NCBI GenBank assembly: GCA_015492295.1 | Contig: WGFI01000059.1 | Coordinates: 1 to 52,375, forward strand | Origin: Caldifarciminota bacterium | GTDB lineage: Bacteria; Hydrothermota; Hydrothermia; LBFQ01 | Direction of reading: 5' to 3' | Length of the DNA stretch: 52,375 nucleotides | In this document: positions 1-52,375 of the stretch, piece by piece | How the letters are laid out: each line of letters starts with the position of its first letter | Numbering within the stretch: position 1 is the first letter of the stretch | Made by a program: the position numbers and the translations under genes | Notes under the pieces: generated by a model | Told to the model about the DNA's origin: nothing | Database searches by the model: none | The model's input: only the letters and a program-made list of their open reading frames with translations

Positions 1-1
1 G

Positions 2-316
2 CAGTATATATACACATCAACGGCGCCTCCTTTACCGATAAAAGATTTCACGGACAGCGTGCTTGTATATGACTACGATGTTAATATCATAAATCTGCCT
101 TTTGTGGAAGTTTTGCCGGATACCTTTTCATTAACGCTTGAATGTTTGGTTGGTGTTGGTGAGGGTGGTGATATATCCGTTTTGGATGGAGAGGTTGAGG
201 TTTATGATGTTTCTGGGAGGTTGATATACAAAGGATATTCGGATGGAATTAGTTTGAAGAGAGGCGTCTATTTCTTACGGAAAGGAAAAAAGGTTTATAA
301 GAGAATCGTAAGGTGA
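2..316 (+). CDS. C-terminal part of a secreted protein with sorting-like domain (5' end outside window)
   Basis: The frame is open from base 2 to the TGA at 314-316, so the start lies upstream of the window. The visible 104 residues end in a domain of about 40 residues that recurs in this window: a VEVYDVSGRLIYKG strand pair, then LKRGVYFLRKGKK and a basic last strand ending KRIVR. Such modules resemble type IX-style C-terminal sorting domains, which direct proteins across the outer membrane in other FCB bacteria; that role is inferred. Nothing can be said about the function of the missing N-terminal part. A GTG at 59 is in frame but has no start context. Confidence 0.7.
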   Translation, partial: QYIYTSTAPPLPIKDFTDSVLVYDYDVNIINLPFVEVLPDTFSLTLECLVGVGEGGDISVLDGEVEVYDVSGRLIYKGYSDGISLKRGVYFLRKGKKVYKRIVR

Positions 317-357
317 TTTCGGTTATCTTTTTACTTCCTTAAAATTATCGGTTAGAC

Positions 358-1950
358 ATGTTTTTGATTTTTTTGAGTGCTCAGAATTATTTAAAGATAT
401 ATGTTTTGCATTGGAACGATGCTCATGGACATCTGAGTTATAACGAGGCCTTCTGGCTGGATCCTCAATTTCCTCCGACTCTGTCAAACGCGAGAGCTTT
501 GGCATATTTGGTTAAATATTACAGGGAAAAGGCTAAGAAAGAGGGCGCTTTGGTTCTGGTTTTTGATGCCGCCGATTATTTTCAAGGGGATCCCTTGGGA
601 GAGATGACGAAGGGAAAACTCTATATGGAAATTATGAATTACATAGGTCTGACGGCGGGAGCCGTAGGAAATCATGACTTTGATCTTGGTAGAGATATAC
701 TGGATTCATTGGCAAAATGGGCGAAATTCCCTCTGATATGCGCCAACTTGGTTGATACTCTCGGAAATAGACCCTCCTTCGTGAAACCTTACATAATCAT
801 TGATACTATGGGGGTTCGCATAGCGGTCTTCGGACTCATAACCCACTGGTTAAAGGGCATGGTTTCTCCCAAGAACCTGGGGGAACTTGAAGCGAAGTGG
901 GAATATACCTTTGTTAAGGATTTCGTTCCAAAGCTTATGAAGAAAGAGAAACCCGATATAGTTATAGCTCTGACGCATTCCGGTTTTAGACATGATATTA
1001 GGAACGCCGACAGTGTAAGGGGTATAGATCTCATAGTAGGGGGACACAGCCATACCGGACTTTATAAGCCTTACTTCTCAAAGATAAATTCTACGGCGAT
1101 AGTTCAGGCGTTCTCCCACATGGCGAATCTCGGTGTGGTTGAAATACTTTACGATAGGAAGAACAGAGAAATAGTTGATATAAAGGGAAAGATCATAACT
1201 CTACTTTCGGAAAGGGTCCCTTCGGATCCCTATGTTGATTCAATACTGAGTATATACGAAAGTAAGGTGGATAGTATCTACGGTGAGGTTATAGCGGAAA
1301 GTGAGGGGGATTTTAACAGAGGGGGCTTTATAGAGAGCTCTATGGGGAATTTGATTACCGATGCCATGAGATGGTTCGTTGAAAACAGAACGGGTGAAAG
1401 GAGTAAGTATCCCGTAATAGCCATATACAACGCGGGTGGTATAAGACATGCTTTCAGTTATGGCAAGATAACGAGGAAGGATATTTATAAAGCTATACCC
1501 TTTCCTAATACGCTGATGTACGGAAAGGTCAAAGGTAGAGACCTTTTAAAGATATTGGGGGTCGGTTTTAACGGGCATCATGCCATATTCTTAGTTTCGG
1601 GTTTGAAGCTGATTTACGATAATTCCGAATTGTATAACGATAGCATAACGGTTATCATACGGGACAGTATAACCTTTGAGGAAATAAATAGGAAGACTTA
1701 CACCTTACCTCTGGCTAAGGTGAAGATCGTTGATGTGAATGGTGCAGCTTTTCACCCGGATTCCACTTATATAGTCGCATCAAACGATTACTTGATAAAC
1801 GGCGGTGGTGAGTATGTGGTATTTCAAACCCTTTCGGATATAAAGGATACGGGAAGGAGAATATCGGATGTGGTTGAAGAATATTTACGATACAAGGGAA
1901 AAGTTAGGCCAAAGATTGAAGGCAGGATAAAGAAGGGTGTTCTAAGATGA
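358..1950 (+). CDS. Secreted 5'-nucleotidase / UDP-sugar hydrolase family metallophosphatase
   Basis: A 530-residue protein of the UshA/5'-nucleotidase family, which removes phosphate from nucleotides in the periplasm. The N-terminal calcineurin-like metallophosphatase domain shows HWNDAHGH (D21, H23), GNHDFDLG and GGHSHTG, which hold the two metal ions. The C-terminal substrate domain (from about residue 310) has NAGGIRH and SNDYLINGGGEY. The N-terminus MFLIFLSAQ would be a very short signal peptide. In-frame TAA at 340-342 limits the start; TAAAAT at 340-345 lies 12 bases before the ATG and may be the promoter. The stop overlaps the next start (ATGA), so the following lipoprotein is co-translated. 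The precise substrate cannot be told from sequence. Confidence 0.9.
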   Translation: MFLIFLSAQNYLKIYVLHWNDAHGHLSYNEAFWLDPQFPPTLSNARALAYLVKYYREKAKKEGALVLVFDAADYFQGDPLGEMTKGKLYMEIMNYIGLTAGAVGNHDFDLGRDILDSLAKWAKFPLICANLVDTLGNRPSFVKPYIIIDTMGVRIAVFGLITHWLKGMVSPKNLGELEAKWEYTFVKDFVPKLMKKEKPDIVIALTHSGFRHDIRNADSVRGIDLIVGGHSHTGLYKPYFSKINSTAIVQAFSHMANLGVVEILYDRKNREIVDIKGKIITLLSERVPSDPYVDSILSIYESKVDSIYGEVIAESEGDFNRGGFIESSMGNLITDAMRWFVENRTGERSKYPVIAIYNAGGIRHAFSYGKITRKDIYKAIPFPNTLMYGKVKGRDLLKILGVGFNGHHAIFLVSGLKLIYDNSELYNDSITVIIRDSITFEEINRKTYTLPLAKVKIVDVNGAAFHPDSTYIVASNDYLINGGGEYVVFQTLSDIKDTGRRISDVVEEYLRYKGKVRPKIEGRIKKGVLR

Positions 1951-2624
1951 TAAGGATCTTCACGGTTTTCCTCATATTTCTGGCTTGCTCGGAAATGGAG
2001 ATATACAAGCGATGGAAGGATAAGTCGGAAAAATATCCAGTATCGGTGTTGAGGGAGATCGGGGATAGTTTGAACTCCCCTAAGTTCAGAAGGAGGATCG
2101 CAAGAACCCCTTTCGGACCCAAGATATTGGATCTCGCCTTGAATATATCCAAAAACTTAAATTATGCAAATTTACCTTTGGATTCGCTTGTAAAATGCGC
2201 TTATGGGATGAAGGGTGTGGTAATGTTCATATATGATTTTGGTTTGTTTGATGAGCGTTGGAGCGAATCCTTATTCGCATATAAAAATATACTCTCACAC
2301 GCTTTGAAAAAACTCTACAAGGTTCAAGATTTAGATTCCTTGGAGAAAATCACATACGCCTTGCAACCCCCGATCATGGCGGGTATATACAAGAAGGAAT
2401 ACCTATCCCTAATAGAGCTTTACAGGAGTAAGTCAATAGCGAGGGGGGAGGTAAGGTGGGGTATGAGCGAGGAGGATGTGATAAAGGCGTGGGGTGAGCC
2501 CGACAGTGTGGATACGGTTTATTCGGTTTCAAATGCTTCATTCGGTAAAATAATGCACTGGATAAAGGAAGGCAAAGGTGTTCTTATACTTGATGGTAGG
2601 GTTGAGGATATCTTTGAGGAATGA
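1947..2624 (+). CDS. Lipoprotein with C-terminal SmpA/BamE-like segment
   Basis: A 225-residue protein beginning MIRIFTVFLIFLAC, a signal peptide with a lipobox whose cysteine (C14) would be lipid-modified. I do not recognise the middle part, which is mostly helical. Near the C-terminus, GEVRWGMSEEDVIKAWGEPD matches the pattern of SmpA/OmlA/BamE-like domains (R-x-G-M-x-x-x-x-V-x-x-x-x-G-x-P), short modules of outer-membrane lipoproteins. It overlaps the nucleotidase gene by 4 bases (ATGA), so both are made from one mRNA. The role is unknown; an outer-membrane location is inferred. Confidence 0.75.
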   Translation: MIRIFTVFLIFLACSEMEIYKRWKDKSEKYPVSVLREIGDSLNSPKFRRRIARTPFGPKILDLALNISKNLNYANLPLDSLVKCAYGMKGVVMFIYDFGLFDERWSESLFAYKNILSHALKKLYKVQDLDSLEKITYALQPPIMAGIYKKEYLSLIELYRSKSIARGEVRWGMSEEDVIKAWGEPDSVDTVYSVSNASFGKIMHWIKEGKGVLILDGRVEDIFEE

Positions 2625-2658
2625 TACTCCTCCAACCTCTCAAACCAAGTTTTTTCGC

Positions 2659-3735
2659 CTAGCTTACATTTATAAAAGTTTTTTCCATCTTATTTTCAAC
2701 ATTTTTGATTATCGCCTCCCTGACCTCCTCTATACCTATCCTGCTTAAAGCGGGTTCAAAGAATCCTATAACTATCAGCTTCTTCGCTTCCGTTTCCTCT
2801 ATTCCTCTGCTCATCAAATAAAACATCTTTTCTGGGTCTATGGGTCCTACCGTGGCCCCATGCGTAGCCCTAACCTGATTTGCCATTATTTCAAGGCCTG
2901 GAATGGAATCCGCCCTCGCCCCAGAATTTAAAAGCATGGCGTGCTCGGATAGATAGGCATCCGCAAACTGGGCTTCCCTTTCTATGTTTATCAACCCGTA
3001 CATAACCGCGCGTGATGAATCTTTCAGAACCGCTCTTATGTTTGATTCTCCTTTTGTGTAAGGTGCGGAGAAATCCAAATTCGTGGTTATATCAAAGTGT
3101 TGTTCCTTATCACCGAACAACACCTGAACATCCTCTATGTGCGCCTCCTCACCGATCGGTTTTATAAAATGTTTTGACATAACGAACTTCCCACCGAACC
3201 ACGCACCGACCAGCTGTGAGCGACTGTACCTTTCAGATTTCACCCCTCTCGCAATAAAAACGATGGATTTATCGTCCATATCCTCCAGTACGGCCAATCT
3301 TATATCAGAATTCTCCTTTGATACCACCTCAACAACTTCCGTATAAAGCCCTGAACCTTTAACATATACGACCACCTCGCCCCTGCTATTCTTACCTCCA
3401 TAAACGACTATATGGGTGTGCATCCTGCCCCCAACATCAACCTTTATATATATAGGTTTATCCAAGATGAAATCATCGGGAAATTCCACCTTTATAACTT
3501 CATCCAAGTTGGCATAGTGCAAAGCTATGAACTTGTTCGTATCCGGCTTTACAATCCCTCCTACTGTGCCAAGATCCTTAATTATCTGAACTACGCTTCC
3601 TTCATCTTCAACCCTAACATCACCCCCCTTTTCAAGGAGGTATCTCTCCTCCTTCCACCACTTTAAGTTCGTATATTTACTCTCCGGAAGCGGAAGGCTT
3701 TGGTATAATTTCTTAGCTTCAAGCCTTATATCCAT
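2659..3735 (-). CDS. sufD: SufB/SufD-family Fe-S cluster assembly protein
   Basis: A 358-residue member of the SufB/SufD family, scaffold parts of the SUF system that builds iron-sulfur clusters. The family beta-helix is suggested by the repeating short strands in the middle. The C-terminal signature RATHGATVGPIDPEKMFYLM and SRGIEETEAKKLIVIGF is typical. Length and the lack of an obvious cluster cysteine in the core favour SufD over SufB. No sufB, sufC or sufS lies in the window, so the gene is separated from its usual operon. It has its own promoter: TAGAAT at 3744-3749 ends 8 bases before the ATG, and a palindrome at 3761-3775 covers the -35 area. Confidence 0.85.
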   Translation of the reverse strand: MDIRLEAKKLYQSLPLPESKYTNLKWWKEERYLLEKGGDVRVEDEGSVVQIIKDLGTVGGIVKPDTNKFIALHYANLDEVIKVEFPDDFILDKPIYIKVDVGGRMHTHIVVYGGKNSRGEVVVYVKGSGLYTEVVEVVSKENSDIRLAVLEDMDDKSIVFIARGVKSERYSRSQLVGAWFGGKFVMSKHFIKPIGEEAHIEDVQVLFGDKEQHFDITTNLDFSAPYTKGESNIRAVLKDSSRAVMYGLINIEREAQFADAYLSEHAMLLNSGARADSIPGLEIMANQVRATHGATVGPIDPEKMFYLMSRGIEETEAKKLIVIGFFEPALSRIGIEEVREAIIKNVENKMEKTFINVS

Positions 3736-3743
3736 AATCGGAT

Positions 3744-3749
3744 ATTCTA
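3744..3749 (-). promoter_or_regulatory. -10 box of sufD (leaderless)
   Basis: TAGAAT on the minus strand, 8 bases before the sufD ATG. Preceded by AAAATTCACCCT, a T-rich/C-rich run also seen before other -10 boxes here. The expected RNA start falls at or next to the ATG. Confidence 0.55.
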
Positions 3750-3760
3750 AGGGTGAATTT

Positions 3761-3775
3761 TGACTTACTAAGTCA
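3761..3775. promoter_or_regulatory. Perfect palindrome TGACTTA-C-TAAGTCA in the sufD promoter
   Basis: Two 7-base arms around one base, centred about 31 bases before the predicted sufD RNA start, over the -35 position. This is where a repressor would sit. Many suf operons are controlled by Rrf2-family iron-sulfur sensors, but no such regulator is in the window and the site does not match a motif I know. Confidence 0.45.
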
Positions 3776-3782
3776 GGATTTA

Positions 3783-4259
3783 TTAATGGGGTATCAAAGA
3801 GAATATCTCCGGTAGGAAGTTCCTTCCTTCCTTAAAAAGTTCCCTTACAATCCTTGCCGTCGCTCCCCATATCACACCCAATCTGGTCTCAACCAGGTCG
3901 GAATAGACCAATGGCCTCAATTCTATAAGCGGTATAAAATCCCACTTTTCTATCTCCTCGGATGGTTTGATTTTGGTTTCATCCGATAGTAGTGCTACAA
4001 AAGGGTATATCTTTATATTTGTGGTCATCGTCTTTACTGGATTGAGCTGTCCCACTATGTTGTAATGGGTGTTGTTGAGCGATAGTTCTTCCTCAATTTC
4101 TCTATAAAGAGCGTTCAAGGGTGACTCTCCGATTCTAACCATACCTCCGGGAAAACCCACCTCGTTGGCATGCTGTATATGTTCCTTGGATCTTTTAACG
4201 AGGAGTATTGACATATCCTTGAATAAAATGCAAACGGATGCTTTTTTAACTCTTGGCAT
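3783..4259 (-). CDS. Nudix hydrolase, CoA pyrophosphatase-like
   Basis: A 158-residue Nudix protein. The Nudix box runs from GGMVRIGESPLNALYREIEEE, holding the metal-binding REIEEE glutamates; the usual glycine after the glutamates is replaced (ELSL). The phrase NEVGFPGG before it and the overall length resemble CoA/NADH pyrophosphatases (NUDT7/YeaB type), which cleave diphosphate bonds. The start overlaps the 3' end of fabD by 14 bases, so it is co-transcribed with fabD and the recO-like gene. Exact substrate is uncertain. Confidence 0.8.
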   Translation of the reverse strand: MPRVKKASVCILFKDMSILLVKRSKEHIQHANEVGFPGGMVRIGESPLNALYREIEEELSLNNTHYNIVGQLNPVKTMTTNIKIYPFVALLSDETKIKPSEEIEKWDFIPLIELRPLVYSDLVETRLGVIWGATARIVRELFKEGRNFLPEIFSLIPH

Positions 4260-5142
4260 ACTTATCCTCGGCGGAGAAACACTTTATTTTGTCCGTTATT
4301 TGCGCTATCAAACCGCAAAGGACCTTCTTGGGACCCACTTCCCAAACCTCATAAACACCCATATCAACGGCCGTATTTATCATATCAACGAACCTGACAG
4401 GGGACCTCAGCTGTACCCTTAGAGCCTCGTATATCTCATCCACCGTATTGGCAACTTTGCCCGTGGAATTCATTATAATCGGGACTTTGGGTTGCATCAG
4501 CTTAACATCTTCCAACACCTTTGAAAACTCATAGGCTGCTTTATCCATAAGGGGAGAATGGAATGCGGTACTGACCTTTAAAGGTATCAATCTGATCCTA
4601 TAACCGTTGGATTTTATATGATTCTCAAACGCTTTCACCTCGTTGCTATCTCCTGAGACAACGACCTGTTTCGGTGAGTTTATGTTTGCTATCACAGTCA
4701 TTTTTAGATTCAAGGTTCCAATGGCCTTTTCGGATATTTCATAGGCGCCATTTCCTATCACTGCGAGCATCTTACCCCCCTTAGACTTACCCATGATCTC
4801 GCCCCTTTTTACCACAAGCCTTAAAGCATCCTCAAATGACAACACGCCAGCGGCGTACAAAGCCGAAAACTCCCCAAGACTATGTCCGAAAACCACATCA
4901 AAGGAGAGGGTATTCCCAATTATCTCCAATAGAGATGCGGAATATACGAATATTGCGGGTTGTGTGTATTGGGTTTGCATTAACCTTTCCTCAGGCCCAT
5001 AGAAAGATATTTCTTTAATAGGGATGCCGGATATATCTTCCGCGAGATCGTAAATCCTCCTTGCCTTCTCATTGTTGTCGTACAGATCCTTACCCATACC
5101 CACATACTGGCTGCCTTGACCGGGAAACGCAAATGCTCTCAT
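4246..5142 (-). CDS. fabD: Malonyl-CoA:ACP transacylase
   Basis: A 298-residue FabD, which moves malonyl groups from CoA to acyl carrier protein at the start of fatty acid elongation in the cytoplasm. It begins directly with AFPGQGSQYVGMG, has the catalytic serine in GHSLGE (S88), and the conserved AFHSPLM with the active-site histidine. Length is normal for the family. It is not next to other fab genes: upstream by a 4-base overlap (ATGA) is the recO-like gene, and downstream is the Nudix gene. Confidence 0.95.
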   Translation of the reverse strand: MRAFAFPGQGSQYVGMGKDLYDNNEKARRIYDLAEDISGIPIKEISFYGPEERLMQTQYTQPAIFVYSASLLEIIGNTLSFDVVFGHSLGEFSALYAAGVLSFEDALRLVVKRGEIMGKSKGGKMLAVIGNGAYEISEKAIGTLNLKMTVIANINSPKQVVVSGDSNEVKAFENHIKSNGYRIRLIPLKVSTAFHSPLMDKAAYEFSKVLEDVKLMQPKVPIIMNSTGKVANTVDEIYEALRVQLRSPVRFVDMINTAVDMGVYEVWEVGPKKVLCGLIAQITDKIKCFSAEDKYAKS

Positions 5143-5570
5143 ATCAGGAGGAGTTCGTTCAGGAGTCCCTCAGGGTCATCCGATTTCTGAATTATCTTTT
5201 TGATTCTTTCGGAGGTAATATGGGGTTCCTTTTCCATCTTATCTAAGAACTTGACGAAAGGCGTATATGTATCCTTATTCTTGGCATCATAACCGTTTAT
5301 CGTGCTGAAAACTATGGAATACACTTCCACGAGTTGAGGATTCCTGAGTATATGCCTGTAATCGTATATGGGCTTCGCCTCCTCTAAGTAGTACAGCGTT
5401 CTACTCTTCTTAACGAACACCTCAAATGTCCCCAACATATACAGGCCCTTACCTACGATCTTTATTATTCCTAAATCCTCAGATGCCCCTATGTATAGCC
5501 TTGATTTACCTTTATACACCCTTTCATCAAGCACAAGAACTCTCGTTTTTGCTTCAAGGGTGTATTCCAT
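5139..5570 (-). CDS. Short RecO-like protein (N-terminal OB-fold only)
   Basis: A 143-residue protein whose first 80 residues read like the N-terminal OB-fold of RecO (TRVLVLDERVYKGKSRLYIG, then GIIKIVGKGLY). RecO helps load RecA on single-stranded DNA and is usually about 230-250 residues with a helical C-terminal domain; here only a short helical tail follows, so the usual C-terminal half is missing or strongly reduced. A good Shine-Dalgarno (AAGGAGG) sits in the 3' end of the upstream peptidase gene. It overlaps fabD by 4 bases. The assignment is tentative. Confidence 0.55.
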   Translation of the reverse strand: MEYTLEAKTRVLVLDERVYKGKSRLYIGASEDLGIIKIVGKGLYMLGTFEVFVKKSRTLYYLEEAKPIYDYRHILRNPQLVEVYSIVFSTINGYDAKNKDTYTPFVKFLDKMEKEPHITSERIKKIIQKSDDPEGLLNELLLI

Positions 5571-6468
5571 ATTCTTTAACCTCCTTGTTTTTACCTCCTA
5601 TATATACCGCGGGCATATAAGGGGTATTATGATATACCCCTACATTTCCATTTAAATCAAGACCTATGATTCCCGCTGGATAATGGGTCAAATTTACAAC
5701 CTCCTTTGCGGCATCCATAGGTTTCATTCCAGATAAAACCAAATCGCAAAACCTCTTTGTCATCAGAACTTGAATTATACCTTCACCGACGCCCGTGGCG
5801 GATGCACCCACACCGCCTTCCGCCCATGTCCCGGCTCCTGGAATCGGGGTGTCTCCAACCCTCCCGGGAAGTTTTAGATATGTTCCCCCGGTTGATGTGC
5901 CGGCGCATACGCTCTTCCCATCCGTGGCGACCGCTCCGACCGTCCCTACGAACATCTCAGGATGCTCCTTTATAAGTTTGGCCGTTTTTTCCATAAAACT
6001 TTCAAACTCCCCATCTCTGATTTTTCTCTTAACCTCTTCCAATCTTTTCAGGGATCTATCGCTCACAACATTCGCCTCGGGTAGTTCAAAGATTCTCGCC
6101 AACCTTTCTGCACCTTCACCGTACATAATATGATGCGAAGTTTTCTCGGCGATCAACCTAGCCAAGGATATGGGATTCTTAACGCTTGAAACGCCTATGA
6201 CGGCACCTATCTTCAAGGGATCATCGTTTATTATACAGGCATCCATCTCAGGTTTTCCATCTATACTTAGACTGCTCCCCGTACCGGCGTTAAACAGAGG
6301 ATCATCCTCCAAAACCTTTATCGCCTCTTCAACGGCATCAACGGGGCTTCCGCCATCTTCTAAGATTTTCAAACCCTTTTGAGCCGCAAGCTTTAAAACT
6401 TCAATGGCTTTCTCAATTTTTTCCGATTTCCATCTTCCAGCACCACCATGAACAACTATCGCTAACAC
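5554..6468 (-). CDS. Isoaspartyl peptidase / L-asparaginase (Ntn hydrolase)
   Basis: A 304-residue type 2 asparaginase/isoaspartyl dipeptidase. These enzymes self-cleave before a threonine that then becomes the nucleophile; here this is T176 in GTVGAVATDG. GTSTGGTYLKLPGRVGDTP and GAGTWAEG are the conserved substrate-site loops, and N-terminal VVHGGAG is typical. The likely role is removal of isoaspartyl damage, useful at high temperature, or asparagine breakdown. The start is a GTG at 6466-6468, chosen because TATAAT lies 8 bases upstream and the protein then begins exactly where family members do. The 3' end overlaps the recO-like start by 17 bases. Confidence 0.9.
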   Translation of the reverse strand: MLAIVVHGGAGRWKSEKIEKAIEVLKLAAQKGLKILEDGGSPVDAVEEAIKVLEDDPLFNAGTGSSLSIDGKPEMDACIINDDPLKIGAVIGVSSVKNPISLARLIAEKTSHHIMYGEGAERLARIFELPEANVVSDRSLKRLEEVKRKIRDGEFESFMEKTAKLIKEHPEMFVGTVGAVATDGKSVCAGTSTGGTYLKLPGRVGDTPIPGAGTWAEGGVGASATGVGEGIIQVLMTKRFCDLVLSGMKPMDAAKEVVNLTHYPAGIIGLDLNGNVGVYHNTPYMPAVYIGGKNKEVKEYGIHP

Positions 6469-6476
6469 AGTTTAAT

Positions 6477-6482
6477 ATTATA
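6477..6482 (-). promoter_or_regulatory. -10 box of the isoaspartyl peptidase operon (leaderless GTG)
   Basis: TATAAT on the minus strand, 8 bases before the GTG start. Immediately upstream is AAAAAATTTTTCCCCTT, almost the same as before the tRNA-Gly -10 at 38377. No -35 hexamer is seen. Confidence 0.6.
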
Positions 6483-6539
6483 AAGGGGAAAAATTTTTTG
6501 TGGGCGGATGGAAGTTTCTTCCGGATAAATGCTCTTCCT

Positions 6540-6545
6540 TATAAT
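6540..6545 (+). promoter_or_regulatory. -10 box of nfeD (leaderless)
   Basis: TATAAT 9 bases before the ATG at 6555. It decides the nfeD start: a longer open frame reaches back to 6498 but would place the promoter inside the coding region and adds residues unlike the family. Confidence 0.6.
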
Positions 6546-6554
6546 ACCATCTTG

Positions 6555-6998
6555 ATGTCCTTCTTAGTTGAGTATAAGGAGTTTTGGAGTATAGTGTTTT
6601 TCGTAGTAGGACTGATTCTTATGATCCTTGAAATGGGGATACCTACCAATTTTCAACTGTTCGCTTTCGGCATGGGATTCCTGGGGCTATCGGTGATGAC
6701 ATTTTTCGGCATAAATGTTTTAATACAAGTTTTCGTATTTGCGATTATAGTGATCGCCACGATATCTATAGCGCACATATTTACGAGCAAAACCACAGTA
6801 GGATCCAAGGATTTTTCTCCTTATGATCTCATAGGTAAAAAGGGTAAGGTCGTTAAAATAGAAAACGATAAGGTTATTGTTAAGGTTGAAGGTGAAGAGT
6901 GGTTGGCAGAGAGCGATGATATGTTGAAAACGGGGGATAAAATAATCGTGTCGGGTGTTAAGGGTGTAAAGGTTATCGTATCTAAAATGGAAATTTAA
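6555..6998 (+). CDS. nfeD: NfeD-family membrane protein
   Basis: A 147-residue NfeD-like protein: two to three membrane helices (about residues 10-75), then a soluble five-stranded OB-fold (DLIGKKGKVVKIENDKVIV ... GDKIIVSGVKGVKVIV). Short NfeD proteins work with SPFH proteins in membrane microdomains and quality control, and an SPFH gene follows after 15 bases. The ATG at 6555 is chosen because TATAAT lies 9 bases before it and MSFLVEYKEFW is the expected N-terminus. It is divergent from the peptidase operon, with the two promoters about 60 bases apart. Confidence 0.85.
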   Translation: MSFLVEYKEFWSIVFFVVGLILMILEMGIPTNFQLFAFGMGFLGLSVMTFFGINVLIQVFVFAIIVIATISIAHIFTSKTTVGSKDFSPYDLIGKKGKVVKIENDKVIVKVEGEEWLAESDDMLKTGDKIIVSGVKGVKVIVSKMEI

Positions 6999-7013
6999 AA
7001 AGGAGGTGAAGAA

Positions 7014-7964
7014 ATGAGCGGTTTGATAGGTATCATCTTAGCAATCGCGCTTTTGTGGTTTATAGTATCTATTATAGCATCGGCCATAGTGATAATAAGA
7101 CCCTTTGAGGCGGGTGTCGTTGAAAGGCTGGGTAAGTACCAGAGAACGATATATCAAGGTTTGCACCTGATAATACCATTTCTTGATAGGGTTAGAAAGG
7201 TTGATTTACGCGAGAGAGTCGTTGATGTTCCACCACAGGAGGTGATCACCAAGGACAATGTTATCGTAACCGTTGACGGTATAATATACTATAAGATACT
7301 TCAACCTGAGAATGTGGTTTATAAGGTTCAGAACTTCCAAGTTGCGGCCGTCGCCCTGGCTCAAACGAATCTGAGGAATATAATAGGTGAGCTCACATTG
7401 GATGAGACATTGACCAGTCGCGAGATAATAAACGCTAAGCTCAGAACTGTCCTTGACGAAGCTACCGATGCTTGGGGTGTAAAGGTGACGAGGGTAGAGT
7501 TGAAACGCATAGATCCCCCTAAGGATGTTATGGAAGCTATGCACAAGCAGATGAAGGCGGAAAGAGAAAAGAGGGCTATGATACTTGAAGCTGAGGGTTT
7601 TAGAGAATCTCAAATAAAAAAAGCGGAGGGTGAGAAACAGGCCAAAATATTGTCGGCGGAAGGTTCAAAGCAATCCCAGATACTTGAAGCGGAAGGTAAG
7701 GCTAAGTCAATTCAATTGGTTGCAGATGCCGAAAAATACAGAAAGATCGCGGAAGCGGAGGGAGAGGCTAAGGCGATAAGTTTGATATTTGGAGCCATAA
7801 AGAACATAGATCCAACCAAGGAAGTTATAATGCTTCAATACTTTGAGACCTTGCGGAAGATTGCGGATGGCCAATCAACCAAGCTATTCTTCCCTGTGGA
7901 GCTATCCTCGTTGGCTTCTGCTGTGGAAATATTCAAGGATAGCATGAAAAAGGAAGGTGAGTGA
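7014..7964 (+). CDS. SPFH-domain protein (paraslipin/QmcA type)
   Basis: A 316-residue stomatin/paraslipin-like protein: one N-terminal membrane helix (residues 5-28), the SPFH/Band-7 domain (IIRPFEAGVVERLGKY ... LDETLTSREIINAKL), then a long coiled coil rich in E-A-E-G repeats (residues 185-260) and a C-terminal tail. Such proteins form oligomeric cages or scaffolds at the membrane, often with NfeD, whose gene lies directly upstream. A strong Shine-Dalgarno (AAAGGAGGTGA) precedes the ATG. Codons and length are normal for the family. Confidence 0.9.
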   Translation: MSGLIGIILAIALLWFIVSIIASAIVIIRPFEAGVVERLGKYQRTIYQGLHLIIPFLDRVRKVDLRERVVDVPPQEVITKDNVIVTVDGIIYYKILQPENVVYKVQNFQVAAVALAQTNLRNIIGELTLDETLTSREIINAKLRTVLDEATDAWGVKVTRVELKRIDPPKDVMEAMHKQMKAEREKRAMILEAEGFRESQIKKAEGEKQAKILSAEGSKQSQILEAEGKAKSIQLVADAEKYRKIAEAEGEAKAISLIFGAIKNIDPTKEVIMLQYFETLRKIADGQSTKLFFPVELSSLASAVEIFKDSMKKEGE

Positions 7965-7975
7965 TCTTTCCACCT

Positions 7976-7981
7976 TATAAT
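7976..7981 (+). promoter_or_regulatory. -10 box of the cold-shock gene
   Basis: TATAAT about 37 bases before the cold-shock ATG, preceded by CTTTCCACCT. Unlike most first genes here, this one keeps a short leader of about 30 bases with a Shine-Dalgarno (AAGGAGGGTGAT). Confidence 0.5.
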
Positions 7982-8018
7982 ACCCATTACGAGGCTAAGA
8001 AGTAAAAAGGAGGGTGAT

Positions 8019-8231
8019 ATGCCTCAGATATACAAAGGTCAAGTTCGTTGGTTCAGCCCTAAGAAAGGATACGGCTTTATAGATATAAGCGAGGAGGAGT
8101 CGGTCTTCGTGCATTTCTCCGATATAGAAGGGGAAGGTTATCGCACCCTCTATAAAGGGGAAACGGTTGAGTTTGAGGTTGTGGAGACCGATAAGGGCAA
8201 AAAAGCCGTAAATGTTCGCCGTATAAAGTAG
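8019..8231 (+). CDS. Cold-shock domain protein
   Basis: A 70-residue single cold-shock domain, a small nucleic-acid-binding beta barrel acting as an RNA chaperone. The RNA-binding motifs are clear: VRWFSPKKGYGFIDI (RNP1-like) and VFVHFSDI (RNP2-like). The usual KGFGFI is KGYGFI here. It has its own promoter at 7976 and strong ribosome site. A G-rich hairpin follows the stop codon. Confidence 0.93.
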   Translation: MPQIYKGQVRWFSPKKGYGFIDISEEESVFVHFSDIEGEGYRTLYKGETVEFEVVETDKGKKAVNVRRIK

Positions 8232-8244
8232 GGCATGAACCGGT

Positions 8245-8270
8245 GGGGTGGGTTGAAATAGACCCACTCC
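8245..8270 (+). other. Strong hairpin between the cold-shock gene and the next lipoprotein
   Basis: GGGGTGGGT pairs with ACCCACTCC (one G-U) around the 8-base loop 8254-8261. There is no T-run after it, and the next ATG follows 4 bases later. It could block transcription, protect the cold-shock mRNA end, or hide the start of the 8275 gene. Confidence 0.45.
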
Positions 8271-8274
8271 AATT

Positions 8275-9099
8275 ATGAGAAACATAGCGATAATCAGCGG
8301 AAGCGTGTTCTTCATTCTTCTAGCATGCGGTAAGTCCATTGATTACAGTAAGGCAAAGTTTGAGGAGGTTTTTCGTCCTTATGGTGTTAAAAGTGGTTAT
8401 ATCAAGTATCAGGTTACGGGAGATGAGGAAGGGTACGAGGAACTATGGTGGGATGGATACGGGTTATACACCCACAAACACAGGAGCGTTGTAAGCGTAA
8501 AATATGGTAAGGTTCCTATGGAGGGTTGGGACATATCAACACCTGAATACATATACTCTTATGGAAGAAGGTATCAGAAGAAATATATCAGAGAGAAGCT
8601 AACCTATGAATACACGCCAGATTCAATCATAGGTTCCATGAGGCCCAACAATCTGATAATAATGCTGAAAAGCAAGTGGGAGAGAATGACGCCTGAGCAG
8701 AAAAAGAAGCTCGGGCCTGTGATAGCAAAGTTCGCCAGGGACCTGCAACTCGGAATAGTATATAAAGGTAAAATAAGCAAGCCGAACGAGCTATTCACCA
8801 AGAAGATAGCGGGTAAGAAAACGGATGTTTATAAAGTTCGCGGTAGGGATATAAGGCTGTTTATATGGAAGGGAGTGCCTTTGGGATGGGAGGTTATAAC
8901 TGAAGGTGGTTCCTTCATAAAAACGGAAGCCGTTGAGATAAAAGAAAATATAAATGTACCCGCCGACAAGTTCGCGGCCTTGCAAGGTCCAAAAGTTTTA
9001 ACCAAGGTATATACTCAGGATTCAGTAGCCGTTCAGCAGGAGAGAATCCTTATAAACGAACTTTTAAGAACATATCTACCCGAACTATTCCAGGAATAG
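8275..9099 (+). CDS. Putative lipoprotein of unknown function
   Basis: A 274-residue protein with an N-terminal lipoprotein signal (VFFILLAC, C18). The rest contains many aromatic strands (GYEELWWDGYGLYTHKH) and a pattern like that of single-domain outer-membrane lipoproteins that bind hydrophobic ligands, but I do not recognise a family. The stop codon directly adjoins the GTG of tsaE, so the two are co-transcribed. The start ATG follows the 8245-8270 hairpin, and no good ribosome site is seen. Confidence 0.7.
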   Translation: MRNIAIISGSVFFILLACGKSIDYSKAKFEEVFRPYGVKSGYIKYQVTGDEEGYEELWWDGYGLYTHKHRSVVSVKYGKVPMEGWDISTPEYIYSYGRRYQKKYIREKLTYEYTPDSIIGSMRPNNLIIMLKSKWERMTPEQKKKLGPVIAKFARDLQLGIVYKGKISKPNELFTKKIAGKKTDVYKVRGRDIRLFIWKGVPLGWEVITEGGSFIKTEAVEIKENINVPADKFAALQGPKVLTKVYTQDSVAVQQERILINELLRTYLPELFQE

Positions 9100-9531
9100 G
9101 TGCTTAGATATATAACGGAATCCGAGGAAGAAACGGAAGAGTTAGGTTATTATACCGCTTGCAGATACAGAAATTACAAGGTATTTTTACTTGTAGGAGA
9201 ATTGGGTTCAGGTAAAACAACCTTCGTAAGAGGATTTGTAAGGTTTTTTGGTATATTGGAAGTTAGGAGTCCTTCATTCGTGATGATAAATGAATACTTA
9301 GGTAAAAAGAGGATTTTTCATGCTGATCTTTATAGAGTAAGAAGCGAAGAGGATATATTAACTACGGGAATAATGGATAATTTAAATAGAGGAATCTTAC
9401 TCGTTGAATGGGGAGAAAGGCTTATTAGATTCATAAAAGGGTATTTCGTTGAGATAAGATTTGAGATAATCTCACCAAATAAAAGGAAAATAAATATAAA
9501 AAGGCGGGGATTAAATCCCCGCCCATATTGA
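9100..9531 (+). CDS. tsaE: tRNA threonylcarbamoyladenosine biosynthesis ATPase TsaE
   Basis: A 143-residue TsaE, the P-loop ATPase that with TsaB, TsaD and TsaC makes the t6A modification next to the anticodon of ANN-decoding tRNAs. It shows the Walker A motif GELGSGKTTF, the family motif VRSPSFVMINEY, HADLYRV, and LVEWGERL. The start is GTG, immediately after the TAG of the upstream lipoprotein gene. The last codons (RRGLNPRPY) also encode a GC-rich hairpin that acts as terminator for the opposite strand. tsaB and tsaD are not in the window. Confidence 0.92.
   Translation: MLRYITESEEETEELGYYTACRYRNYKVFLLVGELGSGKTTFVRGFVRFFGILEVRSPSFVMINEYLGKKRIFHADLYRVRSEEDILTTGIMDNLNRGILLVEWGERLIRFIKGYFVEIRFEIISPNKRKINIKRRGLNPRPY
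9487..9523 (-). terminator. Rho-independent terminator of the 9543-10352 gene, lying inside tsaE
   Basis: On the minus strand, a perfect 9-base-arm hairpin (GGCGGGGAT / ATCCCCGCC, loop of 3) at 9503-9523 is followed by TTTTTATATTTATTTT. It lies about 20 bases after the stop of the minus-strand lipoprotein gene and within the last codons of tsaE. Confidence 0.75.
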
Positions 9532-9542
9532 AGAGTTCCGTA

Positions 9543-10352
9543 TTATCTAACTATATAGGGGAAGCCCCATGCCTCGTAAAGGTACTCGGTAGTTGAGGTA
9601 TCAAAGCTGGGTCTGCTTATTATATCTGCTACGGCATTATATCTGCCAGCTCTCGTGGTTATAGCATAAGTTCTGCTCATATATCCAACGGAAGTATCAA
9701 CTATCATAGCATCCCTGTGATGGGAGTTATTCCAGTGATGTATGTATCCATAGGCCGCATTTAGATCGCTCAGGAAAACTCTCACCTCAACATTTTCACC
9801 CGCGTTGTAGAATATCTGGGAAGTATCCAAGAATTCATTCAGAGGATCCTTAAACACCTTAGTTCCTGAAGAGGTCCCTATTACGATCACCGAATCTATG
9901 GTAAATGGCGCGCTTCCCATGTTCGGAGAGAATTTAACACCAGATATTTTAACGAGTCTCCATCTTCTGGCTATCTTCTTAAATATCGCATTCCTTTCGG
10001 CCTTATCTTCAAGTGGCTTGGCAACATAAGTTAGAGTATCAGCGGAGAAATCATATCCCGTTATAACTCTAAACTGCCCTTTAAATACCCAGGTTGCATG
10101 AACAAATGCTGAATCTCCAACGACGGTGATAGTATAGTTCTTTATAGTTGAATCAGGCCATATATGTCTGTACCAGTTTTGGGGTCCCATGGTTTTTAAT
10201 GAAGCGGTATCCGGAGAACCACCCCATATCAGACCGAGATTGAACAGGCCATCGGACTCAAGCAGAGCCCTTATCTCGTCTTCATCGGTGGTGGCTTTTT
10301 TACAGCCAACCACCACTCCTACGGCGGCTAGGAATAAAAACAACTTTTTCAT
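9543..10352 (-). CDS. Putative lipoprotein of unknown function
   Basis: A 269-residue protein starting MKKLFLFLAAVGVVVGC, a clear lipoprotein signal (C17). The mature part begins with a short acidic segment (TTDEDEIRALLES), then a likely alpha+beta domain with strands such as NYTITVVGDSAFVHATWVFKG, resembling the NTF2/SnoaL-like pattern, and a C-terminal beta-sandwich-like half (VEVRVFLSDLNAAYGYIHHW). These are impressions, not an identification. It is a single-gene unit, convergent with tsaE, ending in the terminator at 9487-9523. Upstream only a weak TAATAT box is seen. Confidence 0.7.
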   Translation of the reverse strand: MKKLFLFLAAVGVVVGCKKATTDEDEIRALLESDGLFNLGLIWGGSPDTASLKTMGPQNWYRHIWPDSTIKNYTITVVGDSAFVHATWVFKGQFRVITGYDFSADTLTYVAKPLEDKAERNAIFKKIARRWRLVKISGVKFSPNMGSAPFTIDSVIVIGTSSGTKVFKDPLNEFLDTSQIFYNAGENVEVRVFLSDLNAAYGYIHHWNNSHHRDAMIVDTSVGYMSRTYAITTRAGRYNAVADIISRPSFDTSTTEYLYEAWGFPYIVR

Positions 10353-10414
10353 ACCAGTATATTAGATTCCGATATGTTCCTGCTGCTTTTCCCTAAGGTA
10401 ATCATATAACCCGC

Positions 10415-10443
10415 TTGACAGATGATGATTCAAACCTTAAAAT
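10415..10443 (+). promoter_or_regulatory. Consensus promoter TTGACA-17-TAAAAT of the ECF sigma gene (leaderless)
   Basis: TTGACA at 10415-10420 and TAAAAT at 10438-10443, with the ideal 17-base spacing, the only textbook -35/-10 pair I found. The -10 ends 8 bases before ATG 10452. It therefore overlaps and rules out the earlier in-frame ATG at 10422. Confidence 0.75.
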
Positions 10444-10451
10444 ACTCGGTG

Positions 10452-10970
10452 ATGTTAAAGTTTGAAGATGTGTATAAGCGGTACTATAACGATGTTTTTA
10501 GGTTTATTTTAAGTAAGATACGCAATGTGAATGATGCCCTTGATCTCACGAACGAAGTCTTTCTAAGAGCATTTAAAGGTTTTAACAAGTTCAAAGGTCT
10601 TTCCAGCGTAAAAACATGGCTATTTAAGATAGCGATAAATGAGATGAGAAGATATTGGAGGTACTATATCCATACGGTTCCGATATATGAGGATGATGAG
10701 AAGGACATAATGGATAATCCGGCGCTTTCTTACATTCATGAGGAAGAAGAATATCATAAACCTGAACCCGCGTATCCTTTGGATAAATTTAAAAGGGCCT
10801 TCTCTACGTTACCAGAAGGTTATCAGAGGGTGCTTTATATGTTTTACATTGAAAAGAAAACCTATTCCCAAATAGCCAAGGAACTGGATATAAGTATAGG
10901 TACGGTTAAATCAAGGTTGAATCGCGCAAAGGCAAGGCTTTTAAAATATCTTGAAAGCGATGAGCCATAA
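10452..10970 (+). CDS. ECF-type RNA polymerase sigma factor
   Basis: A 172-residue sigma-70 family factor of the extracytoplasmic-function group. Region 2 reads FEDVYKRYYNDVFRFILSKI ... DALDLTNEVFLRAFKGF, and region 4 reads LPEGYQRVLYMFYIEKKTYSQIAKELDISIGTVKSRLNRAKARL. An acidic linker (DEKDIMDNP) joins them. The ATG at 10452 is preferred because the promoter runs through the earlier ATG at 10422 and the family usually starts right at region 2. The downstream gene is its likely anti-sigma factor. The strong housekeeping-type promoter suggests it is not dependent only on itself for expression. Confidence 0.93.
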   Translation: MLKFEDVYKRYYNDVFRFILSKIRNVNDALDLTNEVFLRAFKGFNKFKGLSSVKTWLFKIAINEMRRYWRYYIHTVPIYEDDEKDIMDNPALSYIHEEEEYHKPEPAYPLDKFKRAFSTLPEGYQRVLYMFYIEKKTYSQIAKELDISIGTVKSRLNRAKARLLKYLESDEP

Positions 10971-11478
10971 AGAGATTCAAGAGAAGATACCGCTTTTGAT
11001 CATAGGTAAGTTGAATGAAGTGGATAAATGGGAGGTTGAAAATCACTTGGAAGGATGCCCCGAATGCCAAAGGATATACCTTATGGAAAAACTTTTAAGG
11101 CGGTCAATTTCCGAATCTTTTTCCGACTCGTGGAGGAGGGCTTTTTATAGAGGTATATCCTACTTTCTGTCATTCGTGCTGGCGATGTCCATGATAGTGG
11201 GGTTCTGGGAGAGGAAGAGTTTTGAGGTCGTAGGGATAGATGATATATGGGAAGGATATGTTATAGTCAATTCGGGAGGCTACATAAAGGTTCAGATTTT
11301 CATAGATGGAAATAAGGTGAAAGAAAAGTCGGGTTTTGGAAGTGTTTTCTTTGATTTGAAGGATCTTGATGATGATGTGTATCACATACAGCTCAAAGTT
11401 TATGATGGAAACAGGACTTACATTTATCAGCGTATAGTTGAAAAGATCAACCTGGCGAAGCTTGTTAATCGGCCTTAA
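10960..11478 (+). CDS. Zinc-finger anti-sigma factor (membrane-anchored)
   Basis: A 172-residue partner of the ECF sigma factor. The N-terminal cytoplasmic part has the ZAS motif with H-L-E-G-C-P-E-C (H-x3-C-x2-C), which binds zinc and holds the sigma factor. One membrane helix follows (about residues 48-66, FLSFVLAMSMIVGF), then a periplasmic domain of about 100 residues with a short beta-sandwich look (YVIVNSGGYIKVQIFIDG). The ATG at 10960 overlaps the end of the sigma gene by 11 bases. The outer signal it senses is unknown. Confidence 0.85.
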   Translation: MSHKEIQEKIPLLIIGKLNEVDKWEVENHLEGCPECQRIYLMEKLLRRSISESFSDSWRRAFYRGISYFLSFVLAMSMIVGFWERKSFEVVGIDDIWEGYVIVNSGGYIKVQIFIDGNKVKEKSGFGSVFFDLKDLDDDVYHIQLKVYDGNRTYIYQRIVEKINLAKLVNRP

Positions 11479-11481
11479 AAT
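11476..11481 (+). promoter_or_regulatory. -10 box of the 11491 gene (leaderless)
   Basis: TAAAAT 9 bases before the ATG at 11491, right after the anti-sigma stop codon; gives the PIN-domain pair its own transcript. Confidence 0.5.
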
Positions 11482-11490
11482 ATTTGGCGA

Positions 11491-12261
11491 ATGTTAGAAC
11501 TTTTAACTCCGGGAATGGTTGAAGAAATAGAGGATGAAAGGGGGAGGAGGTTAATTGAAAGATTTAAGGAGTATATGAAAAAGGTAAGAAACATTCAGGA
11601 AATCGTAAAAAATGAGAATATTTTGGATATTATGCTGCGGATTAGATTCTTAGTGCTCTTGGAAATGGAAAAGCAAAAAGAAGAGATAGATTTGGAAAGA
11701 ATGGTGAAAGATTTCTACGATACTATGAAAGATAAAAAAGAGTTTATAGATCTATTGCCATATTTTGAAAATTATATATTTCCCATAGTTAAAGTATCTT
11801 CCGATATACTTAAATTTTCAGGATATATGGGGCAGGAAGGGCAAAGTGGGAAGATGGGAATTGAAGAAAGTGTAAAATATTTTGGTGGTGTTGAAAATAT
11901 AACTTACAGACGGTATATTGAATTTTTATACTCTATTCCTTTAAAACTTATATGCCTTTTCAGACGAGAATTCTGCGAGATTTTAAATGAGATAATTACC
12001 CTTTCTTTGATAACTGATGCCTTGATTTTTATATTTATATTGAAAGATGATATAGATGAAGAAATGTTTTTAGATGCTAAGGAAATGTTTAAATTTGTGG
12101 TTCAGCTTTACTTTATAGATATGGAAATATTTCTCAAAATGGTATCTGAGCCTAATAAGGGAGAGATTAAATTGAACTGGAGATGGGAAGGCGCCATAAA
12201 AGACAACCGCCCTGCCGTGGATATTCAACATGATATACTTAATTGGAGAATTGAAAACTAA
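11491..12261 (+). CDS. Helical protein paired with a PIN-domain gene (possible antitoxin fusion)
   Basis: A 256-residue, almost wholly helical protein that I do not recognise over residues 1-215. The last 35 residues (EIKLNWRWEGAIKDNRPAVD then IQHDILNWR) resemble the C-terminal tail of small antitoxins placed before PIN toxins, which end in a W-x-G-x-L-K ... S-V-x-L-Q-H-x-x-x-x-W-R pattern. The stop overlaps the PIN gene by 32 bases. It may be an oversized antitoxin or an adaptor with an antitoxin tail. The DNA is more AT-rich than its neighbours, which hints at acquisition by transfer. Confidence 0.6.
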   Translation: MLELLTPGMVEEIEDERGRRLIERFKEYMKKVRNIQEIVKNENILDIMLRIRFLVLLEMEKQKEEIDLERMVKDFYDTMKDKKEFIDLLPYFENYIFPIVKVSSDILKFSGYMGQEGQSGKMGIEESVKYFGGVENITYRRYIEFLYSIPLKLICLFRREFCEILNEIITLSLITDALIFIFILKDDIDEEMFLDAKEMFKFVVQLYFIDMEIFLKMVSEPNKGEIKLNWRWEGAIKDNRPAVDIQHDILNWRIEN

Positions 12262-12733
12262 GGGATTTTTATTGGATACAAATATATTTCTTGAAATTAT
12301 GTTAAATCAGCAAAAGAAAAATCTTGCTAAAAAAGTTATAGAAGGGTTAATGAGATATTCTTATAGTCTTCACATGTCCGACTTCACACTACATACCATA
12401 GGGATAAAGTTCTGGGATTCTCGAAAAAATCCAAAACCCTTAGATGAGAAAAGGAGGGCTTGGGAAAGTTTTCTAAATGATATATTTCCTGAAACGGATA
12501 TAAGGTTTAACATATTGGTAGTTTCATTAACAAAACGACATCTGCACCTTGTTGGAGAAGTTATTGAGAAATATAATCTTGATTTTGACGACGCCTATCA
12601 AGTAGCCTTAGCGATGAAATTTGGTTTAGATATAATAAGTGAAGACGATGATTTAAAACGCCTTTGCGATTGTGATCCTCCACCTGTGCGTATTTATACT
12701 CTTACTGAGATAACCAAAATCCTAGGAATATGA
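12230..12733 (+). CDS. PIN-domain protein (VapC-like ribonuclease)
   Basis: A 167-residue PIN domain, a metal-dependent RNA-cutting fold found in VapC toxins. FLLDTNIFLEIML carries the first acidic residue, and NLDFDDAYQVALAMKFGLDIISEDDDL carries the later acidic cluster. A likely role is a toxin controlled by the overlapping upstream gene, but PIN proteins also have RNA-processing roles. The ATG at 12230 or the TTG at 12251 could be the start; the latter gives MKTKGFLLDTN, closer to typical PIN N-termini. AT-rich like its partner. Confidence 0.8.
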   Translation: MIYLIGELKTKGFLLDTNIFLEIMLNQQKKNLAKKVIEGLMRYSYSLHMSDFTLHTIGIKFWDSRKNPKPLDEKRRAWESFLNDIFPETDIRFNILVVSLTKRHLHLVGEVIEKYNLDFDDAYQVALAMKFGLDIISEDDDLKRLCDCDPPPVRIYTLTEITKILGI

Positions 12734-12840
12734 AACTCCGCTATGACTTTATATATACACTGCCTATTCGGATACTTGTGCAGCCCTTTTTTCTTCTACT
12801 CTCCTTTTCTTACAAAGAAATTGGCGAAAGTATGTTGATT

Positions 12841-12859
12841 TTGCCAAAGGTTATGGCAA
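12841..12859 (+). promoter_or_regulatory. Palindrome TTGCCA-N7-TGGCAA, copy 1 (before the 12886 gene)
   Basis: TTGCCA at 12841-12846 and TGGCAA at 12854-12859 with a 7-base centre, followed by CCCA. It lies over the -35 position, 12 bases before the TATAAT. The same motif with the same spacing occurs at 26606-26626 and 29842-29860, each time before a secreted propeller gene and in the same orientation. Likely a regulator binding site. Confidence 0.6.
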
Positions 12860-12871
12860 CCCACTTGACCG

Positions 12872-12877
12872 TATAAT
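12872..12877 (+). promoter_or_regulatory. -10 box of the 12886 gene (leaderless)
   Basis: TATAAT 8 bases before the ATG at 12886. No -35 hexamer; the palindrome occupies that place. Confidence 0.6.
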
Positions 12878-12885
12878 ATCCCACT

Positions 12886-14310
12886 ATGTTATGGTTGTTA
12901 TCTCAGGCTTTATGGACATATAGGAGTAGCGGTTCCCAGATTTTTGTGGCCGATTCAAATACCTTGTTCATAAAGAGATACATAAACTCCTCAACGAGCA
13001 ACGATATAATAGGCGCCCGTATAAATCCTTCGGACGGAACGATAAATTACTTAAAGTTTTTCAGAGCGGCACCTGCTAGTGAGTTCATATACAAAGTTAA
13101 ATCTTCAAGGTTTGGCGGTTTTACCTTGGTCGGTTCAACATGGTCTTTCTCAGCAGGTCAGGATGACTATCTTATAATGCGTCTTGACGATTCTTTGAAC
13201 TTACTTTGGAGTAAATCTTTCGGATTCTCCGAAAATGATTTTTATACGAGCGTCGCGGAGGATCCCGCAGGGATATTACTCTCGGGTACATCATTCAGGA
13301 CATCCTACTGGTGGAACATATTCTTAGTGAAGCTTGATACCTTAGGGAACATGCAATGGTACAGGTACTTTTCAACGAGCGGAAACTATACCGATGCCGT
13401 ATATGACGCGATTTATTCATCTGATGGATATTATGTTCTGACGGGACATGTATGCGTTTCGGATTGCGATATACTGATTATGAAGATTTCTCCTTCTGGT
13501 GGAACGTTATCTTATAGGGTATTCGGAACATCGGGCTTGACTGAAACCGGTTTTGCGGTGGTGGATGTGGGAGGGTATTATTATGTATTTGGTAGAAGGA
13601 TGTATTCCTCTGATAGCTCGGATATATTGGTTTTAAAGGTTGATAGCTCCCTAAATTTAGTATGGGCAAAATCTTATGAAGGACCATCGTACAAACAGCC
13701 GACTTATGCTAAGGTTTTAAGCGATGGGAATATACTCATCGGTGGCTTCATATATACATCCCCTTATGCCTATCTCTGGTTGTCAAAGATGGATACTTCG
13801 GGGAACATTCTGTTTTCATTCAAGTACGATTCCATAACCGCCAGTAATACAGATAAAGTAACCTTCTATGAGTACAATGGGGATTATATAGTCTCCTTCG
13901 GAGGGTTCGTGGGTAGGATAAGGTATGATGGGCATTCTCCCTGCACATATACGAATTTCCCTTTAACCCAGCGCTCTTACCTTCCCCGTGTGGTAAATAT
14001 AACACTTTTGAGTTTATCAGGTACTCCCACCTACCAAACCCCATTCTTCACATATACACCCGATTCCTTACCTTATTCAAGCGTATGTATATCAACGGAT
14101 ATATACGAAGGGGAAAAGATATGTCGTAGGTATAAGCTGAAAGGGAATATGCTAATATTAGATACACCATCCGAGTTTGATGTGTATGACGCATCGGGTA
14201 GGATGATAGCAAAGGGTAAAGGTAAGTATATACCTATCAGAAAGGGAGTGAATTTTGTGGTTGTTAGGTCGGGTGATAAAAGGAGGGTTATAAAAATAAC
14301 AAAACCCTGA
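12886..14310 (+). CDS. Secreted beta-propeller protein with C-terminal sorting-like domain
   Basis: A 474-residue secreted protein. After a very short hydrophobic N-terminus (MLWLLSQALW) come about seven repeats of 45-55 residues with the pattern D-D-Y-L-I-M-R-L-D-x-S-L-N-L-x-W-S-K-S-F and GGFTLVGSTW, typical of delta-60/PQQ-like blades of a beta-propeller. The last 60 residues form the sorting-like module (FDVYDASGRMIAKG ... IPIRKGVNFVVVRSGDKRRV). It is probably displayed on the cell surface or released. The promoter with palindrome copy 1 links it to two other propeller genes in the window. Binding partner unknown. Confidence 0.8.
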   Translation: MLWLLSQALWTYRSSGSQIFVADSNTLFIKRYINSSTSNDIIGARINPSDGTINYLKFFRAAPASEFIYKVKSSRFGGFTLVGSTWSFSAGQDDYLIMRLDDSLNLLWSKSFGFSENDFYTSVAEDPAGILLSGTSFRTSYWWNIFLVKLDTLGNMQWYRYFSTSGNYTDAVYDAIYSSDGYYVLTGHVCVSDCDILIMKISPSGGTLSYRVFGTSGLTETGFAVVDVGGYYYVFGRRMYSSDSSDILVLKVDSSLNLVWAKSYEGPSYKQPTYAKVLSDGNILIGGFIYTSPYAYLWLSKMDTSGNILFSFKYDSITASNTDKVTFYEYNGDYIVSFGGFVGRIRYDGHSPCTYTNFPLTQRSYLPRVVNITLLSLSGTPTYQTPFFTYTPDSLPYSSVCISTDIYEGEKICRRYKLKGNMLILDTPSEFDVYDASGRMIAKGKGKYIPIRKGVNFVVVRSGDKRRVIKITKP

Positions 14311-14322
14311 AATTTTCAGCAG

Positions 14323-14328
14323 TAGAAT
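14323..14328 (+). promoter_or_regulatory. -10 box of murC (leaderless)
   Basis: TAGAAT 9 bases before the murC ATG, preceded by AAATTTTCAGCAG, the T-rich run also seen at other promoters. Confidence 0.55.
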
Positions 14329-14337
14329 ACCTTCCTA

Positions 14338-15696
14338 ATGCTCCTTATACCTAAGACGAGATTCACAAAGATACATTTTGTAGGCATAGGCGGTTCGGGA
14401 ATGAGCGGTTTGGCAGAGATATTGCATTTCTTAGGTTTTGAGATTCAAGGCTCCGATGTGGCCATTAAGGAAACTACTAAAAGGCTTGAAAGCCTGGGTA
14501 TTAAGGTATTCTACGGACATAAGGCTGAAAATATAAACGGCGCCCATCTAGTTGTATATTCCTCAGCTATAACACCCGATAATCCGGAGATAATCGCAGC
14601 GAAGGAGAAAGGGATACCGGTTATACACAGGGCTGAGATGCTTTCGGAGGTGATGAGAGTAAAGTTTTCCATAGTAATATCGGGATCGCATGGTAAAAGC
14701 ACCACGACATCCATGATAGGACATATACTGAAAAATGTTGGTAAAAAACCGACCATAATAGTTGGCGGCATTTTGAGGGATTCTGGATCCGGGAGTGTTA
14801 TGGGTTCAGGAGAATACTTGGTCGCGGAGGCGGATGAATCCGACAGGTCTTTTTTAAGGTTGCTACCTTCAATAGCGGTCATCACAAACATAGATAGGGA
14901 ACATATGGATACCTATAAGAGCATGGCTTCGTTGAAGATGGCTTTTATAAACTTCGCGAATAGCGTGCCTTTTTATGGCTCGGTGGTAATTTGCAAAGAT
15001 GATAAACATGCGAAGGATATAATCCCTTTCATTGAAAGGAGGTTATTCACTTATGGATTTAACATAGACAATGATGTCTTCGCGGATAATATAACTCTTA
15101 TCGGTTTGGGCAGCGAGTTTGAGGTTGTGGGTTTTAATCGTAGATATAAGGCGAAGTTATCCGTTCCCGGTAAGTTCAATATACTAAACGCCTTGGCATC
15201 ATTTACGGTCGCGTGGGAATTGGGAATATCGTTTAAGGATGCGATAGAGGCTTTGGAAGATTTCAAAGGGGTTGGCAGAAGATTTGAGATAAAGGGGGAG
15301 AAGCTTGGAGCCACTTTCGTTGATGATTACGGACATCATCCTACGGAAATTAGGAATGTTTTGGAATTTGCCAGAACCTTAAACAGGAGAATAATAACCG
15401 TTTTTCAGCCTCATAGATACACCAGAACTATGGATTTATACAAGGATTTCGCCGAAGTTCTGATGGAATCCGATCATGTCATTCTTCTACCTATATATCC
15501 GGCGGGTGAGAAACCTATAAGCGGAGTATCCACGATGCTTATATACAATGCTATGAAAGAGAGGGGTTATGATAATGTGGTTTTGGTTGATGATATGGAG
15601 GAGGCTGTGAATATATTGAGGAAGTTGATAAGGGAGGGTGATATGGTGCTTCTGCAAGGCGCAGGCAATGTGTATAAAATCTTTGATATGATATGA
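14338..15696 (+). CDS. murC: UDP-N-acetylmuramate--L-alanine ligase
   Basis: A 452-residue MurC, the ATP-dependent ligase that adds the first amino acid of the peptidoglycan stem peptide in the cytoplasm. The N-terminal UDP-binding loop is FVGIGGSGMSGLAEIL, the ATP P-loop is ISGSHGKSTTTSMIGHIL, and the C-terminal domain has the conserved VDDYGHHPTEI and FQPHRYTRT. Full length. It stands alone, away from the usual mur cluster, and overlaps the btuF-like gene by 4 bases (ATGA). Confidence 0.96.
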   Translation: MLLIPKTRFTKIHFVGIGGSGMSGLAEILHFLGFEIQGSDVAIKETTKRLESLGIKVFYGHKAENINGAHLVVYSSAITPDNPEIIAAKEKGIPVIHRAEMLSEVMRVKFSIVISGSHGKSTTTSMIGHILKNVGKKPTIIVGGILRDSGSGSVMGSGEYLVAEADESDRSFLRLLPSIAVITNIDREHMDTYKSMASLKMAFINFANSVPFYGSVVICKDDKHAKDIIPFIERRLFTYGFNIDNDVFADNITLIGLGSEFEVVGFNRRYKAKLSVPGKFNILNALASFTVAWELGISFKDAIEALEDFKGVGRRFEIKGEKLGATFVDDYGHHPTEIRNVLEFARTLNRRIITVFQPHRYTRTMDLYKDFAEVLMESDHVILLPIYPAGEKPISGVSTMLIYNAMKERGYDNVVLVDDMEEAVNILRKLIREGDMVLLQGAGNVYKIFDMI

Positions 15697-16460
15697 AAAA
15701 GGTTATGCTTCTTTTCCTGTTTATATGCTGCGGGGTTGATAATAAAGGGAAAATAGTATCTCTCGTTCCCTCTGCCGATGAGATCATAGATTTTCTCGGT
15801 GCGAAGGATGTACTCGCCGGCGTCTCAACATACAGTCCTTTGAAAGACGAAATAAGAGTCGTGGGGGATTTAATAAATCCGGATTATGAGGTCATATCAT
15901 CCCTTTCCCCTCAAATGGTAATAATAACCTTACCTATGCAGAAAAGGGTAAAGGAAAGACTTGAAGATATGGGTATAAAGACCTACGATTTTTCTCCTGA
16001 AAGCGTTGAGGAGTTAAAATCTGAAATACTGAACTTGGGAAAAATTTTGGGGAGAGAAAAGAAAGCGGATAAGCTCGCCGATAGTATAGATATGACCATT
16101 AAAACGATCTCTCCCATGCCCGAATTCACATTCGTGGTTGAAATATCGGATAAACCCGTTTATGTCGCAGGAAAGAACACTTATATATCGGAAATATTGG
16201 GGAGGTTTGGAGGAAAGAACGCTTTTTACGATATAAAAGGTTATAAACCCGTATCATCCGAGGATGTTATAAGCAGAAAATTTGATGTGATAATAGCACC
16301 CTATGATATAGGAAATCGCGTAGGTTTTGAAGGGGTTTGTAGAATCACATTGCCTCCCGATTATATGTCGCCGGGACTGAAAATTTTCGCTTTAATAGAC
16401 AGCTTAAAGTTTAACCTTATGCGCTGCTTTGAAGAAAACCTTGTCGGCTCTGTAAGATGA
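15693..16460 (+). CDS. btuF: ABC transporter substrate-binding lipoprotein, cobalamin/siderophore type (BtuF-like)
   Basis: A 255-residue periplasmic binding protein of the BtuF/FecB class. The short signal [13 protein letters not shown] ends in a lipobox cysteine. RIVSLVPS-type start ([20 protein letters not shown]), [20 protein letters not shown] and the long central helix are typical. It would deliver vitamin B12 or a similar ligand to an inner-membrane transporter; the permease and ATPase are not in the window. A B12 riboswitch controls a separate outer-membrane uptake unit at 45.9-48.7 kb, which supports the B12 assignment by context only. The last 57 bases overlap the convergent lipA gene. 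Confidence 0.75.
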
Positions 16461-17288
16461 TCTTACCAAGGGGCCGGAGAACACCTCTTTAAAACCGAGT
16501 TTGAGAGCCTCCATTTTATACCATAAGAACTTATCCGGATGGACATACTCAACAACAGGTAGATGCTTGGGCGTGGGTTGAAGATATTGCCCTATGGTTA
16601 TTATATCAACGCCAACATCCCTCAGATCCTTGAATGTCTGTATTACCTCCTCGTCCGTCTCGCCCAACCCGACCATAATGCTTGACTTGGTGTAAATGTC
16701 CGGCCTCAGTCTTTTGGCGTATTCAAGGACAAAGAGTGATAGTTCATAAGAAGCCCTTCGGTCTCTGACGGTAGGCGTCAATCTTCTCACGGTTTCAACA
16801 TTATGAGCAAAGACATCTAAGGGTGAATTAACCACCGTTTCTATACTGTTTTTATTCCCTTGAAAATCCCCCACAAGCGCCTCAACTTTGACATCAGGGC
16901 GCACGGTTTTTATATTGAAAATCGTCTTTGCGACATGCGAGGCTCCTCCATCCGGGAGATCATCCCTATCAACCATAGTTAGGACGATATATCTTAGATT
17001 TAGCTTACTTATGGCCTTCGCCACATTCATAGGTTCATTCGGATCCACCCAACCTTTTGGATTTCCGCTTTTCACGGCGCAGAACCTGCACCCTCTCGTG
17101 CATACATCACCCAGGATCATTATGGTAGCTGTACCATGTCCCCAACATTCATTTATATTTGGACATCTCGCTTCTTCGCATACGGTATATAGACGATTCT
17201 CCCTTAGAGTTGATTTAACATCTGCAAACTTCTCGTTGGTTCTTAATGTTATTTTTAGCCATTGGGGTTTTTTCTGAAACGTTCTCAC
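16404..17288 (-). CDS. lipA: Lipoyl synthase
   Basis: A 294-residue radical-SAM lipoyl synthase, which inserts two sulfurs into octanoyl groups on lipoyl domains. Both cluster motifs are present: C-x4-C-x5-C ([12 protein letters not shown]) for the auxiliary cluster and C-x3-C-x2-C (CTRGCRFC) for the SAM cluster. The GTG start at 17288 overlaps the apbE stop (GTGA) and gives [15 protein letters not shown], the normal N-terminus; a longer frame reaching 17354 reads apbE sequence and is not credible. It is the last gene of the flavoprotein operon. Its 3' end overlaps the convergent btuF-like gene by 57 bases. Confidence 0.95.
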
Positions 17289-17932
17289 TCTATCAATTCT
17301 AAGGTTGAAAGAACATCTCCCTCCGTGCCCGATAGCGTTATGACAAAATCCCATTTATCATCTTTAATGTACGATCTTCTCTTTGGATCATATATATGCC
17401 ATTTGCCATCCCTTTTTGTCCTTGAAAATGAAACGAATACATTCCTAAAAGTCATTATACTTCCATCGGGTAGCACAAGCGCCCAAGTCCCCCTACCGTA
17501 TATGCTACTCCTTCCAAAGCTTATAAAAAAGCTGTCAAGTATATACCCACTTGAAACCTTTACGAAAATATCAAGGGCGAAGCCTTTGGCTATTCCCCCC
17601 GGGTCAAAGGTGGTACCATCCGGAAAAAACCATAAACCTCTGTTTAATCTCTTTGGTACCTTCCCACCTTTGTAAAAAGGATCAAATCTTCCCTTCGTTT
17701 TCTTTCTATAATAAAGAGATAGAACGAGCAAACTATCGGTGAGGGGATCAACTTTCAATGTTTCACCTTTACTTTTCCAACCGAGCCAAAAATCTCTCCA
17801 AAGGCTGTCCATATAAACGGCGAGTTTGAATACGGTATCACTGAATACTTCCGCATCTTTGCCGTACACCTCCACTTCCAAAATCGTCCCCATAACGACC
17901 TGCGCGCGCACCAAACATATAAGCAAACTCAT
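17285..17932 (-). CDS. apbE: ApbE-family FAD:protein FMN transferase
   Basis: A 215-residue, shorter than usual ApbE (most are 300 or more), the enzyme that attaches FMN covalently to threonines of extracytoplasmic flavoproteins. The core motifs are visible: [15 protein letters not shown] (usual D-L-G-G-I-A-K-G-x-A-x-D), [13 protein letters not shown] (the G-G-N-x-x-x-x-G region, altered), and WHIYDPKRR (H-I-x-D-P). A short N-terminal hydrophobic stretch ([11 protein letters not shown]) may be a signal peptide. It overlaps its neighbours by 4 bases on both sides. The likely substrate is the FMN-binding domain protein two genes upstream. Confidence 0.85.
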
Positions 17933-18399
17933 AGGTACATCTCTTTTATAACCGCCACACCCATAAATAACATCCCTGGAAGGAACATGGCCGTGCTTAT
18001 GAGTTTCATAAATACGAAAGGATATGGCAGATATTTTATCGCCCAGGGGGATAGTATGAATAGCAGGATGCCGATAAATGTCAGATTAATGATAAGAAGT
18101 TTAACCTTGCGATTTAAAGATGTGTAGGAGAAGAAAACGCTTATGATTCCAGCAACCAGAGGGGAGATGAACGAATGGAAATGTGATACCTCCGCGAGTT
18201 GCAACGGTGTTTTGCCATATATCATCTGCTCAGGATTTCCCTTGTAATAATCAACGAGTCTGTTTATAAAATCGGTTATAGGAAAGTGTTTAACCGTTAA
18301 ATCAACCATAATAAAGGAAAAGAAAAATCCAAGCAGAACGAATATGTAAAACCAAACGAAACTCAGCTTTATGCATGGGTTCAGATCTTTCAATTTCAT
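17929..18399 (-). CDS. Four-helix membrane protein of the flavoprotein operon
   Basis: A 156-residue protein with about four membrane helices (residues 13-32, 72-92, 97-120, 128-152). A histidine pair at the start of the second helix (EVSHFHSFISPLVAGIISVFF) is like that in small membrane proteins found next to FMN-binding proteins, where heme or quinone binding has been suspected; this is inference. No named family recognised. It overlaps the FMN-binding gene and apbE by 4 bases each, so equal production is likely. Confidence 0.7.
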   Translation of the reverse strand: MKLKDLNPCIKLSFVWFYIFVLLGFFFSFIMVDLTVKHFPITDFINRLVDYYKGNPEQMIYGKTPLQLAEVSHFHSFISPLVAGIISVFFSYTSLNRKVKLLIINLTFIGILLFILSPWAIKYLPYPFVFMKLISTAMFLPGMLFMGVAVIKEMYL

Positions 18400-18854
18400 T
18401 TTCTAAGCAGGTAATTGTAAAGTAGTAAGGCCCTTTTCACGCCTAAGGTTATAGCCCTTACGGAAATGGTCGCACCTGGAATGTTCCTGATGCTCTTAGG
18501 GTCAATTTTCCTTCCCTTAAACTGGCTTAGAAATCTTTTATCTTTGATCTCCCAACCGTACTCCTCCCTATAAATGAGTATCTCAACCGCTTTAACATCA
18601 CCCTCTCTGTCAAAAACCACCATGAAAGTTATAGGAAGGTGCTTTCCTTTAATATCGTCTATTAGCACAGTCGTTTCTCCATCGGTGTAAAAGGCCAGTT
18701 TTTTCCTTATGAAGGAGGGAAGTCCATTTCGTCTTATCAAATCTTCTATCCTCTTATCAACCTTTATCATCATCGTATCCACCTTTCCTTTCAGGTACCG
18801 TTTCATAACCTCCACTGAATCAACGAATACCGTATATGTTATGAATAATATCAT
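18396..18854 (-). CDS. FMN-binding domain protein, likely ApbE substrate
   Basis: A 152-residue secreted or anchored protein. After a hydrophobic N-terminus (MILFITYTVFV) comes a short helical lead and an FMN-binding domain: VKAVEILIYREEYGWEI, FLSQFKGRKIDP, and IPGATISVRAITLGVKRAL. Threonine 129 of GAT is the expected FMN attachment site. The motif deviates from the usual D-x-x-(S/T)-G-A-T, having Arg and Pro in place of Asp and Ser/Thr, so covalent attachment is likely from context but not certain. Its neighbours (ApbE, outer-membrane-like protein, membrane protein) suggest an electron-transfer chain outside the cytoplasm. Confidence 0.8.
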   Translation of the reverse strand: MILFITYTVFVDSVEVMKRYLKGKVDTMMIKVDKRIEDLIRRNGLPSFIRKKLAFYTDGETTVLIDDIKGKHLPITFMVVFDREGDVKAVEILIYREEYGWEIKDKRFLSQFKGRKIDPKSIRNIPGATISVRAITLGVKRALLLYNYLLRK

Positions 18855-19612
18855 AACGGCAACCCTATTATCATTCTAAGGTTGAACTTCTCGTGCTCAT
18901 CGTGATTTCTGGTTATCTGAGGATATATTCCGAGAGTAGCCCAGATTTTTTCCGTTGAGTAATGTATAACCGGGCCTAAGAATAAAGCATGATGCTCAGC
19001 ATCGTTGAAGGTTCCAGGAAAGGATCTGTTAGGCCATTCACTGTGCGTCCAGTACTCCAAACCCAATCCCAAGTTTCTATAACCGATATTGAAAGTATAG
19101 ACTAATCCGCCGGTTAGCGAAAATATTCCTTCCTCTTCAACCTTATCATAACCTTCAAATTCAAACTCGGACTCGGTTATGATATTTGCAGCCAGCATGA
19201 GGTTTCCGAAATTCTTTGAGATGAGGAGTTTAAATTCAACCTCAGTTTCATAACCATAATAGTACAGCTCAGCGTAAAAGCCCAAAGGTGGTATCCTGTA
19301 TATCCAAGCCCATGCCATACCTTTAAAACTGGTTTTATGACTTTCGTCCGTAGGCGATGCTTTAAAGACTTTCGTAAAATCAAGATAGAAGTCCGTGCTG
19401 AGATTGGGAGTAAAAGCGTGTTCTATCTCAAACCTTATATCATAGGCGGTGTATCTCTGTCCTGTTCTACCATCCCTCAACGTGGTCCATACTTCAAATT
19501 CCGTAAAACCCGATGGCAAAAGATCCGTGTCGTATGTATAAACCAAAGTTCTGACATGCGCATAGGCGAATACGGGCAACACTATGCATATGGCGCATAT
19601 GACTTTTTTCAT
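18851..19612 (-). CDS. Predicted outer-membrane beta-barrel protein (DUF6662-like)
   Basis: A 253-residue protein with a clean signal peptide (MKKVICAICIVLPVFAYA) and then a series of amphipathic strands with aromatic ends, such as GFTEFEVWTTLRDG, FYAELYYYGYETEVEFKL, KIWATLGIYPQITRNHDEHE and a final strand LRMIIGLPL. This is the pattern of a 10-12 strand outer-membrane barrel. It resembles proteins found beside FMN-binding proteins in other Gram-negatives. It is the first gene of a five-gene operon with 4-base overlaps. A perfect inverted repeat (19634-19660) sits at its promoter. Confidence 0.7.
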   Translation of the reverse strand: MKKVICAICIVLPVFAYAHVRTLVYTYDTDLLPSGFTEFEVWTTLRDGRTGQRYTAYDIRFEIEHAFTPNLSTDFYLDFTKVFKASPTDESHKTSFKGMAWAWIYRIPPLGFYAELYYYGYETEVEFKLLISKNFGNLMLAANIITESEFEFEGYDKVEEEGIFSLTGGLVYTFNIGYRNLGLGLEYWTHSEWPNRSFPGTFNDAEHHALFLGPVIHYSTEKIWATLGIYPQITRNHDEHEKFNLRMIIGLPL

Positions 19613-19633
19613 AATGCGATTATTCTTGGATTG

Positions 19634-19660
19634 AAATCTTGACCTTTTTGGTCAAGATTT
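19634..19660. promoter_or_regulatory. Perfect 11-base-arm inverted repeat at the flavoprotein operon promoter
   Basis: AAATCTTGACC and GGTCAAGATTT around five T bases (19645-19649). Centre is about 34 bases upstream of the likely RNA start of the minus-strand operon (weak AAGAAT box 9 bases before the ATG). There is no T-run after it in either direction, so an operator is more likely than a terminator. Confidence 0.65.
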
Positions 19661-19712
19661 GCGAATGGTTTTCATTTGCAAAAACATTCCAACGATATAT
19701 CCGATTTAAGTG

Positions 19713-19718
19713 TATAAT
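19713..19718 (+). promoter_or_regulatory. Extended -10 box of the ankyrin gene
   Basis: GTGTATAAT, a TG-extended -10, gives a leader of about 50 bases that ends in a strong Shine-Dalgarno (AAGGAGGTGA). Within the leader lies GTTTCAATCCCTTATTAGAA, which looks like half of a thermophile CRISPR repeat (single copy). Confidence 0.5.
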
Positions 19719-19773
19719 TCCATACGAGTTTAAAGGAATGTTTCAATCCCTTATTAGAACAAGGAGGTGAGAT

Positions 19774-21276
19774 ATGAAAAATTCCAGCACTTCATATTGG
19801 GATTTTGAGATATGGCACAAGGCTATAAATGAAGGAAGCCAGGACGATATTCTATGGTTAATTGAAAATGGAGCGGATGTCAATGCTAAGGATAACAAAG
19901 GTAGAACGCCTTTGCATATAGCAGCGGAAAAAGGCGATCTTAAGGTTGTGAAAAGTTTGTGTTTTAATAAGAGAGACTATGCCCTTTTCACCTATCAAGA
20001 TAACGAAGGTAGGACACCTTTACATTTAGCTGCGAAGGAAGGGCACTTGGAGATTGTGGAGCACTTGATGAAAGAAGCGGGAACTTTTCCAAAGGATAAC
20101 GAAGATAGAACTCCTTTACACTTGGCTGCGATGAATGGTCATCTGGATGTTGTGAAGTATTTGATTAATCTGCATGTCCGTACCGGCATTGATGTTGGTG
20201 TCAATGTTAAGGATAATAAAGGTAAAACGCCGTTGGATTATATGTCAGGCGACTTTAAAAATTCTCTTTTACGCTGGACCGCGGAAAAAGGATATTTAAA
20301 TGTTGCAAGGAGTTTAATTGAAAATGGTGCCAATGTCAATGCTAAGGATAGGGAAGGTAAAACGCCTTTGCATATAGCCGCTGAGAAGGGTCGCTTAGAT
20401 ACTGCGAAGCTTTTGATTGAAAATGGTGCTAATATCACTGCTAAGGATAACAAGGGTAAGACGCCATTGGATTATATGTCAAACGACTTTAAAAACTCAC
20501 TTTTGCACTGGACTGCGGAAAAAGGATATTTGAAGGTTGTAGAGCGTTTAATTGAAAGCAAAGCCGATGTCAATGCCAAGGATAATAAAGGCAGAACTCC
20601 TTTACACTTAGCTGTGATGAATGGTCATTCGGATGTGGTGGAGCGTTTAATTGAAAAGCGTGCCGATGTTAATGTTATGGATAACGAGGGTAAAACACCT
20701 TTACACTTGACCGCGATGAATAACCGCTTGGATATGGTGAAGTTTTTAATTAAAAATCGTGCTGATGTTAATGTTGGGGATAAAAAAGGTAGAACTCCTT
20801 TACATCTAGCTGCTGAAAATGGACATTTGGATGTTATGAAGTGTTTAATTAAAAACGATGCCAAGGTTGATGCTGAGGATAACGAAGGTAAGACGCCTTT
20901 GCATTTGGCTGTAGAAAAAAGACATTTGGCTGTTGTGGAGTATCTGATTGGAGAAGGTGTGAATGTCAATGCTAAGGATAACAAGGGTAAAACGCCGTTG
21001 CATTGGGCTGCATTGAGAAACTACATAGATATCGTGGATTTTTTGATTAAGAAGGGTGCCGATGTCAATGCTAAGGATAATAATGGCTACACACCTTTGG
21101 ACCTTGCTAAGGATGATGAAATTAAGGAATATTTGAAAGGTCGTGGTGCAAAGAGTGGTGGATATAGGGAAATGAGAGAAGTTCTAGTATCCAGAAGAAA
21201 ATCACCGAGAGAAGGAATTATTGAACTTTGGTTATCTCCATCCCCTAACGCCGATAAGGATACATCGGGGGAATAA
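19774..21276 (+). CDS. Ankyrin-repeat protein
   Basis: A 500-residue protein without signal peptide, made of about twelve ankyrin repeats (33 residues each; DNKGRTPLHIAAEKGDLKVVK and variants) from residue 10 to 450, then a basic, probably disordered tail. Ankyrin repeats form elongated protein-binding surfaces. The repeats are similar at DNA level, and a unit of 78 residues containing the odd LDYMS(G/N)DFKNSLL insertion occurs twice, pointing to recent internal duplication. Expression signals are strong. The partner protein is unknown; it is divergent from the flavoprotein operon. Confidence 0.9.
   Translation: MKNSSTSYWDFEIWHKAINEGSQDDILWLIENGADVNAKDNKGRTPLHIAAEKGDLKVVKSLCFNKRDYALFTYQDNEGRTPLHLAAKEGHLEIVEHLMKEAGTFPKDNEDRTPLHLAAMNGHLDVVKYLINLHVRTGIDVGVNVKDNKGKTPLDYMSGDFKNSLLRWTAEKGYLNVARSLIENGANVNAKDREGKTPLHIAAEKGRLDTAKLLIENGANITAKDNKGKTPLDYMSNDFKNSLLHWTAEKGYLKVVERLIESKADVNAKDNKGRTPLHLAVMNGHSDVVERLIEKRADVNVMDNEGKTPLHLTAMNNRLDMVKFLIKNRADVNVGDKKGRTPLHLAAENGHLDVMKCLIKNDAKVDAEDNEGKTPLHLAVEKRHLAVVEYLIGEGVNVNAKDNKGKTPLHWAALRNYIDIVDFLIKKGADVNAKDNNGYTPLDLAKDDEIKEYLKGRGAKSGGYREMREVLVSRRKSPREGIIELWLSPSPNADKDTSGE
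20218..20536 (+). repeat. Internal 234-base tandem duplication in the ankyrin gene
   Basis: The segment beginning near 20218 recurs near 20452 with a period of 234 bases (78 codons): both copies encode K-T-P-L-D-Y-M-S-x-D-F-K-N-S-L-L and W-T-A-E-K-G-Y-L. The copies differ mainly at third codon positions. Confidence 0.7.
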
Positions 21277-21288
21277 ACCCTTCCACCG

Positions 21289-21294
21289 TAAAAT
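21289..21294 (+). promoter_or_regulatory. -10 box of nuoE (leaderless)
   Basis: TAAAAT 10 bases before ATG 21305. It fixes the nuoE start; the open frame extends back to 21221 but through the end of the ankyrin gene. Confidence 0.55.
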
Positions 21295-21304
21295 ATCCAC
21301 CATT

Positions 21305-21820
21305 ATGGCAAACCTCAAAGACAGAATAGAATTCGTTAAGAAAATGTTTCCAAAGGGGGATACCGCTCTGATAGCAGCGTTGCATGAAGTTCAAACCGAA
21401 TATGGATGGTTGCATCCAGAAGGTATAAATCTCATAAAGGAAACCTTGGGTTATTCGGAGGATCAGATAATGAGCGTTGCCTCATTCTATCACATGTTCC
21501 ATAAAGAACCGCCGGGAAAGTACCATATACATCTATGTACGAATCTTACCTGTATGCAGGAAGGAGCGTATAAACTGTTGAAGTTTCTAAGAGAAAATCT
21601 TAAAGAGGGGAATGAGGAATTCACCTATGAGGAGGTGGAGTGTATCGGTCTTTGCGATAAGGCGCCGGCCGCACTTATAAATGGTGAGCCTGTTATAGAA
21701 CTAACCGAGGAAAAGCTGAATGAAATTCTAAAATCTCCTGAGAAATTTGTAAAAGGATATAAAGCTACATATTACGATATGAGGGAAGTTTATGATAAGG
21801 AAGGTTCTGATAGCAAATAG
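21305..21820 (+). CDS. nuoE: NuoE-like [2Fe-2S] subunit of NADH-oxidising complexes
   Basis: A 171-residue thioredoxin-like ferredoxin of the NuoE/HndA family. The N-terminal helical bundle is followed by the cluster motif C-x4-C (HLCTNLTC) and C-x3-C (ECIGLC), which bind one [2Fe-2S] cluster. Such subunits belong to complex I, electron-bifurcating hydrogenases or formate dehydrogenases. NuoF and other partners are not here; instead accC follows with a 29-base overlap. Start chosen at 21305 from the promoter and from the family N-terminus (MANLKDRIEFVKKMF). Confidence 0.88.
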   Translation: MANLKDRIEFVKKMFPKGDTALIAALHEVQTEYGWLHPEGINLIKETLGYSEDQIMSVASFYHMFHKEPPGKYHIHLCTNLTCMQEGAYKLLKFLRENLKEGNEEFTYEEVECIGLCDKAPAALINGEPVIELTEEKLNEILKSPEKFVKGYKATYYDMREVYDKEGSDSK

Positions 21821-23240
21821 GGGTGAAATAGCGATACGCATCGCGAGAACATTAAAGGATATGGGTATAAAAACCGTTGGTATCTTCGTAGAGGCGGACG
21901 AAAGTTGGCCATTCGTTTATACTATGGATGAATCCTACAAGGTTGATAGCTATCTTGATATTGAAGGTATAGTTAAGGTCGCTCTGGATTCCGGCTGTGA
22001 TGCCGTTCATCCGGGATACGGTTTCCTAGCCGAAAATCCTAAATTTGCAAAGGCGATTCTTGATGCAGGCATGGAGTTCATAGGACCGAGACCCCATTCA
22101 ATGGAGATGGTTGGGGATAAGGCGAAAGCCAAGAAGATAGCGGATCAAGTTGGGGTTCCAACGGTTCCAGGACTTCCTCCATCGGACGATATAGAGTTCT
22201 TAAAGGAAGGAATAAGAAGAATAGGCTTTCCTGCCCTCCTTAAAGCCGTAGCTGGCGGAGGTGGGAAGGGTATGAAGCTCATTGAGGATGAGACTAACAT
22301 TGATGAGAACATACTATCCGCACAAAGGGAGGCTCTAAACGCATTCGGAGATAGAACCCTCATAGTTGAAAAGTATGTTTTTCCTGCGAGGCATGTTGAG
22401 GTTCAGGTGATAGGGGATAAGTATGGGAATGTTTATGTTTTGGGTGAAAGGGAATGCTCCTTGCAAAGAAGGCATCAGAAGATAATTGAGGAGACACCTT
22501 CACCCGGGATAGATGAAGAGATCAGAAAGAAGCTGTTTGAATACGCTTTAAAAATAGCCAAAGGGGTATCTTATGAAAGTGCGGGAACATGTGAGTTCAT
22601 AGTTTCGGATGATGGTGAGGTATATTTTCTTGAAGTAAATGCGAGATTACAGGTTGAGCATCCCATAACCGAAATGACCACAGGTTTGGATATAGTCAGA
22701 TTACAGATAGAGGTTGCAAATGGTGAAAAATTAAATTTGGATGATATAAACAGATTTGGGCACTCAATAGAAGCCAGATTGTACGCGGAAGACCCGGAGG
22801 AGAACTTCCTTCCATCGTCAGGAAGGATTGAAGTTTTGGAATTTCCCCATATTCAAGGTATCAGGATAGATACAGGTGTGGTTGAGGGGACGGAAGTCTC
22901 ACCTTTGTTTGACCCTATGATAGCAAAGATAATATCTTATGGGGTTGATAGGGAGCAGGCGAGAAGGAAACTCGTATATGCCCTTGAAGAAACTCTACTC
23001 ATAGGCCCAAAAACCAACCAGCATTTCCTAATATACCTTCTTGAAAGCGAGGAGTTTAAAACTGGGAAAACCTACACTCATACCGTTCAAGATATATTGG
23101 ATAGGTATAAAAATGAAGAATTCCTCCTTCCCGAGGATATAAAAGAGAATCTGAAAGCTTTAAAGGATAACCGACATCAACTTCATATCTCCGAAACTTT
23201 TAACCCGATAAGTTTCATTAAGGGGAAGATTTACCCGTAA
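21792..23240 (+). CDS. accC: Biotin carboxylase
   Basis: A 482-residue biotin carboxylase (AccC or the PycA-type subunit), which uses ATP and bicarbonate to carboxylate biotin. Visible motifs: ANRGEIAIRI, the glycine-rich ATP loop KAVAGGGGKGMKLI, GERECSLQRRHQKIIEE, and EVNARLQVEHPITEM with the catalytic Glu/Arg. Slightly longer than the usual 450 residues. No biotin carrier or carboxyltransferase gene is in the window, so the acceptor cannot be told (acetyl-CoA, propionyl-CoA or pyruvate). It overlaps nuoE by 29 bases. Confidence 0.93.
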   Translation: MIRKVLIANRGEIAIRIARTLKDMGIKTVGIFVEADESWPFVYTMDESYKVDSYLDIEGIVKVALDSGCDAVHPGYGFLAENPKFAKAILDAGMEFIGPRPHSMEMVGDKAKAKKIADQVGVPTVPGLPPSDDIEFLKEGIRRIGFPALLKAVAGGGGKGMKLIEDETNIDENILSAQREALNAFGDRTLIVEKYVFPARHVEVQVIGDKYGNVYVLGERECSLQRRHQKIIEETPSPGIDEEIRKKLFEYALKIAKGVSYESAGTCEFIVSDDGEVYFLEVNARLQVEHPITEMTTGLDIVRLQIEVANGEKLNLDDINRFGHSIEARLYAEDPEENFLPSSGRIEVLEFPHIQGIRIDTGVVEGTEVSPLFDPMIAKIISYGVDREQARRKLVYALEETLLIGPKTNQHFLIYLLESEEFKTGKTYTHTVQDILDRYKNEEFLLPEDIKENLKALKDNRHQLHISETFNPISFIKGKIYP

Positions 23241-23249
23241 AAGATTTAT

Positions 23250-23882
23250 CTATCTTATCTCATAGCAGCCTTTTATTTCAAGGGTCTGTTGCCAATTCTC
23301 AAACCATCCATCCGATACCCCTATGAATATAGCAACCGTATCGTTTATCAGAGAGGATGCACCGTTAAAAGAAACGGATACGGGTAAATTAAAGGAGTAG
23401 GATGAATCGGAGGGTGAAATCCAACCTATGAGATGATGTAAGGAGTTGGTTTTCCAACCCAAGTTCCTATAACTCGCTCCAATTGAAATCCTATTAACAT
23501 CGGAGAGGAGCAAGGTATCTTGATTTAAAACCTTAGGATCAAGTATTAGGATGTTCAGCATGGACATGTACTCTTCCATAAGCGAGTGGGATCTGAACTT
23601 TATATCAAAGTGTAAAGTATCTCCTGCGGACAGGAATATCTTTTTATAAATGCCTATTTTAACCGCGAATGACCCAGACTCTCCGTTTGAACATCTACCA
23701 TCTATCCCGCTTCCCTCCTTTATCCTCCATACACCCCCATAATACCTTGCCGAAAAGTTGGCATAGAATGGTAGAAATCCCCCACAATAATTGCAACCTG
23801 TTGCGCATGTGGGTATATATGCTGGCCTAAATGAAGTATCAATGGGTACGCATAGACTTATGATGAATACCATAACTTTCAC
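23250..23882 (-). CDS. Secreted protein of unknown function
   Basis: A 210-residue protein with a short hydrophobic N-terminus (MKVMVFIISLCVPID). The mature part is beta-rich and has several cysteines near the N-terminus (CATGCNYCGG). It looks like a jelly-roll or beta-sandwich (DTLHFDIKFRS, NLPVSVSFNG, DTVAIFIGVSDGW), with no sorting-like end. It is the last gene of a secreted-protein run, overlapping the upstream gene by 4 bases. No family recognised. Confidence 0.65.
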   Translation of the reverse strand: MKVMVFIISLCVPIDTSFRPAYIPTCATGCNYCGGFLPFYANFSARYYGGVWRIKEGSGIDGRCSNGESGSFAVKIGIYKKIFLSAGDTLHFDIKFRSHSLMEEYMSMLNILILDPKVLNQDTLLLSDVNRISIGASYRNLGWKTNSLHHLIGWISPSDSSYSFNLPVSVSFNGASSLINDTVAIFIGVSDGWFENWQQTLEIKGCYEIR

Positions 23883-25123
23883 CTCCTTATAATCTTTAAA
23901 ATCTTTCCTCCGCGATAGACTTTGAAATACACACCCCTTCTCAAAGTGTCCTTTCCAACATATCTACCCGAAACATCCCATATACCTACGGGGATTTCAT
24001 CCTCGGAATGGGCATACTCAAACGCGCCCACCGGTGTGCAGCTATTATCAAATTTCCTTATAAGACCCATATACTTCTGGGCACTCAGAGTATGGAAGAA
24101 TCCCGCGATATAGACGAAACCGTACCGATCAATAGCCAAACCGCTACCTTGACTGAACCTTGGATTCCAGTTTGAGCCCAAATGATAATAGCACAGGACA
24201 TTTCCTCCAATCGTATCACGCTTATCAAGTCTGAGCCTCCAAGTGTAGGGAGCATCATCAAACCAACCTATAACCCATATATCTCGTCCATCAAAACCTA
24301 TCTCCCTCGTCATATCGGATACACCGTTCAAACCGTACTGCTGAAACCACCATCTTGCACCCGATGATGACCATTTTTCAATCCACCAGTTGAAATGACT
24401 ACTCCAATAGTATCCCACCGTATATGAATTTCCGTTGGATTGAGTAAATATATCGTATCCTTGATTGTTCGTAGAACTTCCCGAGCCGGATGGATTACTC
24501 CATATAACATTTCCTGAATCTGAAATTTTTTGCGTTTCCCATATCCAACCTGTACTATCATGATATTCAAGAACAGCGTAAATGTTTCCCGCTGAGTCCA
24601 AGGATAGAGACATATAGTAAGAGTTTTGCCCTGAGGAGTCTTGTTTTATATAGGATATGGTTGATAGGCTTATGGGCATCTTGTAAAGTGTCGCATGGTA
24701 TCTCGTACCTGCGTATTCGTATCCGGAGATATAAAGCGTGTCATTGAAAACATAGGCATCTTTAAAGTAGGATGGGGAGACGGGGTGGGAATAGGAGGTG
24801 AGGGAATCGCAAGTCTGGGATATTTTTAGAACGAACCCCTTATCGCTTAACGATGTGTCTGAAATGAAACCCACCAAGTAGAAGTTTCCGAAGGTATCCG
24901 TTATTACTCTATAAAACCAGACATCATAACCGTATAAAAATAACCTTTCGCATATAAGGGATCCGCTTGGGGAATATATGCCGAAACGGGAGCCGAATAT
25001 AGTATCATTCCATATAACTCCTATCGCTCCAACCAACCCATCCCTATTAACCTCAACATCCATCGTATATTGATCCCTATACTCATTCCATATAACGGGC
25101 CAGGCGGATGCTATCCAAATCAT
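23879..25123 (-). CDS. Secreted beta-propeller protein with sorting-like domain
   Basis: A 414-residue protein of about seven propeller-type repeats (FGNFYLVGFISDTSLSDKG, AGNIYAVLEYHDSTGW, GFVYIAGFF) and the C-terminal module VGIWDVSGRYVG ... LRRGVYFKVYRGGKILKIIRR. The start at 25123 is preferred: AAGGAGGTAG sits just before it and overlaps the previous stop. The N-terminus MIWIASAWPVIW is a poor signal peptide, so export may need the very short form seen in other genes here. Paralogous in style to the 25126-26562 gene, with which it forms an operon. Confidence 0.75.
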   Translation of the reverse strand: MIWIASAWPVIWNEYRDQYTMDVEVNRDGLVGAIGVIWNDTIFGSRFGIYSPSGSLICERLFLYGYDVWFYRVITDTFGNFYLVGFISDTSLSDKGFVLKISQTCDSLTSYSHPVSPSYFKDAYVFNDTLYISGYEYAGTRYHATLYKMPISLSTISYIKQDSSGQNSYYMSLSLDSAGNIYAVLEYHDSTGWIWETQKISDSGNVIWSNPSGSGSSTNNQGYDIFTQSNGNSYTVGYYWSSHFNWWIEKWSSSGARWWFQQYGLNGVSDMTREIGFDGRDIWVIGWFDDAPYTWRLRLDKRDTIGGNVLCYYHLGSNWNPRFSQGSGLAIDRYGFVYIAGFFHTLSAQKYMGLIRKFDNSCTPVGAFEYAHSEDEIPVGIWDVSGRYVGKDTLRRGVYFKVYRGGKILKIIRR

Positions 25124-25125
25124 AT

Positions 25126-26562
25126 CTACCTCCTTATGACCTTCTTCCAACCCGATGGAGTTTTAACAAAGTATATACCCTTTTTCATCCTATTGACCCT
25201 CTTCCCTTCCACGGTGTATATATCCATCACCTCTTCAAAGGATTTGTACTCTTCTGAAACTTTAAGTCCCTCATCGTATCCAAGCGGACACAGTTCAACC
25301 TTGGTTAAACTCCGCGAAACGGCGGTTAAACTTACATTCGTTTGTGTAGGTGTATTGGAGTACATCACCATGGAAGGGGAAGCGACATTGGGGGTATATA
25401 CGGTGGTTAAAGGTGATAGGCTACTAGCCGCGCAGCTGGTATGTATGTTCCCCGCAGTATCGGTTTTCAATATAAATATACTGTTTGCACCCGTGTTTAT
25501 TAAAGAAACTATACCATCGCTACCCACGAGTTGCATGGCCACCCTTCTACCAAAACCGATGAATGTTCTCATCCATAGAACATTTCCGGTTATATCCATC
25601 CTCATCAGGTACTCCTGTCCCGAATAGCTACCGCTTACCCAGAAATCCGTTAGGACATTGTGTTGAACCAACCTATCACCTACGAAAGTTGAACCGAAGG
25701 ATCTAAACCAATCAACGAAACCGGAGGAGTTGGTTTTCATGACGAAGCCTTGCCAAGTTTCACTGCTACCCGTAAGAATCACACCTCCATCGGATGAAGG
25801 TGTGCAGGCATAGAAACCTTCCCTCCTGTAAGGATTTGAATAATATCTTTTTGCCCAGATGAGATTTCCAGAAGGATCAACCTTATATATAAGTCCATCC
25901 CACCAGTGTGTGTCGTTCCAATAAACCAGAGCGCAAAAGATGTAATTACCGTCGGGTAATCTATGAAGGACTCTTGGAAAACCGTACCCTGCATATGAAC
26001 CTTTTTCTATGGTGCGAAAGCTAACAAGGTTTCCCGAAGCATCAAGCCTCATAGTGAATATGCCGTAGTAAAATGTAGTAACCGGGAAAGGTTCATCAAC
26101 GACTCCATTCACGAGATAACCTCCACTGGATAGTTCAACCACCGATCTCGCGAATTCAACTCTCGTTCTGGAAAAACAAGTGACGCAATCCCCATTCGGG
26201 CCTCCGAATGCCCTCGCCCACTGGACATTACCAGAAGCGTCAGTTTTTATGATGAATATATCCCACTGTCCTGCTCCCCAACTGCGGGTTGATCCTCCGA
26301 TAACATAACCTCCGTCGGATGTTTGATATACGAAATCGCCCCAATCTTTATTCGGACCACCGTAAGTCTTTACCCACTGTATGTTCCCATAAGCGTCTGT
26401 TTTTAAAAGGAATATATCGTGCTGACCGGAGGATATCCAGGTTCCCACCACTGCATATCCACCATCGCTCGTTGATATTATCCATCTCCCATCAAGGGTA
26501 TCATTAACCCCAGCATCGTACCTGATGCCAAAGGTTATTGATAGTACAGCTAAGGTCATCAT
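25126..26562 (-). CDS. Secreted beta-propeller (delta-60-like) protein with sorting-like domain
   Basis: A 478-residue protein with repeats of the kind DGGYVIGGSTRSWGAGQWD and IFIIKTDASGNVQWARAFGG, the common delta-60 repeat that forms beta-propellers in extracellular proteins. The C-terminus (MDIYTVEGKRVNRMKKGIYFVKT ... KKVIRR) is the shortest version of the sorting-like domain. The N-terminus MMTLAVLSITFG is short for a signal peptide. The promoter has TAGAAT 9 bases before the ATG and palindrome copy 2 further upstream. Confidence 0.82.
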   Translation of the reverse strand: MMTLAVLSITFGIRYDAGVNDTLDGRWIISTSDGGYAVVGTWISSGQHDIFLLKTDAYGNIQWVKTYGGPNKDWGDFVYQTSDGGYVIGGSTRSWGAGQWDIFIIKTDASGNVQWARAFGGPNGDCVTCFSRTRVEFARSVVELSSGGYLVNGVVDEPFPVTTFYYGIFTMRLDASGNLVSFRTIEKGSYAGYGFPRVLHRLPDGNYIFCALVYWNDTHWWDGLIYKVDPSGNLIWAKRYYSNPYRREGFYACTPSSDGGVILTGSSETWQGFVMKTNSSGFVDWFRSFGSTFVGDRLVQHNVLTDFWVSGSYSGQEYLMRMDITGNVLWMRTFIGFGRRVAMQLVGSDGIVSLINTGANSIFILKTDTAGNIHTSCAASSLSPLTTVYTPNVASPSMVMYSNTPTQTNVSLTAVSRSLTKVELCPLGYDEGLKVSEEYKSFEEVMDIYTVEGKRVNRMKKGIYFVKTPSGWKKVIRR

Positions 26563-26571
26563 GATAAAGAT

Positions 26572-26577
26572 ATTCTA
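26572..26577 (-). promoter_or_regulatory. -10 box of the 26562 gene (leaderless)
   Basis: TAGAAT on the minus strand, 9 bases before the ATG. No -35 hexamer; palindrome copy 2 ends 28 bases upstream. Confidence 0.5.
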
Positions 26578-26605
26578 AATATGTTTCAATTTCGCATGCA
26601 GATTG

Positions 26606-26626
26606 GTTGCCAAGGTGTTTGGCAAC
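26606..26626 (-). promoter_or_regulatory. Palindrome TTGCCA-N7-TGGCAA, copy 2
   Basis: The best copy: GTTGCCAA and TTGGCAAC pair perfectly (8-base arms, 5-base loop). Read towards the 26562 gene it is followed by CCA, as in copy 3. Centre about 51 bases before the predicted RNA start, the same distance as copy 3. It also lies just after the stop of the 26637-28229 gene, but no T-run follows. Confidence 0.65.
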
Positions 26627-26636
26627 ATAGTCTTTA

Positions 26637-28229
26637 CTATTTATACACGACAACCTTTTTCACCTTTCCGTTCCCCTTAACAAAATAAACACCTTTTATT
26701 CTCTTAAACCCTTCAAATGGACCTTGATAAATGACCCTACCAGAAACATCATAAACCTTTACATTCGTATTCGGTGTTATCTCAACACTCTCATAAACAT
26801 CTATCAAACCGCATCCGCCTTCATTTGAAGTCGCGTCTATGGCGGCTACCTGATGGGTTCCTCCTCCCACAGCAACTATCTCTACACACCCATCACCATC
26901 TATATCCCCCACACTTATAGAGTTCAAAAAATTACCAGGTCTCACTTGCCACAAAAGCGTTCCATATGAGGATAAAACATAGATGGAAGAGTCCCCATGG
27001 GTTATAACCTCCATTCCAGAACTTGGGTCAATATCCGCTAAAACCACATCATTCATCCATATATAAGGGCTACCAACATAATAAGACCATAAAAGGGAGC
27101 CATCCGTCCCTTTAAGGGCATAGACATATCCATCCATACTACCCACAATAACCTCAACATTCCCATCATTGTTTATATCTCCTATCGTCGGAGAGGAAGA
27201 TATATCGCCACCCGTTTGATAGAACCATAACAGTGCACCATTCGTACCCCTAAGTGCATAAACCTTTCCATCCCTGCTTCCTACCACTACTTCAACTTTT
27301 CCATCTCCGTTTATATCCCCTATCGCAGGGGAAGATAACACCCAATCGCTTGGGGTAAAAGACCATAGCTTAATACCCCACCACAAAGCATAAACATTCC
27401 AATCCATATTCATGGTACCCACGACCACCTCCAAAAACCCTCCGTTGTTTAAATCTCCTATGGCAGGAGAGGAAAATACCCCACCTTGCGTCAAGTAATA
27501 CCACAATACAGAACCATTTGTACCCCTCAATACATAAACAGTGCTATCCGTATTTCTACCCATCAAATCAATGTATCCTCCACCTACAACTACTTCAATA
27601 TTACCGTCCCAGTTTATATCTCCTATCGCAGGTGAAGACAATACCTCGCCATTAGTTAAGAAAGTCCATAACATAGTACCATTTGTACCCCTTATGGCAT
27701 CCACCCTGCCATAATGAGTGGAATTATCACCAATACCCACAACTACTTCAATTAAACTATCATTGTTTATATCCCCTATTGCGGGGGAAGACCTTACAGG
27801 AGAATAACCTAGTTGGTAAGACCATAAAAGGGAACCATTTGTACCCCTTAAAGCATACACCTTGCCATTATAAATACTATCGCAATTAACACAACCCACA
27901 ACAACTTCAATGTTTCCATCATTGTTGATATCCCCTATGGCAGGAGAACCGGTTACATTACCGGTTGTTGTATAAGTCCATTTAATATATCTTCCCGATG
28001 TAAAGTTCCCCTTCATTCTTTGTCTTCCAGTATGATTCTGCGAACCGTTAAACATCTGCCAGGAACCCAATGCCCAGTCTGAAGGTGGAAGGCAGGTGGT
28101 TTGAAACCCACAGCTCTGAGCATTTGAAAAATCGGGTAGAAGAATCGGAATATATAGCGTTAAGCACACAAATATTCCATAGACTTTTACCTCCAAAACG
28201 CGCTTTATTGCTACTATTTTCCCTTTCAT
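26637..28229 (-). CDS. Secreted FG-GAP/PQQ-like beta-propeller protein with sorting-like domain
   Basis: A 530-residue protein: signal peptide ending near NAQS, a cysteine-containing start (SCGFQTTC), then about eight repeats IGDINNDGNIEVVVG-(x)-GKVYALRGTNGSLLWSY. The D-x-N-x-D-G-N loops are calcium-binding sites of FG-GAP (integrin-like) repeats, while the YALRGTNGSLLW part resembles PQQ-type blades. It ends in the sorting-like module VKVYDVSGRVIYQG ... KGVYFVKGNGKVKKVVV. Closely similar to the next gene, so the pair arose by duplication. Probably surface-exposed; ligand unknown. Confidence 0.88.
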   Translation of the reverse strand: MKGKIVAIKRVLEVKVYGIFVCLTLYIPILLPDFSNAQSCGFQTTCLPPSDWALGSWQMFNGSQNHTGRQRMKGNFTSGRYIKWTYTTTGNVTGSPAIGDINNDGNIEVVVGCVNCDSIYNGKVYALRGTNGSLLWSYQLGYSPVRSSPAIGDINNDSLIEVVVGIGDNSTHYGRVDAIRGTNGTMLWTFLTNGEVLSSPAIGDINWDGNIEVVVGGGYIDLMGRNTDSTVYVLRGTNGSVLWYYLTQGGVFSSPAIGDLNNGGFLEVVVGTMNMDWNVYALWWGIKLWSFTPSDWVLSSPAIGDINGDGKVEVVVGSRDGKVYALRGTNGALLWFYQTGGDISSSPTIGDINNDGNVEVIVGSMDGYVYALKGTDGSLLWSYYVGSPYIWMNDVVLADIDPSSGMEVITHGDSSIYVLSSYGTLLWQVRPGNFLNSISVGDIDGDGCVEIVAVGGGTHQVAAIDATSNEGGCGLIDVYESVEITPNTNVKVYDVSGRVIYQGPFEGFKRIKGVYFVKGNGKVKKVVVYK

Positions 28230-28238
28230 AATCTATAT

Positions 28239-28244
28239 ATTTTA
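28239..28244 (-). promoter_or_regulatory. -10 box of the 28229 gene (leaderless)
   Basis: TAAAAT on the minus strand, 9 bases before the ATG at 28229, in the 31-base gap after the upstream paralogue. Confidence 0.5.
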
Positions 28245-28260
28245 ATGTTGAAAAACTTTA

Positions 28261-29796
28261 TTAACGCACAATCACTTTTCTCACCTTCCCCTTACTCTCC
28301 GCAAAATAAATACCCTTTTCACCTTCAAACTCCTCAAACAAACCCTGATAAACCACCTTACCTGAAACATCATAAACTTTCACTTCCGTTTTCGGTGTTA
28401 TTTCCGCATTTTCGCCCACTGATAACTCGTCATCTGCACCAAGAACACCACATCCACCTTCGTTGGAAGTCGCGTCTATTACTCTGACCCAACTTTTACC
28501 AACTAGAACGATTTCTGCGCATCCATCACCGTCTACATCGCTTATATTAACACCCATAACACCTCTTGGAGAAACCCCAGACCAAAGTCTTGAACCACTA
28601 GAAGAAATTAAATATATATCGTATCCGAAACCCTCATGTGTAACTATTTCAAGACCGGGTGATGGATGGAGTTCGGCCGTAACTACATCAGGGTAATTCC
28701 CATACCAATATCCAACTCCACTAAACCTCCACACAAGAGAGCCATCGCTCCCTCTCAATACATACAAATATCCATCTCTACTTACAGTCATAATTTCCTT
28801 TGCACCATCACTATTTATATCCGCTACCGCTATTGAAGTTCCAATATCACCACCTGTCATATAAGACCATATAAGACTTCCATCTGTTCCTCTCAAAGCG
28901 TAAATTCTCCAATCTAAACTTCCTATAACCACCTCAACATTTCCATCGTTATTTATATCTTCTATAGTCGGAGAAACATCAACATCGGAGCCAGTAGTGA
29001 AACTCCAAATGAGGGTTCCATTTGTTCCTCTTAAAGCATAAACGTTATTGTCTTTACTACCTATTACGATTTCAATATTTCCATCGCTATTTATGTCTCC
29101 TATCGCGGGTGAGGAATATACTCCATTTCCCGTCGTGAAAGACCAAATTAAAGAACCATCCGTTCCTCGTAAGGCGTACACATTACCATCAGAGCTTCCT
29201 ACAACAACTTCTACATTCCCATCAAGATCTATATCGCCCACAGCAGGAGAAGATGCTACTGCGCTACCTGCACTATAAAACCACAATACGGATCCGTTGG
29301 TTCCCCGTAAAGCATATAATCTACCATTATTGCTCCCTATCACAACCTCAATATTACCGTCTCCATTTATATCGGCTATTAATGGAGAAGATGAAACACC
29401 TCCAGAAGAGAGAGAACCAATTGAACGTGACCAAAGAACAGCTCCATTTGTGCCTCTAAGAGCATATACTTTCCCTGTTCTATCTCCTACCACAACTTCA
29501 ATATTCCCATCGTTGTTTATATCTCCAACAGCCGGTTGTGAGGTTACATAGTTTGGGAAACCGGTACCCCATTTCCCATATATTCCTACCGAAAAATTCC
29601 CCCTCATCGCTTGCCTTCCCGTATGCTTCTGTGTTCCATAGAACATCTGCCAAGAAGCGTTGGCCCAGTCAGAAGGTGGAACGCAAGTCGTCTGGAATCC
29701 ACAACTCTGTGCGGTTGATACCTTTGGATATAGAGCAAAGAAACAAATTACCATAATCCCCCAGCAGATTTTTATATAACCTTTGATCCCTTTCAT
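28261..29796 (-). CDS. Secreted FG-GAP/PQQ-like beta-propeller protein, paralogue of the neighbour
   Basis: A 511-residue protein with the same layout as the downstream gene: signal peptide (cleavage near STAQS), AQSCGFQTTCVPPSDWA, eight FG-GAP/PQQ-like repeats with DINNDGN or DINGDGN calcium loops, a divergent C-terminal pair of repeats, and the sorting-like end (EVKVYDVSGKVVYQG ... KGIYFAESKGKVRKVIV). The ATG at 29796 is chosen because it starts a normal signal peptide; an in-frame ATG at 29865 would translate palindrome copy 3 and promoter DNA. Upstream is the possible regulator gene 29862-31043. Confidence 0.88.
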   Translation of the reverse strand: MKGIKGYIKICWGIMVICFFALYPKVSTAQSCGFQTTCVPPSDWANASWQMFYGTQKHTGRQAMRGNFSVGIYGKWGTGFPNYVTSQPAVGDINNDGNIEVVVGDRTGKVYALRGTNGAVLWSRSIGSLSSGGVSSSPLIADINGDGNIEVVIGSNNGRLYALRGTNGSVLWFYSAGSAVASSPAVGDIDLDGNVEVVVGSSDGNVYALRGTDGSLIWSFTTGNGVYSSPAIGDINSDGNIEIVIGSKDNNVYALRGTNGTLIWSFTTGSDVDVSPTIEDINNDGNVEVVIGSLDWRIYALRGTDGSLIWSYMTGGDIGTSIAVADINSDGAKEIMTVSRDGYLYVLRGSDGSLVWRFSGVGYWYGNYPDVVTAELHPSPGLEIVTHEGFGYDIYLISSSGSRLWSGVSPRGVMGVNISDVDGDGCAEIVLVGKSWVRVIDATSNEGGCGVLGADDELSVGENAEITPKTEVKVYDVSGKVVYQGLFEEFEGEKGIYFAESKGKVRKVIVR

Positions 29797-29806
29797 AGCG
29801 TTAGTA

Positions 29807-29812
29807 ATCCTA
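29807..29812 (-). promoter_or_regulatory. Weak -10 box of the 29796 gene
   Basis: TAGGAT on the minus strand, 10 bases before the ATG at 29796; poorer than the other boxes, in line with dependence on an activator at palindrome copy 3. Confidence 0.4.
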
Positions 29813-29841
29813 TTCCTGAAACATGCTGATTTGTAACCTGG

Positions 29842-29860
29842 TTGCCAAGACCCGTGGCAA
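29842..29860 (-). promoter_or_regulatory. Palindrome TTGCCA-N7-TGGCAA, copy 3
   Basis: Six-base arms with a 7-base centre; read towards the propeller gene it is followed by ACCA like copy 2. Centre about 51 bases before the predicted RNA start. It lies between the stop of the 29862-31043 gene and the propeller gene. Confidence 0.6.
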
Positions 29861-29861
29861 A

Positions 29862-31043
29862 TCATTTGAGGTATCTGATGAACAATTCTCTCAACTCCGG
29901 TTTATTTTTTAAAAAGTTTCCCCTTTCCACGCTCACCTTTAAGTCGGTTTTACAGTACGCGAGTCCCAAGTTCTCCAAGCGGGACATATACTCATAACAT
30001 CTTCTTCTTGGATCCCTTGATGTCGGGAAAATAAACTTAGCGTTATCTATAACGGCTTTCCTTGAACCGATTTTCATTAAGGCTAGGATGATTTTAGACT
30101 TCTCCATTCGCGGAAACCTGAATTTTTTACTGCCTTTGAACACTTCCAGATCGCTGAACCTGAGCCAATATCCTCCCGATGAAACCAGCATCAAATAATA
30201 AGATTGATGGTACAACCCTCTTAAAGGAGGAGTATCATTGCCGATGATGGTATAATATACCGACCTTAATACTGGCACATTTTCTATGGTTCTCCGGTAT
30301 ATTTTGAGCGTGTTTATGAAGTCCTTTCTTATCATACTTTGATAGATCAGCGCTTTTAAATAATTCAATCTATCTCCCGTTGATTCGCTAAGAACCTTGA
30401 TCTGCTCCAGACCCATTAGATCCCTCCTTAAAATGTATAAAATCATCGCGGATTGTAATCCCAATGGTAATATCCCCTTTTCCAGAAATAACGATGTGGC
30501 TCTCTCGTATATATTTATACTTTCCTCCACATTCCCTTCACCCAACAGATAGAAACCTCTCAACATCTCGGACAATAGAGCGTACAACTTGGGTACATCC
30601 TTAAATTTTGAGAATTCCTCATAATCAACCTTCTCCCCATTTAGGAGACGAATATTTAAATCTATTATTTCCTTTTCAAAACCTTTCAAATCTGAAACTT
30701 TCAATACCTTCTTGGCTTCTTTTGTAAATCCTAAATTTACCAGATAGGCCAGCTTTATATCGTTGGACACATAAGATAGAACCTTTTTAAATCCTTTAAG
30801 ATTGAGAGACTTTATATAACTCGCCGCAAGCATTTCGTAGGCACATGTAGGAATATAACCCTTATGTTTTTTGAATATCTTGATATAACGAATGACCCGA
30901 TTAAATCTTCCGAGTATGACACATGCGTTGAGCAATGTCCTTAGCGTTTCTTCACTTATATGCTCCTTAAAGGATCTTTCTAAAACATTTAAATCTATAT
31001 CTTCCTTAAAATCCAGAAAGACTTGTAAAATATCCTTGGACAT
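29862..31043 (-). CDS. TPR-like protein with possible C-terminal winged helix (candidate regulator)
   Basis: A 393-residue cytoplasmic protein. Residues 1-270 are paired helices of TPR-like type (EMLRGFYLLGEGNVEESINIYERATSLFLEKG). After a strand WLRFSDLEVFKGSKKFRF comes a segment with SKIILALMKIGSRKAVIDNA and RRRCYEYMSRLENLGL, which fits the winged-helix of SARP/AfsR-type regulators, here at the C-terminus. I infer a DNA-binding regulator; no family is certain. It sits directly upstream of palindrome copy 3, so it is a candidate for the protein that reads that motif. TATAAT lies 7 bases before its ATG. Confidence 0.6.
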   Translation of the reverse strand: MSKDILQVFLDFKEDIDLNVLERSFKEHISEETLRTLLNACVILGRFNRVIRYIKIFKKHKGYIPTCAYEMLAASYIKSLNLKGFKKVLSYVSNDIKLAYLVNLGFTKEAKKVLKVSDLKGFEKEIIDLNIRLLNGEKVDYEEFSKFKDVPKLYALLSEMLRGFYLLGEGNVEESINIYERATSLFLEKGILPLGLQSAMILYILRRDLMGLEQIKVLSESTGDRLNYLKALIYQSMIRKDFINTLKIYRRTIENVPVLRSVYYTIIGNDTPPLRGLYHQSYYLMLVSSGGYWLRFSDLEVFKGSKKFRFPRMEKSKIILALMKIGSRKAVIDNAKFIFPTSRDPRRRCYEYMSRLENLGLAYCKTDLKVSVERGNFLKNKPELRELFIRYLK

Positions 31044-31050
31044 TTCGGAA

Positions 31051-31056
31051 ATTATA
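31051..31056 (-). promoter_or_regulatory. -10 box of the 31043 gene (leaderless)
   Basis: TATAAT on the minus strand, 7 bases before the ATG, between this gene and the membrane protein gene upstream. Confidence 0.55.
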
Positions 31057-31064
31057 AAGTCGCT

Positions 31065-31628
31065 TCAACCTCGTCTTAGCGCTATAAGTGCCATAACGAT
31101 GGACATCATGGAAAGGACGATATATCCCCAGAATCTATGGATGAATAGGATCGTATCGCCTATTATCAGTAAGGATATGACTATTGAACCTGCTATCCAC
31201 CTCTTTCCAATCTCGCTACCGGCGAAAGCGAAAGCCGCCCAGAAACCCGATATGACGGTGAGCGCATCGGCTAATACTATTATGAAATGCACCATTGAAA
31301 AGACTTCAAACCGCAATAATAGAATTATGGGTATAATGAGAAAGATCAACGACAACAGCGACCAGCCGATCCATTTATTGTGTGGAAAAGTTTTCAATCC
31401 TGCTGTTATGTAAGGTGAAACATATTGCAACACAGCGACACTTACCAGAATCCTTGATATGAGTAAGAGCGCATCGTACTCCGTTAAGGAATATACCGCT
31501 TGTAGAAAGAAAACCATAAATAATAACGAATAAAGTCTCCCTCTTACACTTAAAGGCCCAAGTTCAACGGATTTTAAAACCTGCGCTAATGCGGTTAATA
31601 GCGATATAATAAAGAATGCCCATTTCAT
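31065..31628 (-). CDS. Polytopic membrane protein of unknown function
   Basis: A 187-residue protein with about six membrane helices and short loops (SLLFMVFFLQAVYSL, WSLLSLIFLIIPIILLL, MVHFIIVLADALTVISGFWAAFAFAG). I do not recognise it; the pattern is like the membrane sensor halves of some signalling proteins but no catalytic domain follows. The ATG at 31628 lies just after the stop of the glycosyltransferase gene, with which it is co-transcribed. Confidence 0.65.
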   Translation of the reverse strand: MKWAFFIISLLTALAQVLKSVELGPLSVRGRLYSLLFMVFFLQAVYSLTEYDALLLISRILVSVAVLQYVSPYITAGLKTFPHNKWIGWSLLSLIFLIIPIILLLRFEVFSMVHFIIVLADALTVISGFWAAFAFAGSEIGKRWIAGSIVISLLIIGDTILFIHRFWGYIVLSMMSIVMALIALRRG

Positions 31629-31630
31629 AT

Positions 31631-32755
31631 TCAAGCACCTGTGAAAACCTCAATATGAGTTTTGGCAAATTTTTCTTCATCGGAAAATTTCGCGGCGAAC
31701 TTTCTTATAGATTCAGGGTCCAAAGGATTTCTGAAGGCTTCATCTATGGCTTCTGAGAGTTCATCGCTGTTCAACCCAACCCTTATGGCTATCCCCTCAG
31801 GAGCGACCTCCTCAGGTACCTCTTTTGAAACAACAACCGTCTTCCCAAACATCATAGCTTCAACTACGGATATACCAAAAGTCTCGCTTCTTGAAGGAAG
31901 AACGAATATGTCTATAGCGTTATAAAAATGCCAGAGTTTATCCCCATGTACATCTCCTAAGAACACGGCCTTTACATTCATATCTTTGCATATACTTACA
32001 GCATCTTTAAGGTTGGGACCGGAACCCGCAAAGAGAATCAACCAATCCCTACCCGCAGAAGATCTTATAAGTATATCCTCTCCCTTTCTACCCGTAAAGA
32101 TACCGGCGAATCCGACGACCCTTAAATCCTCATCTATACCCAAGTATCTTCTACTCTGCTCTTTGGTATAGTTAAATTCTGGTACCTTTACCAACGGATG
32201 TATCACAAAAGATCTCAGATGTTTTCCAAATAAGCTTTCCACCTTTTCTTTTAACTTATTGGAAGGATATATAACGGCATCCGCTTTCTTAAAGCTCATT
32301 TCCATATTCCTAAAATACCTCTCCTTCAAAATCTCGTCCTTTTCAAACTCATAAGCATGAAGAGAATGGAACATAACTATGAACTTTTTATCCTTTAAGT
32401 TTTCCACAAAGTTCGCGGGAGAATGAGGTATATGAGAATAAAATATGTCCGAGGGGAAATCTTTAAAAATCAAACCCATTCTTGAATTCCATAACCAGCG
32501 GCTGTTCGGCTGAAAAGTCTTAGAGTATAATATTTCTCTCCAAAACCAATATTTATTGGGAGGACCATATATACGAATCTTATGGAAACTTCTTTTGAAA
32601 AAACTAACATTTTCGGCTATCACACCGACATTTATACCTCTCTCAGTTAGGACTCTGATAAGATTACCTATGTACGTTGCTATGCCTCCCGTGATCTTCC
32701 CTCCGTATTCCTTCGGAACATATCCATAAATCATAATATTGGTGATTTTACCCAT
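31631..32755 (-). CDS. GT4-family glycosyltransferase
   Basis: A 374-residue GT-B glycosyltransferase of family 4, which moves a sugar from a nucleotide-sugar to an acceptor. The N-terminal acceptor domain has GGIATYIGNLIRVL; the C-terminal donor domain has VVGFAGIFTGRKGEDILI, LFAGSGP and PSRSETFGISVVEAM with the E-x7-E motif. Likely role in surface polysaccharide or glycolipid synthesis; substrates unknown. TATAAT lies 8 bases before the ATG, and the gene is divergent from fusA. Confidence 0.88.
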   Translation of the reverse strand: MGKITNIMIYGYVPKEYGGKITGGIATYIGNLIRVLTERGINVGVIAENVSFFKRSFHKIRIYGPPNKYWFWREILYSKTFQPNSRWLWNSRMGLIFKDFPSDIFYSHIPHSPANFVENLKDKKFIVMFHSLHAYEFEKDEILKERYFRNMEMSFKKADAVIYPSNKLKEKVESLFGKHLRSFVIHPLVKVPEFNYTKEQSRRYLGIDEDLRVVGFAGIFTGRKGEDILIRSSAGRDWLILFAGSGPNLKDAVSICKDMNVKAVFLGDVHGDKLWHFYNAIDIFVLPSRSETFGISVVEAMMFGKTVVVSKEVPEEVAPEGIAIRVGLNSDELSEAIDEAFRNPLDPESIRKFAAKFSDEEKFAKTHIEVFTGA

Positions 32756-32763
32756 AAAGGGGT

Positions 32764-32769
32764 ATTATA
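32764..32769 (-). promoter_or_regulatory. -10 box of the glycosyltransferase gene (leaderless)
   Basis: TATAAT on the minus strand, 8 bases before the ATG; preceded by AATATTTGCTCACCTT. Confidence 0.6.
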
Positions 32770-32809
32770 AAGGTGAGCAAATATTTTCCCTCAGGAAATT
32801 TTTCATCAG

Positions 32810-32815
32810 TATAAT
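32810..32815 (+). promoter_or_regulatory. -10 box of fusA
   Basis: TATAAT preceded by AAATTTTTCATCAG; gives a leader of about 20 bases with a strong Shine-Dalgarno (AAAGGAGGT) before the GTG start. Confidence 0.55.
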
Positions 32816-32841
32816 TCTCGCTTACAAAGGAGGTTGCGGAG

Positions 32842-34932
32842 GTGAAATACGATATAAATAAGGTTAGAAATATAGGTATAATAGCGCATATTGATGCGGG
32901 AAAAACCACGACAACCGAGAGGATACTTTATTACACAGGTAGAAAACATAAGATAGGCGAGGTCCATGAAGGTGAGGCTACCATGGATTGGATGGAGCAG
33001 GAAAGGGAGAGAGGCATAACTATAACATCCGCATCCACAACCTGTTTCTGGAAAGGTCATCAGATAAACATCATAGACACCCCGGGGCATGTGGATTTTA
33101 CGGTGGAGGTTGAGAGGGCTTTGAGGGTACTTGACGGAGCCATATTCATCCTGGATGCTTCGCATGGTGTGGAACCTCAAAGTGAAACGGTTTGGAGGCA
33201 GGCTGAGAAATACAAAGTGCCGAGAATCGCATTCGTAAATAAGATGGATAAGGTTGGGGCGGACTATTTCAAGTCCATAGAATCCATGGAGAAGAAACTC
33301 GGAACATTACCCCTTCCAATGCAGTATCCCATAGGCTCGGAATCCTCGTTTGAAGGGGTGGTGGATTTGGTTGAAATGAAAGAGATAGTTTGGCTTGATG
33401 AGACCTTGGGAGCGAAGTATGAGTACCGGGATATAAGGGATGAGCTGAAAGATGAATGTGAGTTTTGGAGGAATGTGCTTATAGAGAGATTGGCCGAGGT
33501 GGATGAGGAGATCTTGGAGAAATACCTTGAAGAGAAACCTATAAGCAACGAAGAATTAAAGAAAGCCATAAGGAGGGTGACTTTGGCCTTCAAAGCCGTC
33601 CCCGTGTTCTGTGGTTCCGCTTACAGGAACAAGGGCGTCCAACCCTTATTGGATGCCGTTATAGATTATTTACCCTCACCAATTGATAGGGGATCAATAT
33701 ACGGTAAATCTCCCGATGGAAAGGATGTTGAAAGGAAACCTCTTGACAACGAACCTCTGGCGGCGTTAGCCTTCAAGGTTCAGATGGATCGTTATATAGG
33801 AAAGTTGGTTTATGTTAGGGTGTATTCTGGGGTTTTAAGGTCCGGGAGCTATGTGTATAATATCAATAAGGGTAAGAAGGAAAGGATATCAAGGATCGTT
33901 AGGATGCATGCCAACATTCAGGAGGATGTTGAGGAGTTGAGAGCCGGCGATATAGGGGCGGTAATAGGATTGAAGGAAACTATAACCGGCAACACTTTGT
34001 GCGATGAGGAACATCCCATAATACTTGAAAGCCTTGAAGTTCCCGAACCTGTTATATCTCAGGCTATAAAAGGGGCAAACAAGGCCGATGAGGATAAACT
34101 ATCAAAGGCTTTAGCAAAGTTGGCCGAGGAGGATCCGAGCTTTAAGTTCTGGGTGGATAACGAGACGGATGAAACCATAATAGCGGGGATGGGTGAGCTT
34201 CATTTGGAGATAAAGGTGGATATATTGAAGAGGAACTTCAATCTCAATGTGGAGGTTAGCCCGCCGAGAGTCGCGTACAGGGAAACGATCAAGAAACCCG
34301 TAAATGCGGTTGAGGGTAAGTTTATAAGGCAGACGGGTGGTAGAGGACAGTACGGACATGTAATAATAAATGTGGAACCTCTGGAAAGGGGCAGGGGATT
34401 TTCATTCGTTGATAAGATAACCGGTGGTAGGATACCTAAGGAATTCATACCCGCCGTACAAAAAGGCATTGAGGAGGCTATGCAGAAAGGTATATTGGCG
34501 GGGTATCCCGTCGTTGATATAAAGGTTGAATTGGTTGATGGCTCATATCACGAGGTTGATTCGTCTGAACTGGCTTTCAAAATAGCCGCAAAAACCGCCT
34601 TGTGGGAAGCCTTGAAGAGAGGTAATCCTGTTCTCCTTGAACCGATTATGAGAGTGGAAATTACCACACCCGAGGAATATCTTGGTGATGTTATAGGTGA
34701 TATAGGTTCAAGAAGGGGACACATAAAGTCAATAGAGGATAGAGGAAATGCCAAACTGATAACCGCTTTGGTACCCTTAGCCGAACTCATGGCCTACGCC
34801 AGCGATCTGAGATCCATAACACAGGGAAGGGCGTATTTCGTTATGTTCTTTGATCACTATGCGGAAGTTCCGAAGAACATAGCGGAGAAGATCATAGAAG
34901 AGAGGAAAAAGGAGCTGCAAAAGGCGAAATGA
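32842..34932 (+). CDS. fusA: Elongation factor G
   Basis: A 696-residue EF-G, the GTPase that moves tRNAs and mRNA through the ribosome. G1 is [16 protein letters not shown]3 is DTPGHVDF and G4 is NKMD; domains II-V follow with normal length, including the FEF-G signature [15 protein letters not shown]. The start is GTG with a good ribosome site. It is not in the str operon (no rpsL, rpsG or tuf around it), so it may be a second or relocated copy. A small gene follows by a 4-base overlap. Confidence 0.96.
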
Positions 34933-35201
34933 AACACAAATGGTTAAAACTCAGGGATAGGCTGATAAGGATGGATAGGGTTCATGAGTTCTGGATAAAT
35001 AAGGAAGAGAACGGCACATATTCGGTCTATGTGAATATATTCGGATCTCCCACAGCCTTAGTGGAAAACTTTCCGACATACACTGAGGCGGAAGATTTCC
35101 TGAATAGAATAACCTATGCCTTAACCCGTAGGAGAATCATAGATGTCGAAGAGCTGCTGAACTATCCTATGGAAGATGAGGATGAGGATTTCTTTTTCTA
35201 A
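34929..35201 (+). CDS. Small protein of unknown function between fusA and lspA
   Basis: A 90-residue protein with a basic N-terminus ([21 protein letters not shown]), a probable three-strand sheet ([14 protein letters not shown]) with a helix, and an acidic end (EDEDEDFFF). Not recognised. It overlaps fusA by 4 bases (ATGA) and lspA by 26 bases, so it is clearly translated within the operon. Confidence 0.7.
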
Positions 35202-35718
35202 GATAAAGGGATTCCTATACCTGCTTATAATATCGCTTCTGGTGGGTTTGTTTGATATCGCCGTAAAGCATGTTATCCTAAGCAATTTCATCTATGGGAA
35301 GCCCGTCAATGTAATTGGAGATTTTTTGCGTATCACATTGGTTCTAAATCCCAACACGGCTTTCGGTATATCCCTCGGTGAAAACTTCCCTTATGCCTTA
35401 GTATCAACCATCTTGGCCGTAGTGGTGTTGGGACTTATGTTCGTAGAGAAGGATGGTTGGATAAGACTGATGTACGCCTTCATACTCGGTGGAGCGATAG
35501 GAAACATAACCGATAGGATATTAAACGGCGCTGTCGTTGATTTCATAGATGTTGGGATAGGAAACCTTAGATGGCCGACATTTAACATAGCGGACACATT
35601 TGTTTCCTTAGGAATAATCGGTATATTGGCGAAATCTTTATTCGGTAAGGATGAAAGTGTTCGTTCTGACGGCGGAGTACGGGAGCGGGCATGTAATAGC
35701 AGCGAAGGGAATAGCTGA
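35176..35718 (+). CDS. lspA: Lipoprotein signal peptidase II
   Basis: A 180-residue LspA, the membrane aspartic protease that cuts signal peptides from lipoproteins after lipid attachment by Lgt (its gene is at 43.6 kb). Four membrane helices, LVLNPNTAFGI, and the two catalytic aspartates in GNITDRILNGAVVDFID and FNIADTFVSLG are present. The start may be 35176 or ATG 35182. The last 68 bases overlap the next gene, so the C-terminal tail (KDESVRSDGGVRERACN) is unlike the family. Confidence 0.92.
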   Translation: MRMRISFSKIKGFLYLLIISLLVGLFDIAVKHVILSNFIYGKPVNVIGDFLRITLVLNPNTAFGISLGENFPYALVSTILAVVVLGLMFVEKDGWIRLMYAFILGGAIGNITDRILNGAVVDFIDVGIGNLRWPTFNIADTFVSLGIIGILAKSLFGKDESVRSDGGVRERACNSSEGNS

Positions 35719-36748
35719 TGCTTTAAATCACTTGGGGCATCGGTTTCTTTCACTTGATGTCGTAAAAGCGGGTGGTCTAATTGAAAAGGTATCCTCCTGG
35801 GCGTTTGAGCTTATGATGAGAAGGGGACATTTGGCGTGGAGAATGTTTTATTACAACCCAATACCATCCTCAAAACCCGCAAGGATGTTGTATAGATTCG
35901 TATTCAAGGATAAATTTATGGAACCTTTGAGGGAGTTTGAGCCGGATGTTATAATAAGCACACATTTCTTAACCAGCCTCATAGCGCTTATATACAAAAC
36001 TAAGAGACCCGATATGGGAGTTTTCACCGTTATTACCGATCTGGTTGCCCATCCCTTATGGGTGTGGGAGGGTACGGATGGATACTTTGTGGGAATAAAA
36101 GACACGAGCGACGATCTGAAAAGGTATGGGGTTGATGAAGATAATATATTTATAACCGGAATACCTTTGAGAAGGGATTTTTGGAAGCCTATAGATAAAA
36201 TCTACGCCAGGAAACATTTGAAATACCCTCCAAACGATAAAATAATCCTTCTATCAGCAGGATCATACGATTCCGTACCCATCGAACCCATAGTAAGGGG
36301 GTTGAAAGGGGAGGATGTGTTTGTGGTTATACTCGCAGGTAAAAAAAGGGAGGCTTATGAAAAGTATAACCGTTTATTGCAGGAGATAGGTTTGAAAGGT
36401 ATAGTTTATCCTTTCGTAGATTTCGTCCCGATTATCATGTGCGCATCCGATATATTCATAACGAAAGCTGGAGGTGTTTCAGTTGCTGAGAGTTTGGCGG
36501 TAGGTTTGCCTATGATATTCATAAGAAGTATGCCCGGTCAGGAAGAAGGAAACGCAAAAGTTATAGAGAAATATAAGGCGGGGATAAACGCCCAGACGCC
36601 GGAGAGTGCGTTGAATCACTTAAAATCTATACTGAAAGATCCGAATCTGTTAAAAGAGTTGCAAAAGAACGCCAAGACACTTGGAAAACCATCATCTTCC
36701 CTCAACATAGTGCATATAATTTCCAATAAATTCGGAAAACCCATGTGA
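35651..36748 (+). CDS. GT28-family glycolipid glycosyltransferase (MGDG synthase/UgtP-like)
   Basis: A 365-residue GT-B enzyme of the MGDG-synthase/diacylglycerol glucosyltransferase group. The N-terminal lipid-binding domain starts VFVLTAEYGSGHVIAAKGIADAL (the S-x-G-x-G-H-x-x-A-A signature), and the C-terminal domain has ITKAGGVSVAESLAVGLPMIF for UDP-sugar binding. It probably glycosylates diacylglycerol in the inner membrane. It overlaps lspA by 68 bases and overlaps the convergent MlaF-like gene tail-to-tail by 57 bases. Confidence 0.85.
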   Translation: MKVFVLTAEYGSGHVIAAKGIADALNHLGHRFLSLDVVKAGGLIEKVSSWAFELMMRRGHLAWRMFYYNPIPSSKPARMLYRFVFKDKFMEPLREFEPDVIISTHFLTSLIALIYKTKRPDMGVFTVITDLVAHPLWVWEGTDGYFVGIKDTSDDLKRYGVDEDNIFITGIPLRRDFWKPIDKIYARKHLKYPPNDKIILLSAGSYDSVPIEPIVRGLKGEDVFVVILAGKKREAYEKYNRLLQEIGLKGIVYPFVDFVPIIMCASDIFITKAGGVSVAESLAVGLPMIFIRSMPGQEEGNAKVIEKYKAGINAQTPESALNHLKSILKDPNLLKELQKNAKTLGKPSSSLNIVHIISNKFGKPM

Positions 36749-37426
36749 ATTTTTCGCATCCTCAAATCTCCCATCAAAGGCTATCCTTCCATCTTCAAGA
36801 TACATAACCCTATCCCCAAACCTTTTAACAAGCTCAATATCATGGGTTATTATAAGAGTTGTGCATATCAGCTTTTCGTTCAGCTCTTGCATTAAATCAT
36901 ATATGAGTCTTGAAGTGTAAGGATCTAGACCACTTGTAGGCTCATCGTAGAATAGATAGTCGGGATCCGAAACTATAGCTCTGGCTATGCCCACCCTTTT
37001 CCTCATACCCCCAGATAGTTCGGAAGGATATTTGTTCTCAACATCTTTAAGACCTACGCTTTCCAAAGCATAAATGGCCTTCTCAGCGGCTAGCTTCCTG
37101 TTTATGCCCACTTCAACCAAGGGGAGCATAACATTTTCTAAAACCGTCATCCAATCAAAAAGCGCCGAATGTTGAAATACATAACCGAATCTCTTCCTTA
37201 AAGAGTTTATCTCCTTCTCCTTTGCCTTATCAATTCTAACATCATCAATCCATATCTCCCCTTGATCTATATCCAGCAAACCCACTATGCACTTTATCAT
37301 AACTGACTTTCCAACGCCACTTTTACCTACTATAACAACGGTTTCACCATCATCTATTTGGAAGCTTACACCTTTTAAAACCTCATTCTTTCCAAACCTT
37401 TTATATAAGTTTTTGACGATTATCAT
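36692..37426 (-). CDS. ABC transporter ATP-binding protein, MlaF-like
   Basis: A 244-residue ATPase of the MlaF class that powers phospholipid movement between membranes. Walker A is GKSGVGKS (residues 34-41), signature LSGGMRKRVGIARAI, Walker B YLFYDEPTSGLDP, and the switch histidine in ITHD. G-G-M-R-K-R-V after the signature is typical of Mla. The MlaE permease and MlaD partner are not in the window; a patatin phospholipase gene precedes it with a 4-base overlap, which fits a lipid-remodelling role. Confidence 0.85.
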   Translation of the reverse strand: MIIVKNLYKRFGKNEVLKGVSFQIDDGETVVIVGKSGVGKSVMIKCIVGLLDIDQGEIWIDDVRIDKAKEKEINSLRKRFGYVFQHSALFDWMTVLENVMLPLVEVGINRKLAAEKAIYALESVGLKDVENKYPSELSGGMRKRVGIARAIVSDPDYLFYDEPTSGLDPYTSRLIYDLMQELNEKLICTTLIITHDIELVKRFGDRVMYLEDGRIAFDGRFEDAKNSHGFSEFIGNYMHYVEGR

Positions 37427-38283
37427 TTTTTGAGACTTATTATAACATCCTTTAATGATTCTTTTGCGGCCATGTATCCGGCCCTCACCACTTCATCAAA
37501 TTTCGTAAAATCAAGAATGGTTGATATTCCTTTGAGTTCGGGCTCTATCAAAACCTCAGGTTTATAGGTTTCCAATGAATAATTGACCAATGCACCCTGG
37601 GAAGCCATAAACCAAGATATTAGACCATGAAGGACATTCTCCCTCTTGAAGGCAAAGGTTCTACCTATGAACTGCAATATTCCTCTTTTCCTATGAAAAT
37701 ATGGAAGTCCGATGTTTATATTACCTTTGGGAAATCTTTCAAGGACATTTACGGCTATGACAAAATTCGCCCCTATCCTCCTCGCTATATTTACGGGCAC
37801 AGGATTAACAACGCCTCCATCCATCAATGTTAGATTTTCCTTTGGAAAGTGTATAGATTCATATACACCGGGGAGGCTGGCTGACGCTCTCAGGGCCGAA
37901 AATAGGCTCCCTCTATCAAGTATAACTTCCTTTTGAGATATAATATCGTAGGCGTTAGCGGCGAATTTAATAGGTAGCTCTTCTATCTTTATCTTTCCTA
38001 CGAGTCTTCTTAGGAGTTTTTCAAATTTAACAGAATCGTAAAGCTCCGTTAATGAAAAGCTGGGCGATAGAAATTCCTTAGAAGGATCCAACGCTATTTC
38101 CCTTGCAACATCCTCTATAAGCTTAGCGGAGTATCCCGCAGCATAAACCCCTCCTATTATGGCGCCCATACTGCAACCCACGATAATATCCGGCTTAAAA
38201 TCAACCTCCGTTAAGTACTTTATTACTCCTATGTGAGCAAACCCCCTTGAACCACCTCCACCGAGAACCAAACCTACTTTCAT
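37423..38283 (-). CDS. Patatin-like phospholipase (RssA/NTE type)
   Basis: A 286-residue patatin-domain acyl hydrolase. The oxyanion loop GGGGSRG (residues 8-14), nucleophile elbow GCSMG (S38) and catalytic aspartate in DGG (D155) are all present. FAANAYDIISQKEVILDRG and INPVPV-like VVNPVPVNIARRIGA are typical of the RssA/NTE group. Likely cytoplasmic face of the membrane. It is co-transcribed with the MlaF-like gene (ATGA overlap). Confidence 0.88.
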   Translation of the reverse strand: MKVGLVLGGGGSRGFAHIGVIKYLTEVDFKPDIIVGCSMGAIIGGVYAAGYSAKLIEDVAREIALDPSKEFLSPSFSLTELYDSVKFEKLLRRLVGKIKIEELPIKFAANAYDIISQKEVILDRGSLFSALRASASLPGVYESIHFPKENLTLMDGGVVNPVPVNIARRIGANFVIAVNVLERFPKGNINIGLPYFHRKRGILQFIGRTFAFKRENVLHGLISWFMASQGALVNYSLETYKPEVLIEPELKGISTILDFTKFDEVVRAGYMAAKESLKDVIISLKK

Positions 38284-38293
38284 TTAAAAAAAG
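38284..38293 (-). terminator. T-run after tRNA-Gly
   Basis: CTTTTTTTAA on the minus strand directly after the tRNA 3' end; the tRNA acceptor structure can serve as the hairpin. It lies right before the start of the patatin gene. Confidence 0.4.
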
Positions 38294-38365
38294 AGCGGGA
38301 GACGGGATTTGAACCCGCGACCCCCTGCATGGCAAGCAGGTGCTCTACCGCTGAGCTACTCCCGC
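38294..38365 (-). tRNA. tRNA-Gly (anticodon GCC)
   Basis: A 72-base cloverleaf on the minus strand: acceptor GCGGGAG/CTCCCGC with discriminator T, D-arm GCTCAGCGGTAGAGC, anticodon loop TTGCCAT (anticodon GCC), and T-arm GCGGGTTCAAATCCCGT. The 3' CCA is not encoded, so it must be added by a nucleotidyltransferase. TATAAT lies 11 bases upstream. Confidence 0.97.
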
Positions 38366-38376
38366 TTGAAGAAGAT

Positions 38377-38382
38377 ATTATA
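38377..38382 (-). promoter_or_regulatory. -10 box of tRNA-Gly
   Basis: TATAAT on the minus strand, 11 bases before the tRNA 5' end, preceded by TTAAAAATTTTTCCCCCT. As a stable RNA promoter it serves as an anchor for the T-rich/C-run promoter pattern. Confidence 0.65.
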
Positions 38383-38473
38383 AGGGGGAAAAATTTTTAA
38401 GGGGCGTAATCTATTACAACTTGGTTTTCACTAACCCCAATATACTTTTTCAGGTTTATCATACACGGAACGA

Positions 38474-39694
38474 GTGAGTATAATTTATAGACTGAACAAG
38501 CTTATAAACTACGAAAGAAAGGGGGGATTTACGAAGAATTTACTCAATTTTTATGAGCTCCTTGAAAGCATAGGGAATCCCCACAGGAAACTAAAAAATG
38601 TTATACACATAGTTGGAACAAAGGGTAAGGGTTCAACGGCCAATATAATATCTCAATCTTTAACCAATGCAGGATTCAATGTCGGCCTATTTACATCTCC
38701 CCATCTGGTTTCTCCTCTTGAAAGGATAAAAATAAACAACGAAGCCATAAAGGAATCCGAATTGGAGGAGATAGCGGGGAAGATATTAAAAAAAACCGAT
38801 AGAAGAGGATTCCAAACATACTTTGAAGTCCTTACGGCATCGGCCATGCTATACTTTCTTAAAAAAAATACGGATTTTAATGTGTTTGAGGCTGGCTTAG
38901 GTGGAAGGTTGGATGCAACGAATGTACTGAATCAGAAGGTGATAGTGATAACGAGGATTGACTATGATCACACTCATATACTTGGTAAGTCCATTGAGAA
39001 TATAGCCTACGAGAAATCCGCGGTCATAAAAGGAAAAACTCCCGTAATCACAACGATAAACAATAAAAAAGTGATGGACATCATAGAGAGGAGGGTCAAA
39101 ATGTTCGGGGCGGATATTCATATAGTTGATTGGAAAGTTCTGAGAAACGACAAGTTCGGTTTGAGTATAGAGGTGGAAGGTAATGAGATCTCGGCACCAT
39201 TAAAGGGAAAGTTCCAAGCGGAAAATTTGGCGTTGGCTTATAAAACTTTGAGGCTCCTTGGAATAGAGAATCCGGATTTTTCAAATATATACATCCCCGG
39301 AAGATTTCATATACTCTCCGAGAATCCCCTTATAATCTTGGATGGATCGCACAATACCCTATCGGTGAGGGAGTTTCTGATAAGTTTAAAAGAAACTTTT
39401 CCTGAAAGGAATATGAATGTGATATTGGCTTTGAGTTCGGATAAGGATATAGAGGGTATCATAAGAGAATTCTCCCAATATGGGCATAGGTTATACTTGG
39501 TAAGATACCCATTTCCAAGATCCGCATGGATTGAAGATCTCTTTAAGATTTCCATAAAGTATGGGATTACACCGCGAATTTTAACATCAACGGCGGAGAT
39601 ACTATCCTTAATGAATGAGGGAAATCTGGTTATCTTAGGCTCTTTTTATCTGATCGGGGAGGTTATGGCGGCTTTAAAATATCAAGTTGGATGA
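38474..39694 (+). CDS. folC: Folylpolyglutamate/dihydrofolate synthase
   Basis: A 406-residue FolC, the ATP ligase that adds glutamates to folates (and often dihydropteroate). The P-loop is IVGTKGKGSTANII; FTSPHLVSPLERI and DYDHTHILGKSIENIAYEKSAVIK are family signatures, and LDGSHNTLSVREF lies in the C-terminal domain. The start is GTG; a TATCAT box 11 bases upstream may be the promoter. The gene is divergent from the tRNA and overlaps the next lipoprotein gene by 4 bases. Confidence 0.93.
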   Translation: MSIIYRLNKLINYERKGGFTKNLLNFYELLESIGNPHRKLKNVIHIVGTKGKGSTANIISQSLTNAGFNVGLFTSPHLVSPLERIKINNEAIKESELEEIAGKILKKTDRRGFQTYFEVLTASAMLYFLKKNTDFNVFEAGLGGRLDATNVLNQKVIVITRIDYDHTHILGKSIENIAYEKSAVIKGKTPVITTINNKKVMDIIERRVKMFGADIHIVDWKVLRNDKFGLSIEVEGNEISAPLKGKFQAENLALAYKTLRLLGIENPDFSNIYIPGRFHILSENPLIILDGSHNTLSVREFLISLKETFPERNMNVILALSSDKDIEGIIREFSQYGHRLYLVRYPFPRSAWIEDLFKISIKYGITPRILTSTAEILSLMNEGNLVILGSFYLIGEVMAALKYQVG

Positions 39695-40269
39695 GGAAGT
39701 TTGTAATAGTTTTATTTATAACATCCTGCGCATCCAGCGCGCATAGGAAGGACCTCAACTACGCGATCTCCCCATCATTTAAAACGGACGAAATACAGAC
39801 CTTCGCGCTTATACCCGATATAGATATACCGAAGGAAGAGATTAAGAGGAAGGTTGATAAAAAGAGGCTTATAGAGGAAATATACAGCAAGGCTTCCATA
39901 GAGCTGATGAAAATCCCCTACCTTGATGTGGTGGATAGAAAAGATATTGACAAGATTTTGGAAGAGCAGGAATTTACGGCATCAGGCTTTGTAGGTGATT
40001 ACGCTCCTGAACTCGGGGAATTACTCGGGGCTAAAATCGTGGGATATTTCACCGTCCTTGACATTGAAACGGAAGGCTATCCTGTGGGACAAGGAATGGT
40101 TATTCAAAGTATAAAGGCCACCGTGAGTTTTAAAATAATAGATGTTGGAACGGGTAGAATCTTATATCAGAGTGTAGCAGAATCCACATCCCAGGAATCG
40201 GAATATGAAGCCCTGGTGGAATCTGCGATTAAATGCCTTTTACCTTTGAGAGATAAAAATAACAGGTGA
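39691..40269 (+). CDS. CsgG/LpoB-like lipoprotein
   Basis: A 192-residue lipoprotein: MRKFVIVLFITSC gives a short signal with lipobox cysteine 13. The mature protein has the CsgG-like fold pattern: FALIPDIDIPKEE, LIEEIYSKASIELMKI, VVDRKDIDKILEEQEFTASGFV, GELLGAKIVGYFTVLDIE, and SFKIIDVGTGRILYQS. Relatives include curli exporter CsgG, LpoB and GNA1162. Which role it has here is unclear; no curli genes are seen. It overlaps folC by 4 bases and is followed by ctpA, which has its own promoter. Confidence 0.75.
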   Translation: MRKFVIVLFITSCASSAHRKDLNYAISPSFKTDEIQTFALIPDIDIPKEEIKRKVDKKRLIEEIYSKASIELMKIPYLDVVDRKDIDKILEEQEFTASGFVGDYAPELGELLGAKIVGYFTVLDIETEGYPVGQGMVIQSIKATVSFKIIDVGTGRILYQSVAESTSQESEYEALVESAIKCLLPLRDKNNR

Positions 40270-40305
40270 TTTCCCCATAATCAACCAAGCGATATTTATC
40301 CGCCT

Positions 40306-40311
40306 TAAAAT
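40306..40311 (+). promoter_or_regulatory. -10 box of ctpA (leaderless)
   Basis: TAAAAT 9 bases before the ctpA ATG; same CGCCTTAAAAT context as at 11476. Confidence 0.55.
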
Positions 40312-40320
40312 CTCCGTTTC

Positions 40321-41847
40321 ATGCGAAGGTCTGTTAGAATAGCGGGTTTTCTGATGGCGTTCGTTTTGGGTATAACATTTGGATATGCTTTAAAGGGTTT
40401 CGCAAAGGAAAGCGAGCCTAAGATATCATTCTCCCAGATGGCAGATCTGATGATTCAAGTGATAAATTACATAACAAGGTACTATGTGGTTGAGGAAAGT
40501 AAATCCAAACTGCTTGAAAATGCAATAAAAGGTATGGTTTCTTCACTTGATCCTCACTCAACATTTCTGACACCCGAGGAGAAACAGAGATTATACGAAA
40601 GTACGGAAGGAAGCTACGAAGGTGTGGGTATGCAGATAGGCCAGAGGGAAGGTTATGTGGTTGTTATAGCACCATTTGAAGGAACACCTGCATGGAAGGC
40701 TGGTCTGAAACCAGGAGATAGGATAATAAGGATAAACGATTCGTCGGCTTTGGGGTTGGATGTGGAGGAAGTTTCCAAGCGGTTGCGCGGTCCTAAAGGT
40801 ACAAAAGTTAAGGTGACCGTATATAGGCCTGCCATAAACGATACACTATCTTTTGAGATCATCAGGGATAGGATAGTTTTGAAAGCCGTACCTTATTACG
40901 GTATAGTTGATGGTGTCGGATACATTAAGTTGAATTCCTTTCAAGAAGATGCGAGCGATAGGGTGAAGGAAGCTTTGGAATCTTTACTCAGTAAAGGTGC
41001 GAAGAAAATCGTACTTGATCTTAGGGGAAATCCGGGAGGATATTTGAGGGAGGCGTTTGAAATAGGGGGATTTTTCTTGGGAGATGGGAAACTCATAGTA
41101 TATACCGATGGGAGAACACCCGATTCAAAGGAAAAGTTTTTTAGTGAGGGACATAGCATAGTTCCCGATGATATACCTGTGGTGGTTCTCGTTGATCAAG
41201 GTTCGGCAAGCGCATCGGAGATAGTAGCGGGTGCCATTCAGGATTGGGATAGGGGTTTGATAATAGGAGATACCACATTCGGTAAGGGTTCGGTGCAGAG
41301 GGTTTTACCTCTACCTTATGGGTATGCTTTGAGACTAACGATAGCACGATATTTTACACCTTCTGGTAGATCCATACACAAGGGGAAACTCGGTTCCCTT
41401 GAAAAGGATACGGGTACATACTTCACAAAGATACTCAAAAGGCCTCTAAAAGGAGGAGGGGGAATATCCCCGGATATAGTGGTGAATCCCAAGCATCTTC
41501 CCGCTCTGGTTCAGAAGGCGCAAGCGAAGGGATTGATATCCGATTGGGCTACGAGATACACATCAACGCATAAGAAACCTAAGAAACCCGAGGACATAGT
41601 TTTAACGGATAGGGATCTGAACCGATTCAAAAACTTACTTCATAAGTCCGGTATAGATTTTGATGATTGTAGGTTTGATGAGGCTAAGGAAGATTTTCGC
41701 AGGATCCTAACTATGGAGATCGCATATCAGTACTTTGGTGAAAAGGGTAGATATAGAATTTTCCTGAGATACGATCCCGTCTATCAAAAGGCTGTAAGTA
41801 TATTGAAAAAGGTAAATAAGACGGATGAGCTCTTCACCAAGAAATGA
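40321..41847 (+). CDS. ctpA: C-terminal processing peptidase (S41 family)
   Basis: A 508-residue periplasmic serine protease of the CtpA/Prc group. One N-terminal membrane helix or signal anchor (residues 7-27), an N-terminal helical part, a PDZ domain (GVGMQIGQREGYVVVIAPFEGTPAWKAGLKPGDRII), and the S41 catalytic core. S297 in GSASASE and K322 in TFGKG form the Ser/Lys dyad, at the 25-residue distance known from E. coli Prc. It cuts proteins from their C-terminus and may act on envelope proteins. The extra C-terminal 100 residues are helical. Confidence 0.93.
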   Translation: MRRSVRIAGFLMAFVLGITFGYALKGFAKESEPKISFSQMADLMIQVINYITRYYVVEESKSKLLENAIKGMVSSLDPHSTFLTPEEKQRLYESTEGSYEGVGMQIGQREGYVVVIAPFEGTPAWKAGLKPGDRIIRINDSSALGLDVEEVSKRLRGPKGTKVKVTVYRPAINDTLSFEIIRDRIVLKAVPYYGIVDGVGYIKLNSFQEDASDRVKEALESLLSKGAKKIVLDLRGNPGGYLREAFEIGGFFLGDGKLIVYTDGRTPDSKEKFFSEGHSIVPDDIPVVVLVDQGSASASEIVAGAIQDWDRGLIIGDTTFGKGSVQRVLPLPYGYALRLTIARYFTPSGRSIHKGKLGSLEKDTGTYFTKILKRPLKGGGGISPDIVVNPKHLPALVQKAQAKGLISDWATRYTSTHKKPKKPEDIVLTDRDLNRFKNLLHKSGIDFDDCRFDEAKEDFRRILTMEIAYQYFGEKGRYRIFLRYDPVYQKAVSILKKVNKTDELFTKK

Positions 41848-42191
41848 GTAAGTGGATACTGACGGTTAAATACGAGTTTGATGCCGCCCACCGTCTTCCG
41901 GACTTTCCTGGGCCTTGTAGAAATTTGCATGGACATAGATGGATCGTTGAACTTGAAGTTGAGGTTTCAAAGGTTGATAAAAGCGGAGTAAGTATAGATT
42001 TCGGTGTATTAAAGAACGAGCTGAAATCGCTCAATCTGGATCATACCTACCTAAACGATGTATTACCTTATCCTCCGAGCGCCGAAAACATAGCGAGGTA
42101 CATATACGAGAAGATAAAAGAGAAAGGTTATAATGTCGTATCCGTGAAAGTTTGGGAAACTTCAAAGTATGCGGCGAAATATATGGAATGA
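41844..42191 (+). CDS. queD: 6-carboxytetrahydropterin synthase QueD / PTPS family
   Basis: A 115-residue protein of the 6-pyruvoyltetrahydropterin synthase family, most likely QueD, which makes the second intermediate of queuosine and other deazapurines. Zinc ligands are H16, H29 and H31 (AAHRL, LHGHRW); C25 in GPCRNLHGH is the catalytic cysteine. VSIDFGVLK and LDHTYLND are family signatures, and VSVKVWETSKYAAKY ends it. Overlaps ctpA by 4 bases and the next gene by 4 bases. Other que genes are not in the window. Confidence 0.9.
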   Translation: MSKWILTVKYEFDAAHRLPDFPGPCRNLHGHRWIVELEVEVSKVDKSGVSIDFGVLKNELKSLNLDHTYLNDVLPYPPSAENIARYIYEKIKEKGYNVVSVKVWETSKYAAKYME

Positions 42192-42820
42192 TAGATAGAG
42201 AAAAACTCAGCGAGATATATGAGAACTATATTAACCGCAAGCGGGGTGAAAAAGGTAAGTACTTGGAGAAGGTTTCAAAGGAGATAGGAATACCTGTGAA
42301 TAAACTCAGAACTCTGATAAGCAGATTTTATGGACCTGCACGCAGCGTCAGGAGGAACCCTAGGAATTACGATAAAAATGATATACTCTATGCTATACAC
42401 TACTCCAACAAATCAGGCCTGAGTTTATACTATGTTTGTGAGATGCTCGTTAAGAACAAAAAGGTTAGACTCTTGTCTTACCACAGGCCGAATGATCCTG
42501 CGCAGGCGTTCTATCAGGCCGTTATAAGATTTTTGAGATCTCGCAATTCATCAAGAATAACTAGAACCACGAGGCGTGTAAGTAAGGATATTATAAAGAA
42601 GGGTATATTGAATTCGGATTTTTCCGATGTTGAAAAGATCCTACTTATTATGGCCACAGATGGAAAGATAAAATTGGGGGATCTTAATGAAGAATATAAG
42701 GAAGTCGCCAGGAATCTTATGTTGGAAGGATACATAACCCGTAAGAAAGGAAAACTCATAGTGACTTCAAAGTTAAAGGTTGAAATATCCCCTTTCATAG
42801 AAAAAGTATTACGCCAATAA
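42188..42820 (+). CDS. Unknown basic protein, possibly DNA-binding
   Basis: A 210-residue, strongly basic helical protein. VSKEIGIPVNKLRTLISRFYG looks like a helix-turn-helix, a second helical part (NDILYAIHYSNKSGLSLYYV) follows, and the C-terminal part (LLIMATDGKIKLGDLNEEYK ... GYITRKKGKLIVTSK) resembles a winged helix. Not recognised as a family. The ATG at 42188 overlaps the queD stop (ATGA) and is preferred over an in-frame ATG at 42152. Confidence 0.65.
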   Translation: MIDREKLSEIYENYINRKRGEKGKYLEKVSKEIGIPVNKLRTLISRFYGPARSVRRNPRNYDKNDILYAIHYSNKSGLSLYYVCEMLVKNKKVRLLSYHRPNDPAQAFYQAVIRFLRSRNSSRITRTTRRVSKDIIKKGILNSDFSDVEKILLIMATDGKIKLGDLNEEYKEVARNLMLEGYITRKKGKLIVTSKLKVEISPFIEKVLRQ

Positions 42821-42826
42821 ATGGTT

Positions 42827-43618
42827 CTATGCTACCCAAAGGGGTATTATAGCCAAAACCGTGGATAACTTGATCACCCTTTTCAAAAGGGAGTATTTGC
42901 CCATATATACCGTCCAGGCGAAGATTAAAAGAGGAGCATTCACAAACAATATAACAGCGATTCCGTAGTACATTGAATATCCTAATATCACAGGAACCAC
43001 ATCAACGATGGTTAAAACCAAGATACCGAAGAATATTACATGTTGGAGGAATCTTTCATTTACTATATGCGCTACCGTCCTGCGGTTTATAGCATCCCCC
43101 TTCCTATCTTCAAGCGTTTTAATGATTTCCCTTATGAGATGCATATACGCTCCAAGAATCGCCGCTGGTAATACACGGTAAGGATTATTCGGATTCGCCC
43201 CGTATAGAAAGGCCAGGAAGATAACGAAAACAACGGAAAGATTTCCTATAATCGGTATGGACTTCAACTCATAATTGTACATAAGTCCTACGAACATACC
43301 CAATGAACCTATCATAAGGGCCCACTGTGAATGTTTTGATGAAAAGTACAACCCGAGAAATAAACATATTATGGAAATCATAAAGGCATCCAAAAGTGTG
43401 ATCTCACCCGTTATCAAAGGCCTATCGGGATGATTTATTTTGTCCTCTTCAATGTCGGTTATGTCATTCGTAGAGTTAAGAAAAGAGGAGATAAAGAACG
43501 CTCCCAATATAAGGTAAAATAAACCAACAATGTCCCCACCTGTGATTTTGGAAGAAACCACAACCACCAACGAGGCTATTAAACCGTTAGTCGGCCTTAT
43601 AAGGCGCAGAACCGACAT
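42827..43618 (-). CDS. UbiA-family prenyltransferase, similar to DGGGP synthase
   Basis: A 263-residue membrane prenyltransferase with about eight helices. The first aspartate motif is NDITDIEEDKINHPDRPL (N-D-x-x-D-x-x-x-D) and the second region is EIIKTLEDRKGDAINRRT (D-x-x-x-D), both needed for prenyl-diphosphate and metal binding. The motif form is closer to archaeal-type geranylgeranylglyceryl phosphate geranylgeranyltransferases than to menaquinone MenA; this is judged by eye. It overlaps lgt by 32 bases at the end of the minus-strand run and converges with the 42188 gene. Confidence 0.8.
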   Translation of the reverse strand: MSVLRLIRPTNGLIASLVVVVSSKITGGDIVGLFYLILGAFFISSFLNSTNDITDIEEDKINHPDRPLITGEITLLDAFMISIICLFLGLYFSSKHSQWALMIGSLGMFVGLMYNYELKSIPIIGNLSVVFVIFLAFLYGANPNNPYRVLPAAILGAYMHLIREIIKTLEDRKGDAINRRTVAHIVNERFLQHVIFFGILVLTIVDVVPVILGYSMYYGIAVILFVNAPLLIFAWTVYMGKYSLLKRVIKLSTVLAIIPLWVA

Positions 43619-44375
43619 ACCTCTTAACTATAAGTATCACTCCCACAAGCATAAGCAGGATCGCTATCCACTGGTTAAATGTCAAAGGCAAACCGAATAT
43701 ATAGGAGTTGGGTTCATAAGCCCTCGTGAAATCGTTGAGGAACCTCACGAGAGGGGTGAATATCAGGGCTAAGGATCCGACGAAACCGGGCTTGGTCTTA
43801 CCAAACTTTTTAAGCAAAAACAGATATATAACGAACAGAAATGTATCACCGATTGATTCGTAAATCTGCGAAGGATGTATCGGAACCCCTCCAAATTCCA
43901 TATAAGGCAAGCTGCCTTCTGGAAAGACCACTCCCCAAGGGAGGTTCGTGGGTTTTCCATAACAGCAACCGTTGAAGAAGCATCCCCACCTTCCAACCGC
44001 TATACCGAGGGTTATTCCGGGTATTGAAGCGTCAAGTGCGGCCCAGAAGTTCCATCTTTCGTTTTTTATAAACCAGAGCGCAGGTGCTACTCCCAAGAGT
44101 ACGCCGTAGAATGTCATACCTCCTTCCCACAGGTAAAATATCTCCGCCAAATTGTTCTTGAAATATGACCAATGCTGTATTACAAATAAGGCGCGCGCTC
44201 CTATTATTCCAAAAATCATAACCCACACCGCCGCGTCCCACACCCGACTTTTGGGGATACCGAATTTACTAAGATGGTTGGCCGCAAACCATACGCCTAA
44301 TAGAAACGCAGAAAGAACTATTACACCGTAAGTTCTTATAGGAAAACCAAAAACCTCAAATAGTATAGGATGCAT
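43587..44375 (-). CDS. lgt: Prolipoprotein diacylglyceryl transferase
   Basis: A 262-residue Lgt, the seven-helix membrane enzyme that attaches diacylglycerol to the lipobox cysteine of lipoproteins. The signature GRWGCFFNGCCYGKPTNLPWGV with the conserved arginine and VPIHPSQIYES are present, and IRTYGVIVLSAFLLG is the typical start. Many lipoproteins in this window need it, and lspA at 35.2 kb does the next step. TAGAAT, whose first three bases are the stop codon of the upstream channel gene, lies 8 bases before the ATG. Confidence 0.95.
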   Translation of the reverse strand: MHPILFEVFGFPIRTYGVIVLSAFLLGVWFAANHLSKFGIPKSRVWDAAVWVMIFGIIGARALFVIQHWSYFKNNLAEIFYLWEGGMTFYGVLLGVAPALWFIKNERWNFWAALDASIPGITLGIAVGRWGCFFNGCCYGKPTNLPWGVVFPEGSLPYMEFGGVPIHPSQIYESIGDTFLFVIYLFLLKKFGKTKPGFVGSLALIFTPLVRFLNDFTRAYEPNSYIFGLPLTFNQWIAILLMLVGVILIVKRYVGSAPYKAD

Positions 44376-44383
44376 ATATGCAC

Positions 44384-44389
44384 ATTCTA
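44384..44389 (-). promoter_or_regulatory. -10 box of lgt (leaderless), containing the upstream stop codon
   Basis: TAGAAT on the minus strand, 8 bases before the lgt ATG. TAG is also the stop of the channel gene, so transcription of lgt can start within the tail of its neighbour. Confidence 0.5.
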
Positions 44390-45355
44390 CGGTTGAACGA
44401 GTTTCTCAAATTTATGCAAGTTTTCAACCTCTCCGATCACTATCAATATATCCCCCTCCAAAATCCTCTCATCGGCGGATGGGGGAGTTATGATTTTCTT
44501 ATCCCTTAGAATGGCCAGCACATATATTTTATGCCTCGTAAGATTCAGCTCTTTAAGGGTCTTACCCTCAAAAGGGGAACCTACATTGACCTTTATCTCC
44601 TCAACTCTCATATCGTAGAGATCAAGGAACTCAAATATGGCAGGATGAAGCAATGCCCTTGCTATCCTCAAACCAGCCCAATCATAAGGCAATATCACCC
44701 TATTCGCCCCTACCTTTTCCATCAATCTCGCCCCTTTTTCGGTGGTCGCCTTCGCGACGGTGTATATATTCGGGTTTATATTCTTAGCGTTGATTATAAC
44801 ATAAAGATTATCCGGATCGTTTCTAAGTAATGCTACGAGACCCTTGGCGTTTTCAACTCCTGCCACTTTTAAAGTATCCTCCTCTGTGGCATCCCCTTCA
44901 ACCACTGTATATCCCATACCCTCCGCCAACTGGATCTTTTCCGGATCATTCTCAACTATCAAAAATGGAACCCCCGATTTTTTCAGAAACTCAGCCACTA
45001 TCTTGCCCATCCTACCGAATCCGCAGATGATATAATGTCCTGAAAACTTCCTCTTCATCTTTCTCCTCCTTGCAAATAGATCTATAAAACTTTTACTCAA
45101 AAAATAACTCGCAACATTGGTTATCAAAACGCTAACGGAAGCCCATCCAAACAATATCACGAGAATCGTCCATATCTTGCCCACCGAACTGAGAGGCTTT
45201 ACCTCCCTAAATCCGACGGTTGATACGGTTATAATGGTCATATATAACGCATCAATTAAGGGCAAATCCTCTATGAGAATGTATCCAAAGGTGGATATCG
45301 TTATTATTGCAAGCACGAGGATTATGGACAAACCTATCCTTACTTCAACCTTCAT
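44387..45355 (-). CDS. Two-helix potassium channel with RCK (TrkA-N/TrkA-C) domains
   Basis: A 322-residue channel like MthK/Kch. Two membrane helices (about residues 10-30 and 60-85) flank the pore loop TIITVSTVGFREV, where TVGF replaces the usual TVGYG. Then comes a Rossmann RCK domain (IICGFGRMGKIVAEFL, VVEGDATEEDTL) that senses nucleotides or ions, and a TrkA-C domain (GSPFEGKTLKELNL). The ATG at 45355 overlaps the pgeF stop; a longer frame up to 45457 reads pgeF sequence. Inner membrane. Confidence 0.88.
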   Translation of the reverse strand: MKVEVRIGLSIILVLAIITISTFGYILIEDLPLIDALYMTIITVSTVGFREVKPLSSVGKIWTILVILFGWASVSVLITNVASYFLSKSFIDLFARRRKMKRKFSGHYIICGFGRMGKIVAEFLKKSGVPFLIVENDPEKIQLAEGMGYTVVEGDATEEDTLKVAGVENAKGLVALLRNDPDNLYVIINAKNINPNIYTVAKATTEKGARLMEKVGANRVILPYDWAGLRIARALLHPAIFEFLDLYDMRVEEIKVNVGSPFEGKTLKELNLTRHKIYVLAILRDKKIITPPSADERILEGDILIVIGEVENLHKFEKLVQP

Positions 45356-45944
45356 AGGTGATGGCATTATAGATTCTGAGTTTGTCTCCTCTCCTGTGCG
45401 AAAAGAGTGAAGGGTCTTCATAGGTGCAGGAAGGCGGCGGTATGATATCTTTGACACCGAGGTTTAAAAGAATTTCCTTATTAAACTCGTACAGGTCAAG
45501 ATAATACTTTCCATTTCTCTTGATAACCCCATTCTTAAACATACCGGCAACATCATCCTTTACTTCATAGCACTTACCACATATTCCGGGCCCAAATATT
45601 ACGGTTATATCCGATGGATTCACATTGAAATCCTCATAAAGTATCCTGAGGCCTTCCAGTACTATACCCTTTATACTTCCCCTCCATCCCGCATGTAATA
45701 CACCGAAAGCCCTATCCGAAAGGAGAAATATGGGGTAGCAATCGGCCGTCTTCACACCTAAGGTTATGTTCCGAGGCCTTGAAATCACACCATCCCCCAC
45801 ATCTTCGGCTTGACCTTTATATATCACCACCTTCGCACCATGGACCTGCCTTAATTTCAACGAGAATCGGATCTCACGGGTTGATACTGAGACTCTGTAT
45901 TTACCCATTTTGATGGTATATCCCCACTTTTCCCTTAACCACAT
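45345..45944 (-). CDS. pgeF: Peptidoglycan editing factor / laccase-domain protein
   Basis: A 199-residue PgeF (YfiH) family protein, formerly called multicopper polyphenol oxidase, which removes wrong amino acids from peptidoglycan precursors. LKLRQVHGAKVV, GVKTADCYPIFL, GVLHAGWRGSIKG and FGPGICGKCYEV carry the zinc-site histidines and cysteine. Somewhat short (usual 230-250), mainly at the N-terminus; the ATG at 45944 or 45908 may be used. A TAGAAT box lies 6 bases before 45944 and includes the stop codon of the receptor gene. Confidence 0.9.
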   Translation of the reverse strand: MWLREKWGYTIKMGKYRVSVSTREIRFSLKLRQVHGAKVVIYKGQAEDVGDGVISRPRNITLGVKTADCYPIFLLSDRAFGVLHAGWRGSIKGIVLEGLRILYEDFNVNPSDITVIFGPGICGKCYEVKDDVAGMFKNGVIKRNGKYYLDLYEFNKEILLNLGVKDIIPPPSCTYEDPSLFSHRRGDKLRIYNAITYEG

Positions 45945-45953
45945 TCAGTAATT

Positions 45954-47405
45954 CTAACGCCGATATTTTAGATGTAGTGATATCGTTCTGTCCCTTATGG
46001 GATAACCTTCAACGAATTCATCCTCTCTATCCAAAAGGTTATCAACCTTTAAAACACATTCAAATTTTTTGATCTTCATCCTTAAAAACATACCCATCTG
46101 CAATACGAAATCAACGAATCTGGTATTTTCCTTGTTTGTAAATCTCGGATCAAGGTAAAGGGCGTACAAACCCATGAAACTGAGGTTAAAATTGATGAAA
46201 TACGAATTCTTAGGCCTATAAATCATCCTTTTGCCGTTATCATAATAAGCCCAAATCCTGTCATACTTGAACAGAAAATTTCCCTTTTTTATTTTCAAAC
46301 TCATACCCCAGATGTTCCCCGAGCCTTCATTGTAAGGTCTCCAAATACCGCTCACACTTTTCCACTCTATTATATTCCAAACTCTCCTGGCAAAACCCAT
46401 CAGATAGAAGACTCTATAAGATACTTCCGTAGATAAGAGTATGGAACTTTCATTTTTTAAATTGGGATTTCCCTCGGCACCCGCACCTTTCCAGTACAAC
46501 TCATCAAATGAAGGGATACGATTTGATAAGGTTGCCCTCACTATCAGCTTTCCATAAGCTAACAGCGAATAAAAGGAATAACCTAACCTTTTCAGATCAC
46601 TCCAAACATTCGCATTCAGACCTACGATACCCACACTGAAAGTTCTGGATGAGTATATTATAGGCCTTACATAAGTCCCTATATTCGTGCTTCTTACACC
46701 TTCAAGAATTATAAGATTTCTGAAACCCGATATTTCATAGGTTTCCGTTAAACGGAAGTTATCGTGAATGTAATCCCCGAATATATCATTCCACCTTCTA
46801 CGGAGAATTAAGAGCGAAATCCTCCCGACCTTTCCAGCCAATCTCATATCCGTTTGTATTCCCGATGTTTGGGGAAAACCTTTCATTCCGCTCGTTCTTT
46901 TTCGTGATACCCTCAAATCCCAAAATTGCCCCTCCTGTTTGAAAAAGCTCTCCAAAAAGATAATGGTGTCCCTTACACCGATCAAATTTCCTCCATCAAA
47001 ACCAGCGATATTCGTCTTATATCCTAAGGAAATTCCCCTGAATTGATTAACAAAAATATAACCCTCCTCAGCATCGTCATTTCTAATATCCAGATTTCCG
47101 TATATGGAATATGGCGTTATTCCCCCCTCAAATACGGTAATTCTGTTGAATAGAAATGGGGATATATCCGTAAGGTCCGCGTAGGAACTTTGAGGTTGAT
47201 TTATGAGTATTCCGTTGAGAAATAAGGCGTTTCCCTTCGGATGCCCTCCCTTTATGGATATACCTGATAGATCCGCGTAAGATCCATAAGTGTATCCGTA
47301 AATACCTGAGATGGATGAAGCTGACAACCAAATATCCGCATATTCTATATTTACGCTATCCCCGGGAGATGCCTCCACAGTTATCGGCGGCAGTATGAAA
47401 CTCAG
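45954..47405 (-). CDS. TonB-dependent outer-membrane receptor (BtuB-like), probable CTG start
   Basis: A receptor of about 480 residues, small for the family. The start shows PPITVEAS, which fits a TonB box, then a plug domain (GNALFLNGILINQPQSSYAD, ITVFEGGITPYSIYGNL) and a barrel ending in NLLDREDEFVEGYPIRDRTI, the family C-terminal signature. The TonB box lies upstream of the first ATG/GTG (GTG 47378), so translation must begin earlier; the only option after an in-frame stop is CTG at 47403-47405, 11 bases after an AGGAGG. This leaves almost no signal peptide. The gene follows a BtuG-like propeller under a B12 riboswitch, so B12 uptake is inferred. Confidence 0.8.
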   Translation of the reverse strand: MSFILPPITVEASPGDSVNIEYADIWLSASSISGIYGYTYGSYADLSGISIKGGHPKGNALFLNGILINQPQSSYADLTDISPFLFNRITVFEGGITPYSIYGNLDIRNDDAEEGYIFVNQFRGISLGYKTNIAGFDGGNLIGVRDTIIFLESFFKQEGQFWDLRVSRKRTSGMKGFPQTSGIQTDMRLAGKVGRISLLILRRRWNDIFGDYIHDNFRLTETYEISGFRNLIILEGVRSTNIGTYVRPIIYSSRTFSVGIVGLNANVWSDLKRLGYSFYSLLAYGKLIVRATLSNRIPSFDELYWKGAGAEGNPNLKNESSILLSTEVSYRVFYLMGFARRVWNIIEWKSVSGIWRPYNEGSGNIWGMSLKIKKGNFLFKYDRIWAYYDNGKRMIYRPKNSYFINFNLSFMGLYALYLDPRFTNKENTRFVDFVLQMGMFLRMKIKKFECVLKVDNLLDREDEFVEGYPIRDRTISLHLKYRR

Positions 47406-48520
47406 CGTACTATCAACCTCCTGACCTTACCGTCTTCAACTATGAAATATACCCCTTTTGAGCGTATGCTATTGACCTTCCTTCCATCCAGTGAGTATAT
47501 CCCTCTCAACTTATTTTTCGTAATGATTTTCCTCTCAGAGGTGCTTAGGGTCGTTGGTGATAGGGTTATTGATATTGGACCTATATCAACCGTTGCAACA
47601 TGCTCAATTGAGTTTGTGGTCCTGTTATAGACTATTATGTTCCCGTTTGTGGTGTAGTCCATAGCCGCGGTGATAAACAGTCTGTCGTTGAAGATTTCAA
47701 CTTGGGAAAATCCATAGTATGTTACAAGAGGCAGGGGAACGAATATTCTGCTTGAATATATGAAATATCCGATCCAGGAATATCCCACCGCTATTACGGT
47801 ATCGGTTGATGGTATCCTACGAAGAAAACCTATGTTTGCGGGTGTTGAAATGCTGTCAATGACCCTAAGTGAGTCCGTTCTTATTATGTAGATCTTCTGC
47901 GTTGATGCGTCAAACCAATCCCCACCTGAAACTATCGCGGTATCCCCATCCATGAACTCCATATATAACATATTTATACCGAGTCGCAGCGAATCAAGGA
48001 CGATTCCGGTTGAGGTATCAATTTTATATATCGTTGAGGTATCGGTGGTATAAGAGTTCATATCATAACCCGTTGATATGGCGAATAAATATCCTCCTTT
48101 CATTCCTACATACTGGGGACTCCTCCATACACCAACGCTCCATATCTCGTTCTTCGTAGATAGATCGTACGAAACTATGCTGTCATAAAGCAAGAGGGAT
48201 ACGAATATCTTATTTCCCGATATGGATGCCATATATGGGTTGGAACTCGCGCCCGTGAATATGCTGTCAATCACAAAGGGTATATTATCATCCCGTAGGA
48301 TGTAGATTCTGTCGTTTCCCGAACTTATGGTATATAGGTACCCTGAGTTATACAGAACCTGATTGAGAGCCGAGCCATGGGGGGATACGTTGTTCCTCTG
48401 TTCAAAGGGAGAGGATACATTCATCAGGGATAGGGTGTTGGATATTGTATTGGCTACTACAACCCTTTGCCCGAAAGCATATAAAGGAAAGAAGATAAAA
48501 ATAAATATTCCCCTTTTCAT
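47402..48520 (-). CDS. BtuG-like secreted beta-propeller, B12-regulated
   Basis: A 372-residue protein with a signal peptide (MKRGIFIFIFFPLYAFGQ), then about seven YncE-like propeller blades starting VVVANTISNTLSLMNV and repeating motifs such as YLYTISSGNDRIYILRDD and KIFVSLLLYDSIVSYDL. It ends with a sorting-like domain (GIYSLDGRKVN ... SKGVYFIVEDGKVRRLIVR). In Bacteroides, the surface propeller BtuG binds B12 and sits on the BtuB receptor; here a similar protein precedes a TonB receptor behind a cobalamin riboswitch. BtuG is a lipoprotein, whereas this one would use the sorting domain for surface placement. ATG 48520 follows a good GGAGGT site. Confidence 0.8.
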   Translation of the reverse strand: MKRGIFIFIFFPLYAFGQRVVVANTISNTLSLMNVSSPFEQRNNVSPHGSALNQVLYNSGYLYTISSGNDRIYILRDDNIPFVIDSIFTGASSNPYMASISGNKIFVSLLLYDSIVSYDLSTKNEIWSVGVWRSPQYVGMKGGYLFAISTGYDMNSYTTDTSTIYKIDTSTGIVLDSLRLGINMLYMEFMDGDTAIVSGGDWFDASTQKIYIIRTDSLRVIDSISTPANIGFLRRIPSTDTVIAVGYSWIGYFIYSSRIFVPLPLVTYYGFSQVEIFNDRLFITAAMDYTTNGNIIVYNRTTNSIEHVATVDIGPISITLSPTTLSTSERKIITKNKLRGIYSLDGRKVNSIRSKGVYFIVEDGKVRRLIVR

Positions 48521-48554
48521 AGTTTTCAACCTCCGTTTGATTCCTATCTCTACC

Positions 48555-48738
48555 TCAGGGTGGCGAGCCCCGGCACCACCCTTGGAGGCGTACTCCGGGC
48601 AGGTCTTCCGGCTCGCGGGCCACCTACTCCCCCGGCCTTCCCATCCCTGTACGGGACAGTGGCCTTTTTGGGGTTTCGCTCCCGCTCACGGCCGCCGGGA
48701 CGGCTCCCGATTTTCACGGGATTCCCTCAACCCGGAGT
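48555..48738 (-). promoter_or_regulatory. Cobalamin (adenosylcobalamin) riboswitch
   Basis: A GC-rich RNA on the minus strand with the B12 riboswitch signatures in order: GAGGGAATCCCGTGAAAATC, GCCACTG, GGGAAGGC, and GAGCCGGAAGACCTGCC (the B12 box). A last hairpin (GGGTGG ... CCACCC near 48554-48580) could form the regulatory kissing-loop element. It lies between TATAAT at 48744 and the GGAGGT ribosome site of the BtuG-like gene, without a clear terminator, so control of translation is likely. B12 would switch the uptake genes off. Confidence 0.93.
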
Positions 48739-48743
48739 AGGAT

Positions 48744-48749
48744 ATTATA
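48744..48749 (-). promoter_or_regulatory. -10 box of the B12 riboswitch transcript
   Basis: TATAAT on the minus strand, just before the riboswitch, preceded by ATATTACACCCT, like the T-rich/CCC pattern at other promoters. It overlaps the start region of the divergent MNT gene. Confidence 0.6.
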
Positions 48750-48763
48750 AGGGTGTAATATAT

Positions 48764-49153
48764 ATGTTCAGCCTTAGAATATCTTTGGTGAATAAGATAC
48801 TTGAAAAGGATCCTGTTCTCCGTAGAATCGTTGAAGTTATCGTTAAGGAGATAGACCCAGATAAGATAATCCTTTTCGGTTCAAGGGCGAGGGGGGATTA
48901 CAAAGAGGACAGCGATTACGATATTCTTGTGATTAAAGAAGGGGTTAGACCAGAAGAAAGGAGGCCGTTGCAGAGGAAAATAAGGAGGGCATTTTGGCGA
49001 GAGAGTATATATCCTTCTGTCGCTGTGGATGTGATAGTTCAGGATGCTGAGAGATTTAACAGATTAAAAAACGAGAAATATTTGGTATATTATTCTATAT
49101 CAAATGAGGGGATTGTAGTTTATGAGAAAGTTTTACGCAAAACTGTGGCTTGA
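48764..49153 (+). CDS. MNT-type nucleotidyltransferase (antitoxin of HEPN/MNT pair)
   Basis: A 129-residue minimal nucleotidyltransferase. GSRARGDYKEDSDYDILV (residues 39-56) holds the GS-x10-D-x-D catalytic motif, and VAVDVIVQ supplies the third aspartate. In HEPN/MNT toxin-antitoxin systems such enzymes AMP-modify and silence the HEPN ribonuclease. The ATG at 48764 is the real start; an open frame reaching back to 48560 is only the riboswitch read in the wrong sense. It overlaps the HEPN gene by 32 bases. A related, truncated copy lies at 49517. Confidence 0.9.
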   Translation: MFSLRISLVNKILEKDPVLRRIVEVIVKEIDPDKIILFGSRARGDYKEDSDYDILVIKEGVRPEERRPLQRKIRRAFWRESIYPSVAVDVIVQDAERFNRLKNEKYLVYYSISNEGIVVYEKVLRKTVA

Positions 49154-49511
49154 ATTTGCTGAGGAAGATCTGGAATCCTCGCGTGCACTTTGGGAAAGAG
49201 GTTTGATAAGAACCGCTGCATACCATCTACAACAGACTGCGGAGAAATCTTTAAAAGCTCTTTTGATACTTCAAGGCGTGGAAGTTCCAAGGACGCATGA
49301 TATAGACAAACTTATAAAATCTTTAAGTGATTTCTATGTGATCCCCAAAGATATTCAGGATGCGGTAAATCTGACGGAGTACGCCTTTACAACCCGTTAT
49401 CCTGATGATTATGTTCCCCTATCTGAAAAAGAATATGAGAAAGCGTATGAAACGGCGTTAAAGGTTTATAAATGGGCAAAGGGGATAATAGAAGGAACAG
49501 CCTTAGAATAA
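49122..49511 (+). CDS. HEPN-domain protein (toxin of HEPN/MNT pair)
   Basis: A 129-residue HEPN domain of four to five helices. RTAAYHLQQTAEKSLKALL contains an R-x4-H pattern (R30, H35) and PRTHDIDKLIKSL is the other conserved block, both usual in HEPN proteins paired with MNT. HEPN toxins cut RNA. The C-terminal helix ends KWAKGIIEG. Translation is coupled to the MNT gene by overlap. Directly after its stop begins the partial second MNT copy. Confidence 0.88.
   Translation: MRKFYAKLWLEFAEEDLESSRALWERGLIRTAAYHLQQTAEKSLKALLILQGVEVPRTHDIDKLIKSLSDFYVIPKDIQDAVNLTEYAFTTRYPDDYVPLSEKEYEKAYETALKVYKWAKGIIEGTALE
49504..49509 (+). promoter_or_regulatory. -10 box of the second MNT copy
   Basis: TAGAAT 7 bases before ATG 49517, at the end of the HEPN gene. 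Confidence 0.4.
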
Positions 49512-49516
49512 AGGTA

Positions 49517-49810
49517 ATGAAGGGAGGAAAGGAGATACTTGAAAGGGATCCGGTACTTCGCAGGATCGTTGAGGTAATTGTTAGGGAGATAGACCCGGAT
49601 AGGATCATCCTCTTTGGTTCAAGGGCGAGGGGAGATTACAAGGAAGACAGCGATTACGATATTCTTGTGATTAAAGAAGGGGTTATGCCTGAGGAGAGGA
49701 GAAACCTAGCGACCACTTTGGAAATGGCTTTTTTGGAAACCAAAATATTCCGCTATGCAAGTTATAAAAAACCCAGCAAAAAGGGGGCTTGGATTCGCTT
49801 TGAAGGATAA
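49517..49810 (+). pseudogene. Truncated second MNT nucleotidyltransferase
   Basis: A 97-residue frame whose first 60 residues repeat the first MNT almost exactly (LERDPVLRRIVEVIVREIDP, GSRARGDYKEDSDYDILVIK), also in DNA (for example the block around 49620-49680). After PEERR the similarity ends and the frame runs into unrelated sequence (NLATTLEMAFLETKIFRYAS), so the third catalytic aspartate strand is lost. It is followed by remains of a HEPN gene. I take it as a decaying copy; it could still make a short protein. Confidence 0.7.
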
Positions 49811-49831
49811 GACTATGGCCGATGCGGGATA

Positions 49832-49941
49832 GATCTTACGGCTTATCATCTTCAACACTCGTGGGGAAAAGTTTAAAAAAAAGCGATTATTATGTCTTTT
49901 ACGATTTGAGGGTGCCGAGTAGGGAGTTTCGTACTCAATAA
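49832..49941 (+). pseudogene. Remnant of a second HEPN gene
   Basis: Two short pieces match the intact HEPN gene: DLTAYHLQ at 49832-49855 (compare RTAAYHLQ) and SDYYVFYDL starting near 49882 (compare SDFYVIPKD), separated by a TAA and a short A-run. About 100 codons between or around them are missing. The order MNT then HEPN is kept, so a whole module was duplicated and then decayed. Confidence 0.5.
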
Positions 49942-50015
49942 AGATTCAGTCTTTTGTTAAACCGTTGGTTAAAGTTGGCAACGATAGATAACCCGACTTG
50001 GAGATTTTTCACCCT

Positions 50016-50021
50016 TATAAT
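50016..50021 (+). promoter_or_regulatory. -10 box of the lipase-like gene (leaderless ATG 50031)
   Basis: TATAAT preceded by GATTTTTCACCCT and followed 9 bases later by ATG 50031. A half-palindrome TTGGCAAC (49975-49982), like the right arm of the propeller-gene motif, lies upstream. Confidence 0.6.
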
Positions 50022-50030
50022 ACCCGCCCT

Positions 50031-50165
50031 ATGAAAAGGCTGGTAAGCAAAGAGAAGCAAAGAGAAGCAAAGAGAAGCAAAGAGAAGCAAAGAGCTATGG
50101 CGTGTAGGGGTTATACTTCTATCCCTCTTCTCTTTCTCTCCGATGCTTGCCAGTGTGGGAGATAA
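50031..50165 (+). other. Short out-of-frame reading frame from the promoter-proximal ATG
   Basis: From ATG 50031 the frame reads through the repeats and stops at TAA 50163-50165 after 44 codons. It starts MKRLVSKEKQRE. With one repeat fewer (or two more) the same ATG would run into the signal peptide and lipase frame. Confidence 0.6.
50045..50094 (+). repeat. Five perfect 10-base tandem repeats (AAGCAAAGAG)
   Basis: Five exact copies in a row, 14 bases after ATG 50031 and before the codons of a signal peptide. Since 10 is not a multiple of 3, each gain or loss of a copy changes the frame. This is the layout of a phase-variable contingency gene. Confidence 0.95.
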
Positions 50166-52308
50166 CGATATCGTTGAACCTATGAATGAAAGGTGTGGCA
50201 TTAATGGAAGTCCGTGTTGTATAGATACCACAAGCGATGGAGGCGAGCTTGGGGATCCAAAACTTCCAGCGAGCTTCTGTTATTCCGGAATCTGCGTCAT
50301 AGACAGCCTCCATCCGTTCCCCGGTATATGCATGGGTGGCGATGGTGGGGGTGGAGGAGATGACGGTGGAGGTAGCGGTGGTGGATACCCTGGCGGAGGA
50401 TACGATGATGTATCAAGGCCCTGCCTTCCTACGATTATATGGAAGGATGTATGCGACGACGATACTGTGGGTTTGTTTTGGGATGGTAACGATGAGATAG
50501 CGGATCCAAGCAGGCCCGTGGTTCTTCTCGTTCATGGGACGAAGAACGATTGTAGAACTTGGCAAGATTATTATGGGTATTTAAAGAATGATGGTTTCCG
50601 CATAGCTGTTGTGAATCTCTATCCTTCAAACCACGATGCGGATGCGAAGGGATGCAGGTTCAGGGGGCCTATGTTTGAACCCAACGGGCAACTGTTGGAC
50701 TTTTTAATAGATACGCTGTACAGTTTCCTTGTGAATAACTATCCATCTGGTTGGAACAACGATATAGTCATAGTGGCTCATAGCAGAGGCGCTTTGGAAA
50801 GTGAGGTGGCTATATATAAATATGGTAATACGCATGTAAGGAGGGTTGTAACCATAGGTGGCCCATTTTTTGGATCAAAGCTTGCGGATGTATGTTCAAG
50901 TCCGAGCGATATAGAGATAAATTGCGATGTTTTTCCTATATGGTCCCGTGAATATTGGGAATGCCAGTCTATAAAAACGATTTTAGAGACTTTTAATATA
51001 ACCGTAGGAAATGTATGCGCGTACTTTACGACCCCAGATGTATGGAGGTTATCAACGGACGCCGTGATACCCTACCGAAGTAATTATATAGACCCATATA
51101 TGACTTACAGGTCCGTGAATTATTATGTTGGGATAGGTTGGACTCCCCATTGGTCATGCGGACCTTTTCCCGGAAAATCGCAAGCAGGTTGTCTTTTACT
51201 GAGATACGGCTTATGGCAAGGTTGCAACGATGGAACCGTTGAATATTCAAGCACTTCAAGGAGGGCTTCCTATCCGAACACCTGCTTTATTTCCACGAGG
51301 GCAGTTTCCCAGAATCCGTTTCCTTGGTCATGCGGTGGGGATCCTAGCTATTGGGAAAAGGATCACACTTCAAGTAAGAACGATGTAGAGATTTATAATA
51401 GATATGTTAAAAGGGCAATTTTGGGCAACTGTCCAACTCTATATCAGGTCTCGGACAGCACAGAACCTATGGATATACCCATAACTTCACCTAAGGAATC
51501 CGGGAGCAATATGTTTATCGTGGGGGTGGAGGGGAGTTTATACCTCCCTATATCGTCGGAGACGGACAGTATCATAGTTATATCCCCTTATCCTCTGAAT
51601 ATCATGTATGCTTCAAGGGTTAGGGAGTTTGACATTGAAGGTTTGTATGGATATATAGTATCTCCTCAATCCACGGGAGCGAACATACTGTTGGCAAGGA
51701 AGAGCGATGAATTTTCTACGGACGAGTACGATTTTACCCCCGTTATGGTATTTTATCCGAGTCCTCATTTGGCTAAGGTTAAGTTTAATAAGAGGATGTA
51801 CCTTGAAGGTGATGTGATAAGGATAGATTTCGTTTATCCATTGGCGGACAGCGTGAAAGGAAGCTATTTCAGGATAGGCGATCCTAACAGCATAAAATTC
51901 ATCACATTCAGAGAGATAAACGATACATTCAAGGCGTATGTAAGGATACCTTTCAGGGGTGTTTATAGATTCGTTTTCACCACATTCGGCAGAGAACCGA
52001 GAACCATAATGGAAAATGTTTGGGTTGTTCCGAGTTATGATACGGATGCTCTTATGTCTTTTATAAGCGATATGGAATATGGAAGGTTTGGGATTCCGAA
52101 GAGATCCGTAGGATCAAGGCAGAGGCTACTTTATGGAGGAGAAGTGATAAACATAGGATTGAGGGGAAATTATAGGATATACGATGTGAAGGGGAGTCTC
52201 GTTCTTAGAGGATACACGGGAGATGGTAGGATAGATATAAGAAGGCTTCCGAGGGGTATATATTTCGTCGTTATAAGGGGTAAAATATTTAAGGTGGTTA
52301 GGAGATGA
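50143..52308 (+). CDS. Secreted lipase-like alpha/beta hydrolase with sorting-like domain (frame OFF in this sequence)
   Basis: A 721-residue frame from ATG 50143. Order: N-terminal cysteine-containing part, a Gly/Asp-rich linker, an alpha/beta-hydrolase domain with VVLLVHGT, nucleophile elbow AHSRG (S214) and GGPFFGS, a likely catalytic histidine in EKDHTSS, a beta-sandwich region, and the sorting-like end (NYRIYDVKGSLVLRG ... LPRGIYFVVIRG). It resembles secreted triacylglycerol lipases/PGAP1-like esterases. In the same frame upstream of 50143 is a good signal peptide (LWRVGVILLSLFSFSPMLA) but no start codon; it is joined to ATG 50031 only if the repeat number changes by -1 or +2. The next lipoprotein gene overlaps by 4 bases. 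Confidence 0.85.
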   Translation: MLASVGDNDIVEPMNERCGINGSPCCIDTTSDGGELGDPKLPASFCYSGICVIDSLHPFPGICMGGDGGGGGDDGGGSGGGYPGGGYDDVSRPCLPTIIWKDVCDDDTVGLFWDGNDEIADPSRPVVLLVHGTKNDCRTWQDYYGYLKNDGFRIAVVNLYPSNHDADAKGCRFRGPMFEPNGQLLDFLIDTLYSFLVNNYPSGWNNDIVIVAHSRGALESEVAIYKYGNTHVRRVVTIGGPFFGSKLADVCSSPSDIEINCDVFPIWSREYWECQSIKTILETFNITVGNVCAYFTTPDVWRLSTDAVIPYRSNYIDPYMTYRSVNYYVGIGWTPHWSCGPFPGKSQAGCLLLRYGLWQGCNDGTVEYSSTSRRASYPNTCFISTRAVSQNPFPWSCGGDPSYWEKDHTSSKNDVEIYNRYVKRAILGNCPTLYQVSDSTEPMDIPITSPKESGSNMFIVGVEGSLYLPISSETDSIIVISPYPLNIMYASRVREFDIEGLYGYIVSPQSTGANILLARKSDEFSTDEYDFTPVMVFYPSPHLAKVKFNKRMYLEGDVIRIDFVYPLADSVKGSYFRIGDPNSIKFITFREINDTFKAYVRIPFRGVYRFVFTTFGREPRTIMENVWVVPSYDTDALMSFISDMEYGRFGIPKRSVGSRQRLLYGGEVINIGLRGNYRIYDVKGSLVLRGYTGDGRIDIRRLPRGIYFVVIRGKIFKVVRR

Positions 52309-52375
52309 AAAGGGTTTTACTTTTGATCGTTTTAGCGCTGGTAGGTTGCAAGAAGAAGGGAAATCCTTATGAGGA
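52305..52375 (+). CDS. Lipoprotein, 5' part only (runs out of window)
   Basis: ATG 52305 overlaps the lipase stop (ATGA). The visible 23 residues MKRVLLLIVLALVGCKKKG are a typical lipoprotein signal with lipobox cysteine 15. The rest lies outside. Being coupled to the lipase-like gene, it may be a partner or chaperone of it. Confidence 0.75.
   Translation, partial: MKRVLLLIVLALVGCKKKGNPYE

Follow-up and report, generated by a model that had tools for sequence, protein, structure and literature searches.

The systems closest to the locus analyzed here are the BtuG1/2/3 and BtuB1/2/3 pairs of Bacteroides thetaiotaomicron (PMC6143338, PMC10404256), which likewise combine a B12 riboswitch, a BtuB-type receptor and a seven-bladed propeller in one locus. 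In BtuG2, the loop D236-P249, bearing Tyr239, closes over B12 (PMC10404256), and a survey of gut genomes described BtuG as exclusive to Bacteroidetes (PMC6143338). DUF4465 proteins (BtuJ) and BtuH also provide accessory B12 capture in riboswitch loci, but they have other folds (PMC13398666, PMC8941943). Our literature search found no work treating BtuG as cargo of the type IX system (T9SS) and none linking candidate phylum WOR-3 with cobalamin. The capture device itself is already known; the variation described here is one of lineage and of a T9SS tail.

We analyzed a window of 52,375 nucleotides, meaning the whole stretch of DNA studied, in which the following features were identified.

48581-48750, minus strand: cobalamin riboswitch aptamer RF00174 (Rfam cmscan, 112.1 bits against a gathering score of 31.5)
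48553-48588, minus strand: GC-rich hairpin CCUC...GGGUGG-loop-CCACCC...GAGG, directly 3' of the aptamer (RNA fold)
47402-48520 including stop, minus strand: BtuG-like propeller, 372 residues (AF2 pLDDT, Foldseek, family profile)
48470-48520, minus strand: signal peptide of the propeller, MKRGIFIFIFFPLYAFG, without a lipobox cysteine (sequence and alignment A1)
47405-47539, minus strand: sorting-type tail of the propeller, about 45 residues, IYSLDGRKV..KGVYFIVEDGKVRRLIVR (tail profile, E 3.3e-5)
47406-47422, minus strand: candidate ribosome site AGGAGG (47422-47417), 8 nt and ACG, overlapping the propeller stop (identical layout in sister species G001)
45954-47408 including stop, minus strand: BtuB-type TonB-dependent receptor, about 484 residues from the candidate ACG (Plug domain, profile A2, AF2, Foldseek/VIA)
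15693-16460, plus strand: periplasmic binding protein, a BtuF-like candidate unlinked to the pair (PF01497, E 3.5e-20)

The locus probably encodes a capture pair, repressed by B12, that functions in the manner of the Bacteroides BtuG-BtuB pair but with the surface-delivery route swapped. When cobalamin is scarce, the riboswitch would permit translation of the propeller, and the receptor would be translated by coupling across the overlapping stop. The propeller would be exported by Sec and then pass through the outer membrane by the type IX system via its C-terminal tail, a route suggested by the homology of the tail and by SprA and PorV. Seated on the outside of the BtuB-type receptor, it would form a B12-binding lid, from which the vitamin would be handed to the TonB-energised receptor and then to an unlinked BtuF/BtuC-like importer. 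The riboswitch, the BtuB-type receptor, the BtuG-like fold, the sorting tail and the T9SS and TonB parts are established by homology. TonB is present in the genome, as is a B12-binding mutase-type subunit, which needs the vitamin. For the importer, the candidate binding protein matches the BtuF model NF002894 under its cut-off (E 2.4e-11), and a single FecCD permease was found in the genome (L108:3374-6881, plus strand, contig C113), away from the riboswitch and following a TSUP-type permease and a TonB receptor other than that of the pair. Four points count against the capture-pair reading: a generic propeller structure, 1l0q, ties with BtuG, the tail falls under the Pfam cut-off, the receptor lies apart in the sister genus, and tails of this type are usually cleaved.

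The riboswitch match in the window covers the full length of the covariance model (positions 1-189, E 2.3e-27), clears the Rfam gathering score by a wide interval and is the only one in the 1.96-Mb assembly (G000). The initial annotation was right that a cobalamin riboswitch lies here, but the interval it gave, 48555-48738, is off by 12 to 26 bases and also covers the hairpin 3' of the aptamer. That hairpin is likely part of the expression platform. Since it lies 3' of the aptamer and the hairpin region (48553-48588) shows no terminator pattern, repression at translation is the better guess for how the riboswitch acts.

The same arrangement recurs in related genomes. RF00174 was found in 48 of 60 genomes, as a single copy in each, and at 27 of these 48 loci a homologous propeller lies within 6 kb, on the same strand and 3' of the riboswitch. 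The pair that the initial annotation proposed to look for behind B12 riboswitches was therefore found, as the same module with a lipid-anchored propeller. In two genomes (G021 and G056) the receptor is present with an open frame that begins within the riboswitch. The commonest order in relatives is riboswitch, receptor, propeller, whereas the window and its sister species G001 have riboswitch, propeller, receptor; between these two, the propellers are 58% and the receptors 53% identical. Because G001 shares the order and 27 of 48 loci have a linked propeller, the arrangement reflects more than chance. In the sister genus (g2), the propeller stays with the riboswitch and the receptor is on another contig, with no riboswitch at the two g2 receptor loci scanned (L052 and L054).

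A scan of GTDB with the window propeller gave no match; when close lipoprotein homologues were used as queries, four loci were recovered, three of them from candidate division WOR-3. The window's genome shares its class with genomes of candidate division WOR-3 and most likely belongs to this candidate phylum. The riboswitch-BtuB-propeller module is widespread in WOR-3, and lid-type B12 capture would therefore not be a gut specialization. DUF4465 was absent from all 60 genomes searched.

Some further features of these loci were observed. Genus g2 has a second propeller as well, a lipoprotein with no B12 riboswitch; in G003 it lies about 8 kb away from the receptor (L054:12244-13209, plus strand). 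The receptor gene of three g2 genomes is truncated at contig ends, at nearly the same spot and beside a G-rich tract (L055, L056, L057, L058, L059 and L060), and the apparent split is most likely an assembly break at that tract. In the loci of family f2, which belongs to the same order as the window, an additional tailed protein of 361 to 381 residues with an HGDGQW motif immediately follows the receptor within the riboswitch locus (L062:5221-6303, minus strand; L064:6461-7543, plus strand; L061:236-1378, minus strand). It has no Pfam match and a weak match to NF033170 (LIC_13355), and it is possibly a second B12 capture protein.

The window propeller differs from Bacteroides BtuG in its phylum (WOR-3), in lacking the lipid cysteine, in its T9SS-type tail and in having its gene first. 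Outside the window's order, most of the riboswitch-linked propellers are lipoproteins, as BtuG is. Among 20 inspected, 13 have a lysine at +3 after the cysteine, and 4 have the exact C-x-K-(D/E)(D/E), the optimal surface-export signal in Capnocytophaga (PMC5080379). Families f1 (that of the window), f2, f12 and f17 have propellers that lack the cysteine and carry a tail at the C terminus. A profile built from the tails of seven other window proteins matches the f1 and f2 propeller tails, with the E value listed above for the window propeller obtained over 875 frames. By this genome-specific profile the protein has a C-terminal sorting domain, while Pfam Por_Secre_tail, which has 23 matches in the genome, stays below its cut-off on the window propeller and reports no match there. 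SprA (361 bits) and PorV (156.5 bits) are both over their cut-offs in this genome, and a PorU-like peptidase reaches 308 bits, under its cut-off of 420. With its Sec signal peptide, a tail of the IYDVSGR...GVYF...KVV(R) kind, and SprA and PorV in the genome, the protein resembles type A T9SS cargo of Bacteroidota, from which it differs in a tail that is shorter and more diverged than the Pfam and NCBIfam models. No comparable B12-capture protein among T9SS cargo came up in the papers searched. Together with the missing lipobox cysteine, these results agree with the earlier proposal that a sorting domain replaces the lipid anchor.

Because the propeller is a surface lipoprotein in most WOR-3 relatives, we conclude that the delivery route was probably exchanged and the capture module kept. 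The tree of the propeller columns requires three changes between lipid and tail; grouping all tailed propellers as one clade was rejected (AU test, p 0.0017), and grouping f1 with f2 was not (p 0.28). At one f12 locus (G040, L101:7125-9557, plus strand), a lipoprotein propeller and a tailed one stand in tandem behind the receptor; no riboswitch was detected at G040. These patterns suggest two alternative routes by which one capture device can arrive at the cell surface. It is conceivable, though in our judgment somewhat doubtful, that the anchor of such an outer-membrane lid is interchangeable, with at least two moves between lipoprotein export and the type IX route in one candidate phylum, and that the tailed form still docks on BtuB as a lid, docking taking the place of the lipid hinge. 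Since export by T9SS ordinarily ends with removal of a type A tail, lipopolysaccharide or docking, rather than lipid, would have to keep the propeller in place. The exchange of routes, and the tandem occurrence of both forms in G040, amount to a natural experiment on the anchoring of lids and on the uses of T9SS; with them one can ask experimentally whether opening of the lid depends on the lipid hinge that has been proposed for BtuB2-BtuG2. Matches in Bacteroidota material came to one, weak and unannotated, in a Prevotella record. Tailed YncE-type proteins may be annotated in Bacteroidota; in that case the tail would be less novel, but the novelty of the lineage would stand.

A propeller without a lipid could also bind B12 without being a lid, attached to lipopolysaccharide or released after type IX export as a free scavenger that supplies the receptor. 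The replacement of the lipid anchor by a sorting tail would fit such a role, as would the separation of propeller and receptor in g2 and the presence, behind the f2 receptor, of tailed putative B12 accessory proteins of another fold. We nevertheless regard it as unlikely, since the relatives keep receptor and propeller adjoining, with BtuG-like lipoprotein forms among them, and the propeller shares its fold with the lid protein.

The reading of the propeller as BtuG-like draws on its predicted structure and on its family. The open frame spans 47402-48529 (minus strand), and the ATG at 48520, 9 nt after GGAGG (48534-48530), is the likely start. The AlphaFold2 model has a mean pLDDT of 90.7, with the propeller part mostly above 90 and a low-pLDDT linker at residues 326-330, around the junction with the tail. 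Searched singly, the window propeller matched nothing significantly in Pfam, NCBIfam or the PDB, BtuG included, and its identity to Bacteroides BtuG is low (13-18%). The relation in sequence emerges at the level of the family: the profile of alignment A1, which comprises 32 propeller homologues from related genomes and 341 positions, matches BtuG1 chains with an E of 3e-17 over positions 54-315. Sixteen of the 17 top Foldseek rows obtained with the model are BtuG1, BtuG2 or BtuG3, and VIA-align superimposes it on a BtuG2 entry with a Z of 34.7 and an rmsd of 2.0 over 292 aligned residues. The seven-bladed fold is closest to BtuG by Foldseek, and by VIA it is tied with the generic YVTN surface-layer propeller 1l0q (Z of 34.9 against 34.7), so the fold by itself is not decisive. 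The 1l0q structure also takes the top A1 profile score, but this score is scattered across repeats.

As in BtuG2, the propeller appears, from the profile alignment, to have a loop equivalent to the one that closes over B12, tyrosine included. The BtuG2 loop D236-P249 would correspond to DGGY..SPYGYEEP in a related chain, and in the profile alignment that stretch stands opposite TGY....Y of the family; in the window protein the latter reads T-G-Y152 ... Y157, and Tyr157 is conserved in 90% of the family. Linkage to btuB and a B12 riboswitch is likewise as in BtuG. A lipoprotein signal for surface export, which most WOR-3 homologues have, is missing from the window protein, and because this lipid anchor is a defining feature we call the protein BtuG-like rather than BtuG proper. 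The BtuG-like propeller named in the initial annotation is upheld by the Foldseek ranking and the A1 profile, and the comparison of structures that it suggested returned a BtuG-like fold, not an unrelated one. It is quite improbable that the protein is instead a generic YVTN-type surface protein with no B12 role, placed behind the riboswitch incidentally. The tie in VIA Z and the lack of a significant single-sequence match to BtuG would be expected of such a protein, but a propeller occupies the 27 riboswitch loci in many families, Foldseek ranks strongly for BtuG, and the g2 propeller remains behind the riboswitch though the receptor has moved.

The receptor carries a Plug domain (PF07715, E 2.9e-5) and a barrel, and among TonB receptors it is nearest to BtuB, which substantiates and narrows the TonB receptor first proposed. 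With profile A2, built from 32 receptor homologues, the best ten PDB matches are all BtuB, from E. coli and from Bacteroides BtuB-BtuG complexes (E 2.5e-52 to 2e-41), and the first non-BtuB receptor in the ranking is Cir (2e-30). For the AF2 model (pLDDT 90.0, pTM 0.89), BtuB also takes the top 15 places in Foldseek and the top 16 in VIA. The NCBIfam equivalog TIGR01779 scores 17.5 bits against a cut-off of 599.7, although profile and fold group the receptor with BtuB. At about 484 residues, against about 690 for Bacteroides BtuB, it is a compact BtuB. With Escherichia coli BtuB it shares the plug and barrel, the end motif NLL..YE...GY...GR, a TonB-box-like segment and the riboswitch; unlike that protein, it is paired with a propeller and is about 110 residues shorter, and no ordinary start codon was found for it.

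The listed frame of the receptor is 45954-47378, and its GTG start at 47378 would remove the TonB-box-like segment. The open frame continues upstream of 47378, with no ATG, GTG or TTG before that segment in either g1 genome (the window's and G001). The simplest reading of the nucleotides is a candidate non-standard start at ACG 47408, which together with AGGAGG is conserved in the two g1 species (in G001 at L045, around 5849), bearing in mind that two sequences are few and that AGG-AGG doubles as the codons for the Arg-Arg of the propeller tail. In g2, the aligned N-terminus of the receptor begins with ATG (MLGIFVLQYVFPPVEVV). A fusion of the two proteins by frameshifting was rejected, there being no in-frame slippery heptamer at the two junctions examined and the topology being senseless, with the propeller outside and the TonB box inside. 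That the receptor gene lacks a start codon and is decaying, leaving the propeller alone functional, is hardly credible: an ATG, GTG or TTG and a full signal peptide are indeed missing before the TonB box in both g1 genomes, but the entire frame is open and 53% identical to that of G001, the conserved BtuB motifs are intact, AGGAGG and ACG stand at the same place in both species, and the signal segments of the receptor look short in many relatives.

Across A2, the segments resembling signal peptides are very short, with about 8-12 hydrophobic residues and few positive charges, and in the f2 genomes G009 and G011 such a segment is practically absent from the receptors. Elsewhere in the window, two tandem paralogous secreted repeat proteins with sorting tails (GDINNDGNIEVVVG...VYALRGTNG repeats) lie at 26637-29865 (minus strand). 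Divergent from the riboswitch, at 48764-49810 (plus strand), a nucleotidyltransferase-like frame (GSRARGDYKEDSDYD) is followed by a HEPN-like frame and then by a shortened second copy of the nucleotidyltransferase; judged by the reading frames, this resembles a partly duplicated MNT/HEPN toxin-antitoxin pair.
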